DNA of 64,000 nt from Arenimonas sp. SCN 70-307 (GTDB lineage: Bacteria > Pseudomonadota > Gammaproteobacteria > Xanthomonadales > Xanthomonadaceae), in assembly GCF_001724815.1 (NCBI RefSeq), contig NZ_MEDO01000001.1, positions 62,001 to 126,000 of the forward strand, given 5' to 3'. Made by a program: the position numbers and the translations under genes. Within the stretch, counting starts at the first letter, position 1; each line of letters begins with the position of its first letter. Below, piece after piece: positions 1 through 64,000 of the stretch. Under the pieces are notes generated by a model, which worked only from the letters and a program-made list of their open reading frames with translations, searched no databases and was not told the DNA's origin.

Positions 1-28
1 CCTGCGCCGGGCGCCCTGGGCACGGGCC

Positions 29-59
29 AAAAAAAAGCCGGCCACGGGGGCCGGCTTTT
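29..59 (-). terminator. Rho-independent terminator of tRNA-Ala
   Basis: An 11-bp perfect stem (33-43 with 49-59) closes a 5-nt loop. Read on the minus strand it is followed by eight U residues (A tract 29-36). It lies 10 bp beyond the CCA end of the tRNA, so it should end that transcript. Confidence 0.85.
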
Positions 60-69
60 CCTGGATTCG

Positions 70-145
<76 letters not shown>

Positions 146-186
146 ACGGAAGGTCCGGAAATTATAGGGCCATGTCCGGGCGATGG

Positions 187-1275
187 CTAGCCACCGGCCA
201 GCAGCGGCGCCAGCCGGGGTTCCAGCAGCTCGCGTCGCCAGCCTTCGAGGGCCGCCGGCCAGCCGCGGCCGGCGAGCAGGGCCTCGAGGTGCTTGCGCGA
301 GCACAGCAGGCCGTCGGGCAGGTCGAGTTCGGCGGCGAGCGTGGCCACGGCCTGCTGCAGGGCCTTGGTGCGCGCCTTGTCCGGCTCGTCGGCGCCCAGC
401 AGGGGCAGTTCGAGTTCCCCGGGCGACAGCGGCGCCGAGAGGGTGTCCCAGAGTTCGCCGCGGGCCTTGCGCGGGGCCTTGGGGTGGCGGTCGAGGGTGG
501 CGTGGAATTCCGACAGGCTGCGCGGCGGGCGGCGCGCCAGCAGCACCGCCAGCTCGTTGTCGAGCACCCAGCTCTTGGGCCGGTCGCTGCGCCGGGCCTG
601 CACGTCGCGCCAGCGCAGCAGGCGCAGGAGCCGCGCCTGGCCTTCGCGGTCGAGCGTCTGCGCGCTGCGCAGCGACAGGTGCGGCCAGGGCTCGTCGCCC
701 TCGTCGGCGGCGTTGCGCAGGGCGCGTTCGGCGTCCTGGCGCAGCCAGTCGTGGCGGCCGCGGGCGGCGAGCTCGCGGTCGAGGAAGGCGTGCACCGCGT
801 GCAGGTGGCGAACATCGTCGGCGGCGTATTCGCACTGCGATTCGCTCAGCGGCCGGCGCAGCCAGTCCGAACGCGTCTCGCCCTTGGCCAGCTGCACGCC
901 GGTGACCTGCTCGACCAGCTTCTGGTAGCCCAGGCCGGCGCCGAGGCCGCACAGCGCCGCCGCCACCTGGGTGTCGAACAGCGGCGCGGGCAGGGCGCGG
1001 CAGCCGCGCTGCAGGGCCTGCAGGTCCTCGCTGGCGCTGTGCATGAGCTTGGTCACGGACGAGTCGGTGAGCAGCGGGCGCAGCGCGGCGTCCATGCCCT
1101 CGGCCAGCGGATCGACCAGCAGTACCTCGCCCGGCACCGCCAGCTGCACGAGGGCCAGCTGCGGGTAGTAGGTGCGCTCGCGGATGAACTCGGTGTCCAG
1201 CGCCACGAGGGGCTGGCCGGCCCAGCCGGCGAGTCGGGAGGCGAGGGTGTCGGGGTGGTCGATCCAGTGCGTCAC
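187..1275 (-). CDS. rnd: Ribonuclease D
   Basis: A 3'-5' exoribonuclease that trims tRNA precursors and other stable RNAs in the cytoplasm. The 362-residue product begins with a DEDD exonuclease domain: D27/E29 in ALDTEFIRE, an Asp in ASEDLQAL, and the Asp/Tyr site around CEYAADDVRHL. An HRDC domain follows from about residue 205. The length is normal for the family (about 360-375). No ATG lies near the conserved N-terminus; GTG at 1275 starts the protein directly at THWIDHP and is the most reasonable start, although no strong ribosome site is visible. It reads toward the tRNA-Ala gene and is divergent from the FGE-like lipoprotein gene. Confidence 0.93.
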   Translation of the reverse strand: MTHWIDHPDTLASRLAGWAGQPLVALDTEFIRERTYYPQLALVQLAVPGEVLLVDPLAEGMDAALRPLLTDSSVTKLMHSASEDLQALQRGCRALPAPLFDTQVAAALCGLGAGLGYQKLVEQVTGVQLAKGETRSDWLRRPLSESQCEYAADDVRHLHAVHAFLDRELAARGRHDWLRQDAERALRNAADEGDEPWPHLSLRSAQTLDREGQARLLRLLRWRDVQARRSDRPKSWVLDNELAVLLARRPPRSLSEFHATLDRHPKAPRKARGELWDTLSAPLSPGELELPLLGADEPDKARTKALQQAVATLAAELDLPDGLLCSRKHLEALLAGRGWPAALEGWRRELLEPRLAPLLAGG

Positions 1276-1367
1276 GTGCGGTTCGTCGGTTGCCAGGGAC
1301 CGGCACCTTAGCCTAAGTTCGGGTCGCCAGACCGATCCGACGCCAGGCAGGCGCCCGTCCCGAGCCC

Positions 1368-3263
1368 ATGACCACGAATGCGCGAATCCTCCCGGTCGGG
1401 CTGCTGGCCGCCCTGCTGGTGGCGGGCTGCGGCGGCGGCGACGATGCCGGCCAGGCCGGCCCGGGCCCGGCCGCGGCCTCCGTCGACCCCGAAGAACTGG
1501 TGCAAACCGAGGTGGTGCTGGCGCCGCGAGCCAGCGAAGCCGAGGTGCCGCCGTGGACGCCGGTGATCGAAGCCATTCCGGCGAACGGCCTGCGCAAGGC
1601 GCTCTCGCGGGCCGGGGCGCTCGAGAAGGAGGGCCGCTGGCTGGCCGCCCCGGCCGAGGCGACTGGCGAAGTCGAATCGTCCGAACCGGCCCCGCCCGAA
1701 CCCGGCGCACTCGAAATCTACCTCGGCGTACTGGCCGCCGACGCCACCCAGGCCGATGCGCTCGAGGGCGTGGCCCGCGTACTGGCCGCGCTCGAGGCGC
1801 AGGGCCGCGCCGCGCTGGCCGAGGGCCGGTTCGCGGACGCCGAGCAGGTGGAGCGCGTCATCGTCCGCGCCCAGCCCGCGAACGAGGCGCTGGCCGCCTA
1901 CCGCGAGGCGCTGCGCGCGGCACGCCGCGCCCAGGAAAAGGTGCGGCTGGCCGAAGCACGCGAGGCCGCCAACCGCATCTTCCGGCCCGAGGGCCAGGGC
2001 GCCGTGGCGGCGTATCGCGAGGCCCTGTCCGAGTTCGCCGGTTACCTGCCCGCGCAGGATGGCCTGGCGCGACTGCAGGCGCGCCATCTCGATCGTGCCC
2101 TGGCCGCGGCGCAGGAAGGCCGCTATCCGGACTCCGAGCGCCTGCAGGCCGAGGCCGGGCGCATCCTGCCCGGTTCGGCGGCGCTGCAGGACATGCTCGC
2201 GCGCATCGTCGAACTTCGACAGGCGCGCACCGAGACGCTGCTGGCCCAGGGCCATGCGGCGGTGGATGCGCTCGACCTCGAGCTCGCCGGGCGCCGCCTC
2301 GCCGAGGCCGAGCAGGTATCGCTGCAGGCCCAGGGCCTGGACGCGCTGCGCGAGCGCATCGAGCTGGCGCGCCACTACGGCCACTTCCGCCCGGGCCAGG
2401 TCTTCCGCGAGCCGCTGGCCGGCGGCGGCGAAGGCCCCGAGATGGTGGTCCTGCCGCACGGCAGTTTCCTGATGGGCTCGCCCGAGGACGAGCGCGGCCG
2501 CGCCGAGAACGAGGGTCCGCGGCACGAGGTGGCCTTCGGGCGCGGCTTCGCCATGGCCCGCAACGAGGCCACCGTTGCTGATTTCCGCGCCTTCGTCGAG
2601 GCCACCGGCCACCGCAGCCTGGCCACGCGCCGCGGACGCTCGACCGTCTACGACGAGCGCGGCGGCGTGATGGGCGAGCACTCGCGCGTGGACTGGCGCC
2701 GCGATTACGCCGGCAGCCCGGCCGCGCCCAACCTGCCGGTGGTGCACGTGGCCTTCGAGGACGCGCAGGCCTACGCCGCCTGGCTCTCCGCCCAGACCGG
2801 ACAGCGTTATCGCCTGCCCAGCGAAGCCGAGTTCGAATACGCCATGCGAGCCGGCCGCCAGGAAGCCTGGCCCTGGGGCGACGGCCTGCCCACGCGCGTG
2901 GTCGGCAACCTCACCGGCGACGGCGACCAGTCGCGCATCAAGCGCCGCTGGTCCAACGCCATCCCCGGTTACAGCGACGGCCACTGGGGCCCCGCGCCGG
3001 TGCGCAGCTTCCCGGCCGAGGGTTTTGGCACCTTCGACCTGGTGGGCAATGTTTCGGAGTGGGTGCTCGACTGCTGGCACGACAGCTACCGGCGCGCGCC
3101 GCGCGACGGCAGCGCCTGGGTCAATCCGGGCTGCACCGAGCGCGTGGTGCGCGGCGCGTCCTGGGCCAGCTCGATCGACCGCGCGCGTTCGGCCTACCGG
3201 CAGTCGACGCCGGCCGACACGACCAACGCCCGCCTGGGCTTCCGGGTGGTGCGCGAGCTCTGA
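1368..3263 (+). CDS. Lipoprotein with C-terminal FGE/SUMF1-type domain
   Basis: Predicted envelope lipoprotein of 631 residues. The signal peptide ends in a lipobox, LLVAGC, with acyl-Cys 21, followed by a Gly/Asp-rich linker. Residues about 60-340 are Ala/Glu/Arg-rich and helical, resembling TPR-like repeats. A formylglycine-generating-enzyme/sulfatase-modifying fold fills about 345-631 (MVVLPHGSFLMGSPEDE, RLPSEAEFEYAMRAG, LVGNVSEWVLDCW, LGFRVV). The two catalytic cysteines that true FGE carries just after RGGS are absent: here the segment is RGASWASSIDRARSAYR. An active FGE is therefore unlikely, and a binding or scaffold role is inferred. It converges with phaR, with 7 bp between the stop codons. 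Confidence 0.85.
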   Translation: MTTNARILPVGLLAALLVAGCGGGDDAGQAGPGPAAASVDPEELVQTEVVLAPRASEAEVPPWTPVIEAIPANGLRKALSRAGALEKEGRWLAAPAEATGEVESSEPAPPEPGALEIYLGVLAADATQADALEGVARVLAALEAQGRAALAEGRFADAEQVERVIVRAQPANEALAAYREALRAARRAQEKVRLAEAREAANRIFRPEGQGAVAAYREALSEFAGYLPAQDGLARLQARHLDRALAAAQEGRYPDSERLQAEAGRILPGSAALQDMLARIVELRQARTETLLAQGHAAVDALDLELAGRRLAEAEQVSLQAQGLDALRERIELARHYGHFRPGQVFREPLAGGGEGPEMVVLPHGSFLMGSPEDERGRAENEGPRHEVAFGRGFAMARNEATVADFRAFVEATGHRSLATRRGRSTVYDERGGVMGEHSRVDWRRDYAGSPAAPNLPVVHVAFEDAQAYAAWLSAQTGQRYRLPSEAEFEYAMRAGRQEAWPWGDGLPTRVVGNLTGDGDQSRIKRRWSNAIPGYSDGHWGPAPVRSFPAEGFGTFDLVGNVSEWVLDCWHDSYRRAPRDGSAWVNPGCTERVVRGASWASSIDRARSAYRQSTPADTTNARLGFRVVREL

Positions 3264-3270
3264 GCCGCGC

Positions 3271-3765
3271 TCAGCGCGCGCGCGTGCGCGGCGGCCGGCC
3301 GGGCTTGCGCGGCGGCGGGGCGCCGGTGCTGCCGCTGAGGCCCTGCTGGAACGAGCGCCAGAGTTCGAGGTTGCGCTCGGTGAGCTGGTTGAGCAGGGCC
3401 CAGGGCGCCGACTGGCCGACCAGCTGGCCGATCTGTCCGCGCACCTGCTGCTGTTGTTCGAGGAAGAACTGCAGGCTGCGTTCGAGGAAGCTGCCGAGGA
3501 ACCCCTGCATGGAATCGCCGCGGAACCGGATCACCTGGGTGAGCAGCTCGGTGGTGAAGATCGGCTGCCCGTGCTCCTCGTGCTCGGCGATGATCTGCAT
3601 CAGCACGCCGCGGGTGATGTCGTTGCCGCTGCGCGCGTCGCGCACCACGAACGACTCGCCGTCGACGATCAGCTGGCGCACGTCCTCGAGCGTGATGTAG
3701 CTGGAGATGTCGGTGTCGTAGAGGCGGCGGTTCGGGTACTTCTTGATGATGCGGACATGCGACAT
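3271..3765 (-). CDS. phaR: Polyhydroxyalkanoate synthesis repressor PhaR
   Basis: DNA- and PHA-binding repressor controlling granule (phasin/synthase) genes in polymer-storing bacteria. The 164-residue product opens with the family hallmark IIKKYPNRRLYDT within the first 20 residues (PHA accumulation regulator DNA-binding domain, about 5-65). One or two PHB-accumulation repeats follow (FTTELLTQVIRFRGD, about 68-110). The tail is basic and Pro-rich and may add DNA affinity. No PHA synthase gene is in the window. The ATG at 3765 begins at MSHVRI; upstream sequence in the same frame is coding shadow of gluQ. Confidence 0.93.
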   Translation of the reverse strand: MSHVRIIKKYPNRRLYDTDISSYITLEDVRQLIVDGESFVVRDARSGNDITRGVLMQIIAEHEEHGQPIFTTELLTQVIRFRGDSMQGFLGSFLERSLQFFLEQQQQVRGQIGQLVGQSAPWALLNQLTERNLELWRSFQQGLSGSTGAPPPRKPGRPPRTRAR

Positions 3766-3851
3766 GCAGGGCACCGGAAGTTCGCGAAGGCGGGCAGGCT
3801 GGCGAGCATCCCGCACGCGGGGGTGCGATGCAAGCCGCGGCCCGACGGCCT

Positions 3852-4727
3852 TCACCCCGGCTGCACGGGCGCGTTCGCCTCGCGCGGCACCCGGCGGGCG
3901 TCGAAGGCCGCCACCGCGCGCACGAGCGCCAGTCCTGGCGCGCCTTCCGGCCAGGCCGAGGGCGGCTGGCCGAGGAAGGCCCAGGCCGCGCGCAGCGCCG
4001 GCAGAGGGTCGGCCGCGTCCACCGGCAGCGCGGCCAGCGACTTGCCCAGCTTGCGGCCTTCGGCATCGCGCACCAGCGGCAGGTGCGCATAGGCGGGCGT
4101 GGGCAGGCCCAGGCGCTGCTGCAGCAGGATCTGCCGCGGCGTCGAGTCGAGCAGGTCGGCGCCGCGCACCACGTCCGTGATGCCCTGCGCCGCGTCGTCG
4201 ACCACCACCGCCAGCTGGTAGGCCCAGCAGCCGTCGGCGCGGCGCAGGACCACGTCGCCGACGTCGCGGCCCAGGTCCTGCTCGTAGTGGCCCTGGATGC
4301 GGTCGTCGAAGCCCAGGCGGACGTCGGGCACGCGCAGGCGGACGGCCGGCGTGCGGCGCCGGCGCCCGGGCACGCAGGCGCGGTGGATGCCGCCGGCGGC
4401 GGCGAGGTCGGTGCGGCTGCAGTGGCATTCCAAGGCGTCCCCGCGGGCGAGCAGCGTCGCCAGCGCCTGCGCATACAGTGCGCCGCGGGTGGACTGGAAC
4501 GCCGGCGGCTCGTCGGGCAGCAGCCCGAAGGCGGCCAGGGTGGCCAGCTGGCCGGCGGCGGCGCCGGGAACTTCCCGGGGCGGGTCGAGGTCCTCGATGC
4601 GCACCAGCCAGTCGCCGCCCGCCGCCCGGGCGAACAGCCAGCTGCCCAGGGCCGCCACCAGCGAGCCGAAATGCAGGGGTCCGGTGGGCGAGGGCGCGAA
4701 GCGTCCGCGGGGTCGTTGGCTGGTCAC
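3852..4727 (-). CDS. gluQ: Glutamyl-Q tRNA(Asp) synthetase
   Basis: Truncated glutamyl-tRNA-synthetase paralogue that attaches glutamate to queuosine at the wobble position of tRNA-Asp. The 291 residues comprise only the catalytic core: a HIGH-like HFGS at 19-22, IEDLDPPRE in the Rossmann fold, a CHC zinc site followed by HRAC, and a KMSKS-like KLGKS near residue 237. The anticodon-binding domain of GltX is missing, as expected for this family. The gene lies divergent from htpX and upstream of phaR on the minus strand. Confidence 0.95.
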
Positions 4728-4802
4728 GACTTGAATTTAACCTGCCTTGCGTACATTTAGAGCCTGAGGGGCGGCGCGGCCGCCCAAAGACGAGAATCCC
4801 CC

Positions 4803-5690
4803 ATGTTCAAGCGCGTCGCCCTGTTCCTCGCCACCAACCTCGCCGTGCTGGTGCTGCTCGGCATCGTGATGAGCGTGCTCGAAAACGTCTTCGGCGTGCG
4901 CCTGGGCAACAACGGCGCCCTGCTGCTGATGGCGGCCCTGTTCGGCTTCGGTGGTTCCTTCATCTCGCTGTCCATCTCCAAGTGGATGGCCAAGCGCACC
5001 ACCGGCATGCACCTGATCACCCAGCCCCGCAACGAGGGCGAGGCCTGGCTGTACGCCACGGTGCAGCGCCAGGCCCAGGCCGCCGGCATCGCCATGCCCG
5101 AGGTGGGCATCTACGACGCCCCGGAGATCAATGCCTTCGCCACCGGCCCGAGCCGCAACAACTCGCTGGTGGCGGTGTCCACCGGCCTGCTGCGGGCGAT
5201 GGACCGCGACGAGGCCGAGGCGGTGCTGGCGCATGAAGTCAGCCACGTCGCCAACGGCGACATGGTGACCATGGCCCTGATCCAGGGCGTGCTCAACACC
5301 TTCGTGATCTTCCTCTCGCGCGTGGTCGGCCGCATCATCGACGCGGCGCTGAGCGGCAACCGCGACGGCGGCACGGGCCCGTTCTACTTCATCACGGTGA
5401 TCGTGCTCGACATCATCTTCGGCATGATCGCCTCGGTGATCGCGATGTGGTTCAGCCGCTGGCGCGAGTTCCGCGCCGACGCCGGCGGCGCCCGCCTGGC
5501 CGGCCGCGAGAAGATGATCGCCGCGCTCGAGAAGCTCTCGCGCACCTACGGCCAGAGCACGCTGCCCAACGAAGTGGCCGCCTTCGGCATCTCCGGTGGC
5601 GTCGGCCACGGCCTGCGCAAGCTGTTCATGACCCACCCGCCGCTCGAGGAGCGCATCCAGGCCCTGCGCAACATGCCCGCCACCCTGTAA
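4803..5690 (+). CDS. htpX: Membrane protease HtpX
   Basis: Inner-membrane M48 zinc metalloprotease that degrades misfolded membrane proteins. It has 295 residues with two N-terminal membrane helices (about 5-25 and 38-58), the zinc motif HEVSH (H144, E145, H148), two further hydrophobic segments at about 160-210, and the third ligand Glu in REFRADAGG. Length and motif order match E. coli HtpX. A TTGAAT/TACATT pair about 45-70 bp upstream is a weak promoter candidate, and I do not see a clear heat-shock sigma-32 promoter. Confidence 0.96.
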
Positions 5691-5698
5691 GGGCGGGC

Positions 5699-7774
5699 TC
5701 AGCCGAAGTCGTAGTTCATCTGGGGGCCGGGGGCGGCAAGGAAGTTGCCCTCGACGAAGTCGACGCCCATGCCGAACAGCACGCTCATGGTGCTGGCGTC
5801 CGAGACGAACTCGGCCAGGGCCAGCTTGCCGGCGGCGTGGGCCTTCTCGACGATGGCGCGCACCTGCTTCTGCGCTTCGGCGTTCTTGCCCAGGTCGGCG
5901 ATGAAGCTGCGGTCGATCTTCAGGATCGCCGGGTCGAAGTGCGTGAGCATCTGGAAGGAGTTCAGGCCCGTGCCGAACTGCTCCAGCGCCACCCGGCAGC
6001 CCAGGGCCGACACGGCCTTCTGGAACGACTGCAGCGACTTGAGGTGGGTGAAGACCTTCGACTCCGGGATCTGCAGCACCAGCCGCTCGCCGGCCACGCC
6101 GTGGGCCTTGAGCTGTTCGGCGATGTGGTTCTCCAGGCCGCCCTCGACCAGCGAGGCCGGGGTGATCTTCACGAACAGGTTGGTGGTCTTGCCGGTCTTG
6201 TTGCGCTCGGCGATGACCGCGATGGCGTGGCTGATCACCCAGCGGTCGATGTCGTCGAGCAGGCCGTGCTCCTCGGCGATGGCCAGGTAGGTCATCGGCG
6301 GGATCACTTCGCCGCCCGGGCCCTTCATGCGCAGGTAGACGTCGTAGTTCTCTTCCTCGGCGCCGGTGAGGCTGATGATCGGCTGGTAGTGCAGCACGAA
6401 CTGGTCGCCCACCAGGGCCTCGCGGATGCGCTGCACCCAGGCCTGGATGCGCTCTTCCTCGGCGCGGTCGCGCGCGGCCGGGTCGAAGATCTCGACGCGG
6501 TTGCCGCCCATGCTCTCGCAGGAGGCCAGGCACTGGCCGGACTTGGCCATGACCTGGGTGACCGAGGCGATGCGCTCGCCGATCTGCACGCCGCCGATGC
6601 TCACGCTCAGGCTCAGCGAACGCTCGCCGAGCTCGACGATGTGGCCCTTGAAGGCCTCGCGGATGCGGTTGGCCTGGGCTTCGCTCTGCTTGTGGTCGTG
6701 CGCGCGGCACAGCACGGCGAAGCCGTGGTCGCTCATGCGCGCGGCGACCGTTTCGGCGTCCAGCGCGCCGGCAAGGCGTTCGGCCACGGCCTTGATCAGG
6801 TCGTCGGCCGCGGCCAGGCCGACCTCGGCCATCAGGTTGTCGTAGTGGTCCGGCTCGACCAGCAGCAGGGCCTGGCCGGTCTTGCCGTCGGCGGCGGCGG
6901 CCACGGCGGACTCGAGCTCGGTCATGAAGAACTGGCGGTTGTACAGGCCGGTGAGCGGGTCGCGCTGGCGCAGCGTGTCGAGCTCCTTGACCATGTCGGC
7001 GTCCACCACCTGCTGGCGGAAGACGATCTGCAGGCAGTTCTCGCCCTCGTAGGTGGCCGGGGTGAACTCCATGACCGCGTCGAACACGCTGCCGTCGGTG
7101 CGCTGGGCCTGCAGCTCGAGCTGGCGCGGCGGCGCCTCGCCCTTGCTCATCTTCTTGAGCAGCTGGCGGAAGTCGTCGGCGTGCTGGGGCGCGATCAGGT
7201 CGAGCACCGTCAGGCCCTCGATCTCCTCGAAGTCCTCGAAGCCGAACATCTCCAGGTAGGCGTCGTTGGCGCGGATGTGCATGCCTTCGTGCACGTAGGC
7301 GATCGGGTCGCGCGAGGACGTGATCAGGGCGTCGCAGCGGCGCTCGGTTTCGCGCAGCGAGGCCTCGAGGTGGCGCAGGCCGCGGCGGGCGCCGAGGGCG
7401 GCGAATTCAGCGCGGACCACCGCCTGCACGTGCTCGGCGCGATGGCGGATGACCACGTCGCGGGTGCCGGCGGCCAGCGCCGCCAGCGTGGTCTTTTCAT
7501 CGAGCGTGGTGACCGAGCTGATCACCGGGATGTCCTTGCCCGTGGCGGTGACGCGCTCGACCACGGTGGCCAGCGGCAGGTACTTGGCTTCGAACGAAGC
7601 CAGCACGATGTCGATGTTCTGCCCGGAAAGCAGCTGCACCAGTTCGTCCTCGGATTCCGGGCGCTGCGGACGTACCGCCATGCCGCCGTTACGGAGGTGG
7701 CTGATGAGTTGCTCGGCGTCCTCCAGGCGGTCCTCGACCAGGAGCAGACGGATCACGGCGTCCTGCTGTGCCAT
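5699..7774 (-). CDS. fimX: FimX-like c-di-GMP effector (REC-PAS-GGDEF-EAL, degenerate)
   Basis: Predicted type IV pilus/twitching regulator. Its 691 residues equal the length of Pseudomonas FimX. The order is a REC-like domain (1-120) whose phospho-acceptor position reads LASFEA rather than Asp, a PAS domain (about 150-265), a GGDEF domain (about 270-430) with SDHGF in place of GGDEF, and an EAL domain (about 440-685) with DVYLRM in place of EALLR. All three catalytic sites are therefore lost, as in FimX, where the dead EAL domain is a high-affinity c-di-GMP receptor. The PilZ/PilB partners are not in the window. It converges with htpX, 8 bp between stops. The FimX name is an inference from architecture. 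Confidence 0.82.
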   Translation of the reverse strand: MAQQDAVIRLLLVEDRLEDAEQLISHLRNGGMAVRPQRPESEDELVQLLSGQNIDIVLASFEAKYLPLATVVERVTATGKDIPVISSVTTLDEKTTLAALAAGTRDVVIRHRAEHVQAVVRAEFAALGARRGLRHLEASLRETERRCDALITSSRDPIAYVHEGMHIRANDAYLEMFGFEDFEEIEGLTVLDLIAPQHADDFRQLLKKMSKGEAPPRQLELQAQRTDGSVFDAVMEFTPATYEGENCLQIVFRQQVVDADMVKELDTLRQRDPLTGLYNRQFFMTELESAVAAAADGKTGQALLLVEPDHYDNLMAEVGLAAADDLIKAVAERLAGALDAETVAARMSDHGFAVLCRAHDHKQSEAQANRIREAFKGHIVELGERSLSLSVSIGGVQIGERIASVTQVMAKSGQCLASCESMGGNRVEIFDPAARDRAEEERIQAWVQRIREALVGDQFVLHYQPIISLTGAEEENYDVYLRMKGPGGEVIPPMTYLAIAEEHGLLDDIDRWVISHAIAVIAERNKTGKTTNLFVKITPASLVEGGLENHIAEQLKAHGVAGERLVLQIPESKVFTHLKSLQSFQKAVSALGCRVALEQFGTGLNSFQMLTHFDPAILKIDRSFIADLGKNAEAQKQVRAIVEKAHAAGKLALAEFVSDASTMSVLFGMGVDFVEGNFLAAPGPQMNYDFG

Positions 7775-7863
7775 CCAGGGGCACTCCTTTACGCATCAAT
7801 GGCTTGCACGGGGGGATTGAGACAATACCAGAATGCCGGCGGAGGCAACATCCGGCCTTGGTC

Positions 7864-8886
7864 TCATAGCGGCGTCTTGGAGGGGGCCCCGGGCTCCTCG
7901 CGCACCAGGCGCGGCACCAGGTAGCCCGGCAGGCGGGCGGCGAGGGCGGCCACGAGGGCGCGGGCCTGCTCGTCGGGCACCTCGAAGTGGGCCGTGCCGG
8001 CGACGCGGTCGAGCTGGTGCAGGTAGTAGGGCAGCACCCCGGCCTCGAACAGGCGCGCGGACAGGTCGGCCAGCGCCTCCACCCCGTCGTTGACCCCTCG
8101 CAGCAGCACGGCCTGGTTGAGCAGGTGCACCCCGGCGCCGCGCAGGCGGGCCAGGGCGGCGGCCACGCCGGGGTCGATTTCGTTGCCATGGTTGGCGTGC
8201 ACCACCATCAGCACCGGCCAGGGCAGGCCGCCGAGCCAGGCCATCAGTTCGGCGTCGACGCGCTCGGGCAGCACCACCGGCAGGCGGGTGTGCAGGCGCA
8301 GGCGACGGATGTGCGGCAGCTTGGCCAGTTCGCGGGTGAACTCGGCCAGCTTGGCGGTCGACAGCGACAGCGGGTCGCCGCCCGAGAGCAGCACTTCCCG
8401 GACGTCCGGCGCGCCGGCCAGGTAGTCCAGGGCCTCGCGCCAGCCGCCGGCGGCGGCGGTCTGCTCGGCGTAGGGATAGTGGCGGCGGAAGCAGTAGCGG
8501 CAGTGCACGGCGCAGCTGCCGGTGGCCACCAGCAGCACGCGGCCTTCGTATTTGTGGATGACGCCGGTGCCGGCGCCGGCGGCCAGGTCGCCCACGGCGT
8601 CGAGGCCGAAGCCGGGCACGAGGCGGTCTTCTTCGTCGAGCGGCAGCACCTGGCGCAGCAGCGGGTCGTGCGGGTCGCCGGGGCGCATGCGCGCCACGAA
8701 ACCGCGCGGCACCCGCAGCGGGAACTGGGCCTCGGCGCTGGCCGAGACCCTCCCGGCGAGTTCAGGCAAGCCAAGCAGGGCCAGCAGTTCGGCCGGGTCG
8801 CGCACCGCCTCGCGCCAAAGCTGCTGCCAGCGCGCGGGCGCGGCGCCGGGGGCAGGCTGCGAAGTGGGGGCGGGCGCGGTTATCAT
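7864..8886 (-). CDS. epmB: EF-P beta-lysylation protein EpmB (lysine 2,3-aminomutase family)
   Basis: Radical-SAM enzyme converting (S)-alpha-lysine to (R)-beta-lysine, which EpmA then attaches to EF-P. The 340-residue product carries the cluster motif C125-x3-C129-x2-C132 (CAVHCRYC), then EVLLSGGDPLSLS and MVVHANHGNEID typical of KamA/EpmB. I chose ATG 8886 because an SD-like GGATAAG precedes it by 6 nt and because a TACAAT -10 candidate (complement of 8900-8905) would overlap the other in-frame ATG at 8901. It is divergent from efp, its substrate gene, across a 65-bp shared promoter region. EpmA is not in the window. Confidence 0.95.
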   Translation of the reverse strand: MITAPAPTSQPAPGAAPARWQQLWREAVRDPAELLALLGLPELAGRVSASAEAQFPLRVPRGFVARMRPGDPHDPLLRQVLPLDEEDRLVPGFGLDAVGDLAAGAGTGVIHKYEGRVLLVATGSCAVHCRYCFRRHYPYAEQTAAAGGWREALDYLAGAPDVREVLLSGGDPLSLSTAKLAEFTRELAKLPHIRRLRLHTRLPVVLPERVDAELMAWLGGLPWPVLMVVHANHGNEIDPGVAAALARLRGAGVHLLNQAVLLRGVNDGVEALADLSARLFEAGVLPYYLHQLDRVAGTAHFEVPDEQARALVAALAARLPGYLVPRLVREEPGAPSKTPL

Positions 8887-8897
8887 AAGCGGCTTAT
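8885..8897. promoter_or_regulatory. 13-bp palindrome in the epmB-efp divergent region
   Basis: ATAAGC-G-GCTTAT is a perfect palindrome with a one-base centre. It sits at the epmB start, between the divergent epmB and efp genes. It could be an operator or simply fortuitous; no regulator is implied by the sequence. Confidence 0.3.
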
Positions 8898-8951
8898 CCA
8901 TTGTATCCGGCCAGGCCCCGCGCGGGGTGGCCAAGCACCCAGGAGCTCCGC

Positions 8952-9518
8952 ATGGCCAGCTATGGCATGAACGACGTCAAGAACGGGATGAAGATCATCG
9001 TCAACAATGATCCCTGCGTCATCACCGATACCGAGTACGTCAAGCCGGGCAAGGGCCAGGCCTTCACGCGCGTGAAGTACCGCAACATCAAGAGCGGCCG
9101 CGTGCAGGAAGTGACCATGAAGTCCACCGACTCGCTCGAGGCGGCCGACGTCGTCGACACCGACATGCAGTTCCTCTACGCCGACGGCGAGTACTGGCAC
9201 TTCATGCAGCAGGAAACCTTCGAGCAGGTGCAGGCCGACAAGACCGGCGTCGGCGACGCCGCCAAGTGGCTCAAGGGCGAGGAGCCCTGCGTGGTGACGC
9301 TCTGGAACGGCACGCCGATCCAGGTCACGCCGCCGAACTTCGTCGAGCTCAAGATCGTCGAGACCGACCCGGGCCTGCGCGGCGACACCTCGGGCGGCGG
9401 CGGCAAGCCGGCCACGCTCGAGACCGGCGCGGTGGTGCGCGTGCCGCTGTTCGTCAACCAGGACGAAATCATCAAGGTCGACACCCGCTCGGGCGAGTAC
9501 GTCTCGCGGGTGAAGTAA
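8952..9518 (+). CDS. efp: Elongation factor P
   Basis: Translation factor that binds between the P and E sites and relieves stalls at polyproline. It has 188 residues in the three-barrel KOW/OB/OB arrangement. The modified lysine is K34 in the loop [10 protein letters not shown], exactly the position lysylated by EpmB/EpmA, and epmB lies divergently next door. ATG 8952 follows AGGAG at 8941-8945. The C-terminal signature [10 protein letters not shown] is intact. It is separated from mtaD by 4 bp, so it may be co-transcribed with it. Confidence 0.98.
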
Positions 9519-9522
9519 CCCG

Positions 9523-10866
9523 ATGGCCGCCACCGCGCCGCAGGCCTGCGACCTGCTGATCGAGGCCGGCTGGGTCGTCCCGGTCGAACCCCACGGCGTG
9601 GTGCTGGCCGACCATGCGGTCGCCGTTTCGGGCGGCCGCATCCTGGCGGTGCTGCCGCGGGAAGAGGCGCGGGCCCGTTTCAGCGCCGCCGAGGTGGTCT
9701 CCCGCCCCGGCTCGGTGCTCATCCCGGGCCTGGTCAACGCCCACTGCCACAATCCGATGACCCTGCTGCGCGGCGTCGCCGACGACCTGCCGCTGATGAC
9801 CTGGCTGCAGGAGCACATCTGGCCGGTGGAAGGGCAGGTGATCGGGCCGGAGTTCGTCGCCGACGGCATCGAGCTGGCCGTGGCCGAGATGCTGCGCGGC
9901 GGCACCACCGCCTGCGCCGAGAACTACTTCTTCCCCGACGTGCAGGCCAGCACCTACGCGCGCCTTGGCTTCCGCGCCCTGGTGGGCCTGCCGATCATCG
10001 ATTTTCCCACGGCCTGGGCCCGCACCCAGGACGAGTACTTCGACAAGGGCCTGGAGGTGCTGGACAACTGGCGCCGCCACGAGCTGGTGTCGGTGTGCTT
10101 CGTGCCGCACGCGCCCTACACGGTCAACGACGCCGCCTTCGAGCGCGTGCGCATGCTGGCCGACCAGCTCGACCTGGTCGTGCACTGCCACATCCACGAA
10201 ACCGCGCACGAGAACGCCGAGGCCATGAAGGCCCACGGCATGCGCCAGCTGGCGCGGCTGGACCGGCTGGGCCTGGTCAACGACCGCCTGATGGCGGTGC
10301 ACATGACCGACCTGACCGACGCCGAGATCGCGCTGTGCGCCGAGCGCGGCGTGTCGGTGGTGCACTGCCCGGAGTCGAACCTCAAGCTGGCCTCGGGCTT
10401 CTGCCCCACGGCCAAGCTGCAGAAGGCCGGCGTGAACCTGGCCATCGGCACCGACGGCTGCGCGAGCAACAACGACCTGGACATGTTCGGCGAGATGCGC
10501 ACGGCCGCGCTGCTGGCCAAGGGCGTGTCGGGCGACGCCTCGGCGCTCGACGCCGCCAGCGCGCTGCGCGCCGCCACGCTGGGCGGCGCCCGCGCGATGG
10601 GCCTGGGCGAGCAGGTGGGCTCGATTGAGCCGGGCAAGCAGGCCGACCTGGCCTGCATCGACCTCTCGCCGCTCGAGACCCAGCCGCTGCACCACGTGCT
10701 CTCGCAGATCGTCTACGCCGTCGGCCGGCACCAGGTCGGCGACGTGTGGGTGGCCGGCAAGGCGCGCGTCGCCGGCGGCCGCCTGCTCGACATCGACACC
10801 GCCGCCATCGCCGCCAAGGCCAGGCGCTGGCGCGAACGCATCGCCACCATCCGGGGTGGGGCATGA
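9523..10866 (+). CDS. mtaD: 5-methylthioadenosine/S-adenosylhomocysteine deaminase (TRZ/ATZ amidohydrolase)
   Basis: Cytosolic metal-dependent deaminase, predicted to convert methylthioadenosine or SAH to the inosine derivative. The 447 residues show the amidohydrolase metal site NAHCHNP at about 73-79, further ligands in [10 protein letters not shown] and VHMTDLT, and the catalytic Asp in [15 protein letters not shown]. Specificity within the TRZ/ATZ group cannot be proven by sequence alone. Its stop overlaps the ubiG start in ATGA, so translational coupling is likely. The methionine-salvage genes mtnBDC lie 39 kb away in the window. Confidence 0.88.
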
Positions 10867-11564
10867 ACCACGCCAACGCCAGCCAGGCCGAGCTAGACAA
10901 GTTCGGCGCCCTCGCCAGCCGCTGGTGGGACCCGCAGGGCCCGCAGCGGCCGCTGCATGAACTCAACCCGGCGCGACTGGGCTACGTGCAGGCGCGCGCC
11001 CCGCTGGCCGGGCTGCGCGCACTCGACGTCGGCTGCGGCGGCGGCCTGCTCAGCGAGGCCATGGCCGCGGCCGGTGCCCGGGTCACCGCGCTCGACCTCT
11101 CGCCCGAGCTCATCGACGTGGCCAAGCTGCACCTGCTCGAATCGGGCCTGCAGGTCGACTACCGCCTGCAGCCGGTCGAGGCCCTGGCCGAAGAGCTGCC
11201 CGGCCAATTCGACGTCGTCACCTGCATGGAAATGCTCGAGCACGTGCCCGACCCGGCCGCGGTGCTCGCCGCCTGCGCGCGCCTGCTCAAGCCCGGCGGC
11301 CAGCTGTTCCTGTCCACGCTCAACCGCACGCCGGCCGCGTTCGCGCTGGCCATCGTCGGCGCCGAATACGTGGCGCGCCTGCTGCCGCGCGGCACCCACG
11401 ACTACAAGCAGTTCATCCGTCCGTCCGAACTCGGCGCCTGGCTGCGCGGCGCCGGCCTGCGCCTGGACGACGTCAGCGGCCTGGCCTACGACCCGATCCG
11501 GCGCAAGGCCTGGGTGGGCGGCCCGACCGCGGTGAACTACCTCGCCCACGCGGTGAAACCCTGA
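10863..11564 (+). CDS. ubiG: Ubiquinone biosynthesis O-methyltransferase UbiG
   Basis: SAM-dependent methyltransferase performing both O-methylations of the ubiquinone ring. The 233 residues have the class I SAM site [15 protein letters not shown] (about 54-68), the acidic ALDLSPE end of strand 2, and the conserved [11 protein letters not shown] plus LSTLNRT segments of UbiG. The start at 10863 overlaps the mtaD stop by 4 bp and its own stop overlaps gph by 1 bp, so this is a tight operon mtaD-ubiG-gph-next gene. Confidence 0.96.
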
Positions 11565-12220
11565 TGGGCCAGCCGCCGGTGGCGGTGCTGTTCGACCTCG
11601 ACGGCACCCTGGTCGACAGCGCGCCCGACCTGGCCCGCGCCGCCAACCGCGTGCTGGCCGACCACGGCCGCCCGCCGGTGGACTACGCGCGACTGCGTGC
11701 CGTGGTCTCGAAGGGCGGACGCGCGATGCTGGCCGTGTCCTTCCCCGATTTCGACGAGGCCGCGCGCGAAGCGCTGCTGCCGGTGTTCCTGCGTTACTAC
11801 GGCGAGGGCCTGGCCGACGAGAGCGTGATTTTCGACGGCGTCGATTCGCTGCTGGCGGCGCTGGACGCGCGCGGCGTGCGCTGGGGCATCGTCACCAACA
11901 AACCCGAGGGCCTGGCCCGCGGCGTGGTGGAGGGCTTCGGCTGGCGCACGCGCTGTGCCGTGCTGGTCGGCGGCGACACGCTGGCCACGCGCAAGCCGGA
12001 CCCGGGCACGCTGCTGCACGCCTGCGCGCAGCTGGGCATCGCGCCGGGCGACGCGCTCTACGTCGGCGACGACCTGCGCGACATCGAGGCCGCCCGCGCC
12101 GCCGGCATGCCCAGCGTCGCCGCGCTATGGGGCTACCGCGAGGACGGCGACGACCCGCATCGCTGGGGCGCCGACCGCGTGGCCGCGCACGCTTCCGAGG
12201 TGCTGGAGTGGCTGCCGTGA
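11564..12220 (+). CDS. gph: Phosphoglycolate phosphatase-type HAD hydrolase
   Basis: HAD-superfamily phosphatase of 218 residues, probably acting on 2-phosphoglycolate from DNA repair or oxygenation by-products. Motif I is FDLDGTLVDS (about 11-20), motif II is in GIVTNKPEG, and motifs III/IV are KPDPGTL and YVGDDLRDIEAARAAGM. A helical cap occupies about 20-85. In Lysobacterales this HAD commonly follows ubiG, and a role as MupP-like N-acetylmuramate-6-phosphatase is an alternative for this subfamily. It overlaps the neighbours at both ends. Confidence 0.88.
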   Translation: MGQPPVAVLFDLDGTLVDSAPDLARAANRVLADHGRPPVDYARLRAVVSKGGRAMLAVSFPDFDEAAREALLPVFLRYYGEGLADESVIFDGVDSLLAALDARGVRWGIVTNKPEGLARGVVEGFGWRTRCAVLVGGDTLATRKPDPGTLLHACAQLGIAPGDALYVGDDLRDIEAARAAGMPSVAALWGYREDGDDPHRWGADRVAAHASEVLEWLP

Positions 12221-12981
12221 GCACCCCGCACGAGCCCATCGCCCAGTTCGTGGCCAAGTGGCACCGGCGCGAGCCGGAGATGGCCCAGGCCGAGGTTTTC
12301 TGCGCGCCCGCGCTGCGTCCGCGCTTCCGCGCCTGGGGCGCGCTGGTGCACGAGCTGCGCGAGGCCTGCTTCGAACTCAGCGATCCGCGCGTGGCCCAGG
12401 TGAAGGGCCAGTGGTGGGCCGAAGAGCTGGCCGGCCTGTCCGCCGGCCGCGGCCGCCATCCCGTCACCAGCCCGCTGGCCGGCACCACCGCCGACTGGAC
12501 CGGGCTGGCGCAGGCCCTGCTCGACACGGCGCTCGACGACAGCCGGCCCGGCGACGCCGGCCAGGCCATCGCCCGCCTGTTGCCGCTGTCGCTGGCGCTG
12601 GCGCGCGTGGAAGCCGCCGTATTCGACGCGCCGCACGCGCCGGACGACGCCCGCGCCGTGGCCGTGCACCTGCTGCTGCAGCGCCTGCCCGATGGCCTCA
12701 TGGCCGACGACCAGGCCCTGCTGCCGATGAACCTGCTGGCCCGCCACGGCCTGACCGCCGCGCAGGTCGCGGCCGGGAAGGGCGAGCCCCTGCTGCGCGA
12801 CTGGGCCGCCGAACTGCTGGCCGCGCTGCCGGCGCCGCGCCAGCCGGTGCTGTATCGTCGGCTGCGCACCGGCTTCGACCGCGCCCGACTGGCGCGCCTG
12901 GCCGCCGGACGCGGTTTCGACCCGCCCGGGCCCTTCGCCACGCTGCTGCGCGCCTGGCGCCTGGCCCGCGCCGCCGCCTGA
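12217..12981 (+). CDS. Squalene/phytoene synthase-like protein (NDUFAF6-type)
   Basis: 254-residue member of the squalene/phytoene synthase superfamily. Sequence such as RVAQVKGQWWAEEL followed by RHPVTSPLA resembles the family core LxEIRLxWWRDAL...RHPV. The two Asp-rich DxxxD prenyl-diphosphate motifs of true synthases are not visible, and the protein is shorter than the usual 270-350 residues. It is therefore probably not a squalene or phytoene synthase, and its role is unknown. I use GTG 12217, which overlaps the gph stop as GTGA; the in-frame ATG at 12127 lies inside gph. The position at the end of an operon with ubiG hints at a membrane or quinone-related role (inference). Confidence 0.7.
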   Translation: MSTPHEPIAQFVAKWHRREPEMAQAEVFCAPALRPRFRAWGALVHELREACFELSDPRVAQVKGQWWAEELAGLSAGRGRHPVTSPLAGTTADWTGLAQALLDTALDDSRPGDAGQAIARLLPLSLALARVEAAVFDAPHAPDDARAVAVHLLLQRLPDGLMADDQALLPMNLLARHGLTAAQVAAGKGEPLLRDWAAELLAALPAPRQPVLYRRLRTGFDRARLARLAAGRGFDPPGPFATLLRAWRLARAAA

Positions 12982-13083
12982 CACGCAACGTTGCATCCCG
13001 TGCGCCGGGAACCCCCGCGCCTTGACGTACCCTGCATCGCGCCCCACCTAGCCTTGACCGCGACACCTTCGAGGAGAGCCACC

Positions 13084-14049
13084 TTGGCCCCCAGCAACCA
13101 CGAAAACACCGCCCGCGTCCTGCCCGACATCGCCAACGAGGCCCGCGCCGCGCTGGCCGGCGCCCTGGACTGGGTCGGCATGGGCGAGATTGAAATGCCC
13201 GTCGTGCTCGCCGGCGACGGTGGCCGCAGCGTGGCCAAGGTCAACGCCTTCGTGAACCTCACGCAGCCGGACGTGCGCGGCATCCACATGTCGCGCCTGT
13301 ACCTGCACGTGGACAAGATGCTCTCGAACGAGCCGGCCAGCCCGGCCTCGCTGCGGCGCCTGCTCAAGGACTTCCTCGACTCCCATGCCGGCCTGTCCGA
13401 CCGGGCGATGGTGAGCCTGCGTTTCGAGCACCTGGTGCGCCGCAAGGCCCTGGCCAGCGACAACAGCGGCTGGAAGGCCTACCCGGTGACCATCACCGCG
13501 GTGATGGACCGCGGCCACTTCGCGCTCGAGCTGGGCCTGTCGGTCGCGTACTCGAGCACCTGTCCGTGCTCGGCGGCGCTGGCGCGCCAGCTCATCCAGG
13601 AGCAGTTCGAGGCCGATTTCGCCGCCGGCAAGGCGCTCGACCGCGAGGCCGTGCTGGCCTGGCTGGGCAGCGAGCAGGGCATCCGCGCCACGCCGCACAG
13701 CCAGCGCAGCCATGCCGACGTGAAGCTGCGCCTGGTGCCGAGCTTCCAGGATTTCCCGATCGTCGAGGCCATCGACCGCATCGAGGACGCCCTCAAGACC
13801 CCGGTGCAGACCGCGGTCAAGCGCGTGGACGAGCAGGCCTTCGCCCTGCTCAACGGCCAGAACCTGATGTTCTGCGAGGACGCCGCGCGCCGCATCCAGT
13901 CGGCCCTGCGCAAGGACGAGCGCATCGCCGACTTCTGGCTGCGCGTCTCCCACCTCGAGAGCCTGCACCCGCACGACGCCGTGGCCGTGGCCACCAAGGG
14001 CGTCGCCGGCGGCTACACGGCGCTCCCGGAAGGGCTCGGCGCCCGCTAG
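13084..14049 (+). CDS. folE2: GTP cyclohydrolase FolE2
   Basis: Type IB GTP cyclohydrolase I, which makes dihydroneopterin triphosphate, the first step to folate (and queuosine). The 321-residue product contains the conserved YSSTCPCSAALA segment with the metal-binding Cys and the LFCEDAARRIQ-like C-terminal block (here LMFCEDAARR). No ATG fits, and TTG 13084 is preceded by GAGGAGAG at the right distance and starts just before the conserved region. The family tolerates metals other than zinc. The stop codon overlaps that of the facing M23 peptidase gene by two bases. Confidence 0.94.
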   Translation: MAPSNHENTARVLPDIANEARAALAGALDWVGMGEIEMPVVLAGDGGRSVAKVNAFVNLTQPDVRGIHMSRLYLHVDKMLSNEPASPASLRRLLKDFLDSHAGLSDRAMVSLRFEHLVRRKALASDNSGWKAYPVTITAVMDRGHFALELGLSVAYSSTCPCSAALARQLIQEQFEADFAAGKALDREAVLAWLGSEQGIRATPHSQRSHADVKLRLVPSFQDFPIVEAIDRIEDALKTPVQTAVKRVDEQAFALLNGQNLMFCEDAARRIQSALRKDERIADFWLRVSHLESLHPHDAVAVATKGVAGGYTALPEGLGAR

Positions 14050-14861
14050 CGCTCGAGCACGAGCAGCGGGTCGATCCGCACCTCGAACCAGTTCATGCCC
14101 CAGTGCAGGTGCGGGCCGGTGGCGCGGCCCGTCGCGCCGACGGCGCCGACCACCTGGCCTTGCTCGACCCGGTCGCCCGGTTTCACGTCGATGCGCGAGA
14201 GGTGCAGGAAGTTCGAGCTGATGCCGTGGCCGTGGTCGATCAGCAGCGTGCCGCCGGTGAGGTAGAGGTCCGGGTCGGCCAGCGTGACCACGCCGGCGGC
14301 CGGGGCCAGCACCGGAGTGCCGGTGGGCGCGGCGATGTCCATGCCCGAATGCGGGCTGCCCGGCTTGCCGTTGTAGATGCGCTGGTTGCCGAAGCGGCCG
14401 CTGATGCGGCCCTCCACGGGCCGGATGAAGGGTTTGGCGAAGTCGGCACGGGCATCGTCGAGCAGGCGTGCCTCGCGCACGCGAGCGGCCTCGCGGGCGA
14501 TGCGCGCGGCCACTTCCGGCGGCGGCTCGACGGTGCGCGGCGGCACGCCGCTGACGCGCTCGACCGGCCAGTCGCGCGGGGTCACGGCGATGCGCGCCTC
14601 GTGCACGCTGCCGTCGGGGCGGCGCACGCTGACCACGGCGGGTTCGGCGGCGTCGCGGCCGATGCCGAGCACCACGCTGCCATAGGGCGTCACCCGCAGC
14701 CGCCGGCCGGCGTATTCGACCTCGCTGCCCGGGGGCACCTTGCCGATCACCATCGCGCCCTGTTGCACCGATTCGGGGAAAACCACCCGGGCCGGGTCGT
14801 TCGCGGCGGCGGTGCAGCTCAGCGCGGCGATCGCGGCCAAGGCGATGGTCCAAACCCTCAT
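14046..14861 (-). CDS. M23 family metallopeptidase, exported
   Basis: Predicted periplasmic peptidoglycan endopeptidase or LytM-type factor, 271 residues. There is a signal peptide ([20 protein letters not shown]), an N-terminal beta-rich region, and a helical linker rich in Ala/Arg/Glu (about 105-140). The peptidase M23 domain (about 150-265) carries the zinc motif HSGMD plus DHGHGISS and the catalytic HLHWG. The active site looks complete. The start codon overlaps the yidD stop in ATGA, so the two genes are translationally coupled. Confidence 0.92.
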
Positions 14862-15136
14862 TCCGATTCCTCTTTCTTCTCGTTGCGGCCTTCCCAGGTT
14901 TCCGGAACCGGATCGGGCCCGCCCGGGTGCAGCGGATGGCAGCGGGCGATGCGGCACACGCCCAGCCAGCCGCCGCGCAGCACGCCGAATCGATCGACCG
15001 CCTCCATGGTGTAGCTCGAACAACTGGGGTAGAAGCGGCAGCGCTGGCCCAACAGGGGACTGATGGCCAGCTTGTAGCCACGCAGCAGCAGGATGACGGG
15101 TTTTTTCACGGATTGCGCTGGCCGGGCCGTGGGCAT
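14858..15136 (-). CDS. yidD: Membrane protein insertion efficiency factor YidD
   Basis: Small membrane-associated protein (92 residues) that assists YidC-dependent insertion. It shows the family block [20 protein letters not shown] followed by CSSYTMEAV and the paired Cys/His [17 protein letters not shown]. The gene usually sits between rnpA and yidC near the origin; here it is alone in front of an M23 peptidase gene and coupled to it. The C-terminus is a charged tail (NEKKEESE). Confidence 0.94.
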
Positions 15137-15140
15137 AAGG

Positions 15141-15169
15141 TTGCCGCTGGTGGAGGATCAGGCTATAAC
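15141..15169 (+). promoter_or_regulatory. Sigma-70-type promoter of the DksA-like gene
   Basis: TTGCCG (15141-15146), a 17-bp spacer and TATAAC (15164-15169) form a good promoter. It puts the start of transcription near 15176, about 36 nt before the GTG start codon. Confidence 0.65.
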
Positions 15170-15211
15170 ACGCCGCCTTCGAGCCTCAAGGAATGGAGAG
15201 GAAATCCGATA

Positions 15212-16183
15212 GTGGCCGCTAAGAAAACACTGAAGAAGGCCGCCAAACCGGCCGCCAAGAAGCCCGCCAAGGCCGCCAAGCCGGTGAAGAAGCCGGTGGC
15301 GAAGGCCAAGCCGGCCGCCAAACCCGCCAAGAAGGCCGTGCCGGCCAGGAAGCCGGCCGCCAAGGCCGCGCCTGCGAAGAAGTCGGCCAAGCCGGCCGCC
15401 AAGCCGGTCAAGAAGGCCGCCCCGGCGAAGAAGCCGGCCGCCAAGGCCGCGCCGGCCAAGAAGATCGCCAAGCCGGCCGCCAAGCCGGTGAAGAAGGCCG
15501 CGGCGCCCGCCAAGGCCGCCAAGCCGGCGGCGAAGCCGGTGGCCAAGGCCGCCGCCAAGGCGGCACCGAAGCCGGCCGCCAAGCCGGCGGCTGTCGCCAA
15601 GCCCGCGCCGGCCGCCAAGCCGGTGGCGCAGCCCGCCAAGGCCGCGACCCCGGCCAAGGTGGCGCCTGCCGCCAAGCCGGCGGTCAAGCGCAGCAGCGGC
15701 GTGGTGGCTGGCTACGTGAAGCCGTCGGCGCCGCGTCCGGAGCGCATCAAGCCGCTGCCGGTGCGTGTCGGCCGCGTCGAGCTGCCCAAGGGCTACAAGC
15801 CGTCGGCCAAGGAGGAATACATGGGCCCGATGCAGCTTGAGTACTTCCGCCAGCGCCTGCTGCAGTGGAAGGAAGAGCTGGTCGAGGAGTCCAAGCAGAC
15901 CATCGAGAACCTCAAGGAAGAGGTGCGCGACGTCGGCGACGAGGCCGAGCGCGCCAGCCGCGAGTCGGAGAACAGCCTCGAGCTGCGCACCCGCGACCGC
16001 TACCGCAAGCTGATCAGCAAGATCGACAGCACGCTCAAGCGCATCGAGGACGGCAGCTACGGCTACTGCGTGGACACCGGCGAGGAAATCGGCCTCGAGC
16101 GCCTCGAAGCCCGCCTCACCGCCGAACGCACCATCGACGCCCAGGAACGCTGGGAACACCGCCAGAAGCAGATGGGCGAGTAA
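15212..16183 (+). CDS. dksA: DksA-type RNA polymerase-binding regulator with histone-H1-like N-terminal tail
   Basis: The 323-residue product has two parts. Residues 1 to about 170 are almost only Lys, Ala and Pro in KKAAKPAAKP-like repeats, as in histone-H1-like bacterial proteins. Residues about 205-323 form a DksA/TraR domain with the coiled-coil tip DVGDEA, matching the DxxDxA motif that enters the RNAP secondary channel. The C-terminal zinc finger keeps only one of four cysteines (GYCVDTGEEIG ... TIDAQER), so zinc binding is probably lost. GTG 15212 follows GGAGAGG. It presumably mediates ppGpp-dependent stringent control, and the tail may add nucleic-acid binding (inference). Confidence 0.88.
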   Translation: MAAKKTLKKAAKPAAKKPAKAAKPVKKPVAKAKPAAKPAKKAVPARKPAAKAAPAKKSAKPAAKPVKKAAPAKKPAAKAAPAKKIAKPAAKPVKKAAAPAKAAKPAAKPVAKAAAKAAPKPAAKPAAVAKPAPAAKPVAQPAKAATPAKVAPAAKPAVKRSSGVVAGYVKPSAPRPERIKPLPVRVGRVELPKGYKPSAKEEYMGPMQLEYFRQRLLQWKEELVEESKQTIENLKEEVRDVGDEAERASRESENSLELRTRDRYRKLISKIDSTLKRIEDGSYGYCVDTGEEIGLERLEARLTAERTIDAQERWEHRQKQMGE

Positions 16184-16206
16184 CCCCGCGCATCAGGTGA
16201 AGGAAG

Positions 16207-16230
16207 AGCCCCGGGAAACCGGGGCTTTTT
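16207..16230 (+). terminator. Rho-independent terminator after the DksA-like gene
   Basis: An 8-bp AGCCCCGG/CCGGGGCT stem with a GAAA tetraloop and a T5 tract, 23 bp after the stop codon and just before the converging DUF885 gene. Confidence 0.9.
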
Positions 16231-16232
16231 CT

Positions 16233-17975
16233 TTAGTCGAAGCGATAGAAGCGCCAGTCGGCGCGCAGGTCTTGGGCGGGTACGGCGCCCTGCAGGCGGG
16301 TGCGGACGGCGGCGACGGGCATGGGGCCGCCCATCAGGATGGCGTCGTGGAACTGGCGTTCGCTCATGCGGCCCGACTGGACGAACTCACGGTGCAGTTC
16401 GCGGAACTGCAGCCCGCCGACCATGTAGGCGATCTGGTAGAGCGGGCCGTAGTCGCCCGCGAAGCTGCGGCGCACCTCGGCGCGGGCGTTCTCGCGCTCG
16501 TGGCCGACGCGGTTGACCAGCAGCTCCACTGCCTCGTCGGGCGTCATCTTGCCCAGGTGGAAACCCAGCGAGAACAGGATGCGCGCGGCGCGGTGGCTGC
16601 GCCAGAACAGCATGCCGACCTTGTCCTCGGGCGTGGTGGCGAAGCCCTCGTCCCAGAGCCGGAACTCCCAGTACAGCGCCCAGCCCTCGGTCCAGAACGG
16701 CGAGTCGAACAGCTCGCGGTGGGTCTGGTAACGGTTGTTGTAGAAGTACTGCAGGTGGTGGCCCGGGATCAGCTCGTGGTGCACCACCGCGCGCGAGAAA
16801 TGCCGGTTGTTGCCGCGCAGGGCCATCAGCTTCTTGTCGTGCGGCATGGTGTCGGTGGGGTAGGCCACCCACACGTCCTGGCCGCCGAGGAAAAACGGCG
16901 CCTGCAGCTGGTACTCGGGCGTGAGCATGGTCATGCGCCAGTCGCGCTTGGCCAGCTCGGGGATGGTGACCATCTCGCGCGCCTCGAGCCAGGCGATCGC
17001 CTCGTCGGCCAGTTCCACCACCAGCCTGGGCTGCCCGCCGGGCGCCGGGTGCCGCGACTTGACGGTCTCGAGCGCCTCGCGCCAATCCTTCGCGCCCATT
17101 TCGGCCGCGGCCCTGGCCAGCTCGCGCTCGCACCAGGCCAGCTCGCGCTCCGCCAGATCCATCAGCTGCTCGGGCGTGTAGGGGATCAGCTCGTGCTGCA
17201 GTCCCTCGAGCAAGGCCTGCCGGCCGATCGGGTCGCCGATGATGGTTTCCGGGTCGCTGGCGCCGGCCAGGGTGTCGCGCAGCAGCTTGGCCTGCGCCTC
17301 GAGCTGCTTGTCGAGCGCCTCGTAGGGTTGCTTCGTCCACCAGCTGAAGTCCGGGTCGTAGCCCGAATAAAAGCCGTGCCACTGCTTGAGGTCGGCGCGC
17401 ACGCCGTCGAGCAGGCGCGCCGCGCGGAAGGCGACGATGGGCGAGGTGCCGGCGGCCTTCGGGTCCTTGGCCAGGCGCGTGTGCAGGTCGGACAGCCCGC
17501 GCCGCACGGCCTCGAGGACGTCGGCGCTGGCCCGGCCATCGGGGTATTCGTGGGCGCGGCGCGCTTCCACCAGGGCAACCAGCCGCTCGACGCCCGGCAG
17601 CAGCGGCGCGGCCTCGGCCACGCGCTGGCGCTGGAAATCCAGCTGGCCCAGGCGGTAGGCCAGGTCCCGGCGGAACAGGGCGTGGTCGAGGCGATCCTCG
17701 TCGCCCAGCGCGGCCGGGTCGATCTCGCCCAGGCGCGCCTGCCAGCTCGCGTAGAGCTGGCGCAGCGCCTGTTCGCGGCGCGGGCCGGCGGTGGCGTCGT
17801 GCACACGCTCGAGGCTGGCCAGGTCGGCGCGGAAGCGCGCCACCACCGGGGCCATCGCCTGCGACTGCGCCGGCAACTGCGCCAGCGGCGGTGCCAGGTC
17901 CGGGGCCGCGCCCGCCAGGGACGGGAAGGCGAGGGCGACGGCCAGGCAGCTGGCGAGCAGGCGAAGGCGGGGCAT
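16233..17975 (-). CDS. DUF885 family zinc peptidase, exported
   Basis: 580-residue protein with a Sec signal peptide (MPRLRLLASCLAVALAFPSLAGA) and a long, mostly helical DUF885 domain. The metal site is HHELIPGHH, an HExxxxH variant near residue 400, with a downstream Glu in WTEGWALYWE. The family is related to M3/M32-type metallopeptidases. Substrate unknown; a periplasmic oligopeptidase is the natural inference. The in-frame extension upstream of 17975 overlaps sufE and cysS and is not coding. Confidence 0.87.
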   Translation of the reverse strand: MPRLRLLASCLAVALAFPSLAGAAPDLAPPLAQLPAQSQAMAPVVARFRADLASLERVHDATAGPRREQALRQLYASWQARLGEIDPAALGDEDRLDHALFRRDLAYRLGQLDFQRQRVAEAAPLLPGVERLVALVEARRAHEYPDGRASADVLEAVRRGLSDLHTRLAKDPKAAGTSPIVAFRAARLLDGVRADLKQWHGFYSGYDPDFSWWTKQPYEALDKQLEAQAKLLRDTLAGASDPETIIGDPIGRQALLEGLQHELIPYTPEQLMDLAERELAWCERELARAAAEMGAKDWREALETVKSRHPAPGGQPRLVVELADEAIAWLEAREMVTIPELAKRDWRMTMLTPEYQLQAPFFLGGQDVWVAYPTDTMPHDKKLMALRGNNRHFSRAVVHHELIPGHHLQYFYNNRYQTHRELFDSPFWTEGWALYWEFRLWDEGFATTPEDKVGMLFWRSHRAARILFSLGFHLGKMTPDEAVELLVNRVGHERENARAEVRRSFAGDYGPLYQIAYMVGGLQFRELHREFVQSGRMSERQFHDAILMGGPMPVAAVRTRLQGAVPAQDLRADWRFYRFD

Positions 17976-17986
17976 GGCGGCTCCTG

Positions 17987-18418
17987 TCAGGCCGGCGCGT
18001 GCCGGCGGGCGGTGTCCTGGATGAAGGCCAGCAGCGAGGCCAGGCCGTTGCTGCGGGTGGGCGAGAGGTGCTTGGCCAGGCCGATGGTGGCGATGTAGTC
18101 CGGGGTGGTGGCCAGGATCTCCTTCGCGCTGCGGCCCGAGTACACCCGCAGCGCGAGGTAGATCAGGCCCGAGACGATGCTCGAGTCGCTCACCGAGTGG
18201 AACTCGAGTCGTTCGGCATTGCCCTCGGCCACGATCCAGACCATCGACTGGCAGCCGTGCAGGCGGTGCTCCTCGGTTTTCCAGTCCTCGGGGAAGGGCG
18301 GCAGCTTGCGACCCAGGTCGATCAGGTACTGGTAGCGCTCGGACCAGTCGCCGAAGAAGGAAAACTCTTCGGCGATGGCGGCCTGGGCTTCGGCTGCGGT
18401 GGCTTCGGTGGGCTGCAT
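17987..18418 (-). CDS. sufE: Cysteine desulfuration protein SufE
   Basis: Sulfur acceptor that takes persulfide sulfur from the SufS cysteine desulfurase and stimulates Fe-S cluster assembly. The 143-residue product has the active-site Cys in RLHGCQSMVW near residue 56 and the conserved SDSSIVSGLIYLAL and GLAKHLSPTRSNGL. The start codon overlaps the cysS stop (TGATG), so both are probably translated from one message. sufS and the scaffold genes are not in the window. Confidence 0.94.
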   Translation of the reverse strand: MQPTEATAAEAQAAIAEEFSFFGDWSERYQYLIDLGRKLPPFPEDWKTEEHRLHGCQSMVWIVAEGNAERLEFHSVSDSSIVSGLIYLALRVYSGRSAKEILATTPDYIATIGLAKHLSPTRSNGLASLLAFIQDTARRHAPA

Positions 18419-19788
18419 CAGGCGCGCCTCCAGCGCACGCCCTGGGCCGTGTCCTCGAGCAGCACGCCTTCCTCGGCCAGCTGCCTGCGGATGGCGTCGG
18501 CACGCACGAAGTCGCGCGAGGCCTTGGCGGCGTTGCGTTCCTCGACCAGGGCCTGGATGCGGGCGTCGTCGCCGGCATCGCCGCCGCGGCTGAACCACGC
18601 TTCCGGCGCCTGCTGCAGCAGGCCCAGCAGCAGGCCACCGCCGAGCAGTTCGGCCTTCAGGCTGGCGCGGGCGATGGGCGACTCGGCCTTGCGGGCCTCG
18701 CCGGCGATGCGCGAGAGCTCGGCCAGCGCGGCCGGCGTGTTGAGGTCGTCGCACAGCGCCGCTTCCACCGCCACCGGCACGATCGGCTCCGTGGCCGGCA
18801 CGCCGGCCAGGTCGCGCAGGGTGCCGTAGAGGCGGTCGAGCGTGCGCACGCTCTGTTCGATCAGCGCATCGGACCACTCCAGCGGCTGCCGGTAGTGGGC
18901 CGAAAGCAGGGCGTAGCGCAGGGCCTCCGGCGGATGCTGGTCGAGCAGCTCGTGCAGGATGGCCACGTTGCCCAGCGACTTGGACATCTTCGCGCCGGAG
19001 AAGTTGAGCAGGCCATTGTGCAGCCAGAAGCGCGCGAACACCGCGCCGCCGTGGGCGCAGGTGGACTGGGCGATCTCGTTCTCGTGGTGCGGGAATTGCA
19101 GGTCGACGCCGCCGCCGTGGATGTCGATGGTCTCGCCCAGGTGCGCCTCGGCCATGGCCGAGCACTCGATGTGCCAGCCCGGCCGGCCCACGCCCCAGGG
19201 CGAGTCCCAGCCCGGCAGGTCGGGCGTGGAGGGCTTCCACAGCACGAAGTCGCCGGCGTCGCGCTTGTAGGGGGCCACCTCGACGCGGGCGCCGGCCAGC
19301 ATTTCCTCCGGGTCGCGGCGCGAGAGCCGGCCGTACTCCGGGAAGCTGGCCACGGAGAACAGCACGTGGCCCTCGGCGGCGTAGGCGTGGCCCGAGTCGA
19401 TCAGGCGCTCGATCATGGCGATGATGTGCGGGATGTGCGCCGTGGCGTGCGGGGTCAGGTCCGGCGGCTCGACGCCCAGCCGGGCCATGTCTTCGGCGTA
19501 GGCGCGGGCGAACTTGCCGGTGATCTCGCCGATCGGCACGCCCTGTTCCCGGGCGGCCTGGTTGATCTTGTCGTCCACGTCGGTGATGTTGCGGGCGTAG
19601 ACCACCCGGCCGTAGCGGCGCCGCAGCAGGTTGGCCAGCACCCCGAACACCACCGGCGGGCGGGCGTTGCCGATGTGCACGTAGTTGTAAACGGTGGGAC
19701 CGCAGACGTACATCGTGACCCGGTGGGGGTCCTGGGGCTCGAAAACCTCGAGCGCGCGGGTCAGGTTGTTGTGAAGTCGCAGTTCCAT
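18418..19788 (-). CDS. cysS: Cysteinyl-tRNA synthetase
   Basis: Class Ia aminoacyl-tRNA synthetase of 456 residues. It has HIGH-type HIGN at about 38-41, zinc ligands in [16 protein letters not shown] and HHENEIAQS, and KMSKS in [11 protein letters not shown] near residue 272. DALR and anticodon-binding regions follow to the end. Length and motif order are normal. It starts a two-gene minus-strand unit with sufE, which links cysteine charging with cysteine-derived sulfur transfer. Confidence 0.98.
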
Positions 19789-19907
19789 GGCAGTACGAAG
19801 GGCGAAAGCGGCAGTCTAGCAAGCCGGGGGCCGGCATTAACGAAAATCTTAGGCCGGGGTTCAGCCGTCCGGTGCTGAAATCCGGGCGTCCCCGAGGAGT
19901 CCCCGCC

Positions 19908-20480
19908 ATGCGTCTCGCCACCCGCTCGATGCCCCTGCTGGTCCTGGCCCTGGCCAGCCTTCCCGCCGCCGCCCAGTACGGCCCCGACGGCCGCTACGGC
20001 GACCAGAGCTACGAGGGCTACAACCGCGCCGTGCCGGAGAACATCAGCTACGGATACGCGCAGGTGCTGCGCGCCGACGAGGTGGTCGAAGTGGTGCGCA
20101 CCCGCACCCCGGAGGAGCGCTGCGACGACGTCGAGTACCGCCAGTCCGGCTCCACCACCACCGGCACCGTGGTCGGCGCCCTGGTCGGCGCGGCCCTGGG
20201 CAACCAGGTCGGCAAGGGCGACGGCCGCAAGGCCGCGACCGTGGCCGGCGCGGTCGCCGGCGGCGCCATCGGCAACAACATCGCCCGCCAGCGCGAAGAG
20301 GCCGAGGCCCGCGGCTGCCGCATCGTCGAAGTCGAGCGCGAGGAAACCCAGGTGGTCGGCTACGACGTCGAGTACATGTACAAGGGCGAGAAGTACGTCT
20401 CGCGGCTGCCCTACGACCCGGGCAACCGCCTGCGGGTGCGCGTTTCGGTCACCCCCGACGAGGCCGGCTACGTCCGCTGA
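19908..20480 (+). CDS. Glycine-zipper 2TM domain protein, exported
   Basis: Predicted periplasmic/outer-membrane protein of 190 residues. The signal peptide ends at ASLPAAAQ, and a Tyr/Gly-rich mature N-terminus follows. The glycine-zipper segment (about 85-130) includes GTVVGALVGAALGNQVG and GAVAGGAIGNNI, as in the Rickettsia 17-kDa antigen/SlyB-like family. A beta-rich tail closes the protein. The ATG at 19908 is preceded by GAGGAG. Function is unknown; the family is linked with envelope integrity. The promoter of the arginine leader begins 2 bp after its stop codon. Confidence 0.85.
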   Translation: MRLATRSMPLLVLALASLPAAAQYGPDGRYGDQSYEGYNRAVPENISYGYAQVLRADEVVEVVRTRTPEERCDDVEYRQSGSTTTGTVVGALVGAALGNQVGKGDGRKAATVAGAVAGGAIGNNIARQREEAEARGCRIVEVEREETQVVGYDVEYMYKGEKYVSRLPYDPGNRLRVRVSVTPDEAGYVR

Positions 20481-20481
20481 G

Positions 20482-20510
20482 TTGCGGCCCCGCCCGCGCG
20501 GCCCCATACT
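20482..20510 (+). promoter_or_regulatory. Promoter of the arginine cluster leader
   Basis: TTGCGG (20482-20487), a spacer of exactly 17 bp and CATACT (20505-20510). Transcription would start at about 20517-20518, on the first base of the leader ATG, so the message is predicted to be leaderless. Confidence 0.55.
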
Positions 20511-20517
20511 TGTGCCC

Positions 20518-20622
20518 ATGATGCAGACCAAGGCCGACGCCGACGTCCTCACCTCCGCCCGCATGGCGGCGGGCATGACCTCGCGCGCGCGCCGACCGGA
20601 ACCCCACAGTTTCGCTGGGTAA
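20518..20622 (+). CDS. Putative arginine-cluster leader peptide (34 aa)
   Basis: Small ORF of 34 codons starting ATGATG directly at the predicted transcription start and lacking a Shine-Dalgarno site. Four codons are for arginine, and three of these lie in the run CGC GCG CGC CGA (20584-20595). That run is immediately followed by the first arm of an RNA hairpin (20596-20626) that contains the stop codon, and then by a terminator hairpin. This layout is what ribosome-mediated attenuation requires: shortage of Arg-tRNA would stall the ribosome on those codons. The peptide itself has no similarity I recognise. Call rests on architecture only. Confidence 0.55.
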   Translation: MMQTKADADVLTSARMAAGMTSRARRPEPHSFAG

Positions 20623-20676
20623 CCGGACGCGCCTGCTCGTTCGCCTGAAAGCCCAGCCCCGCGCTGGGCTTTTTTG
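20596..20676 (+). promoter_or_regulatory. Putative transcription attenuator of the arginine cluster
   Basis: Segment 1 (20596-20609) can pair with segment 2 (20615-20626, flanked by CCGG/CCGG and containing CCC/GGG). Segment 2 also holds GCTGGG (20614-20619), which is exactly complementary to CCCAGC (20652-20657), the 5' arm of the terminator 20650-20676. The 1:2 hairpin would permit termination, and the 2:3 pairing would prevent it. A ribosome paused on the Arg codons covers segment 1 and should favour antitermination. Confidence 0.6.
20650..20676 (+). terminator. Rho-independent terminator upstream of argF'
   Basis: A perfect 8-bp stem AGCCCAGC/GCTGGGCT (20650-20657 with 20663-20670), 5-nt loop and T6 tract. 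It lies between the leader ORF and the first arginine gene, so it must be read through or regulated for the cluster to be expressed. Confidence 0.88.
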
Positions 20677-20712
20677 TTTTCCGGCCCCCGAAATCCCCTC
20701 CAGGACACGCCA

Positions 20713-21717
20713 ATGAAGCACTTCCTCAACACCCAGGACTGGACCCGCGCCGAACTCGACGCGACCCTGGCCCAAGCCGCCGCCTTCAAGGCCGGGCAGG
20801 CCGGGGCCCAGCTCAAGAGCAAGTCCATCGCCCTGGTGTTCTTCAACCCCTCGCTGCGCACCCGCACCAGCTTCGAGCTCGGCGCCTTCCAGCTCGGCGG
20901 CCATGCCGTGGTGCTGCAGCCGGGCAAGGACGCCTGGCCGATCGAGTTCGAGCTGGGCACCGTGATGGACGGCGAGGCCGAGGAGCACATCGCCGAGGTG
21001 GCGCGGGTGCTCTCGCGCTACGTCGACCTGGTGGCGGTGCGCGCCTTCCCGAAGTTCATCGACTGGGCCGTGGACCGCCAGGACAAGGTGCTGCGGGCCT
21101 TCGCGAAGTACTCGACGGTGCCGGTGATCAACCTCGAGACCATCACCCACCCCTGCCAGGAGCTGGCGCATGCGCTGGCGCTGCAGGAGCACTTCGGCAC
21201 GACCGACCTGCGCGGCAAGAAGTACGTGCTGACCTGGACCTACCACCCCAAGCCGCTCAACACCGCCGTGGCCAACTCGGCGCTGACCATCGCCACCCGC
21301 CTGGGCATGGACGTGACGCTGCTGTGCCCGACGCCGGAGTACGCGCTCGACGAGCGCTACCTGGGCTGGGCGCGCGACAACGTGGCCGAGTCGGGCGGCA
21401 GCTTCCGCATGAGCCACGACATCGCCGAGGCCTACGCCGGCGCCGACGTGGTGTACGCCAAGAGCTGGGGCGCCATCCCGTACTTCGGCCGCTGGGACCA
21501 GGAAAAGCCCATCCGCGATGCGCACAGGCACTTCATCGTCGACGAGGCCAAGATGGCGATGACCAACAACGGCGTGTTCAGCCACTGCCTGCCGCTGCGC
21601 CGCAACGTGAAGGCCACCGACGGGGTGATGGATTCGCCCAACTGCATCGCCATCGAAGAAGCCGAGAACCGCCTGCATGTGCAGAAGGCCGTGATGGCGG
21701 CCCTGGCTTCCCAGTAA
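20713..21717 (+). CDS. argF': N-acetylornithine carbamoyltransferase
   Basis: Transfers carbamoyl phosphate to N-acetyl-L-ornithine, giving N-acetylcitrulline, the route used by Lysobacterales instead of ornithine carbamoylation. The 334-residue product matches the length of the Xanthomonas enzyme. Carbamoyl-phosphate loop is [11 protein letters not shown] (about 46-56); [14 protein letters not shown] is the conserved HPxQ block; [15 protein letters not shown] includes the lysine that is carboxylated in the Xanthomonas enzyme. ATG 20713 follows AGGA. It is first in the cluster, just behind the attenuator. Confidence 0.95.
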
Positions 21718-21729
21718 CCCTCTCCCCAA

Positions 21730-21752
21730 CCCCTCTCCCAAGGGGAGAGGGG
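21730..21752. repeat. Intercistronic inverted repeat between argF' and argG
   Basis: CCCCTCTCC(C)AA(GG)GGAGAGGGG forms a 9-bp stem in the 52-bp gap. The T tract after it is only TTT, so it looks like an mRNA-stability hairpin or a short dispersed repeat rather than a terminator. Confidence 0.5.
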
Positions 21753-21769
21753 CTTTCCAGGACCAAGAA

Positions 21770-22966
21770 ATGACCGACAAGCACATCGTCCTCGCCTTCT
21801 CCGGCGGCCTCGACACCAGTTTCTGCATTCCCTACCTGCGCGAGCGCGGCTGGGCGGTGCACACCGTGTTCGCCGACACCGGCGGCGTGGACGCCGAGGA
21901 GCGCGCCTACATCGAGGCCCGCGCGGCCGAGCTGGGCGCCGCCAGCCACGTCACCGTCGATGGCGGCCCGGCCATCTGGAACGGCTTCGTGAAGCCTTTC
22001 GTGATGGCCGGCGAGGGCTACCAGGGCCAATACCCGCTGCTGGTCTCCGACCGCTACCTGATCGTCGATGCCGCGCTCAAGCGCGCCGGCGAGCTGGGCA
22101 CGAACGCCATCGCCCACGGCTGCACCGGCATGGGCAACGACCAGGTGCGCTTCGACCTGGCGGTGAAGGCCGCCGGCGACTACCAGATCGTCGCGCCGAT
22201 CCGCGAAATCCAGAAGCAGCACACCCAGACCCGCGCCTACGAGCAGGCCTACCTGGAAGAGCGCGGCTTCGAGGTTCGCGCCAAGCAAAAGAGCTACACC
22301 ATCAATGAGAACCTGCTGGGCGTGACGCTGTCGGGCGGCGAGATCGACCGCTGGGAAGCGCCGGGCGAGGGCGCCCGCGGCTGGTGCAAGCCGCGCGCCC
22401 AGTGGCCGGCGGCGCCGCTGCGGGTCACGCTCACCTTCAAGGCAGGCGAGGCGGTGGCGCTCGACGGCCAGCCGATGGCCGGCGCGGCGCTGCTGGCCAG
22501 GCTCAACGGCCTGTTCGCCGAGTACGGCGTGGGCCGCGGCATGTACACCGGCGACACCACGATTGGCCTCAAGGGCCGCATCATCTACGAAGCGCCGGGC
22601 CTGGCCGCGCTGCTCGCGGCCCATCGCGCGCTCGAGGAAGCCGTGCTCACCAAGCACCAGAACCGCTTCAAGCCCGAGGTCGCGCGCAAGTGGGTCGAGC
22701 TGGTGTACGAGGGCTTCTACAACGACCCGCTCAAGGCCGACCTCGAGGCCTTCCTGGCCTCCAGCCAGCGCTGCGTGAATGGCGAGGTGGTGCTCGAGAC
22801 CCAGGGCGGCAAGGTCGATGCCGTGGCCATCCGCTCGCCGCACCTGCTCAACGCCAAGGGCGCCACTTACGCGCAGTCGGCCGACTGGGGCGTGGAGGAG
22901 GCCGAGGGCTTCATCCGCCTGTTCGGCATGTCGAGCACCCTGTGGGCCGAGATCAACAAGCGCTGA
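21770..22966 (+). CDS. argG: Argininosuccinate synthase
   Basis: ATP-dependent condensation of citrulline and aspartate to argininosuccinate. 398 residues; the PP-loop is AFSGGLDTS at about 9-17, with [15 protein letters not shown] and the substrate block [17 protein letters not shown] conserved. Here the citrulline comes from deacetylation of N-acetylcitrulline by the next gene. SD AGGA lies 9 nt before ATG. argE starts 1 bp after the stop. Confidence 0.96.
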
Positions 22967-22967
22967 G

Positions 22968-24061
22968 ATGGCCATGCTTCCGAACGTCCTGCAACACCTC
23001 GAAGCGCTCGTCGGCTTCGACACGCGCAACCCGCCACGGGCCATCGGCACCGGCGGCATCTTCGATTACCTGCGCGCGCAGCTGCCGGGCTTCGAGGTGC
23101 GGGTGACCGACCACGGCGCCGGCGCGGTGTCGATGCTGGCCGTGCGCGGCAACCCGCGGCGGGTGTTCAACGTGCACCTGGACACGGTGCCGGCCTCGCC
23201 CGACTGGAGCGCCGACCCGCACGTGCTGCGCGTGACGGCCGACAAGGCCATCGGCCTGGGCGCCTGCGACATCAAGGGCGCCGCCGCGGGCCTGGTCGCC
23301 GCCGCCAACGCCACCACGGGCGACGCCGCCTTCCTTTTCAGCAGCGACGAAGAGGCCAATGACGCGCGCTGCATCGCCGCCTTCCTGGCCTCCGACCACG
23401 GCTTCGAGCAGGCGATCATCGCCGAGCCGACGATGTGCGAGGCGGTGCTCGCGCATCGCGGCATCAGCTCGGTGCTGATGCGCTTCAAGGGCCAGGCCGG
23501 CCACGCCTCGGGCGCCGATGCCTTCGAGCTCAGCGCCGTGCACCAGGCCATGCGCTGGGGCACGAAGGCGCTCGACCACGCCAAGGCGCAGTCGCACGCG
23601 CGTTTTGGCGGGCTGACGGGCCTGCGCTTCAACATCGGCCGCGTCGAGGGCGGCATCAAGGCCAACATGATCGCGCCGGCCGCCGAGCTGCGTTTCGGCT
23701 TCCGGCCGCTGCCCTCGATGGACCTCGACCAGATGCACGCCAGCTTCCGCGGCCTGGCCGATCCGGCGGCGCTGGCGCACTATGAAGAAACCTTCCGCGG
23801 CCCCTCGCTGCCCGCCGGCGACATCGCCCGCGCCGAGGAAAAGCGCCTCGCCGCGCGCGACCTGGCCGACGAGCTCGGCCTGCCCATCGGCAACGCCGTG
23901 GATTTCTGGACCGAAGCCTCGCTGTTCTCCGAGGCGGGACTGACCGCCTTCGTCTTCGGCCCGGGCCACATCGCCCAGGCCCACACCGCCGACGAGTGGG
24001 TCGCGCTCGACCAGCTCGCCGCCGCCGCCAACCACTACACCCGCCTGCTGGAGCAACACGC

Positions 24062-24065
<4 letters not shown>
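22968..24065 (+). CDS. argE: N-acetylcitrulline/N-acetylornithine deacetylase (ArgE type, M20)
   Basis: Zinc-dependent M20 deacylase of 365 residues. Metal and catalytic residues appear in [25 protein letters not shown], the Glu in AEPTM, and the C-terminal [14 protein letters not shown]. In Lysobacterales this enzyme acts on N-acetylcitrulline made by argF'; that specificity is inferred from the cluster. An alternative start is ATG 22974 (MLPN). The end overlaps argB as GTGA. Confidence 0.93.
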
Positions 24066-25369
<1,304 letters not shown>

Positions 25370-25371
25370 AC

Positions 25372-25972
25372 ATGCAGAGCCTGCACTGGACCATTCCGCC
25401 GATCCTCGAGGGCGCGCACGTCAGCCTCGAGCCGCTGCAGCCGCACCACGGCGAGGACCTGCTGGCCGCCGCCGCCGACGGCGAGCTGTGGAACCTGTGG
25501 TACACGCAGGTGCCGGGCCCCGAGACCCTCCGCGCCTGGCTGGCCCGCGCCATGGCCGACCGCGAGGCCGGCACCGCAATGCCCTTCCTCGTGCGCGACG
25601 CCAACGGCGAGCCCGTGGGCAGCACGCGCTTCTTCCGGATGGACCCGGTGGTACCCAGCCTCGAAATCGGTTTCACGTGGTATTCGGCGCGCGTGCAGCG
25701 CACCGCGCTCAACACCGAGGCCAAGCGCCTGCTGCTGGGCCACGCCTTCGACGCCATGGGCTGCAGCGTGATCGAGCTGCGCACGCACGTGATGAACCAC
25801 CGCTCGCGCAGCGCCATCGAGCGCCTGGGCGCCCACTTCGACGGCATCCTGCGCCGGCAGATGCGCATGCCCGACGGCCACCTGCGCGACACCGCGGTGT
25901 ATTCGATCCTCGACAGCGAGTGGCCGGTGGTACGCCGCAACCTCGACTTCCTGCTCGAGCACGGAGGCCGCC

Positions 25973-25980
<8 letters not shown>
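25372..25980 (+). CDS. GNAT family N-acetyltransferase (RimJ/RimL type)
   Basis: 202-residue acetyltransferase of the Acetyltransf_3 type: [10 protein letters not shown]-like N-terminus (here [13 protein letters not shown]), [10 protein letters not shown], an acetyl-CoA region around [19 protein letters not shown], and [20 protein letters not shown]. It starts 2 bp after argB and overlaps argC by 8 bp, so it is embedded in the arginine cluster. Similar genes are found at this place in other Lysobacterales. Its substrate is unknown; acetylation of a cluster intermediate or of a protein are both possible. Confidence 0.85.
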
Positions 25981-26919
<939 letters not shown>

Positions 26920-26923
<4 letters not shown>

Positions 26924-28227
26924 GCGAGCTGCTTTGGCAGAAACCCGGCGTGGAAGTGGACCCGCGCATCCAGGCCTTCCTGGCCGGCGACGACGTGCTG
27001 CTCGACCGCGAGTTCATCCAGGACGACATCACCGCCTCGGCCGCGCATGCCCGCGGGCTGGCGCGCATCGGCATCCTTGGCGGCGACGAGGCCGAGGCGA
27101 TGTGCCGCGAGCTGGCGGCGCTGTCCGAAGACCTCAGGAGCGGCGCCTTCGTGCTCGACGAGCGCTACGAGGACTGCCACTCGGCGATCGAATCGCGCCT
27201 GGTCGAGCGCCTGGGCGACGTGGGTCGCAAGATCCACACCGGCCGCAGCCGCAACGACCAGATCCTGGTGGCCACGCGGCTGTGGCTCAAGCGCAAGCTG
27301 GGCGAGGTGGAGGCGCTGTGCCGTGAGGTCGCCGGGGTCTGCCTTCAGCGCGCGCAGGCCGAAACGCTGCCGATGCCGGGCTACACGCACCTGCAGCGCG
27401 CCGTGGTCTCGTCGACCGCGATGTGGTGGGCGGGCTTCGCCGAGGCCTTCATCGACAACGCCGTGCGCGCCCGCCAGGCGGGCGAGTGGATTGATGCCAA
27501 TCCGCTGGGCACCGCCGCCGGCTACGGCGTGAACCTGCCGCTGGACCGCGAGTTCAGCACGCAAGCGCTCGGCTTCGCCCGCCTGCAGGTGAGCCCGATT
27601 TACGCCCAGCTCAGCCGCGGCAAGTACGAACTGGCCGCGGTCGATGCGCTCGGCGCCGCCGCGCTCGACCTGCGCCGCCTGGCCTGGGACCTGAGCCTGT
27701 TCACCACGGCCGAGTTCGGCTTCGTCAGCCTGCCGGCGCAATACACGACGGGCAGCTCGATCATGCCCAACAAGCGCAACCCCGACCTTGTCGAGCTGAT
27801 GCGCGCCACCTACGCCAGCATCGCCGCCGCCCGCACCGAACTCGAGCAGTTGCTGTCGCTGCCCAGCGGCTACCACCGCGACCTGCAGTTCACCAAGGGC
27901 GCGCTGGTGCATGCCTTCGGCCGCGGCCTGGGCGCGCTGGCCTTGCTGCCCAACCTGCTGCGCGGCCTGCAGTGGAAGCCCGAGCGCCTGGCCCAGGCCT
28001 TCGACGAGGGCATGTACGCCACCGACAAGGCCGTCGAACTCGCGGTCGCCGGCCTGCCGTTCCGCGAGGCCTACAAACTTGCCGCCGCCGAGCCGCTGCC
28101 CTCGCACGGCGCGGACCCGCAGGCGAGCCTCGATGCGCGCGTATCGCCGGGCGGGGCCGCGGCCTTGGGCCTGGATGTGCTCGCTGGCCGGCTGTCCGAG
28201 CTCAAGCTTTCGGTACAGAACGCCTAA
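26920..28227 (+). CDS. argH: Argininosuccinate lyase
   Basis: Last step of the pathway, cleaving argininosuccinate to arginine and fumarate. 435 residues of the fumarase/aspartase superfamily with [23 protein letters not shown] and the signature [15 protein letters not shown]. In related genomes proB-proA often follow; here a toxin gene on the other strand overlaps the last 26 bp. The C-terminus (about LSVQNA) may be slightly altered by that junction. Confidence 0.96.
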
Positions 28228-28519
28228 GCTGGCTGCGTCGCAACAATCGCTCAGTGCGCATCACGTGCACGACGTGGACCTGCTCGCCGTCGTGCCGATA
28301 GAAGACCCTGCATGGCGGTTCGACGATCTGTCGGTAGCGCGACTTGGGCCCTAGTTCCTTGGGGCGGGGCCCGGATTTCGGATGGTCGGCCAGTTGCTTC
28401 ACATGGGCAACTATTCGCCGCACCACGGCTTTGGCCGCTTCCGGATCCTGGATGGCGATGTATTCGGCGATGGCCTCGAGGTCGGCGATGGCCGGCTCGG
28501 TCCAGATTACTTGAGCCAT
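28202..28519 (-). CDS. RelE/ParE family toxin
   Basis: 105-residue type II toxin. Typical elements are [19 protein letters not shown], the conserved [25 protein letters not shown] block and a basic C-terminus. ParE-like members inhibit gyrase and RelE-like members cleave mRNA on the ribosome; which applies here is not clear. It overlaps its antitoxin by 13 bp and the 3' end of argH by 26 bp on the opposite strand. Confidence 0.9.
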
Positions 28520-28764
28520 TTGGCCAGGCGCTTCTCGGCCTGGGCCTGGGTCAGGGTACGGCCCTCCGCGATCGCCATCTCGCCCCGGGCGATGCCTTCG
28601 AGGATGGCCATGCGTTCCTGCTGCAGCTGGTAGGTCTCGACATCGACCAGGTAGGCGCTCGGCAGGCCGTGTTGGGTGATCAGGATGGGCTGCTTGTCCC
28701 GCTCGACGTCAGCCAGCAGGTCGGTCGCCTGGCGCTTGAGGGTGGTGACGAGTTCGGTTCGCAT
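28507..28764 (-). CDS. Phd/YefM family antitoxin
   Basis: 85-residue antitoxin. The N-terminal half is a Phd/YefM DNA-binding fold (LLADVERDKQPILITQHGLP, then AYLVDVETYQ). The C-terminal half is a charged toxin-neutralising tail (IAEGRTLTQAQAEKRL). It is first in the pair, overlapping the toxin start. The palindrome just upstream is the likely autoregulatory operator. Confidence 0.9.
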   Translation of the reverse strand: MRTELVTTLKRQATDLLADVERDKQPILITQHGLPSAYLVDVETYQLQQERMAILEGIARGEMAIAEGRTLTQAQAEKRLAKWLK

Positions 28765-28766
28765 GG

Positions 28767-28786
28767 AGTGACACTAAAGTATCACT
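28767..28786. promoter_or_regulatory. Candidate operator of the toxin-antitoxin pair
   Basis: AGTGACAC...TATCACT is an imperfect inverted repeat 3-22 bp upstream of the antitoxin ATG, in an AT-rich patch. Phd/YefM antitoxins commonly bind such sites, so autorepression is inferred. Confidence 0.45.
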
Positions 28787-28841
28787 TGGTCAGGGTCAAG
28801 TCGGCAGTTTGCCTGCTGCTGGGTGTGACTATCGCCCGGCT

Positions 28842-28997
28842 TCATGTAAGGCAAGCAAGTCGCGCAGCCGTCGGCCATCCAGAGTGCATGCGGATGGTCT
28901 CGAGCTGGAGGCAGGCGACGCTTTCGGGCAGCTCCGTGGCTGTCACGTAGTGCGCGTCCACGCACCAGTCTCCGATTGCCTTGTAGTCCCGCTTCAT
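28842..28997 (-). CDS. Possible small ORF coupled to the DUF3999 gene (51 aa)
   Basis: ATG 28997 overlaps the DUF3999 stop as ATGA, the usual sign of translational coupling. The 51-residue product starts MKRDYKAIGDWCVDAHYV and is cytosolic-looking. It is not recognised. In another frame its last third reads LDGRRLRDLLALHEAGR before a stop, which looks more like an ordinary C-terminus. The present form may therefore be a frameshifted remnant of a slightly different protein. Composition here is less GC-rich than the neighbours. Confidence 0.35.
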   Translation of the reverse strand: MKRDYKAIGDWCVDAHYVTATELPESVACLQLETIRMHSGWPTAARLACLT

Positions 28998-30331
28998 GGG
29001 GACGATTGATTCGGCTGCCGCAGGACCTTCAGCGCCACGACCAGGACGAGGGCGGCTCCGACTGCCAGGATCGCCCACAGCAACCATCGCTGCCAGTCCT
29101 CGCCGCGCTTCGGCGCCAGTGCCGCCGCGCCGCCCGCGTCGCTCATCGCGCCCAGCGTCGCCACCGCAGGCTCCGAACTCGATGCCGCGAGCGCGGCCTT
29201 CACCGGATAGTCCTCGCGCTGGGCGCGCACGCTGCCGGCCACCAACACGTAGGGACGCGGGCCCTGGGCGAGCAGCACGAAGCGCTCGGGGCGATAGCGA
29301 AGCCGCAGTTCCGGCGGGCGCGTGAGCGCAGGCTGGGTGCTGACGCGCCACTGGCGCTCGCGATGCAGGTGCACGGCGGGCTCGACGTGGCGCACTTCGT
29401 CGCCGTTGCTGCCCAGGCGGAAGGCGATGAAGCCGGTGACGGGGCGCCACCAATCCTCGGCATGGTCGCGGGCCGTCACCTGCACGGCGGCCACGGCATT
29501 GTTGGTCGGCAGTTCGACATCCACGCGCTCGATGGCCATCGGCCCGGGGCTGGTGTAGTCGAACATGCCCGGCTGCCCGGCCACGGCCACGCCGGCCAGG
29601 GACACCATCTGCCAGGGGCGCTCATCGCCGCTGCGCAGATGGCGGCCGGTCTGCAGGCCGGCCAGCGCCGGCCAGCTTCCCTCGTTCTCGATCGAAAGGC
29701 GCAGGTAACGGGCATCGGTGCGCCCCAGCTCGAGCTTCAGGCGCTCGATGCGCAGGCCGTTGTCGTCCAGGGCCACCAGCGGCTGGCCGGACACCAGGGG
29801 GCGCCATTCCACCAGGTCCCCGGACGAGGACACGCGAACGCGCAGGTTCACCGGCAGCGCGGCATCATCGGCCAGGGTCACGTGCAGCGCCGAGATGGTC
29901 GGCGGCTCTTCGCCGCGATCGACGAGCAGGTCATGGCGTTCGGCCGGCGGCGGCGCCGTGTCGTTCGTGCGCAGGTCCAGTCCGCGCAGGCGGCCATCGG
30001 CATCGCGCTCAAGACGCAGCGCCAGGCTTTCCGGCTGGCCCGCCTGGGGCAAGGGCACGCGCAGCCACGGCACCGGCTCGAGCAGCTCGTCGTCGGTGCC
30101 TTCCGGCGGCCAGGGTGCGAAGGGCACGGGCTCGCCGTCGGCGTTGAACACGGCCAGGTCGCGCAGGTCGGCGCGGGTGACGTGCAGCAGCACGGCGGCG
30201 TCGAGCTCGAGCACGTACGCCGCGGCGTCGCCTTCGGCCTGCACCGGCCACTGCACGGCGTAGTCCTGCGGCGTCGCGCTCGCGTGCGCGAGCCCGGTGG
30301 CCAGCAGTCCGAGCATCAAGACAGTTCGCAT
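28994..30331 (-). CDS. DUF3999 family exported protein
   Basis: 445-residue protein with a signal peptide (MRTVLMLGLLATGLAHA), a large beta-rich periplasmic domain and one C-terminal membrane helix (WLLWAILAVGAALVLVVAL, about 410-435). A short basic/Pro tail follows. It is the usual partner of the DUF2339 membrane protein, whose stop lies 4 bp upstream of this start, so the two are almost certainly one operon. Function is unknown; the topology suggests a periplasmic sensor or chaperone anchored in the inner membrane. Confidence 0.88.
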   Translation of the reverse strand: MRTVLMLGLLATGLAHASATPQDYAVQWPVQAEGDAAAYVLELDAAVLLHVTRADLRDLAVFNADGEPVPFAPWPPEGTDDELLEPVPWLRVPLPQAGQPESLALRLERDADGRLRGLDLRTNDTAPPPAERHDLLVDRGEEPPTISALHVTLADDAALPVNLRVRVSSSGDLVEWRPLVSGQPLVALDDNGLRIERLKLELGRTDARYLRLSIENEGSWPALAGLQTGRHLRSGDERPWQMVSLAGVAVAGQPGMFDYTSPGPMAIERVDVELPTNNAVAAVQVTARDHAEDWWRPVTGFIAFRLGSNGDEVRHVEPAVHLHRERQWRVSTQPALTRPPELRLRYRPERFVLLAQGPRPYVLVAGSVRAQREDYPVKAALAASSSEPAVATLGAMSDAGGAAALAPKRGEDWQRWLLWAILAVGAALVLVVALKVLRQPNQSSP

Positions 30332-30335
30332 ACGT

Positions 30336-33038
30336 TTACTCCGAACGGGGCGGGGTGGGGGCGATGCGGCCGACCAGCACCAGCAGGCCGCCCACCACCA
30401 GGAAGGACACGATGCCGGCGATGTCGCCGACGAACTGCCGGTCCACGGCGATCAGCTTGAGCATGACCACGCCCAGCAGCGCCGCGCCCAGCCACCACAG
30501 CGGCCGGTCCTTGCGCCGCGAACCGAGCACCCAGGCGGCGACGCCGGCCAGGCACCAGGCCACGGTGAGGCTGGCCTGTGGTGTGGTTTCCATCAGCAGG
30601 CGCGCGTTCCAGGGCAGGTCGGCCAGGTGGTGGCAGGCGCGCAGCACGCTCATGGTCAGCGTGAAGAGCGCCGCGCCCGCCCAGGCCAGGCCGCCGAGGC
30701 GATGCGGATCGTCGTGGTTGCGCAGCCAGGCCGCGCCGGCCAGCAGGCCCAGCAGCAGCGACAGTTCGAGCGGGTTGAGCAGCGGCAGCCAGGGCAGCGG
30801 CGCGCTGTCGCCGGGCAGGAAGTGGCCGAAGAACCAACCCAGGCCCAGGCCGGCGCCGGCGATGCCCAGCCACACCTTGCGCCAGCGCGGGAACTGGTCG
30901 GCCACGGGCCAGCCGGCGAACCCGGGCTTGGACGCCGCCAGCCAGGCCATCGCGGCCAGCGGCGCCAGCAGCGCCGGCAGCAGCCAGCCATCGGCCAGGC
31001 CCATCTGGTCCTCGGCCACGCGCAGCAGGGTGATGCCCAGCGCGGACCCCAGCGTCACCAGCCAGCCCAGGTGCGCCAGCGGCAGGCCACGCGAGCGTGG
31101 CTCGCGCAGGGAGCGCAGCGTCAGCAGCGCGGCCGCCAGCATCGGCCACCACCACCACAGCGGGTGCTGGAACATCGTGGTGTCGTAATGGTCCTGCGTG
31201 GCCAGCGTCAGCGGCAGCATCAGCACCACCGAGGCCACCAGCGGCCACGACAGCCGCGGCCAGGCCATCGGCCCGCGCAGCAGCGCCGCCAGCGCCGCGG
31301 TCAGCAGCGCGAAGCCGCCGTAATAAAGCGCATCGAAGCGCGGGTCGAGGTTGACCTCGATCTCGCGCATGCCCAGCACGCTCCACCAGCCCAGTCCCAC
31401 CAGCAGCAGGATGACCTGCAGGGCGACGGCCTTGCCGGCGCGCTGGTACAGCCAGCTCGCCGCCAGCCAGGCCAGGGCGAGCAGGCCGAGGTTGAGCACG
31501 TGGGCATTGAGCACGAAGCGGTCGGCATAACCTGGGTCGTGGTCGAAGAGGCTCACCATCCAGGCCAGGCCCGCCAGCACCAGCAGCACCAGGCCGCTCC
31601 AGCGCACCAGGCGCCGCTCCTGGCGCAGGCCCAGCCAGACCATGCCGGCGCCCTGCAGCGCCCAGGCGGCCGAGGTCCAGCGTGCGGTCAGCGCCAGCGG
31701 GATGGCCAGCGTGGCGAACACCAGGCCCATGCCGGCGGCGCTCTGCGCCAGGTCGCGCAGGCGCTCGTTGCGCCGCGCCCACAGCGCCAGGCCGGTGTAG
31801 ATGGCCGCCACGAACAGCGCGCTGTAGGCCAGGCCCATGCGGTCGTCGCCCAGCAGGCCCACCTGCATCGGGAAGGCCAGCAGCGGCGTGCCGAAGAGCA
31901 GCGTGCCGTCCACCTTGCCGTTCTTCTGCCGGCCGGCCAGCGCGTACAGCACCGGGATGGCCACGTAGAACAGGAAGAACAGCACGAGGAAAGGCTCGAC
32001 CGTGGCGAACTTCTCGGGCTGGTAGTACTTCGCGCCCCAGAATCCGCCGATGGCGAAGGTGAAAACGAACCCCACCAGGTTCAGCGCGCGCCACGGCCGC
32101 TGCCAGGCGATGGCGAACACGGCGGCGTTGAGCACGGCGTAGTAGGAGAACAGCGCCACGTGGTTGCCGCTGCCGGTCGAGAGCAGCACCGGCGCGAGGT
32201 AGCCGCCGACGAAGCCCAGCACCGCCAGCGCCGGCGCGTTCTGCTTCACCGCCAGCACGCTGGCGCCGGCCACGAGCACCAGCACGAGCACGAAGGCGGG
32301 CAGGGCATCGAGCACCTGGTAGTTGCGGAAGGCGGCGAACACCACCAGCAGCAGGATGCCGATGGCGCCGCCCTGGACGCTCAGGCCGAAAGCCGGCCGC
32401 TCGGCGGCGCTGCGCAGGCCCCAGACCAGGCCGGCGATGGCGCCGGCGGCGATGCCGGCCAGGCGCAGTTCGATCGGCATCGTCAGCCAGCCGGCGTCGG
32501 CCGCGTACTTGATGGCCGCGGCCACGCCGAACAGCAGAACCAGCACGCCCAGCTTCACGGGCACGTTGCCTTCGAAGAACCAGCTGCGCAGGACGCGGGC
32601 GAGTTTGGCCAGCGCGTCGGGCTCGGCCGGCGTGCGTGGCGTGGCGGGCACCGGGCGCGGGGCGGCGGCCAGAATCGGGGGCGGCTCCGGCGCCGCGGCT
32701 GCGGCCACGGCGGGCGCGGCGGCCTGCGCGGGCAGCGGGGCGCTGGAAACCGCGGCCGGCGGTGCCGGCTCGGCGCGCGGGGCGGCCGGTGCTGGAGCCG
32801 GTGCCGGAGCCGGGGCGACCGGCGCCTGGACCGGGGCAGGCCGCGGGCCGGCGCGCTTGAGGTCGGCCAGCTCGGTACCGAGCCGCACCACCCGCACCTG
32901 CAGGGCCAGCAGCCAGCCCAGCAGCAAGCCGATGCCGCCACCGGCGACGAAGCCGAACAGGGTTCGGTCCAGGTCCATCACGGCCAGGCCGAACAACGCG
33001 CCCAGCAAGGCACCCACGATCCCCAGGATCCAGCCCAT
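30336..33038 (-). CDS. DUF2339 multi-pass membrane protein
   Basis: 900-residue inner-membrane protein. Residues 1-50 hold two glycine-rich helices. Residues about 60-140 are a Pro/Ala linker, and the rest has about twenty or more hydrophobic segments. The block SWFFEGNVPVKLGVLVLLFG is typical of the family. Conserved WWSVLGMREIEVNLDPRFDA and the final short loop to PTPPRSE are also seen. ATG 33038 follows GGGGAAG. Partner of DUF3999 downstream. No biochemical role is established; the size and topology resemble polymer or lipid-handling membrane proteins, which is only a suggestion. Confidence 0.88.
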   Translation of the reverse strand: MGWILGIVGALLGALFGLAVMDLDRTLFGFVAGGGIGLLLGWLLALQVRVVRLGTELADLKRAGPRPAPVQAPVAPAPAPAPAPAAPRAEPAPPAAVSSAPLPAQAAAPAVAAAAAPEPPPILAAAPRPVPATPRTPAEPDALAKLARVLRSWFFEGNVPVKLGVLVLLFGVAAAIKYAADAGWLTMPIELRLAGIAAGAIAGLVWGLRSAAERPAFGLSVQGGAIGILLLVVFAAFRNYQVLDALPAFVLVLVLVAGASVLAVKQNAPALAVLGFVGGYLAPVLLSTGSGNHVALFSYYAVLNAAVFAIAWQRPWRALNLVGFVFTFAIGGFWGAKYYQPEKFATVEPFLVLFFLFYVAIPVLYALAGRQKNGKVDGTLLFGTPLLAFPMQVGLLGDDRMGLAYSALFVAAIYTGLALWARRNERLRDLAQSAAGMGLVFATLAIPLALTARWTSAAWALQGAGMVWLGLRQERRLVRWSGLVLLVLAGLAWMVSLFDHDPGYADRFVLNAHVLNLGLLALAWLAASWLYQRAGKAVALQVILLLVGLGWWSVLGMREIEVNLDPRFDALYYGGFALLTAALAALLRGPMAWPRLSWPLVASVVLMLPLTLATQDHYDTTMFQHPLWWWWPMLAAALLTLRSLREPRSRGLPLAHLGWLVTLGSALGITLLRVAEDQMGLADGWLLPALLAPLAAMAWLAASKPGFAGWPVADQFPRWRKVWLGIAGAGLGLGWFFGHFLPGDSAPLPWLPLLNPLELSLLLGLLAGAAWLRNHDDPHRLGGLAWAGAALFTLTMSVLRACHHLADLPWNARLLMETTPQASLTVAWCLAGVAAWVLGSRRKDRPLWWLGAALLGVVMLKLIAVDRQFVGDIAGIVSFLVVGGLLVLVGRIAPTPPRSE

Positions 33039-33235
33039 CCGCTTCCCCAAGCCCCACGTTGGGCCGAGTGTAACCAAGCACCGGCCGTGGCGTCGGCCTA
33101 TGTGTATTCCTAACCGGGTGAGCCCGGCTGGCCGTTGTCCCTCGCCGGTAATGGGCTGCGTTGGCCCGGGAGTGGACGCGCTGCGCGGCAGGCTCGCGCT
33201 GGCTGGGTGCCACCTATCCAACAGGGGACATCGAC

Positions 33236-34177
33236 ATGGAACTCAAGCCTCAAATCCTGGGCGGCCTGCTGCTGCCCCTCATGCTGGTGGGCTGCGCCAA
33301 CGTGGCCGAAAAGCTGCGCAGCCAGCCGGCCGTGCATTTCAAGGCGCAGGGTGCGGCGGTCGCGCCGGCCACCGGCGACAAGAAGGCCCTGGCGCTGCAC
33401 TGCATGGAGACGCGCTCGGTCGAGGACGGCAAGCCGCATGGCGGCAACAGTGAATGCGTGTACGCCTCCACCAACTTCGCCGACGTGGCGGCCATCTCGG
33501 GGCGCGATCCCGAAGGCGAGAAGGCGCTCGACACGCTGCTCGCGGTGTCCGACATGAACTGCTCGAACTACATGCACCGGGTGTTCTCCAACCGGACGCT
33601 CACGGATTTCACCGGCCGCCTGGCCGGCGACCTGCTCACCAGCACCGCCACCGCCGCCACCCAGGTCGACCCGAACACCGCCGCGGCGCTGGGCGTGGCC
33701 AACCTGGTGGTGGGCAAGTCGATCGAGGGCTTCAACGCCACCTACTTCCAGGAAAAGACCTTCCAGGCACTGGAGGCGGCCATCAACGGCGAGCGCGAGC
33801 GCATCCGCGCCATCATCCTGGCCAAGCGCATCCAGGGGCGCCAGAAGGGCGCCGGCGGGACGCCCGTCCAGCCCTACGGCCCGCTCGAGGCGCTCTCCGA
33901 CCTGCGCGCCTACGACGACGCCTGTTCGTTCAAGGCCGGCCTGAACGTGCTGGTCTCGCTGGCCGAGCAGGAGCAGGCCCAGCGCATGCACCAGGTGATG
34001 CGCCTGAGCCTGGCGGCCGACCAGGGGGCCGAAGCGCGCTGCCAGTACGGCGTTGCCGCTGCCAACGACGCCTGCACGGCCGGGGACGGTGCACCTGTCC
34101 GGCCGGCGGGGAACATGCCGCCGCCCCCGGCCCGCGAGCCGGCCCTGTATTCGGGCGACCGCAGCCGGCGGCCCTGA
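33236..34177 (+). CDS. Hypothetical lipoprotein
   Basis: 313-residue product that I do not recognise. The signal peptide ends in LMLVGC with acyl-Cys 20. The mature part has several cysteines (ALHCMETRS, NSECVYAS, DMNCSNYM, DACSFKAG, EARCQYG, NDACTAG), a helical middle with an Ala/Thr-rich stretch (about 130-165), and a Pro-rich end. ATG 33236 is preceded by AGGGGA. It is divergent from the DUF2339 operon across about 200 bp in which I see no other gene. Confidence 0.75.
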   Translation: MELKPQILGGLLLPLMLVGCANVAEKLRSQPAVHFKAQGAAVAPATGDKKALALHCMETRSVEDGKPHGGNSECVYASTNFADVAAISGRDPEGEKALDTLLAVSDMNCSNYMHRVFSNRTLTDFTGRLAGDLLTSTATAATQVDPNTAAALGVANLVVGKSIEGFNATYFQEKTFQALEAAINGERERIRAIILAKRIQGRQKGAGGTPVQPYGPLEALSDLRAYDDACSFKAGLNVLVSLAEQEQAQRMHQVMRLSLAADQGAEARCQYGVAAANDACTAGDGAPVRPAGNMPPPPAREPALYSGDRSRRP

Positions 34178-34189
34178 GCCGCGCGGGAC

Positions 34190-34221
34190 AAAAAAAGGGC
34201 CGCCCCGGAGGGCGGCCCTTT
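34190..34221. terminator. Bidirectional terminator between lipoprotein and tRNA-Pro
   Basis: An 8-bp GGGCCGCC/GGCGGCCC stem. On the minus strand it is followed by seven U (A tract 34190-34196) 14 bp after the tRNA CCA end; on the plus strand only TTT follows. It mainly serves tRNA-Pro. Confidence 0.85.
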
Positions 34222-34235
34222 GAAATACAGCAATT

Positions 34236-34312
34236 TGGTCGGGGAGACAGGATTTGAACCTGCGACTTCTACGTCCCGAACGTAGCGCTCTACCAGGCTG
34301 AGCTACACCCCG
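34236..34312 (-). tRNA. tRNA-Pro (anticodon CGG)
   Basis: A 77-nt cloverleaf. The anticodon stem-loop is CTACG-TTCGGGA-CGTAG with CGG in positions 34-36, reading CCG. The D arm has GCTCAGCCTGGTAGAGC, the T loop is TTCAAAT and CCA is encoded. The acceptor stem CGGGGTG/CTCCCCG has a U6-U67 mismatch. A TAGAAT -10 candidate lies about 15-20 bp upstream. Confidence 0.97.
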
Positions 34313-34443
34313 AGGGATCGAGCCGGCAATTCTAGGGGCTCGGCCGGGTTTCGGCAAGCCCGGGCGGCTTCGCTCGCGCGGCGGCGACACGCCCGGGTGG
34401 CCGCTGCCGCTAGAATGCGCGAGTTCGCACTGGAGTGCCCGCC

Positions 34444-35832
34444 TTGATCAAGCCCCGCACCACGCCCGGGGTCATGGAGCTGCTGCCCCGTGACCAGATC
34501 GCCTTCCAGCGCATGCTGGACACCATCCGCCGCAATTACGAGCGGTTCGGCTTCCTGCCGGTGGAAACGCCGGTGTTCGAGCTGTCCGAGGTGCTGCTGA
34601 CCAAGACCGGCGGCGAGACCGAGCGCCAGGTCTATTTTGTGCAGTCCACCGGCGCGCTGAGCAATGCCGCCGAAGCCGGCGGCGGCCAACCCGAGCTGGC
34701 GCTGCGCTTCGACCTGACCGTGCCGCTGGCGCGCTACGTCGCCCAGCACGAGCACGACCTCGCGTTCCCCTTCCGCCGCTACCAGATCCAGCGCGTGTAC
34801 CGCGGCGAGCGCGCCCAGCGTGGTCGCTTCCGCGAGTTCTACCAGTGCGACATCGACGTCATCGGCAAGGATTCGCTCGGCGTGCGCCACGACGCCGAGA
34901 TGCCGGCGGTCATCCACGCCGTGTTCTCCGAGCTGGGCGTGGGCGCCTTCACCATCCAGCTCAACAACCGCAAGCTGCTGCGCGGTTTCTTCGAGGGCCT
35001 GGGCATCGCCGACGGCGAGCGCCAGGCGCTGGTGCTGCGCGAGATCGACAAGCTCGACAAGCGCGGCGCCGAGGCCGTGCGCGCCACGCTCACCGGGCCG
35101 GACTTCGGCCTGGCCGACGAGGTGGCCGACAAGATCATGGCCTTCGTGCAGGTGCGCTCGACCTCGCACGCCGACGCGCTGGCGCGCCTCGATGCGCTCG
35201 GCGGCGGCAACCCGACGCTCGAGCAGGGCGTGGCCGAGCTGCGCGAAGTGATCGGGCTGCTCAAGGCCCAGGGCCTGCCCGAGTCCGACTACGCGGTGAA
35301 CTTCTCCATCGCCCGCGGCCTGGACTACTACACCGGCACGGTTTACGAGACCACGCTCGACGACCACCCGCAGATCGGTTCGGTCTGCTCGGGCGGCCGC
35401 TACGAGGACCTGGCCAGCCACTACACCAAGTCGCGCCTGCCGGGCGTGGGCATCTCCATCGGCGCCACGCGCCTGTTCTGGCAGCTGCGCGAGGCCGGCA
35501 TCATCGACACCGCCGAAAGTTCGGTCGAGGTGATGGTGGGCCTGATGGACGAGGCCCGCCTGGGCGACTCGCTCGACATCGCCCGCCAGCTGCGCGCCGC
35601 CGGCATCAACACCGAGGTGCAGATGGAGGCGAAGAAGCTGGCCAAGCAGTTCCAGTACGCCGACAAGGCCGGCATCCGCTTCGTCGCGCTCTACGGCGAG
35701 GACGAAGCCGCGCGCGGCGTGGTCACGGTCAAGGACCTGCGCGCCAAGGAACAGTTCGAGGTGTCGCGTGCCGACCTGGCCGCCACCCTGCGGGTCGAGC
35801 TCGAACAACAGCGCGCGATGGGAAAACACTGA
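34444..35832 (+). CDS. hisS: Histidyl-tRNA synthetase
   Basis: Class II synthetase of 462 residues. Motif 1/2 regions include [33 protein letters not shown]; the histidine loop is [14 protein letters not shown] and motif 3 is CSGGRYEDL then [12 protein letters not shown]-terminal anticodon-binding domain follows. I chose TTG 34444 (MIKPRTTPG) because TGGAG at 34431-34435 is 8 nt upstream; the in-frame GTG at 34435 lies within that ribosome site. A TAGAAT -10 box is at 34411-34416. It is followed after 1 bp by the HutH-like gene. Confidence 0.96.
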
Positions 35833-35833
35833 C

Positions 35834-37780
35834 ATGAAGCCCATTACCCTCGACGGCCGTAGCCTCAACCGCGCCCAGGTGGCCGAGATCGCCCACGGCG
35901 CGCCCGTGCGGCTCGACGAGGCGCGCCTGCAGGCGGTGCAGCGCGCCGCCGATTTCCTTGCAGACCAGGTCAAGAAACAGGAACCGATCTACGGCGTGTC
36001 CACGGGCTTCGGCTCGAACGCCGACAAGCTGCTGGGCTCGCGCCGGGTGCGCGAAGGCCTGCCCGGCGCCGCCGACACCGGCGAGAGCGTGCTCGAGGAG
36101 CTGCAGCGCAACCTCATCGTCACCCACGCGGTGTGCGTGGGCGAGCCGTTCCCGGCCGACGTGGTGCGCGCCATGCTGGCCATCCGCATCAACACGCTGA
36201 TGATGGGCCACTCGGGCATCCGCCCGCAGGTGCTGCAGGCGCTGGCGGCGATGCTCAACGCCGGCATCGTGCCGGTGGTGCCGCGCAAGGGCAGCGTGGG
36301 CGCCAGCGGCGACCTCGCGCCGCTTTCGCACCTGGCCATCGTGCTGCTCGGCGGCGGCGAAGCCTTCTACGACGGCCAGCGCCTGCCGGGTGCCGAGGCC
36401 CTGGCCCGCGCCGGCCTGCAGCCGGTGTCGCTCTCGCACAAGGAAGGCCTGGCGCTCAACAACGGCACGGCGCAGATGCTGGCCACGGCCGTGCTGGCGA
36501 TCGAGAAGCTCGAAGACCTGCTCGACACCGCCGACCTCGCCGCCGCGATGACGCTCGATGCCTTCGCCGGCCGCCTGCGCGCCTTCGACCCGCACGTGCA
36601 CGCGCTGCGCCCGCACCCGGGCCAGGTGCACGTGGCGGCGCGACTGCGCACGCTGCTGTCGGGCTCCACGCTCTCGGACATCGCCTACCACCTGGTGCCG
36701 CGCTTCCGTCAGTGGCTGCCGGAAAGCTGGGCCACGCCGGCGCAGCAGGCCCTGGCCTTCGACATCGGCTGGGACTGGGTGCCGTTCTCGCAGCGCCACG
36801 GCCGCGAGCGCTTCTACCAGCGTTTCCGGCCCTTCCGCGGCGGCAAGAAGCACCAGCCGCAGGACAGCTATTCGCTGCGCTGCATCCCGCAGGTGCACGG
36901 CGCCGTGCGCGATGCGCTCGAGCAGGCCAAGCGGGTGGTGGACATCGAGCTCAACGCCGTCACCGATAATCCCCTGCTGTTCCCGGATCTGATGGACAGG
37001 AGTCCGAATGCCGCGGAGGCCATGGATGGCCGGGAGCGGCGCGCCGGGAAGGTTGAAATCGAGGACCAGGTGGTTTCGGCCGGCCACTTCCACGGCATGC
37101 CGCTGGCGCTGGCGATGAGCTACCTCAAGGCCGCCATCCCGGTGCTGGCCTCGATTTCGGAGCGCCGCCTCAACAAGCTCGTCGACCCGGCCACCAACGA
37201 TGGCCTGCCGGCCTTCCTGATCGGCAACGAAGACGGCACCGAAAGCGGCTTCATGATCGTGCAGTACACCGCCGCCGCGCTGGTGAACGACCTGGCCAGC
37301 CGCGCCCACCCGGCCAGCGTGTATTCCATCCCCACGTCGGCCAACGCCGAGGACCACGTGTCCATGGGCGCCAACGAGGGCCGCCACGTGCTGGAAATGG
37401 TGGAAGACCTGGGCCACGTGCTGGCGCTGGAGCTCTACACCGCCGCACAGGCCCTGGATTACCGCCGCGACATGATCAACGCCGCGCGCGAGCTGGCCCG
37501 TACCGCCGATGCCGAAGCGCTGGCCGCGAAGGTGCAGGGCGCGCCGTTGCCGGGCCACCCCGACCGCCCGGCTTTCCTCGCGGAAGTCGAAGGCCTGCGC
37601 CAGGAACTGGCCGCCGCGCCGGAGTTCGAGCCGGGCGTGGCCGTGCGCGCGGCCTGGGCGGCGCTGCGCGAGGCCATCCCCTTCATGGCCCGCGACCGCG
37701 CGATGGACGGCGACATCGCCACCGCCGTGGCGCTGGTGCGTTCCGGTCGCCTGCTTTCCGCCGCCCGCCAGGCCCTCTAG
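35834..37780 (+). CDS. hutH: Histidine ammonia-lyase-like enzyme with large insertions
   Basis: MIO-dependent aromatic amino acid lyase, 648 residues against about 510 for normal HutH. The MIO tripeptide is A157-S158-G159 in KGSVGASGDLAPLSH. The catalytic Tyr is Y53 (PIYGVSTGFG), and H98 in LIVTHAV at the selectivity position favours histidine over phenylalanine. QDSYSLRCIPQVHG is conserved. Extra sequence lies at about 283-340 (between STLSD and QDSYS, rich in Trp/Arg/Phe) and about 386-412 (after LLFPD). No hutU, hutI or hutG is near; instead hisS is 1 bp upstream. Product may be urocanate or another aryl acrylate. Confidence 0.82.
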   Translation: MKPITLDGRSLNRAQVAEIAHGAPVRLDEARLQAVQRAADFLADQVKKQEPIYGVSTGFGSNADKLLGSRRVREGLPGAADTGESVLEELQRNLIVTHAVCVGEPFPADVVRAMLAIRINTLMMGHSGIRPQVLQALAAMLNAGIVPVVPRKGSVGASGDLAPLSHLAIVLLGGGEAFYDGQRLPGAEALARAGLQPVSLSHKEGLALNNGTAQMLATAVLAIEKLEDLLDTADLAAAMTLDAFAGRLRAFDPHVHALRPHPGQVHVAARLRTLLSGSTLSDIAYHLVPRFRQWLPESWATPAQQALAFDIGWDWVPFSQRHGRERFYQRFRPFRGGKKHQPQDSYSLRCIPQVHGAVRDALEQAKRVVDIELNAVTDNPLLFPDLMDRSPNAAEAMDGRERRAGKVEIEDQVVSAGHFHGMPLALAMSYLKAAIPVLASISERRLNKLVDPATNDGLPAFLIGNEDGTESGFMIVQYTAAALVNDLASRAHPASVYSIPTSANAEDHVSMGANEGRHVLEMVEDLGHVLALELYTAAQALDYRRDMINAARELARTADAEALAAKVQGAPLPGHPDRPAFLAEVEGLRQELAAAPEFEPGVAVRAAWAALREAIPFMARDRAMDGDIATAVALVRSGRLLSAARQAL

Positions 37781-37786
37781 CACCCT

Positions 37787-37865
37787 TGTAGGAGCGCCTT
37801 CAGGCGCGAATCTTTTGACTTTGCCTTCGGCAAAGCAGGGATTCGCGCCTGAAGGCGCTCCTACA
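37787..37865. repeat. REP pair (REPIN-like) between hutH and the GGDEF gene
   Basis: Two 26-bp arms (37787-37812 and 37840-37865) are perfect inverted copies beginning TGTAGGAGCGCCTTCAGG. The centre holds a second hairpin, CTTTGCC-TTC-GGCAAAG. The element fills the gap between two converging genes and could also stop transcription from both sides. A single related copy is at 54870-54900. Confidence 0.85.
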
Positions 37866-37875
37866 GGATCCGGGG

Positions 37876-39714
37876 TTAGCTGGTGAGGTCGGCGTCGGCG
37901 TGCACGCGGTTGCGGCCGCCGTCCTTGGCCGCGTAGAGCGCGTCGTCGGCGCGGTGCAGGGCCTCGTCCACGCCCATGCCGCTGCCCGGGCGCAGCACGA
38001 AGGCGCCGATGCTGGCGCTGATGCCGATGTTGTTGCCGGCATAACGCACCGGCTCGCTGCAGATGCGCACGCGCACCAGCTCGGCCAGGTGCAGCAGGCG
38101 CTCGCCCTCGATGTCGGGCACCACGGCCACGAACTCCTCGCCGCCGAAGCGCGCCAGCAGCGCGCCGTGCGCGGACAGGCTGTCGGTGAGGCAGCGGCCC
38201 AGCCAGCGCAGGCACTCGTCGCCGGCCAGGTGGCCGTGGGTGTCGTTGACGTTCTTGAAGTGGTCAAGGTCGATCAGCAGCACGCCCAGCGGCTGCCGGT
38301 GTTCGGCGGCATGGTGCATCTGGTGTTCGAACACGTCGCGGAAGTGGCGGCGGTTGAACAGGCCGGTCAGGGCATCGCGCCGGTTCGATTCGCGCAGGCG
38401 CTGGTTGGCTTCGGCCAGCTGTTCGAGCGCCGTGCTCAGCTCCGAGGTGCGCCGCGCCACGTGCCGCTCGAGCTGCTCGTTGTGCTCGCGCACCAGTCGC
38501 TCGTTTTCTCCGCGCAGGCGGGCGTATCGGTAGGCGAGGGCGAACGAGAGCAGGATCATCTCCAGCGCCGAGCCGATCTGGATGCCGTACTCGGTGAGGA
38601 ACCCCTTCTGCAGCAGTCCGAAGCTCACCGACGCATACAGCGCCGTGCCCAGCAGCAGGAAGCCCCAGGCCGCCAGGAACACCTTGGCCGGCGCATAGCC
38701 ACCGCGGATGGAATTGATGGTGATCGCCAGGATGAACAGCGCACCCGGGAACACCGCCAGCGTCAGCGGCTTGACCACCGTTCGGTATTCGAGGAACAGC
38801 GAGGCCACGCCCATCAGCACGTAGAAGCCGATGATCAGCAGCGAGAACAGGTTCGCCCGCGGCTGGCGCTCCGGCAGCTCCAGGAACACGCGGCAGAACT
38901 GGTGCATGGCGACCTGCGAGAGCGCCATCGAAATGGGGATGGCGTGGTTGGCCAGCCAGGGCGAGTTCGGCCACAGGTATTCGAAGGCCAGGCCATTGAG
39001 GCAGAGCATCACCAGGCCGAAGGCGCTGACGTGCAGCATGTACCAGAAATGGCTGGCGTCGCGGAGGCTCAGCCACAGCACCAGGTTGTAGCAAAACAGC
39101 GCCACCAGGATGCCGTAGAACAGGCCGATGCCCAGCTGCGAATCGCGCTCGAGCTCGGCGAAGGCGGTGGGCGTGTACAGCGCCAGCGGCACCTGCAGCG
39201 AACTGCGGCTCGAGACGCGCACCAGCAGTTCCACGCGCGTGCGGGTGGGCAGGTCGACCCAGAAGTTGGGGTGGCGATAGCGGATCGATCGCGCCGAGAA
39301 GGGCAGGCTGTCGCCGGAGGCGAAATGCTCGACCCGGCCGTCGGGGTAGCGCAGGTAGACGTCCACATTGTCGAGCAGCGGGTAGTGCAGCACCAGCAGC
39401 CAGCGCTGCAGGCCGGCGCGGGTGTTGAACAGCTCGGCGTGGAACCAGTAGGCGCCCTCGGTGAAGCCCAGGGTGGTGTTGCCGTCGGGCAGGGGGGCGA
39501 ACTCGCCGCGGCCGGCCCGCGCCAGCATGGTGGTGGCGTCGGCCCGACCCTCCGGGTCCACGGCATAGCCCAGGTGGGGCGCCAGCCGGAGGGCCTCGGT
39601 GCCCTCGTCGAGCAGGGCCGGCTGGGCCTGTGTTTCCGCGGCGCACAGGGCCAGCAGCAGTGCCAAAAGTGTCGCGAAGATGCGCATCAGTGGCCGGTTT
39701 CCCCTCGTCCGCAT
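37876..39714 (-). CDS. 7TMR-DISM diguanylate cyclase
   Basis: 612-residue membrane protein making c-di-GMP. There is a signal peptide, and a periplasmic 7TMR-DISM extracellular domain (about 35-185) that in this family binds carbohydrate or other ligands. Seven membrane helices follow (about 200-400), then a coiled coil (RGENERLVREHNEQLERHV), and a GGDEF domain from RRDALTGLFNRRHF with an intact active site RFGGEEF. An RxxD inhibitory site is not obvious. Start may be 39714 or the internal ATG 39687 (MRIFATLL), which gives a shorter signal peptide. It faces hutH across the REP pair and is divergent from the TrpR-like gene. Confidence 0.9.
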   Translation of the reverse strand: MRTRGNRPLMRIFATLLALLLALCAAETQAQPALLDEGTEALRLAPHLGYAVDPEGRADATTMLARAGRGEFAPLPDGNTTLGFTEGAYWFHAELFNTRAGLQRWLLVLHYPLLDNVDVYLRYPDGRVEHFASGDSLPFSARSIRYRHPNFWVDLPTRTRVELLVRVSSRSSLQVPLALYTPTAFAELERDSQLGIGLFYGILVALFCYNLVLWLSLRDASHFWYMLHVSAFGLVMLCLNGLAFEYLWPNSPWLANHAIPISMALSQVAMHQFCRVFLELPERQPRANLFSLLIIGFYVLMGVASLFLEYRTVVKPLTLAVFPGALFILAITINSIRGGYAPAKVFLAAWGFLLLGTALYASVSFGLLQKGFLTEYGIQIGSALEMILLSFALAYRYARLRGENERLVREHNEQLERHVARRTSELSTALEQLAEANQRLRESNRRDALTGLFNRRHFRDVFEHQMHHAAEHRQPLGVLLIDLDHFKNVNDTHGHLAGDECLRWLGRCLTDSLSAHGALLARFGGEEFVAVVPDIEGERLLHLAELVRVRICSEPVRYAGNNIGISASIGAFVLRPGSGMGVDEALHRADDALYAAKDGGRNRVHADADLTS

Positions 39715-39768
39715 CCACTCTAGACCGCGTCCGGGGCATTGACCAGCCGGATGGGATGCTGGGTTTGC

Positions 39769-39797
39769 TTGACAATGTAATAGCGCGTTATTACATT
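39769..39797 (+). promoter_or_regulatory. Promoter with palindromic operator of the TrpR-like gene/his operon
   Basis: TTGACA (39769-39774), 17-bp spacer and TACATT (39792-39797). A perfect inverted repeat, AATGTAATA and TATTACATT around a 6-bp centre (39774-39797), covers the spacer and -10 box. A bound repressor would block RNA polymerase. The start of transcription falls about 1-2 bases before the ATG at 39806, so the message is nearly leaderless. Confidence 0.75.
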
Positions 39798-39805
39798 CTC
39801 ACGCC

Positions 39806-40132
39806 ATGAAGCGCCGCGACCCCGCCACCCGCCCCGACCAGACCGACCTCGACGCCCTCGTCGAGGCCATGCTGGGCCTGCGCGAGCCGGCCGAGCTGCG
39901 GGCCTTCCTGGACGACCTGTGCACCCCGGCCGAGCTCGAGGCCCTGTGCGACCGCTGGCGGGTGATCCCCCTGCTGCAGGCGGGCGTGCCCTACCGCGAG
40001 ATCCACGACCGCACTGGCGTCAGCGTCACCACCATCGGCCGCGTCGCCCGTTGCCTCGAGCGCGGTGCCGGCGGCTACCGGCTTGCCGCCGAACGCGCCG
40101 GCCACACCGCGTCGCCCGAAGCGGCGCACTGA
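39806..40132 (+). CDS. TrpR-like transcriptional regulator (YerC/YecD family)
   Basis: 108-residue TrpR-superfamily protein. The helix-turn-helix region (about 35-90) includes [34 protein letters not shown] and [11 protein letters not shown]. In Lysobacterales and Firmicutes such proteins are thought to repress histidine biosynthesis (HisR/YerC). Here it directly precedes hisG by 29 bp and its own promoter carries a strong palindrome, so autoregulated control of the whole his operon is a sound inference. No attenuator is visible before hisG. Confidence 0.9.
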
Positions 40133-40161
40133 ATCCACCTTTTCTTCAACCGGAGGGCGTC

Positions 40162-41061
40162 ATGAGGACGCACGACCGCCTGCGCATTGCCATCCAGAAG
40201 TCCGGACGCCTGTCCGACCCCGCCCGCGACCTGCTTGCGCGCGCCGGGCTGGCCTTCCGCGAGAGCCGCGACCGCCTGTTCTGCTACGGCGAATCGCTGC
40301 CCATCGACCTGCTGCTGGTGCGCGACGACGACATCCCCGGCCTGATCGCCGAGGGCACCTGCGACCTGGGCGTCGTGGGCCAGAACGTGCTCGAGGAGCA
40401 GGCGCTCGAGCGCGCCGCCGAGGGCAAGCCCGAGGCCTACCGCGCCATCCGCGAGCTCGGCTTCGGCCGCTGCCGCCTGTCGGTGGCCGTGCCCAACGAG
40501 TGGGAATGGCCCGGTCCGTCGCGCCTGGCCGGCCTGCGCATCGCCACCAGCTACCCGCAGCTGCTGGCGCGCTGGCTGCGCAACCAGGGCGTGGCGGCCG
40601 AGCCGGTGGTGCTGTCGGGCTCGGTCGAGATCGCGCCCCGCCTGGGCAAGGCCGAGGCCATCTGCGACCTGGTCTCCACCGGCGCCACGCTGATGGCCAA
40701 CCAGCTCAAGGAAACCGCCGTGGTGTTCGAGAGCCAGGCCGTGCTGGTGGCGCCCGCCGCGCCCTTCGGCGACGCCCGTGCCGAGCTGGCGGCCATGCTG
40801 CTGCGCCGCCTTGACGCCGTGCTGAGCGTGCGCGCGAGCAAACTGGTGCTATTCCAGGCCCCGCGCGAGGCGGTGCCGGGCCTGCTCAAGCTGCTGCCCG
40901 ACGCCGAACCGCCGACCGTGATGGCCATCGAGGGCCAGCGCGACCAGGTCGCCCTGCAGGCCCTGTGCCGCAGCGCGATGACCTGGCAGCGGCTGGAGGA
41001 CATGAAGCGCGCCGGGGCCACGGGCCTGCTGGTGCTGCCGGTGGAGCAGATGCTGGCATGA
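40162..41061 (+). CDS. hisG: ATP phosphoribosyltransferase (long form)
   Basis: First, committed step: ATP plus PRPP to phosphoribosyl-ATP. The 299-residue length shows the long form with a C-terminal ACT-like regulatory domain (about 225-299) that binds histidine, so no HisZ subunit is required. The catalytic part has [24 protein letters not shown] and the PRPP loop [17 protein letters not shown] 40162 follows GGAGGG. It overlaps hisD by 4 bp. Confidence 0.97.
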
Positions 41062-42356
41062 AGACCATCGACTGGAATTCGCTGGACGCCGGCGCCCGCG
41101 CCGCGGCCCTGGCCCGCCCGGGCGGCGGCGACCAGGACGCCATCGAGGCGGCGGTGAAGCGGGTGTTCGAGCAGGTGCGGGCCGACGGCGACGTCGCCCT
41201 GCGTGCGCTGACGCGGCGTTTCGACGGCGTCGAGCTTGGGACTTTCGAAGTCACCGCCGAGGAGTTCGCCGAGGCCGAGGCGGCCGTCACGCCGGCGCTG
41301 CGGGCGGCGATGGTGGAGGCCCGCGGACGCCTGCTGGCCTGGCATCGCGCCGGCGCCGGCCAGGGATTCGAGATGGAAACTGCGCCGGGCGTGAGCTGCG
41401 GCCGCATCCTGCGCCCGATCGCGCGCGTGGGCCTGTACGTGCCGGCCGGCAGCGCACCGCTGCCGTCCACCGCGCTGATGCTGGGCGTGCCGGCCGAAGT
41501 AGCCGGCTGCGCCGACGTGGTGCTGTGCACGCCGCCGCGCGCCGATGGCCGCGCCGACCCGGCGGTGCTGGTGGCCGCGGCGCTGTGCGGCATCCGCCGG
41601 GTGTTCAAGCTCGGCGGCGCCCAGGCCATCGCGGCGATGGCCCTGGGCACCGACAGCGTGCCGCGTTGCGACAAGCTCTTCGGCCCGGGCAACCGCTACG
41701 TCACGGCCGCCAAGCAGCTGGCGGCGATGATGGCCGGTGGCCCGGCCATCGACATGCCGGCGGGGCCGTCGGAAGTGCTGGTGATCGCCGATGCCGGCGC
41801 GCCGCCGGTGCACGTGGCCGCCGACCTGCTGTCGCAGGCCGAACACGGCCCGGATTCGCAGGTCGTGCTGGCCACTGATTCGGCCGAACTCATCGAAGCC
41901 GTGCGCGTCGAGGTCGAGCGCCAGCTGGCCGGACTGCCGCGCGCCGACATCGCCCGCCAGGCGCTGGCGCACGCCCGCCTGGTGAAGGTCGATACGCTGG
42001 CCGAGGCCTTCGCGCTGAGCAACGAGTACGCGCCCGAGCACCTGATCCTGGCCCTGCGCGAGCCGCGCGCCTGGCTCGATGCCGTCACCAGCGCCGGCTC
42101 GGTGTTCCTCGGCGATTTCGCGCCCGAGGGCCTGGGCGACTACTGCTCGGGCACCAACCACGTGCTGCCCACCAACGGCGCCGCCCGCGCCTGGAGCGGC
42201 GTGAGCGTGGCCAGTTTCCAGAAAGCCATCAGCTTCCAGCAGGTCAGCCGCGAGGGCCTGGCCGCGATTGGTCCCTGCGCCGTCGAAATGGCGCGAGCGG
42301 AAGGCCTGGAGGCGCACGCGCAGTCGGTGCTGCGGCGCCTGGAGGACGCGGCATGA
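41058..42356 (+). CDS. hisD: Histidinol dehydrogenase
   Basis: Zinc- and NAD-dependent two-step oxidation of histidinol to histidine. 432 residues. Visible blocks are [35 protein letters not shown], the zinc/base region [18 protein letters not shown] and [14 protein letters not shown]. Length matches the family. Overlaps by 4 bp with both hisG and hisC. Confidence 0.97.
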
Positions 42357-43450
42357 ATGTTTCGAACGAAAGTCCGCTGATGGAGCTGGTGCGGCCCGAC
42401 ATCCGCGGCTTCGCCGGCTACAGCTCGGCGCGGCGCGCGGGCGTCACGGGTTCGATTTGGCTCAACGCCAACGAAAGCGCCTGGCGCAACCCGGCCGACG
42501 CCGGCCTGGGTGCGAACCGCTACCCGGATCCGCAGCCGGCCGCGCTGCGCCAGCGCCTGGCCACGCTCTACGGCGTGCGCCCCGAGGAGGTGCTGGTCGG
42601 CCGCGGCAGCGACGAGGCCATCGACCTGCTCGTGCGCGCCCTGTGCCGCCCGGGCCAGGACGCCGTGGTCGTCGCGCCGCCGGTGTTCGGCATGTACGCC
42701 GTCAGCGCGCGCCTGCAGGGCGCGCCGCTGGTGGAAGTGCCGCTGCGCGACGGCGCCGGCGGTTTCGAGTGCGACCTCGATGCCATGGCCAGCGCCGCCG
42801 TGAACAGTGGCGCCAAGCTGGTGTTCGTGTGCTCGCCGGCCAATCCCACGGGCCAGGCCGTGCCGCCGGCCGAGTTGCTGGCCCTGGCGCGTCGCCTGGC
42901 CGGCCGCGCGCTGGTGGTGGTGGACGAGGCCTACGGCGAATACAGCGACCAGCCGTCGATCGCGGGTGAGATCGCCAACCAGCCCAACCTGGCCGTGCTG
43001 CGCACGCTGTCGAAGGCGCACGCGCTGGCCGCGGCGCGCATCGGCTGCCTGCTGGCCGACCCGGCGCTGGTGGCGGTGTTGCGCAACTGCCAGGCGCCGT
43101 ACCCGCTGCCGTCGCCCTGCGTGCAGCTGGCCCTGGCCGGCCTGTCCGAGCCGGCGCTGGCGGCCACGCGCGAACGCGTGCAGGCCGTGCGCGCCGAACG
43201 CGAGCGGCTGCGCGTCGCCCTGGCCGAGGCGCCGGGCGTACGCCGGGTGTATCCCTCGCAGGGCAACTACCTGCTGGCGCGCTTCGACGACGCCGGCGCG
43301 GCCTTCGCCCGCCTGCTCGAGGCCGGCGTGGTGGTGCGCGACATGCGCGCCTCGCCGCAGCTGGGCGACGCGCTGCGCATCAGCATCGGCCGCCCGGAGG
43401 AGAACGACGCGGTGCTCGCGGCGCTGCAGGCGGGGAGGGCGGCGGCATGA
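42353..43450 (+). CDS. hisC: Histidinol-phosphate aminotransferase
   Basis: PLP enzyme, fold type I, 365 residues, converting imidazole-acetol phosphate to histidinol phosphate. Substrate and cofactor regions: [35 protein letters not shown], and the Schiff-base Lys in [13 protein letters not shown]. Overlaps hisD and hisB by 4 bp each. Confidence 0.96.
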
Positions 43451-44535
43451 GCGGCACGCGCATCGCCTTCCTCGACCGCGACGGCACCCTGATCGAGGAG
43501 CCGTCCGACTTCCAGGTCGACAGCTACGCCAAGGTCCGCTTCGTCGAGGGCATGATCCCGGCGCTGCTGCAGCTGCGCGACGCCGGCTTCGAGTTCGTCA
43601 TGGTCACCAACCAGGACGGGCTGGGCACGGCCAGCTTCCCGCGCGAGCAGTTCGAGGGACCGCAGGCGATGGTGCTGCAGCTGCTCGAGTCCCAGGGCAT
43701 CCGCTTCCGCGAGGTGCTGGTGGACGAGAGCTTCGAGCACGAGAACAAGCCCACCCGCAAGCCGGGCCTGGGCATGATGATGCACTACCTGCGCGACCGC
43801 TCGATCGACCTGGCCAACTCCATCGTCGTCGGCGACCGCGAGACCGACCTGCAGCTGGCGCGCAACCTCGGCTGCCGTGGCTTCCGGCTCGGCCCGGGCT
43901 TCACCACCTGGGCGCAGATCGCCCACGAAGTGGCGAACGCGCCGCGCCGCGCGCTGGTCGAGCGCAAGACCAAGGAAACGAAGATCCGCGTCGAGGTCGA
44001 CCTCGACAGCCCGGCCGAGCCGCGCGTGCGCACCGGCCACGGCTTCTTCGACCACATGCTCGAGCAGCTGGGCAAGCACGGCGGCTTCGCGCTCTCGCTG
44101 CAGTGCGAGGGCGACCTGGGCGTGGACGAACACCACACGGTCGAGGACTGCGCGCTGGCCATCGGCCAGGCCCTGCGCGAGGCGCTGGGCAGCAAGCGCG
44201 GCGTGGCGCGTTACGGCGATTCGGTGGGCCGCGGCGCGATCACGCTGCCGATGGACGAGACCCTGGCCGGTGCGGCGGTGGATCTGTCCGGCCGCCCGTA
44301 CTTCGTGTTCGAGGGCAAGTTCGGCCGCGACGAAGTGGGTGGCCTGGCCACCGAACTCGTGCCGCACTTCTTCCGCTCGCTGGCCGACGAGGGCCGCATG
44401 AGCCTGCACCTGCGCGTGCAGGGCGAAAACACCCACCACCAGGTCGAAGCCTGCTTCAAGGCGGTGGCGCGCGCGCTGCGCAAGGCCATCCGCCGCGAGG
44501 GCCGCGAGCTGCCGAGCACCAAGGGCGTGCTGTGA
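43447..44535 (+). CDS. hisB: Bifunctional histidinol-phosphatase/imidazoleglycerol-phosphate dehydratase
   Basis: Fusion of 362 residues. The N-terminal HAD phosphatase (about 1-165) has [12 protein letters not shown], the middle motif [10 protein letters not shown] and [13 protein letters not shown]. The C-terminal IGP dehydratase (about 175-362) has [21 protein letters not shown] and [17 protein letters not shown] manganese sites. This bifunctional form is typical of gammaproteobacteria. Unlike E. coli HisB, the short zinc-loop Cys cluster in the HAD part is not evident ([15 protein letters not shown]). Confidence 0.96.
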
Positions 44536-45131
44536 AGACGGTGCTGGTCGATTCAGGCGGGGCCAACCTCGGCTCCGTGCGCTACGCACTCGAGCGCCTG
44601 GGCGTGAGCCCGGAGGTCAGCGGCGATGCCGCCGTGATCCAGGCGGCCGACCGGGTGATCCTGCCCGGCGTCGGCGCCGCGGGTCCCGGCATGGCGCGCC
44701 TGCGCGAGCTGGGCCTGGTGGACGTGCTGCGCGAGCTGCGCCAGCCGCTGCTGGGCATCTGCCTGGGCATGCAGCTGCTGTTCGAAGGCTCCGACGAAGG
44801 CGACGAAACCTGCCTGGGCCTGCTGCCCGGGCGCGTGCGCCGCATGGTCGGGGGCCCCGGCCTGCGCGTGCCGCACATGGGCTGGAACCGCCTCGAGCCG
44901 CGGCGCGAGTCACCGCTGCTGCGCGGCATCCCGGCCGGCGCCCAGGCCTATTTCGTGCACGGCTACGCCGCCGCGGTGGACGACCACTGCCTCGCGCAGA
45001 GCGTGCACGGCCAGCCGCTGGCCGCGCTGGTGCAGCGCGGCAACGTCGCTGGCGCGCAGTTCCATCCCGAGCGGTCGGGCGCCGTGGGCGCGCGGCTGCT
45101 GGCCAATTTCCTGGAGACCGGCGTCGCATGA
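44532..45131 (+). CDS. hisH: Imidazole glycerol phosphate synthase, glutaminase subunit
   Basis: Class I glutamine amidotransferase, 199 residues, that feeds ammonia to HisF. Nucleophile Cys is in [15 protein letters not shown], with the His/Glu pair in [10 protein letters not shown]. Starts at GTG 44532, overlapping the hisB stop as GTGA. The oxyanion-region motif [10 protein letters not shown] is conserved. Confidence 0.96.
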
Positions 45132-45880
45132 GCGAGTTCATCGTCTATCCGGCCATCGACGTGCGCGAGGGCGCCGTGGTGCGCCTGCGCCAGGGCGACT
45201 ACGGCGCCGAAACGCGCTATGCGGCCGATCCGCTGGCGCTGGCGAAGCAGTATGCGGCGGCGGGCGCGACCTGGCTGCACCTGGTCGACCTTGATGCCGC
45301 CCGCGCCGGCGGCTACACGCTGGCGCCGCTGCTGGGCCGCATCAAGCGCGAAACCCGCCTGAAGGTGCAGACCGGCGGCGGCGTGCGCTCGGAGGCCGAC
45401 GTGCAGGCCCTGCTCGAGGCCGGCGCCGACCGCGTGGTGATCGGCTCGCTGGCGGTGCGCGAACCGGCGCGCGTGGCCGAGTGGGTGGGGCGCCTGGGTG
45501 CGGAGCGCATCACGCTCGCGCTCGACACCCGCCGCGACGAGGAGGGCCGCTGGCGCCTGCCCGTGCACGGCTGGACCGAGGCCGGCGGCCGCGAGCTCGA
45601 CACGCTCGCTTCGGCCTATGCCGACCTCGGCCTGCGACACCTGCTGTGCACCGACATCGCCCGCGACGGCATGCTCTCGGGCCCGAACATCGAGCTCTAC
45701 CGCTACCTCTGCGGGCGTTTCCCGCACCTGGCCGTGCAGGCCTCGGGCGGCGCCCGCAATACCGAAGACGTGGCCGCGGCGCGCGAGGCCGGCTGCGGCG
45801 GCATCGTGCTGGGCAAGGCCCTGCTCGACGGCCAGCTCGACCTGGCCGATGCGCTGGCCGAAGGAGCGGCCGCATGCTGA
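45128..45880 (+). CDS. hisA: ProFAR isomerase
   Basis: Beta/alpha-barrel isomerase of 250 residues opening the ribose of ProFAR to PRFAR. Catalytic Asp residues are in YPAIDVREG (first) and [10 protein letters not shown] (second). Phosphate-binding loops: [10 protein letters not shown] and [10 protein letters not shown]. Overlaps hisH by 4 bp and hisF by 7 bp. Confidence 0.96.
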
Positions 45881-46650
45881 GCCGCCGCCTCATTCCCTGC
45901 CTGGACGTGCGCGATGGCCAGGTGGTCAAGGGCGTGCGCTTCCGCGACCACGTGGTGATGGGTGCCATCGAGGACCTGGCGCTGCGCTACCGCGACGAGG
46001 GCGCCGACGAGCTGGTGTTCTACGACATCACCGCCAGCCCGCAGGGCCGCGGCGTGGACGTGGCCTGGGTCGAGCGCGTGGCGCGCCTGGTGGACATCCC
46101 GTTCTGCGTGGCCGGCGGCATCCGCAGCGTCGAGCAGGCGCGGGCCGTGCTGCACGCCGGTGCCGACAAGGTGTCGGTGAACACCCCGGCGCTCGAACGC
46201 CCGGCGCTGGTGACCGAACTGGCCGAGGCTTTCGGCGTGCAGTGCGTGGTGGTCGGCATCGACAGCCAGCGCGACGCCGACGGCGAATGGCGCGTGCGCG
46301 CCTACACCGGCGACCTGGACCGCACCCAGGCGCTGGCGCGCCGCACGCTCGACTGGGTGGTCGAGGCGCAGGCCCTGGGCGCCGGCGAGATCGTGCTCAA
46401 CTGCATGGGCGCCGACGGCGTGCGCGGCGGCTACGACCTCGGGCAGCTGCGCGCCGTGCGGGCGGTCTGCCAGGTGCCGCTGGTGGCCTCGGGCGGCGCG
46501 GGTGCGCCGGAGCACTTCGCCGCCGCCTTCCTCGACGCCGACGTCGACGCGGCCCTGGCCGCCAGCGTCTTCCACTCCGGCGCGATCCGGATCCCCGAAC
46601 TCAAGACCGCCCTGCGCGCGCAGGGCATCGAGGTGCGCGATGTCGCCTGA
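45874..46650 (+). CDS. hisF: Imidazole glycerol phosphate synthase, cyclase subunit
   Basis: 258-residue barrel that closes the imidazole ring using ammonia from HisH, releasing AICAR. The catalytic Asp residues are in [14 protein letters not shown] and [12 protein letters not shown]. The phosphate loops are [10 protein letters not shown] and [14 protein letters not shown] 45874 lies inside the hisA end; hisIE starts 11 bp before the hisF stop. Confidence 0.97.
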
Positions 46651-47254
46651 CCAGATCCAGGCCCTGGCCTGGGACAAGCAGCAGGGCCTGCTGCCCGCCA
46701 TCGTCCAGGACGCCGGCAACCACCGCGTGCTGATGCTGGGCTACATGGACCGCGCCGCGCTCGAAGCGACCCTGGCCACGGGCCGGGTCACCTTCTACAG
46801 CCGAAGCAAGCAGCGCCTGTGGATGAAGGGCGAGGGCAGCGGCGACATCCTCGAACTGGTTTCGCTGGAAGCCGATTGCGACGCCGACACGCTGCTGGTG
46901 CAGGCGCGTCCGCGCGGCCCGACCTGCCACCTCGGCCGCGCCAGCTGCTTCCCGTCGGCGCCGGGCGATTTCCTCTCCGAGCTCGACGCGATCGTGGCCC
47001 GCCGCGAGCGCGAGCGGCCCGCCGGCAGCTACAGCACCCGGCTGTTCGAGGCCGGCCCGCGCCGCATCGCCCAGAAGGTGGGCGAGGAGGGCGTTGAAAC
47101 CGCGCTGGCGGCGGTGGTCCAGGACGACATGGCCCTGCTGGGCGAGGCGGCCGACCTGGTCTTCCACCTGACGGTGCTGCTGCGCGCGCGTGGCCTGGGC
47201 CTGGCCGACGTCGAGGCCGTGCTGCGCGACCGCCACGCCGCCGCTGCACGCTGA
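46640..47254 (+). CDS. hisIE: Bifunctional PR-AMP cyclohydrolase/PR-ATP pyrophosphohydrolase
   Basis: Fusion of 204 residues catalysing steps 2 and 3. The cyclohydrolase part (about 1-110) has [18 protein letters not shown], the metal site LEADCDADT and zinc Cys in [12 protein letters not shown]. The pyrophosphohydrolase part (about 115-204) has [14 protein letters not shown] and [13 protein letters not shown]. It closes the his operon, so the pathway is complete here. Confidence 0.96.
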
Positions 47255-47296
47255 GCCGGGCCCGGCGATAATCGCGGCATCCCCGCGGAGATCGCC

Positions 47297-48895
47297 ATGC
47301 GACTGTTCCTGCTTGCCCCTCTCCTGACGGCCGCGCTGCTGGCCGCGGCGCCGTCGCACGCGCTCGCCCCGGCCTGCAACGCCGGCGTGGTGTTCGAGGA
47401 CCGCGACGGCGACGGTCGCCGCGACCGCGGGGAACCCGCCATCGCCGGCGTGCTCGTCTCCGACGGCGAGCGCATCGTCCGCACGGGCAAGGAAGGTCGC
47501 TGGTCGCTGCCGGTGGAGGACGGGCGCACGGTGTTCGTCATCAAGCCGGCCGGCTACGCGTTTCCCACCGGCGCCGATGGCCTGCCGGTGTTCTGGCGCC
47601 ACGTGCAGGCCGCGCCCGGGCCCGGGCTGCGCTACGGCGGCATCCCGGCCGCGCCGGTGGCCTGCCACGACTTCCCGCTGCGCCGGGAGTCCCGCGGCAA
47701 GGCGCCGCTGCAGGTGCTGGTGTTGGCCGACCCGCAGCCCAAGACCGCGCGCGACGTCGACTACTACGGCCGCGACATCGTCGCGCCGCTGGTGGCGGCC
47801 GCGAAGGGCCGCCGCGCCGCCGACCTCGGCCTGACCCTGGGCGACATCGTCGACGACGACCTGGCCCTGTACCCTGCCATGAACCGCCTCACCGCCCAAC
47901 TGCGCACGCCCTGGCTGCACGCCGCCGGCAACCACGACCTCGACTTCGACGCCGCCACCGACGAAGACTCGCTGCGCAGCTTCCGCAACACCTTCGGCCC
48001 CGACACCTTCGCCTGGGAAGAGCCGCAGGCCAGCTTCATCGTGCTCGACGACGTGATCTACCGCCCCGGCCAGTCGCCGGCCTACGTCGGCGGCCTGCGC
48101 GAGTCGCAGTTCGCCTTCCTCGAGGCCTACCTGGCGACCCAGGAGCGCGACCGCCGCATCGTCATCGCCGCGCACATCCCGTTCTTCGACGAACCGGGCC
48201 GCGAAACCTTCCGGCGCGCCGACCGCGAGCGGCTGTTCGCGCTGCTGGCGCCGTTCGAAAAGGTGCTGCTGCTCAGCGGCCACGGCCACGTGCAGCGGCA
48301 CCATCGCCACGGCCCGGCCGACGGCTGGTCGGGCGCGACGCCGCTGCACGAGTACAACGTGGGCGCGGCCTGCGGCGGCTACTGGAGCGGACCGGCCGAC
48401 GCGCAGGGCATCCCCGATGCGCGCATGTCCGACGGCACGCCCAATGGTTACGCCACCGCACGCTTCGACGCCGACGGCGGCTATTCGCTGCACTGGCACG
48501 TGGCGCGCGGGCAGGGCGAGGCCCTGCACCTGCATGCGCCGAAGGTGCTGCGCCAGGGCGCCTGGCCCGGCGTGGGCGTGTACGCGAACGTGTACATGGG
48601 CGAGGCCGACACGCGCGTGGAATACCGCGTGGCCGGCGGCGACTGGCAGCCGATGACCCGCGTGGACGAGCCCGACCCGGCGCTGCGCCGGGAGAACCTG
48701 CTCGACGATGCCAGCGAGACCCTGCGCGGCTACGACCGCCTGCCCGAAGCCGAGGCCTCCACGCACCTGTGGCGCGGCCGCCTGCCCACGAACCTGCCCG
48801 AGGGCGAGCACCTGGTGGAGGTGCGCGCCTTCGACCGCTGGCGCGGCGAGGTGCGTTCGTCCGTGGTTTATCGCCTCGAGCGCGTGGCGCCCTGA
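47297..48895 (+). CDS. Calcineurin-like phosphoesterase, exported
   Basis: 532 residues with a signal peptide (MRLFLLAPLLTAALLAAAPSHA). An N-terminal beta-sandwich resembles an SdrD-B/metallophosphatase N domain (VFEDRDGDGRRDRGEP, about 30-110). The central metallophosphatase domain (about 140-360) has the full metal set VLADPQPK, TLGDIVDDD, AAGNHDLDFD, AAHIPFF and LSGHGHVQRHH. The last region is a C-terminal beta domain. Substrate is unknown, possibly nucleotides or phospholipid head groups. A GATAAT -10 candidate lies in the 42-bp gap after hisIE, so it may have its own promoter. Confidence 0.88.
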   Translation: MRLFLLAPLLTAALLAAAPSHALAPACNAGVVFEDRDGDGRRDRGEPAIAGVLVSDGERIVRTGKEGRWSLPVEDGRTVFVIKPAGYAFPTGADGLPVFWRHVQAAPGPGLRYGGIPAAPVACHDFPLRRESRGKAPLQVLVLADPQPKTARDVDYYGRDIVAPLVAAAKGRRAADLGLTLGDIVDDDLALYPAMNRLTAQLRTPWLHAAGNHDLDFDAATDEDSLRSFRNTFGPDTFAWEEPQASFIVLDDVIYRPGQSPAYVGGLRESQFAFLEAYLATQERDRRIVIAAHIPFFDEPGRETFRRADRERLFALLAPFEKVLLLSGHGHVQRHHRHGPADGWSGATPLHEYNVGAACGGYWSGPADAQGIPDARMSDGTPNGYATARFDADGGYSLHWHVARGQGEALHLHAPKVLRQGAWPGVGVYANVYMGEADTRVEYRVAGGDWQPMTRVDEPDPALRRENLLDDASETLRGYDRLPEAEASTHLWRGRLPTNLPEGEHLVEVRAFDRWRGEVRSSVVYRLERVAP

Positions 48896-48904
48896 GGCGC
48901 CGCG

Positions 48905-49594
48905 TCAGGGGGTGATTTCAGCGAAGGACTCGACGCGGGCGTGGCCGTGGGTGGCCTCGCCGGTGCGCGGCTGCGGGTAGTCCTCGCGGCGGTCGAGCAG
49001 CACCGTGTCCAGGCCCGCCTCGCGGGCGGCGTCGAGCTCCTCGACCACGTCCGACAGGAACAGCACCTCGCCGGCCGGTACGCCCAGGGCCTCAACGATG
49101 CGGCGGTAGCTGCCTGCCTCGCGCTTGCCGCCGACCTCGGTGTCGAACCAATTCGAAACGATGGACGTCAGGTCCCCGGCATCGGAGTGGCCGAAGAAAA
49201 GCTTCTGCGCCGGCACGGACCCCGAGGAATACACGCTGATCGCATGCCCCAGCGCGTGCCACTTCCGCAGCGCCTCCACCGCATCCGGATACACGTGCGC
49301 GGTGAAATCCACCCGCCCGTAGCCGTCCTTCCACACCATGCCCTGCAGCGCCTTGAGCGCGGTGTGCTTTCGGTCCTCGTCGATCCAGCCCTGCAGGGTC
49401 TCGACGATCATCGCGTCGTGGCACAGGCCGCCGTTCTCGGCCGCCACCTGGTCCAGCCAGCGCCGCACCGCGGGCTCCTGGCCGTGCGCCGCCACGAAGG
49501 CGGGCAGGGCACGCCGCGCATACGGGAACAGCACGTCCTTGACGAAGGAAATGCTGCTCGTCGTTCCTTCGATGTCGGTCAGGATGTGCTTCAT
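48905..49594 (-). CDS. mtnC: Enolase-phosphatase E1 (methionine salvage)
   Basis: HAD-type bifunctional enzyme enolising and dephosphorylating 2,3-diketo-5-methylthiopentyl-1-phosphate to the acireductone. 229 residues with motif [13 protein letters not shown], the motif II Ser in [14 protein letters not shown], and motif [15 protein letters not shown]. The ATG overlaps the mtnD stop (ATGA). Third gene of mtnB-mtnD-mtnC. Confidence 0.96.
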
Positions 49595-50148
49595 CCCGCC
49601 TGGCCCGCCTCGTAACGCGGGAAGCGCCGGGCGATGTCGGTGCCGGTGAAGTGGCCGACCCAGCCGTCGGGGTGGGTGAAGAAGCGGATGGCGATGAAGC
49701 TCGGCTCCGGGCCCATGTCGAACCAGTGCGTGGTGCCGTCGGGCACGCCGATCAGGTCGCCGGCCTCGCAGCGCACCTCGTAGACCTTGCCGTCCACGTG
49801 CAGCGAGAACAGGCCCGAGCCGGCCACGAAGAAGCGCACCTCGTCTTCCTTGTGGTAGTGCTCGTCGAGGAACTTGGCGCGGGCCGCGTCCTTGTTCGGG
49901 TTGTCGGGCGCGATCGAGACCACGTCCACGCTGTTGAAGCCGTTTTCGGCCACCAGCTTGTCGATGTCGGCGCGGTAGGCGGCCATCACCTCGTCGGGCG
50001 AGGCGCCCGGCTGCACCGGCGCGGCGGCCTGCCACTGCTCGAAGCGCACGCCGATGGGCTTGAGCCACTCGGCGATCAGGGCCTGGTCCTCGGTGGCCGA
50101 CAGCGGCGCGGACGGATCGGTGTCGTCGAAGATGCGAAGGCGGCTCAT
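49591..50148 (-). CDS. mtnD: Acireductone dioxygenase
   Basis: Cupin enzyme of 185 residues that oxidises the acireductone to the methionine precursor 2-keto-4-methylthiobutyrate (Fe form) or off-pathway products (Ni form). Metal ligands are in [11 protein letters not shown] (H, H, E) and the His of GTTHWFDMG. Coupled by 4-bp overlaps to mtnB and mtnC. Confidence 0.96.
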
Positions 50149-50780
50149 GCGTTCAGTCTCCTCAGGTCGAGTTCGCAGGCGAGCAGGAACTCGAAGGCTT
50201 CCAGGTGGCGGCGGGCCTCGGCCATGTCCTTGCCCCAGGCGTACAGGCCGTGGCCGTTGATCAGGTAACCCCACATCGGCTGCTGGTCGAGCAGGGTCTC
50301 CACCCACTCGGCCAGTTCGGGCATGTCCTGGGTGTTGGACAGCACCGGCACGTCCACCGCCATTTCGTGGGTCTGGTTGCCCGCGAAGGCCTTGAGCAGC
50401 TCGTAGCCCTCCAGGTGCACGTGGCCCTGGGCCGCGTAGAGGCGCGAGGCCACCGTCTGCACGTGCGAGTGGGTGTGCAGCACGCAGCCGATGTCCGGGT
50501 AGCGGGCGTACAGCTGGGTGTGCAGCAGGGTCTCGGCCGAGGGGCGGTGGGCGGTGGCCACCGGCCTGCCGGCGAAATCGACCACCATGATGTCGGCTTC
50601 GGTCAGCCGGCCCTTGTCGCGGCCGGAGACGGTGATGGCGGCGTGGCGCTCGTCGAGCCGCATCGAAAAATTGCTGCTTGTCGCCGGGGTCCAGCCCAGG
50701 GCGGACAGCTCGCGGGTGTTGGCGACGATTTCGGCGGCCCGCTGGGCCAGCCGCGCCGGGTCGTAGGGCAGGTTGGTCAT
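50145..50780 (-). CDS. mtnB: Methylthioribulose-1-phosphate dehydratase
   Basis: Class II aldolase-like zinc enzyme, 211 residues, dehydrating methylthioribulose-1-phosphate. Zinc His residues are in [13 protein letters not shown], with [13 protein letters not shown] and [21 protein letters not shown] conserved. First gene of a three-gene minus-strand operon. The genes for the earlier salvage steps (mtnA and the kinase/phosphorylase) are not here; the mtaD-type deaminase at 9.5 kb also acts on methylthioadenosine. Confidence 0.95.
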
Positions 50781-50817
50781 GCCCGCAGTTTAACGCCCGT
50801 CCCGGCCCGCGGGTGGC

Positions 50818-50860
50818 TTGACCTGCATCAACACATTGTTTACCTCCACGGGACTACACT
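50818..50860 (+). promoter_or_regulatory. FNR/Anr-type box and promoter of the HiPIP gene
   Basis: TTGACCTGCATCAA (50818-50831) matches the TTGAT-N4-ATCAA consensus in nine of ten positions. TACACT at 50855-50860 is a -10 box; a start near 50867 puts the FNR site centre at about -42, the class II activator position, and no good -35 box is needed. Confidence 0.6.
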
Positions 50861-50903
50861 GGGCCCAGCCATCGGAAACCCCTCCGTAGCCAAGGAAGCC
50901 ACC

Positions 50904-51221
50904 ATGAGCAACGTCAACACCTCCCGCCGCGGTTTCATCCTCAAGGCCGCCATGCTGGCCGCGGTGCCCTTCGTCGCCCCGGCGCTGATCGGCCAGGCCG
51001 CCGCGCAGGAGCTCAAGCCGCTGCCGCTGGACAACCCCCAGGCCAAGGCCCTGGCCTACGCGCTGGACTACAAGAAGGTCCAGCACCCGGCGTTCAAGCC
51101 CGACAGTAACTGCGCCAACTGCCAGTTCTTCACCGCCGCCACCGGCGCCTGCACGCTGTTCCCGGGCTTCTCGGTCCCGGCCGAGGCCTGGTGCAGCGCC
51201 TGGGCCAAGAAGGCGGGCTGA
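50904..51221 (+). CDS. High-potential iron-sulfur protein (HiPIP)
   Basis: Periplasmic 4Fe-4S electron carrier of 105 residues. The N-terminus has a Tat signal (SRRGFILKAAMLAAVPFVAPAL), as expected for export of a folded cluster protein. The mature part, about 70 residues, has four cluster cysteines in NCANCQFF, GACTLFPG and EAWCSAW. HiPIPs link the bc1 complex to terminal oxidases, reductases or reaction centres. The FNR-type box upstream suggests oxygen-limited induction. Confidence 0.95.
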   Translation: MSNVNTSRRGFILKAAMLAAVPFVAPALIGQAAAQELKPLPLDNPQAKALAYALDYKKVQHPAFKPDSNCANCQFFTAATGACTLFPGFSVPAEAWCSAWAKKAG

Positions 51222-51287
51222 TCCCGCCCCCGGGGCCGGTCTCGGCCCCTGAGACAGCCTGCCGGCTAGAATCCCCGGTATCGCCTG

Positions 51288-52583
51288 ATGCCGGGGATTG
51301 CTTTGTCCGCCACTGAAACCACCTTCCTGCTGCTGGGCCTGCTGCTTGGCGCCGGCCTCGCCGCCTTCGCCGTGGCCCGCATGGCCCGTGGCCCGCGCGA
51401 GGCGCTGGCGGCCGAACTGCGCGAGGCCCGCGCGGCCCACCAGGCCGCCGAGGCGCGCGCCGCCGCCGCCGAGGCCCGGGCTGCCGCGCTCGATGCCCGC
51501 CTGCAGGCCGAGCAGGCCGCCGCCGAACAGCGCCTGCGCGACCTCGAGGGCAGCCGCGAGCGACTGAAGGCCGAGTTCCAGGCCCTGGCCGCCGAAATCC
51601 TCGAGGACAAGTCGCGCCGCTTTGGCGAGCTCAACGCCAACCAGATCGGCCAGCTCATCACCCCGCTGCGCGAGCAGCTGGGCGATTTCCGCAAGGCCGT
51701 GGCCGAGGCCTACGAGAAGGAAGGCCGCGAGCGCACCACGCTGCAGGCCGAGCTCAAGCAGCTGCTCGAGCTCAACCGCCAGCTCAGCGACGATGCCGGC
51801 CACCTCACCCGCGCGCTCACCACCGACAACCGCACCCAGGGCTACTGGGGCGAGCTCAAGCTCGAGCGCCTGCTCGAAAGCGCCGGCCTGGAGAAGGGCC
51901 AGCAGTACCTCACGCAGGAGAGTTTCAAGGACGAGCACGGCGACCGTTACCGCCCGGACGCGCTGCTGCTGCTGCCCGAGGACCGCCAGATCGTCATCGA
52001 TGCCAAGGTGGCCCTGCTCAACTACCAGCGTGCCTGCGGTACCGAGGACGAGGCCGAGCGCGAGCAGTTCCTCGGCCTGCACACCGCCGCGCTCAAGGCC
52101 CACGTGCGCGAGCTGGGCGAGAAGGACTACAGCCGCCTGCACGGCCTGACCAGCCCCGACCTGGTGCTGATGTTCGTGCCGGTGGAGGCGGCCTTCCTCG
52201 AGGCCCTGCGCCGCGACCCGGGCCTGTACGACTACGCCTTCGAGCGCAAGATCATCCTGGTCGGGCCGAGCAACCTGCTGGCCTCGCTGCGGCTGGTGGC
52301 GCAAATCTGGCGCACCGAGGCGCAGAACAGCAATGCCAAGGCCATCGCCGAACGCGGCGCGGTGCTTTACGACAAGTTCGTCGGCTTCGCCGAAGACCTG
52401 GGCAAGGTGGGCGAGGCCCTGGACCGGGCCCAGAAGGCGCACCAGGACGCCCTGGGCAAGCTCTCCTCGGGGCGCGGCAACCTGGTGCGCCAGGCCGAGA
52501 TGCTGCGCAAGCTGGGCGTGGCCCCGTCCAAGCGCCTGCCGCCGACGCTGGCGGCCAATCCGGGCGAGGATGCCGACGAATGA
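51288..52583 (+). CDS. rmuC: DNA recombination protein RmuC
   Basis: 431-residue protein thought to limit inversion between short repeats. It has an N-terminal membrane helix (about 9-30), a long Ala/Arg/Glu coiled coil (about 35-180) and a PD-(D/E)XK-like nuclease domain (about 190-390) with QGYWGELKLERLLE, YRPDALLLLPEDRQIVIDAK and LVGPSNLLASLR. TAGAAT near 51267 is a -10 candidate. ATG 51288 may be replaced by TTG 51303. Overlaps exoD by 4 bp. Confidence 0.94.
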   Translation: MPGIALSATETTFLLLGLLLGAGLAAFAVARMARGPREALAAELREARAAHQAAEARAAAAEARAAALDARLQAEQAAAEQRLRDLEGSRERLKAEFQALAAEILEDKSRRFGELNANQIGQLITPLREQLGDFRKAVAEAYEKEGRERTTLQAELKQLLELNRQLSDDAGHLTRALTTDNRTQGYWGELKLERLLESAGLEKGQQYLTQESFKDEHGDRYRPDALLLLPEDRQIVIDAKVALLNYQRACGTEDEAEREQFLGLHTAALKAHVRELGEKDYSRLHGLTSPDLVLMFVPVEAAFLEALRRDPGLYDYAFERKIILVGPSNLLASLRLVAQIWRTEAQNSNAKAIAERGAVLYDKFVGFAEDLGKVGEALDRAQKAHQDALGKLSSGRGNLVRQAEMLRKLGVAPSKRLPPTLAANPGEDADE

Positions 52584-53215
52584 CTGCTCCCGTGATCCAA
52601 CCGCCGCCGGCTGATTCGCTGGGCGAGCAGCTGCGTGCCGCCATCGACCGGCTGCCTTCGGGCCCAATGAGGCTGGGCGAGGTGGTGGACATCTTCGGCG
52701 ACGAGGGTCTGCTGTTGCTCACCGCGCTGATGGTGCTGGTGTTCCTGGTGCCGGTCTCCATCCCGGGCGTGAGCACCGTCTTCGGCGGCGCGATCCTGCT
52801 GGTGGGCCTGAGCCGCCTGCGCGGCCGACCGCTTTGGCTGCCGGCCAAGCTGCGCGAGCGCGAGCTGCCCGGTGCCAAGGTTCGCGCGGCGCTCGAGACC
52901 GGCCTGGTGTGGGCGCGCCGCTTCGAACGCATCAGCAAGCCGCACCGCCTGGCCTGGCTGGTCGTGGGCCGCGGCTGGCGCCTCACCGGCGACCTGGCCT
53001 TCACCAGCGCCGCCGGCCTGCTGATGGCCCCGCTCGGGCTGGTGCCCTTCAGCAATACGCTGCCGGCCATCGCGCTGCTGCTTTACGCCATCGGATTCAT
53101 CCAGCGCGACGGCGGTGCGGTGCTGGTGGGCCACCTGGCCCAGGTGGCCACGGTGGCCTACTTCGCGTTCCTGGCGCTGGGCGGGGGCGCGGCCCTCTCG
53201 GCCCTGTTCGGCTGA
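52580..53215 (+). CDS. exoD: ExoD family membrane protein
   Basis: 211-residue inner-membrane protein of the ExoD family (named from Rhizobium exopolysaccharide mutants; the biochemical role is unclear). Four hydrophobic stretches at about 43-62, 65-80, 135-168 and 180-205, with conserved GEVVDIFGDEG, PVSIPGVSTVFG and LGLVPFSNTLPA. Coupled to rmuC by a 4-bp overlap. Confidence 0.92.
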   Translation: MTAPVIQPPPADSLGEQLRAAIDRLPSGPMRLGEVVDIFGDEGLLLLTALMVLVFLVPVSIPGVSTVFGGAILLVGLSRLRGRPLWLPAKLRERELPGAKVRAALETGLVWARRFERISKPHRLAWLVVGRGWRLTGDLAFTSAAGLLMAPLGLVPFSNTLPAIALLLYAIGFIQRDGGAVLVGHLAQVATVAYFAFLALGGGAALSALFG

Positions 53216-53310
53216 GCGCGGCCCGGGCCCACGCCGCCTTCACGCCGCGTGGGTGGGCAGGGCGGCCCTGCTCGGGTTAGGCTCGCCCCTGGCTTGGAAG
53301 GAGCTGCAAC

Positions 53311-54864
53311 ATGCTGAAGCAATTGATGATGGTCGCCCTGCTGTGGCTGGCCACGGGAACGGTGGCCATCGCCCAGGAGGTCGCCGCCGACGCCGCGGCG
53401 CCGCAGACGATCGCACAGAAGATCGACGCGGCGGTGCGCCCGGTCGCCGACGCCGTGTCGGGCGGCATCTTCTACTCGGTGCGGGTCGCCGGCACCGATG
53501 AGTCCCCGGTGATGTTCCCGCTGATCGTCGGCTGGCTCATCCTGGCCGGCCTGGTGTTCACCCTCTACTTCCGCTTCATCAACGTGCGCGGCTTCGTGCA
53601 CGGCTTCAACCTCATCCGCGGCAAATACACCGATCCCAACAGCGACCATGCCGGCGAAGTCAGCCACTTCCGCGCGCTGACTTCGGCGGTGTCGGGCACG
53701 GTGGGTTTGGGCAACATCGCCGGCGTGGCGGTGGCCATCACCATCGGTGGCGCCGGCGCCACCTTCTGGATGATCCTGGCCGGCCTGCTGGGCATGAGCT
53801 CGAAGTTCGTCGAGTGCACGCTGGGCGTGATGTACCGCCTCGAAAAGCCCGACGGCACGATTTCCGGCGGCCCGATGTATTACCTGCGGCGCGGCATCGC
53901 GGAGAACTACCCGCGCCTGGCCGGCCTGGGTGCCGTGCTGGCCTTCGTCTTCGCCATTTGCACCATGCTCGGCGCCATTGGCGCGGGCGCGATGTTCCAG
54001 GCCAACCAGGCCTATGCGCAGCTGGCCAACGTCACCAACAACGCCATCCCCAATGGCGCCCTCTGGTTCGGCCTGGTCTATGCCGTGCTCGGCGGCGTGG
54101 TCGTCATCGGCGGCATCACCCGCATCGGCAGCGTCACCGCGCGCCTGGTGCCGGGCATGGCCGCGCTCTACCTGCTGGGCGCGCTGTTCGTCATCCTGGT
54201 GAACCTGCCGGCGGTGCCGGGCGCCCTCATGGCCATCATCGACGGTGCGTTCACCGCCGAGGGCGTGACCGGCGGCGTCATCGGCGCGCTGATCCAGGGC
54301 TTCCGCCGCGCCTCGTTCTCGAACGAAGCCGGCCTGGGCTCGGCGGCCATCGCCCACTCGGCGGTGAAGACCAAGGAGCCGGTCACCGAAGGCTTCGTCG
54401 CCCTCTGGGAGCCGTTCATCGACACGGTGGTGATCTGCACCATGACCGCGCTGGTGATCATCATCACCAACCAGCACGTGGTCGGCGGCGCCGACGGCGT
54501 GCAGCTGACCTCGAATGCCTTCGCGACGGTGGCCCCGTGGTTCCCGTACGCACTGGCGGTGGTGGTGCTGCTGTTCGCCTTCTCGACCACCATCACCTGG
54601 GCCTATTACGGCGCCAAGGCCTGCAGCTACCTGTTCCGCGAGTCGAAGGTGGCGCTCTACGGCTTCAAGTTCTTCTACCTGGCCATGGCCGTGGTGGGCT
54701 GCACCATGCCGCTGGGCAGCATCGTCGACATCGCCGACGCGCTGCTCTTCATCATGGCCATCCCCAACCTCATCGGCGTCTACCTGCTGATGCCGGTGGT
54801 CAAGAAGCACCTCGACAGCTACTGGGCCCGCCTCAAGTCCGGCGAAATACGCCCCCACGCCTGA
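53311..54864 (+). CDS. Sodium:alanine/glycine symporter (AGCS family)
   Basis: 517-residue secondary transporter importing alanine or glycine with Na+. Begins with a possible cleaved leader (ending about AIAQE), then about ten membrane helices. Family signatures: FRALTSAVSGTVGLGNIAG, GGPMYYLRRG, and RASFSNEAGLGSAAIAHSAV. GGAG lies 8 nt before ATG 53311. First of several transport genes in this part of the window. Confidence 0.94.
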   Translation: MLKQLMMVALLWLATGTVAIAQEVAADAAAPQTIAQKIDAAVRPVADAVSGGIFYSVRVAGTDESPVMFPLIVGWLILAGLVFTLYFRFINVRGFVHGFNLIRGKYTDPNSDHAGEVSHFRALTSAVSGTVGLGNIAGVAVAITIGGAGATFWMILAGLLGMSSKFVECTLGVMYRLEKPDGTISGGPMYYLRRGIAENYPRLAGLGAVLAFVFAICTMLGAIGAGAMFQANQAYAQLANVTNNAIPNGALWFGLVYAVLGGVVVIGGITRIGSVTARLVPGMAALYLLGALFVILVNLPAVPGALMAIIDGAFTAEGVTGGVIGALIQGFRRASFSNEAGLGSAAIAHSAVKTKEPVTEGFVALWEPFIDTVVICTMTALVIIITNQHVVGGADGVQLTSNAFATVAPWFPYALAVVVLLFAFSTTITWAYYGAKACSYLFRESKVALYGFKFFYLAMAVVGCTMPLGSIVDIADALLFIMAIPNLIGVYLLMPVVKKHLDSYWARLKSGEIRPHA

Positions 54865-54869
54865 CGCTT

Positions 54870-54900
54870 GGCGCTCCCATAGGAGCGCCTTCAGGCGCGA
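54870..54900. repeat. Single REP element
   Basis: Contains TAGGAGCGCCTTCAGGCGCGAA, the unit also found twice at 37787-37865. It folds as GGCGCTCC/GGAGCGCC and as GCGCC-TTCA-GGCGC. It follows the symporter stop codon by 5 bp. Confidence 0.75.
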
Positions 54901-54910
54901 AGCTCCACCC

Positions 54911-54942
54911 AAACGGCGCGGCAACCCCGCGCCGTTTGTTTT
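54911..54942 (+). terminator. Rho-independent terminator after the symporter gene
   Basis: 11-bp stem AAACGGCGCGG/CCGCGCCGTTT with a 5-nt loop, followed by TTTGTTTT. Confidence 0.85.
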
Positions 54943-55022
54943 GGCAGGCGCGATTGACGCGTGTCCTCCCACGCATGAACACTGCCGTTGCCCAAGCCGG
55001 GCGCGCCAGGGTCGGAGACGTC

Positions 55023-55820
55023 ATGATTCGCCTCATCTATCCGTGCGATCCATTGGACGTGAAACAGCCGGACGAGAGTTACGCGGAGGAATACTTCGCG
55101 GCGCGCGCGACGGGGCTCATGTGTTCCGTCTTCTCGTTTGAGGACCTCGAACGAGGAGTGTTCCGACCGGCTCCGCGGCTGGATGCGGGTGATCGCGTTC
55201 TGTATAGAGGGTGGATGCTCGATCCTGCCGGGTACGGAAGGCTCTGTGAGTTGGTCGCAAGGGCAGGTGCCGAATCCGTTATCTCCCCGGAGGATTACCT
55301 TCGCTGCCACTATCTCCCGAGCTGGTACGAGGCCTGCCGGGACCTGACGCCACCGACGGTCTTTCTCGCCAGGACGGCGGATTTTGCCAGCGAGCTCGCG
55401 CCATTGGGATGGCCAAAGTACTTCGTGAAGGATTACGTGAAGTCCCTGACCACGGCGCGTGGCTCGGTTGCGGACACGCCGGCGCAGGTGGCTGAGGTCG
55501 TGGACCTGATTGAGAAGTTCCGTGGAAGGATCGATGGAGGCATATGCGTCAGGCGCTTCGAGGAGCTCGATCCCGACACCGAGGAACGTTACTTCGTTGC
55601 TGCCGGCACCGCATTTGCGCGTGATGGGAATGTCCCCGACATCGTGCAAGCGGTTGCGTCCAGGATTGCGAGCCCGTTCTTCAGCGCGGACGTAGTGAAA
55701 CGGAAGGATGGAGTGCTTCGACTGGTGGAGCTGGGGGACGGCCAGGTGTCGGACCGGAAGAAATGGTCCACCAGTCGCTTCATCGAAGTTGTTTCCGCGG
55801 TTGGCAAAAAGCTTTCCTGA
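55023..55820 (+). CDS. ATP-grasp protein, probably R2K clade (formerly DUF4343)
   Basis: 265-residue protein with the look of the R2K-type ATP-grasp ligases: an N-terminal Rossmann-like part (MIRLIYPCDP), a nucleotide-binding Lys in KYFVKDYVKSLTT (near 141), and metal ligands in ICVRRFEEL and VLRLVELGDGQVSD. The clade includes CDC123 and is predicted to modify proteins or peptides. The start ATG 55023 follows GGAGA; ATG 54975 is an alternative. GC content and codon use are clearly lower than around it, indicating recent acquisition together with the next gene. Target unknown. Confidence 0.72.
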   Translation: MIRLIYPCDPLDVKQPDESYAEEYFAARATGLMCSVFSFEDLERGVFRPAPRLDAGDRVLYRGWMLDPAGYGRLCELVARAGAESVISPEDYLRCHYLPSWYEACRDLTPPTVFLARTADFASELAPLGWPKYFVKDYVKSLTTARGSVADTPAQVAEVVDLIEKFRGRIDGGICVRRFEELDPDTEERYFVAAGTAFARDGNVPDIVQAVASRIASPFFSADVVKRKDGVLRLVELGDGQVSDRKKWSTSRFIEVVSAVGKKLS

Positions 55821-55840
55821 TCAGTGCCGGAGTTGGATGA

Positions 55841-56227
55841 ATGAAATGGATCCTGTCGATCGTGCTTGTTGTGTCACTTTCGGCCAATGTTTGGCTCAGC
55901 TTCCATCTGCTTGATGCGGGCGTCACCCAGGCTTACATGGGGGACTCGATTCAGAGAAACCGGACTGCGCTCCTGCAGTGCATCGCCGTCACCAATGACC
56001 ACCTCAAGACCGGTGCGCGAAGGGACGCGCTGATAGCCCGGGCGCAGGCAGTCGCCGGCGACTATCCCCTGTTCTCAAACGACGACCACTGGTGGATTGG
56101 CCCATTCGGTATGCGTTGGGACGAGGACGGGAAGCTTGTATCTGTTGCGGAGTGGGAAACCGTGTACCAACAGATCAAGAAGGAAGGGCTGGTGATGCCC
56201 CCGGGCGCGAATGGTGACGGTGGCTGA
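55841..56227 (+). CDS. Hypothetical membrane-anchored small protein
   Basis: 128 residues. One N-terminal membrane helix or uncleaved signal (ILSIVLVVSLSANVWLSFHLL), then a periplasmic domain with HLKTGARRDALIARAQ and a Trp-rich section (DDHWWIGPFGMRWDED). Not recognised. It lies 20 bp after the ATP-grasp gene, on the same strand and in the same lower-GC patch, so it was probably acquired with it. It converges with the NSS transporter gene. Confidence 0.65.
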   Translation: MKWILSIVLVVSLSANVWLSFHLLDAGVTQAYMGDSIQRNRTALLQCIAVTNDHLKTGARRDALIARAQAVAGDYPLFSNDDHWWIGPFGMRWDEDGKLVSVAEWETVYQQIKKEGLVMPPGANGDGG

Positions 56228-56229
56228 AA

Positions 56230-57585
56230 TCAGCCGAAGAGCTTCATGTAGAGGATGACCAGGACCATGCCGGGGGCGAGGACGCCGCAGAGGAACTTCC
56301 AGATGCCGAAGCCGGTGTCGCTGAGGTGCGAGAGCTCGCTGCGGCTGATCTGCTTGCCGAGGAACCAGGCGGCGTAGATGGCGATCAGCAGGCCGCCGAC
56401 CGGCAGCATCAGGTCGGAGGCGATGAACTCCACCGCGCCCTGCAGGTCGCGCCCGAAGATGCGCACGCTGGCCCAGACGTTGAAGCCCAGCGCCGTCACC
56501 AGGCCCAGCGCCCAGATGCCCACCGCCGCCAGCAGCGCGGCCGACCTGCGGCTGAAGCGGCCCTTTTCGACGATGAAGGCCGTGGGCGGCTCGAGCAGCG
56601 AGATCGAGGACGTCCACGCGGCCACCGCCAGCAGCACGAAGAAGGCCACCGCATACGGGATGCCGAAAGCCATGTCGTTGAAGGCCAGCGGCAGCGAGGT
56701 GAAGATCAGGCCCGGGCCACCTCCCGCCGGGTCGAGTCCGAAGGCGAACAGCACCGGGAAGATCGCCAGGCCCGCCAGCAACGCCACCGAGGTGTCGGTG
56801 ATGGCCACCGTGGTGGCCACGCGCGGGATCGAGATGTCCTTGGGCAGGTAGGCGCCGTAGGTCATGATGCCGCACATGCCGAGGCTCAGCGAGAAGAAGG
56901 CCTGGCCCAGCGCCGCCAGCCAGGTGCTGCCGGTGACCTCGCTGAAGTCGGGCGTGAACAGGAACTCGAAGGCCTGGCCCACCTTGCCCGTGCTGATGCC
57001 GTAGGCCAGCAGGCCCAGCAGGATCAGGAACAGCAGCGGCATGAGGAACTTCACCGCGCGCTCGAGGCCCTTTTCCACGCCCATGGCCACCACGCCCACA
57101 GTGAGCAGCATGAACACCGTGTGCCAGAACACCAGGGTGCCCGGGCTGCCGAGCATGGCGCCGAAGGTGGCGCCCGGGTCGGTGATGGGCGCGCCGCCGA
57201 AGATCTGCACCACGTAGAGCCAGGCGTAGTGCAGGGTCCAGCCGCCGACCACGCTGTAGAAGCTCAGGATCATCACCGCCGCGACCAGGCCGATCCAGCC
57301 GATCGCCACCCAGCCGCGCGAATGACCGCCTTCGGAGGTCAGCTTGCGCAGGGTGTTCACCGGGCTCATGCGCCCGTGCCGACCCATCAGGATCTCGGCG
57401 GCCATGATCGGCAGGCCCACCAGGGCGATGCAGCCCAGGTAGATCAGCACGAAGGCGCCGCCACCGTTGTCGCTGGCCAGGTAGGGAAAGCGCCAGATGT
57501 TGCCCAGGCCCACCGCCGAGCCGCTGGCGGCCAGGATGAAGGCCAGGCGCGAAGACCACATGCCGTGGATCGAGTTTCCCTGCAT
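56230..57585 (-). CDS. Sodium-dependent neurotransmitter:symporter-family (NSS) transporter
   Basis: 451-residue LeuT-fold transporter, probably for an amino acid with Na+. Signature SAVGLGNIWRFPYLASDNGGG lies in helix 1 at about 18-38; about eleven to twelve helices follow. SLSLGMCGIMTYGAYL and AAWTSSISLLEP correspond to the helix 6-8 core with the Na2-site Ser residues. ATG 57585 follows GGAGG; the in-frame extension upstream has no support. First of the NSS-APC-NhaC group when read from the right (it is last in transcription order). Confidence 0.93.
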   Translation of the reverse strand: MQGNSIHGMWSSRLAFILAASGSAVGLGNIWRFPYLASDNGGGAFVLIYLGCIALVGLPIMAAEILMGRHGRMSPVNTLRKLTSEGGHSRGWVAIGWIGLVAAVMILSFYSVVGGWTLHYAWLYVVQIFGGAPITDPGATFGAMLGSPGTLVFWHTVFMLLTVGVVAMGVEKGLERAVKFLMPLLFLILLGLLAYGISTGKVGQAFEFLFTPDFSEVTGSTWLAALGQAFFSLSLGMCGIMTYGAYLPKDISIPRVATTVAITDTSVALLAGLAIFPVLFAFGLDPAGGGPGLIFTSLPLAFNDMAFGIPYAVAFFVLLAVAAWTSSISLLEPPTAFIVEKGRFSRRSAALLAAVGIWALGLVTALGFNVWASVRIFGRDLQGAVEFIASDLMLPVGGLLIAIYAAWFLGKQISRSELSHLSDTGFGIWKFLCGVLAPGMVLVILYMKLFG

Positions 57586-57608
57586 TGGGTGTTTGCCTCC
57601 TCGGTGGT

Positions 57609-59096
57609 TCAGCGGCCCTGGCGCAGCAGGCTGTGCCGGTAGCCGTAGCAGAAGTAGATCGTGAAGCCGATCGCCGTCCAGGCGCCCAGCAGCACCCAGT
57701 TGTACCAGCCCATGAAGAACACCAGGGCCAGGCACGACAGCGCGCCGAGCACCGACACCACCGGCGCGAACGGCACGCGGAACGGACGCGGCAGTTCAGG
57801 GCGCGTGCGGCGCAGCACCAGCACGCCGATGCAGACCGTGGCGAAGGCCAGCAGGGTGCCCATCGACACCAGGTCGCCCAGCACGCCCAGCGGGAAGAAG
57901 GCCGCCAGCAGCGCCGCCACGATCGCCACCACCACGGTGGCCTTGTGCGGCGTGCCGAAGCGCGGGTGGGCCTTGCCGAAGAACTTGGGCATCAGGCCGT
58001 CGCGCGACATGGCGAAGAAGATGCGCGGCTGGCCCATCAGCATCACCAGGATCACCGAGCTCAGGCCGGCGACGGCGCCGATCTCGACCGCGAGCTTGAG
58101 CCAGGCCAGGTCGGCATAGGGCTCGAGCGCGGTGGCCACCGGCTTGGCGGTGCCCAGGTCGGTGTAAGGCACCATGCCGGTGAGCACGGCGGCGACGGCG
58201 ATGTAGAGCAGGGTGCAGACCACCAGCGAGCCGAGAATGCCGATGGGCATGTCGCGCTGCGGGTTCTTGGCCTCCTGCGCCGCGGTGGAGACCGCGTCGA
58301 AGCCGATGTAGGCGAAGAAGACGATCGAGGCGCCGCGCAGCACGCCCTCGATGCCGAAGCGGTCGCCGCCTTCGTTCTCGGGGATGAAGGGAACCCAGTT
58401 GTCGGGGTTGACGTACTGCATGCCAAAGCCGATCAGGGCCAGGATGACCACCATCTTGATCGCCACGATGACGGCGTTGGCGGTGGCCGACTGCTGCATG
58501 CCCACATAGCAAAGGGTGCCCACCGCGCCGATGATCAGCACCGCCGGCAGGTTGAACAGCGCGCCCGTCAGCACGAGTTCGCCGTTGGTGTAGGTGAACG
58601 GCGCCGAGGCCAGCCAGGCCGGGAAGGTCCAGTCCATGCCGGCCATGCCTGCCAGGTTCTCCAGCAGGCTGATGGTGTAGGCCGACCAGCCCACGGCGAC
58701 GGCCGAGGCGGCGAACAGGTATTCAAGCACCAGGCTCCAGCCGACGAACCAGGCCACCGCCTCGCCGAGCGTGGCGTAGGTGTAGCTGTAGGCGCTGCCA
58801 GAGACGGGGATCATGGCGGCGAACTCGGCGTAGCACAGGCCGGCGAAGGCGCAGGCCAGGCCGGCGAGCACGAAGCTGAGCATGATGGCCGGGCCGGCGT
58901 GGTTGGCCGCTGCCTGGCCGGTCATCACGAAGATGCCCGCGCCGATGATGGCGCCGATGCCCAGCAGCACCAGGTGCCGCGCGGTGAGTACGCGCTTGAG
59001 GTTGGCCTCGCCGCGCAGCGAGCCTTCGACGGGCTCGCCGGCGTCGACGTGCGCCGAGGGTGCCACCGGCTTGACGATCAGCAGATTCTTGAACAT
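57609..59096 (-). CDS. APC family amino acid permease
   Basis: 495-residue transporter of the cationic amino acid/GABA branch of the APC family: GIGAIIGAGIFVMTG in helix 1, PAIMLSFVLAGLACAFAGL in helix 2, GSAYSYTYATLGEAVAWF, and ASIVFFAYIGFDAVSTAAQE in helix 6. About twelve helices and a short cytosolic end. Specificity cannot be read. 23 bp from the NSS gene and 33 bp after NhaC, all on the minus strand. Confidence 0.93.
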   Translation of the reverse strand: MFKNLLIVKPVAPSAHVDAGEPVEGSLRGEANLKRVLTARHLVLLGIGAIIGAGIFVMTGQAAANHAGPAIMLSFVLAGLACAFAGLCYAEFAAMIPVSGSAYSYTYATLGEAVAWFVGWSLVLEYLFAASAVAVGWSAYTISLLENLAGMAGMDWTFPAWLASAPFTYTNGELVLTGALFNLPAVLIIGAVGTLCYVGMQQSATANAVIVAIKMVVILALIGFGMQYVNPDNWVPFIPENEGGDRFGIEGVLRGASIVFFAYIGFDAVSTAAQEAKNPQRDMPIGILGSLVVCTLLYIAVAAVLTGMVPYTDLGTAKPVATALEPYADLAWLKLAVEIGAVAGLSSVILVMLMGQPRIFFAMSRDGLMPKFFGKAHPRFGTPHKATVVVAIVAALLAAFFPLGVLGDLVSMGTLLAFATVCIGVLVLRRTRPELPRPFRVPFAPVVSVLGALSCLALVFFMGWYNWVLLGAWTAIGFTIYFCYGYRHSLLRQGR

Positions 59097-59129
59097 GGGT
59101 GTTCCAGGGTGTGGATTGCGTGGTGGGAC

Positions 59130-60617
59130 TCAGCGCTCGCTGCGGCGGGCCACGACGGCCTGCGGATCGAACCTGAGGATCTTGAAGCCGGCATAGGCCA
59201 GGATCGCGGCCAGCACCGGGTTGATGAGGTTGAACAGCGCGTAGGGCAGGTAGTCGAAGGTGGCCACGCCCAGCGTGGCGGCCATGTAGGCGCCGCAGGT
59301 GTTCCAGGGAATCAGCGGCGAGGTGATGGTGCCGGCGTCCTCGAGCGCACGCGAAAGGTTCTCGGGGGCGAGGCCGCGCTTTTCGTATTCGCTCTTGTAG
59401 ATGCGGCCGGGCAGCACGATGGCCAGGTACTGGTCGGCAGCCAGGATGTTGGTGCCGAAGGCCGTCACCAGCGTGGCGACGATCAGCGAGCCGGTGGAGC
59501 GGGCCATCCTGAGCACGCTGCGGATCAGGCGCTCGAGCAGGCCTACCTTCTCCATCACCGCGCCGAAGGTCATGGCGCAAACGATCAGCCAGACCGTGTT
59601 GAGCATGCTCGACATGCCGCCGCGGTTGAGCAGGTCGTCCACGGCCGCGTTGCCGCTTTCGCCCTTGTAGCCGTCGAACAGCGCCGTCCAGGCACCGGAA
59701 AGCAGGGCCATCGGGCGCGAGAGGGCCTCGTTGCCGGCCAGCTTCACCACCAGGTCGGGCTGGAACGCCACCGCGAATACGCCGCCTAGCAGGGCGCCGA
59801 TGAAGATGGTGGGGAAGGCAGGGAAGCGGCGGATGGCCAGCACGAACACCACCGCCAGGGGGATGAGCAGGTGCGGACCGAGGCTGAACTGCTTTTGCAG
59901 CTCGTTCGACAGGTCGCCAAAGCCCACCGCAGCGGTGCCGGCCTCGGCGCCCAGGCCAAGCACGGCGAAGCCGATGATCGCCAGGGCGAGGCTGGGCAGG
60001 GTGGTCCAGGTCATGTGCCGCACGTGTGCGAACAGCTCGCCGCCCGCGGCGGCCGGCGCCAGGTTGGTGGTGTCCGACAGTGGCGAGAGCTTGTCGCCGA
60101 AATAGGCGCCGGAAATGATCGCGCCGGCGGTGATGGCCACGTCCAGGCCCATGCCCTGGGCGACGCCGATCAGCGCCACGCCGAGCGTGCCGGCCACGGT
60201 CCACGAGCTGCCGATGGTCAGCGCGACGATGGCGCACACCAGGCACACGGCCGGGTAGAAGTAAGAAGGATGCAACACGGCCAGGCCATAGTGGATCATC
60301 GTGGGCACGGCGCCCGAGAGGATCCAGGTGCCGATCAGCGCACCTACGGCCAGCAGGATCAGGATGGCGGTGGCGGATATCGAGATGCCGCTGATGATCG
60401 CCTCCTGCACGTCGTCCCAGCGCATGCCGTTGCGCAGGCCGACCAGGGCGGCCACGCCGGCCGCGAGGAGCAGCGAGATCTGGTTGGCGCCGTAGGAGGA
60501 GTTGTCGGCGTAGAGATAGACGCCCAGCGGCAGCAGGATGAACAGCACCAGCAGAGGCAGCAGGGCCTGCAGCAGGCTGGGTTCGCGGGCCATCGTGGCC
60601 GGCGCGGTCTGGCTCAT
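59130..60617 (-). CDS. Na+/H+ antiporter NhaC family protein
   Basis: 495-residue membrane protein with about eleven to twelve helices. Blocks typical of NhaC: AGAIISGAYFGDKLSPLSDTT, GTLGVALIGVAQGMG, and the C-terminal SPLIPWNTCGAYMAATLG. It may exchange Na+ for H+ or, in some members, organic acids for Na+. It is first in a three-gene minus-strand unit (NhaC, APC, NSS), which suggests sodium-coupled amino acid handling. Confidence 0.9.
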   Translation of the reverse strand: MSQTAPATMAREPSLLQALLPLLVLFILLPLGVYLYADNSSYGANQISLLLAAGVAALVGLRNGMRWDDVQEAIISGISISATAILILLAVGALIGTWILSGAVPTMIHYGLAVLHPSYFYPAVCLVCAIVALTIGSSWTVAGTLGVALIGVAQGMGLDVAITAGAIISGAYFGDKLSPLSDTTNLAPAAAGGELFAHVRHMTWTTLPSLALAIIGFAVLGLGAEAGTAAVGFGDLSNELQKQFSLGPHLLIPLAVVFVLAIRRFPAFPTIFIGALLGGVFAVAFQPDLVVKLAGNEALSRPMALLSGAWTALFDGYKGESGNAAVDDLLNRGGMSSMLNTVWLIVCAMTFGAVMEKVGLLERLIRSVLRMARSTGSLIVATLVTAFGTNILAADQYLAIVLPGRIYKSEYEKRGLAPENLSRALEDAGTITSPLIPWNTCGAYMAATLGVATFDYLPYALFNLINPVLAAILAYAGFKILRFDPQAVVARRSER

Positions 60618-60715
60618 GTTTCACTCTCTCCCCAGAGGTAATCGGCCGAGTGTAACCGAGCCCGGGCCTGCTGCGGCTAGACTGGTGGCCCATTCGCCGC
60701 CGTACCGGATCCTGC

Positions 60716-61261
60716 ATGACCGACGCCCCGCCGCTCGCCGCCTCCCTGGCCGACTACCGCCGCCGCCGCCCGGAGGAGGGCGCGGTGGTTGAGCTCTTCG
60801 AGTCCCTGCTGGCCGACCCGGGCCCGGTCTACGAGCGTCGCCGCCTGGCCGGGCATTTCACCGGCTCGGCCTGGGTGGTGAGCTCGGATGGGCAGCGGGT
60901 GCTGCTGACCCACCACCGCAAGCTGGGCCGCTGGCTGCAGCTGGGCGGGCACGCCGACGGCGACCCGGACCTGGCGCAGGTGGCGCTGCGCGAGGCGGAG
61001 GAGGAGTCGGGGCTGGCGGACCTGGTGGTCCAGCCGGGAATCTTCGACCTCGACCGCCACGCCATCCCGGCCCGCGGCGCCGAGCCGGAGCACTGGCATT
61101 ACGACGTGCGCTACGTGGTGCGCGCCACCGGCAGCGAGGTGTTCGCCGTGGGCGAGGAGTCGCTGGACCTGGAGTGGGTGCCGGTGGTGCAGATCGCCGA
61201 GGATCCGACCTCGGACGAGTCGCTGCGGCGCATGGCCGCCAAGTGGCTGGGGCGCGCCTAG
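60716..61261 (+). CDS. NUDIX hydrolase
   Basis: 181 residues. The Nudix box is present as [20 protein letters not shown] followed by SGL; the distal first Glu of the box is Pro, but the catalytic REAEEES helix is intact. Substrate unknown, a nucleoside diphosphate derivative being likely. It converges with the EF-P-like gene; the two overlap by 4 bp at their stop codons. Confidence 0.9.
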
Positions 61262-61797
61262 GCGCGCCCCACCAGGATCTTCTCGCCGTTGGTGATGTAC
61301 TCGGGAACCATGATCTCGATGCCCGTGCTCAGCTTGGCCGGCTTCGGACGCTTGGTCGCCGTGCCGCCCTTCAGTTCCGGCGGCGTGTCCACCACTTCCA
61401 GCACCACGCTCGGCGGCAGCAGCACGGCCACCGGCTGGTCCTCGATCAGCTGCACGTAGCAGCCTTCCAGGCCCTCGGTGATGTAGCCGGCCGCGTCGCC
61501 CACCACGTCGGCGTCGAGCTGGTAGGGCGTGTAGTCCTCGGCGTCGAGGAAGACGAAGGCGCTGCCGTCCATGTAGCTGAAGGTGCTGGCGCGGCGGCTG
61601 AGCTCGACCTCGCGCAGCTCGTCGTCGGCGCCGACGCTCAGGTCGTACTTCACGCCGCCGGGCACGCTGTACATGGTGAAGCGGAACTTGACGTTGCCGC
61701 CGCGGCCCTGCGGCGAGCTGCGCTCGATGTCGCGCACCTGGTAGACGGTGCCGTTGTGCTCGACGACGTTGCCCTTCTTGATCTCGGAAGCTTTCAT
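61258..61797 (-). CDS. efpL: Elongation factor P-like protein EfpL (YeiP)
   Basis: 179-residue EF-P paralogue. The three-barrel fold is kept, with C-terminal [17 protein letters not shown]. The tip loop that holds K34 in EF-P reads SSPQGRGGN, with Arg and no Lys, so it is not an EpmB/EpmA substrate. EfpL proteins assist ribosomes at some proline-containing stalls. Together with efp and epmB at 8-9.5 kb it gives the strain both EF-P types. It lies 16 bp after the SDR gene in the same direction. Confidence 0.93.
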
Positions 61798-61813
61798 GGG
61801 GTGCTCGGGTGGG

Positions 61814-62581
61814 TTACTTGGGGGCGAGGCGGACAGCGCCGTCGAGGCGGATGGTCTCGCCGTTGAGGTAGCGGTTGGACAGGATGTAGGCCACCAGGTC
61901 GGCGAACTCCTCCGGCCGGCCCAAGCGCGACGGGAACGGGATAGACGCCGAAAGCGACTGCTGCACGGCCTCGGGCATGCCGTCCACCATCGGCGTCCAG
62001 AAGATGCCCGGCGCCACGGTGTTCACGCGGATGCCGAAGCGCGCCAGCTCGCGCGCCATCGGCAGGGTCATGCCCACCACGCCACCCTTGGACGCCGAGT
62101 AGGCGGCCTGGCCGATCTGGCCTTCGTAGGCGGCCACGGAAGCCGTGTTGACGATGACGCCACGCTCGCCCTCGTCGGCTTCATTGTGCTGCATCAGGTC
62201 GGCGGCGGCCTTGGCCACGTTGAAGCTGCCGACCAGGTTCACCATCACGGTGGTCGCGAAGTTCTTCAGCGGCATCGGCGCGTCCTTGCCCAGCACGCGG
62301 CCGGCGCCGAGGATGCCGGCGCAGTTCACGGCAGCGTTGAGCCCGCCCATGAATTCCTTGGCGGCGGCGACGTTGGCGGCCACCTGGGCCTCGTCGGTGA
62401 CGTCGGTGCGCCAGTAGCGCGCGTTTCCGGCGCCCAGCGCGGCCACGGCCTCGGCGCCCTTGTCGTCGTTGATGTCGAGCAGCGCCACCTTGGCGCCCGC
62501 GCCGACCAGGTGCCTGGCCACGGCCAGGCCCAGGCCGGAAACGCCGCCGGTGATGACGGCGCGGGTGTCCTGGATCTTCAT
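61814..62581 (-). CDS. SDR oxidoreductase (3-hydroxyacyl-CoA dehydrogenase type 2-like)
   Basis: 255-residue short-chain dehydrogenase. NAD site [13 protein letters not shown] (about 10-22) with Asp in LLDINDD selecting NAD over [13 protein letters not shown], the catalytic Ser in [10 protein letters not shown], and YSASKGGV (Tyr/Lys) are complete. The region around [16 protein letters not shown] resembles HSD17B10/FadB2-type enzymes of beta-oxidation. The leader upstream holds the imperfect palindrome CCGGTTTC-AG-GAAACCCCGG (62590-62609), possibly an operator. Confidence 0.9.
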
Positions 62582-62627
62582 AAAACCCCCGGTTTCAGGA
62601 AACCCCGGATTCTACCGTGACCGGTTT

Positions 62628-62703
62628 GGGGACAGGTGCATTTTTCGTCCCTGGAGCGCCCGGCAGGCGGGGCGCCCCGGCGGCGAAAAATGCACCTGTC
62701 CCC
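62628..62703. repeat. 76-bp inverted-repeat element (MITE/REPIN-like)
   Basis: Perfect 20-bp arms, 62628-62647 and 62684-62703, starting GGGGACAGGTGCATTTTTCG, around a GC-rich 36-bp centre. Such GGGGACAGGTGCATTTTT ends occur as dispersed elements in this bacterial group and are usually linked to REP-type transposases (knowledge of the type, not searched). It fills the gap between the SDR gene and the GGDEF-EAL gene. Confidence 0.75.
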
Positions 62704-62706
62704 GGC

Positions 62707-64000
62707 TCAGCCGTGGAGAGGGGCGCCGCCGTTCTGGCGCAGGTAGGCGGCCAGTGCGTCGGGGTCCAGGGCGGCGCTGAAGAGGAAGCCCTGGCCGGTG
62801 CGGATGCCCAGGCCCAGCAGGAACTCGCGCTGGGCCGACGATTCCACGCCCTCGGCCACCACTTCCAGGCCCAAGGCCTGGGCGATGCCGGCCACGGCCT
62901 GGCAGATGGCGGCGTCCGAGTCGTTGCCCGGCACGCCGCGCAGGAAACCCTGCGAAAGCTTGAGCCCGTGGATGGGCAGCCGGCGCAGGTAGTTGAGCGC
63001 GCTGTAGCCCTCGCCGAAGTCGTCGATGGTCAGCACCACGCCCAGCTGGCGCAGGCCCTCGAAGGTGCGCACCGTGTCGGGCGCGTCCTCGATCAGCACG
63101 CGCTCGGTGAACTCGAGCTCCAGGCGCTCGCCGGGCAGCTGGTTCTCGGCCAGGGCCTGGCCGACCACCTGCAGCAGTTCCTCGTTGAGGAACTGGCGGT
63201 AGGAGACGTTCACCGCGATGCGCCCCGGCGCGTTGCCGGCGGCAATCCACGCGGCCATCTGCCGGCAGGCGGCCTGGATCACCCAGGCGCCGATGCGCAC
63301 GATGTCGCCCGTGGTCTCGGCGTGGTTGATGAAGTGGTCCGGCGGCTGCTCGCCCAGGATCGGGTTGAACCAGCGGATCAGCGCCTCGGCCGAGCGCACC
63401 CGGCCGTCGGCCAGGTCCACCAGCGGCTGGTAGACCAGACGGAACTCGCCGTTGTCGAGCGCGCGCCGCAGCTGCGCCTCCACCTGCACGCGATCGTGCT
63501 GCTGGCGGGCGAGCTCGGGCGTGAAGTTCTGCCAGGTATTGCGGCCGCGGTGCTTGGCGGCGTACATGGCCGCGTCGGCGTTGTTCACCAGCTGCTGTAC
63601 GGTCTTGCCGTGTTCCGGGAAGCGCGCCAGGCCCACGCTGGTGGTGATGGTGAATTCCTCGCCGGCGTAGCGGAAGCCCTCGCCGAAGGCGCGGGTGATC
63701 AGCTCGGCCAGGCGTTCGCCCGCGGCCGGGTCGCGGCGGGTGTCGGCCAGCACCAGGAACTCGTCGCCGCCGAAGCGCGCCAGCACGTCCTGCTCGCCCA
63801 CGCAGGCCTCGAGGCGCCGCGCCGCGTTCACCAGCAGCTGGTCGCCCGCGGCGTGGCCCAGCAGGTCGTTCACCAGCTTGAAGCGGTCGAGGTCGATGTA
63901 CACCACGGTCACGCCTTCGCGCCCTTCGGCCACGCGCCGCTCGAGCTCGGTGAGCACGCCGTCGCGGTTGAACAGGCCCGTCAGCGCGTCGGTGCGGGCC
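62707..64000 (-). CDS. GGDEF-EAL protein, C-terminal part (cut by window end)
   Basis: The visible 431 codons start within a GGDEF domain (DALTGLFNRDG at the window edge; active site RFGGDEF intact), followed by an EAL domain (about the last 250 residues). EAL catalytic residues look present: SAEALIRW, NVSYRQF, EFTERVLIED, DDFGEGYSALNYL, the Lys in GLKLSQGFL, AEGVES and GQGFLFS. The usual KID is KLS. The protein may therefore both make and degrade c-di-GMP. N-terminal sensor domains lie beyond the window. Confidence 0.93.
   Translation of the reverse strand, partial: ARTDALTGLFNRDGVLTELERRVAEGREGVTVVYIDLDRFKLVNDLLGHAAGDQLLVNAARRLEACVGEQDVLARFGGDEFLVLADTRRDPAAGERLAELITRAFGEGFRYAGEEFTITTSVGLARFPEHGKTVQQLVNNADAAMYAAKHRGRNTWQNFTPELARQQHDRVQVEAQLRRALDNGEFRLVYQPLVDLADGRVRSAEALIRWFNPILGEQPPDHFINHAETTGDIVRIGAWVIQAACRQMAAWIAAGNAPGRIAVNVSYRQFLNEELLQVVGQALAENQLPGERLELEFTERVLIEDAPDTVRTFEGLRQLGVVLTIDDFGEGYSALNYLRRLPIHGLKLSQGFLRGVPGNDSDAAICQAVAGIAQALGLEVVAEGVESSAQREFLLGLGIRTGQGFLFSAALDPDALAAYLRQNGGAPLHG

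What the first reader, a model, noticed from the sequence alone, without database searches (positions are those of the whole stretch)
20482..20712. Arginine cluster appears to be controlled by a classical leader-peptide attenuator on a leaderless transcript
Seen: promoter TTGCGG-17-CATACT, a 34-codon ORF starting at the predicted +1, Arg codons CGC GCG CGC CGA (20584-20595), hairpin 1:2 (20596-20626) that includes the stop codon, an exact 6-nt complementarity between GCTGGG (20614-20619) and CCCAGC (20652-20657) of the terminator arm, and a terminator with T6, all within 230 bp of argF'. Known: attenuators with this logic exist for his, thr, leu, ilv, trp and phe operons. I know of no established ribosome-mediated arginine attenuator in proteobacteria, where ArgR is the usual control. 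Inferred: Arg-tRNA shortage stalls the ribosome over segment 1 and allows the antiterminator.
Basis: partly seen in the sequence, partly recalled or inferred. Interest (0 to 1): 0.8.

Follow-up and report, generated by a model that had tools for sequence, protein, structure and literature searches.

The report
Arginine leader-peptide attenuator before argF'
A short arginine-rich reading frame and a terminator in front of the arginine genes look like a switch that lets transcription through only when the ribosome runs short of charged arginine tRNA, and relatives carry it where the usual arginine repressor is missing.

Summary
The window has a promoter-like pair, a 34-codon ORF (20518-20622) at the predicted +1, late Arg codons CGC-GCG-CGC-CGA, a 1:2 hairpin, a segment (20614-20620) complementary to the terminator's 5' arm, and an intrinsic terminator, ahead of an arginine gene cluster. 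Rfam knows the leader only as the "sRNA" Xoo5 (RF02242).

All 80 named argF' loci fetched carry it. The 2:3 and 3:4 helices are kept in 98% of cells, with compensatory changes. A model of the leader hits 79 of 79 genomes of the window's family. Five more distant families have unrelated peptides but keep the Arg run, the terminator and mostly the antiterminator. Control Arg codons are almost only CGC, CGU and CGA, the set read by one tRNA.

ArgR was found in 0 of 79 family genomes and 8 of 299 order genomes, all in one family where I saw no such leader. Published 5' RACE on Xoo5 fits a nearly leaderless transcript.

Surprise: residues beyond the arginines (A..A.GMTSRARRP) are also under protein-level selection in the window's clade. 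Translation, stalling and the arginine response were not measured.

The parts
20482..20510 (+). promoter-like pair TTGCGG-17-CATACT
   Evidence: Read. Among 96 leaders of the f1-type subset, TTGC starts 35-39 nt before the start codon (95 matches) and a loose -10 hexamer NANNNT ends 6-11 nt before it in 95.
20518..20622 (+). leader ORF, 34 codons and TAA; a second ATG at 20521
   Evidence: same ORF type in 80 of 80 named loci.
20572..20598 (+). conserved peptide core GMTSRARRP
   Evidence: Near-invariant residues with silent third-base changes.
20584..20595 (+). control codons CGC GCG CGC CGA
   Evidence: in 96 distinct leaders CGC/CGT, CGC/CGT, CGA (95 of 96).
20581..20595 (+). possible small hairpin over the Arg codons (TCG...CGA)
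   Evidence: RNAalifold consensus, no compensatory change.
20596..20626 (+). hairpin 1:2, includes the stop codon
   Evidence: own arms pair better than swapped arms, 0 of 5000 permutations; alignment poor (75.5% of cells paired).
20614..20620 (+). segment 2 (antiterminator 5' arm) GCTGGGT
20651..20657 (+). segment 3 GCCCAGC, shared by antiterminator and terminator
20647..20675 (+). intrinsic terminator 3:4 with T6
20713..21717 (+). argF', N-acetylornithine carbamoyltransferase
   Evidence: NF003384, 618 bits, cut-off 288.
21770..28227 (+). rest of the cluster: argG, acetylornithine deacetylase, acetylglutamate kinase, GNAT-like protein, argC, argH
   Evidence: argH is 277.5 bits against a cut-off of 279.5, the GNAT has only a weak exception-model match.

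Best explanation
A ribosome-mediated transcription attenuator for the arginine cluster. Transcription starts at or within a few bases of the leader AUG and a ribosome translates the leader behind RNA polymerase. With ample charged tRNA-Arg the ribosome runs to the stop codon inside hairpin 1:2, segment 2 is masked or paired with segment 1, and the 3:4 terminator forms. When charged tRNA-Arg is short (above all the ACG isoacceptor that reads CGC, CGU and CGA) the ribosome stalls at CGC/CGA, covers segment 1 (20596-20604), leaves segment 2 (20614-20620) free to pair with segment 3, and argF'-argH is transcribed. Shown here: anatomy, conservation, covariation, codon restriction, no ArgR in the family sample. 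Inferred: translation, stalling, antitermination, the response to arginine, and that the cluster is one transcript.
For: 80 of 80 named loci. R1 model: 79 of 79 f1 genomes with best E at most 1.4e-19. 2:3 paired in 97.9% of cells with UA to CG in 10 leaders; 3:4 in 98.4% with five two-sided pairs. Unrelated peptides with Arg runs before argF' in f4, f6, f7, f9, f10; seg2/seg3 7 of 7 in 16 of 25, 6 of 7 in 7. Codon restriction 104 of 108. First two codon positions conserved, third free. ArgR 0 of 79. Xoo5 exists as a short RNA of about 130 and 100 nt (PMC3039613).
Against: No measurement of translation, stalling or arginine response. Whole-leader and 1:2 folding energies are ordinary. 1:2 is the least supported helix. 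Segment 2 is mismatched in L072, L069, L124 and in several distant leaders, 5 of 7 in L187 and L190. No leader seen at L173 (f5) and L185 (f9), which also gave no ArgR match. Peptide conservation is more than codons alone require. A stall at the first Arg codon would not cover segment 1.
Confidence: 0.88

Rival explanations
1. Nascent-peptide arrest: the chain A..A.GMTSRARR(P) itself slows or stops the ribosome, alone or with a small ligand, and the Arg residues act in the tunnel rather than as consumers of charged tRNA.
For: Codons -5, -2, 0, 2, 4, 5, 6: 4 changes at positions 1+2 against 90 at position 3; motif kept in f1, f2, f3, f12.
Against: In f4, f6, f7, f9 and f10 the peptide is unrelated yet the Arg run and RNA layout persist. 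An arrest caused by arginine at this place would free segment 2 and switch on the genes with arginine present, the wrong sign for a biosynthetic cluster (inference).
Confidence: 0.05
2. Trans-acting sRNA (as Xoo5 was published), the argF' link being incidental.
For: Short RNA by cloning and Northern (PMC3039613); attenuator RNAs can act in trans (recalled: rnTrpL).
Against: Always before argF' in the 80 named loci and the distant leaders; ORF under coding selection; mutually exclusive helices kept. A trans role in addition is not excluded.
Confidence: 0.03
3. Protein- or ligand-controlled antitermination without a role for the leader peptide (riboswitch or RNA-binding protein).
For: A terminator/antiterminator pair alone would serve any sensor.
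Against: No riboswitch match at E up to 1 in 19000-30000; coding selection and Arg-codon restriction are unexplained.
Confidence: 0.02
4. Chance: an Arg-rich frame of a GC-rich genome in front of an ordinary terminator.
For: Other Arg-rich frames do appear by chance in these regions.
Against: Covariation, coding selection, CGA at 95 of 96 against 0.4% of 1395 Arg codons in 80 argF' genes.
Confidence: 0.02

Closest known systems
his/trp/leu/thr-type ribosome-mediated transcription attenuators
   Same: Leader ORF with late codons for the pathway's product, 1:2 / 2:3 / 3:4 alternatives, intrinsic terminator before the first gene.
   Different: Arginine; start codon at or near the transcript 5' end; conserved peptide beyond the control codons in four families.
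Rfam RF02242 Xoo5 (Xanthomonas sRNA, PMC3039613)
   Same: Same element: 67.6 bits, cut-off 50.
   Different: Filed as an sRNA. In the passages and section I saw it is not linked to arginine; the paper says in general that UTR clones may attenuate transcription.
speF leader orf34 of Salmonella (PMC6386406; abstract and outline seen)
   Same: Two consecutive Arg codons; ribosome pausing without arginine changes the downstream RNA fold.
   Different: Controls a putrescine gene through Rho, RBS sequestration and RNase G, not an intrinsic terminator; no sequence relation tested. Ornithine sensing by this peptide (SpeFL) is recalled.
Rhizobial trpL / rnTrpL (recalled, not looked up)
   Same: Leader ORF at the transcript 5' end; released leader RNA known as a small RNA.
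   Different: Tryptophan, Alphaproteobacteria.

Membership tests
Ribosome-mediated transcription attenuator | Short leader ORF with several late codons for the pathway's amino acid | tested here: met
Ribosome-mediated transcription attenuator | Intrinsic terminator before the first structural gene | tested here: met
Ribosome-mediated transcription attenuator | Antiterminator 2:3 exclusive with terminator 3:4, kept by compensatory change | tested here: met
   some mismatched leaders (L069, L072, L124)
Ribosome-mediated transcription attenuator | Hairpin 1:2 overlapping segment 2 | tested here: inconclusive
   75.5% of cells paired with poor alignment; own arms better than swapped arms, 0 of 5000; relatedness not controlled
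Ribosome-mediated transcription attenuator | Downstream genes make the sensed amino acid | tested here: met
Ribosome-mediated transcription attenuator | Leader is translated | not testable with these tools
   Coding selection is indirect support
Ribosome-mediated transcription attenuator | Readthrough rises when charged tRNA-Arg falls | not testable with these tools
   Needs an experiment
Rfam RF02242 (Xoo5) | Score above the curated cut-off | tested here: met
   67.6 against 50 bits
ArgR regulon | ArgR encoded in the genome | tested here: not met
   PF02863 in 0 of 79 family genomes, window genome included; control genomes 8 of 14
Arrest peptide (SecM, TnaC, SpeFL type) | Peptide residues under selection next to the stall site | tested here: met
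   for leaders of f1, f12 and one f3
Arrest peptide (SecM, TnaC, SpeFL type) | Arrest depends on the peptide | not testable with these tools
   Against it as the core mechanism: peptide unrelated in distant families
Known riboswitch or T-box | Match to such an Rfam family | tested here: not met
   Only RF02242 at E up to 1 in 19000-30000

The most novel reading that the evidence does not exclude
A hybrid sensor: the leader works by scarcity of one tRNA-Arg isoacceptor, but in the clade of the window (families f1, f2, f3, f12) the nascent chain A..A.GMTSRARRP has been added as a tunnel-acting pause element that holds the ribosome at the CGA codon and sharpens the arginine response, or the released peptide acts elsewhere.
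Probability: 0.3. Interest if true: 0.8.

Novelty: new member of a known kind. Interest (0 to 1): 0.62.

Why it matters
It would give Xanthomonas, Stenotrophomonas, Lysobacter and relatives a cis-acting arginine control in place of ArgR, turn an Rfam "sRNA" into a leader-peptide attenuator, and add arginine to the amino acids sensed by classical attenuation. The switch lies in families without an ArgR match and was not seen at the three argF-like loci read in the one family with ArgR, so a swap of a protein regulator for an RNA one can be traced. The restriction to CGC, CGU and CGA makes the idea that attenuators use the most starvation-sensitive isoacceptor (recalled theory) directly testable.

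Tried and rejected
ArgR control: rejected for the family sample. Proline sensing through the codon after CGA: rejected, a single codon, and Arg in 3 of 96 distinct leaders. The element outside the order: 369 genomes of the class gave 8 matches at E up to 1e-7; five are order members; of the other three, L167 and L168 lie before argD genes and L169 before no argF, all three matching the end of the preceding gene plus a terminator, with no Arg run. Weak R1 matches L156, L157, L159-L162 were judged chance terminators, not before argF'. His_leader as a control for peptide conservation: 0 of 60 family genomes, so no comparison could be made. Folding energy of the whole leader, and of 1:2 alone: not informative. 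Pairing as the sole cause of the Arg-codon restriction: a small hairpin over the codons could explain fixed TCG and CGA in the core leaders, but distant leaders with other peptides show the same codon bias, and the T-T third-base pair is about as frequent as expected (6 against 7.9). Leaderless start in f12: not established; my promoter test gave no result in 12 of 110 leaders, nine of them f12 or f3.

Rows dropped or chosen: one search kept the best 80 of 576 relatives, so the named loci are the closest ones. 17 of 127 loci had no core; three of them checked are minus-strand loci that my script did not turn, the other 14 were not checked. One search used 55 leaders, one per 90%-identity cluster of 110. 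The 30 genomes were picked by me. L195-L198 were not examined; L194 was read by eye only. The distant leaders were picked by eye for Arg richness, not for codon type; p-values treat codons as independent. L151 and L177 were read later and are not in the 108 codons; L151 is not in the 25. My first notes gave the start codon as 20520; searches give 20518.

Full report
What is there. Downstream lie argF' (N-acetylornithine carbamoyltransferase, NF003384), argG, an acetylornithine deacetylase, an acetylglutamate kinase, a GNAT-like protein, argC and argH. The nearest named argF' genes are of Arenimonas (93% identity), besides one contig labelled Rhizobium sp. (94%).

It has a name but no such function. 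Rfam matches 20519-20643 to RF02242, "Xoo5", at 67.6 bits. Xoo5 was cloned from Xanthomonas oryzae with a 5' end by RACE, 124 nt, Northern bands of about 130 and 100 nt, two bands early in growth and only the short one later (PMC3039613: passages, section 6). The paper says in general that UTR clones may attenuate transcription, but the passages on Xoo5 do not; argF, ornithine and transcarbamylase do not occur in it. Taking model position 1 as the RACE end (124 positions, 124 nt; my inference), the start codon lies 2 nt inside the RNA in the Xanthomonas-type loci printed. That supports a nearly leaderless transcript. In this window position 1 aligns to 20519, so use of the second ATG (20521) is also possible.

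Conservation. Of the 80 named argF' loci (the best 80 of 576), 78 match the strict core pattern and the other two read SMTSRARRP. RF02242 reaches E 0.001 in 101 of 299 order genomes, 73 of the 79 of the window's family f1 among them. Model R1, built from 55 aligned leaders, matches 263 of 299 at E 0.001; several weak matches are chance terminators, so I use the strong ones: 79 of 79 f1 genomes with best E at most 1.4e-19; all 75 f12 genomes that the call lists, at most 4.9e-20; the three f2 genomes listed, at most 4.4e-18; eight f3 genomes at most 6.3e-11, with G076 at 9e-4 and G055 unmatched. Sixteen unmatched genomes are not listed by the call.

Structure. On the 55-leader alignment 2:3 is paired in 97.9% of cells, against 21.6-56.1% when the partner is slid by 1-3 columns. 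One pair is UA in 36 leaders, CG in 10 (nine f12 leaders and L045 of f1) and UG in 6; L069, L072 and L124 break it. The terminator is paired in 98.4% with five two-sided pairs. For 1:2 the alignment is poor, 75.5%. Each leader's own arms bind better than arms swapped among leaders: -13.9 against -12.6 kcal/mol for 1:2, -14.4 against -13.4 for 2:3, 0 of 5000 permutations each. Relatedness is not controlled in these tests.

Distant families. Of 22 argF' loci read in f3-f7 and f9, 20 have such a leader; L173 (f5) and L185 (f9) show none. Weak R1 matches added L149, L151, L152, L153, L154 (f7) and L158 (f10). Outside f1, f2, f3 and f12 the peptides are unrelated to the window's but for the Arg runs: RRRR, RRLRRP, RRVRRT, LRRRRT, RRRPRPR and others. 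In 25 of these leaders the best seven-base partner of the terminator arm follows the last run Arg by 6-26 nt and pairs 7 of 7 in 16, 6 of 7 in seven, 5 of 7 in two. Five of the seven have a C.A or A.A mismatch in the middle, and L174 is doubtful. Three f8 genomes gave no argF' match, and the f4 and f8 loci L195 and L196 were not examined.

Codons. In 96 distinct core leaders (f1, f12, one f3) the control Arg codons are CGC/CGT, CGC/CGT and CGA (95 of 96), never CGG, AGA or AGG, while the Arg four codons before the core is CGG in 50 of 77. CGA is 0.4% of 1395 Arg codons in 80 argF' genes. In 24 distant leaders 104 of 108 run codons are CGC, CGT or CGA: CGA 32 of 108 against 8.6% in the same argF' genes (p 3e-10), the other Arg codons 4 of 108 against 35% (p 2e-15). 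This genome has one tRNA-Arg gene each for ACG, CCG, TCT and CCT (covering the 43 matches). The ACG tRNA reads CGU, CGC and CGA (decoding rule recalled). In the Salmonella his leader, Arg-Arg pairs with CGA were read more slowly than those with CGU or CGC although the same tRNAs read all three (PMC4046918, passages). So the control codons belong to one isoacceptor, with its slowest codon last in the core leaders. A small hairpin over these codons is a competing reason there, not in the distant leaders.

Peptide. On an argF' tree of 96 leaders (80 named loci, the window, 15 loci), codons -5, -2, 0, 2, 4, 5 and 6 changed 4 times at positions 1 and 2 and 90 times at position 3. Ala, Ala, Gly, Thr and Ala are thus held as amino acids, which a codon-only attenuator would not need. 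The motif is seen in f1, f2, f3 and f12; the Arg run and terminator are wider, so the codon mechanism is the common ground and the peptide an addition of unknown role. I had no known attenuator of the same genomes to compare with.

Other control. ArgR (PF02863) is found in 0 of 79 family genomes and 8 of 299 order genomes, all f11. In the three f11 genomes read, the argF-like gene is 40-42% identical and I saw no leader before it. In G011 the ArgR match lies 1.4 kb from it. L173 and L185 have neither, so the two controls do not cover every genome.

Mechanism. A ribosome with CGA in its A site covers to about 20605 (footprint size recalled), which hides 20596-20604 and frees 20614-20620; segment 2 then captures segment 3. 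A ribosome at the stop codon covers segment 2 and the terminator forms. Nothing here measures translation, stalling or a response to arginine.

Novelty. Ten full-text searches were made. Nine bear on Xoo5, arginine attenuation or Xanthomonas regulation, of which 58 and 62 returned no paper; one search was on SpeFL. None of the listings showed an arginine attenuator in this order. The text of Naville and Gautheret (PMC2965389) holds neither "arginine" nor "argF" (supplements not read). The nearest case seen is speF orf34 of Salmonella (PMC6386406, abstract and outline). Most subscription papers are not in the library, so an earlier report is possible.

Noticed in passing
L192, L193 and genome G011 contig C17 (family f11): The one family of the order with ArgR has an argF-like gene only 40-42% identical to argF', with the ArgR match 1.4 kb away in G011: a possible regulator swap together with the enzyme.
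   Followed up: partly
L152, L176, L181 (family f7) upstream of argF': These leaders share their own peptide pattern (GF..LRR....PGWVA), so a second clade may also hold residues beyond the arginines.
   Followed up: no
L167 and L168 (outside the order): Terminators matched by the model lie just before argD genes, without an Arg run; probably the end of the preceding gene's transcript.
   Followed up: partly
window 28202-28519, minus strand: RelE/StbE-like toxin gene (TIGR02385, 26.3 bits, just under the cut-off) that overlaps the 3' end of argH by 26 bases.
   Followed up: no
L032 (JAIBEO010000217.1): Contig labelled Rhizobium sp. carries argF' 94% identical to the window's and the same leader; probably a mislabelled bin.
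   Followed up: no
L180 (G007 contig C7), upstream of argF': The leader's coding part appears twice in tandem beside an N; probably an assembly artefact.
   Followed up: no
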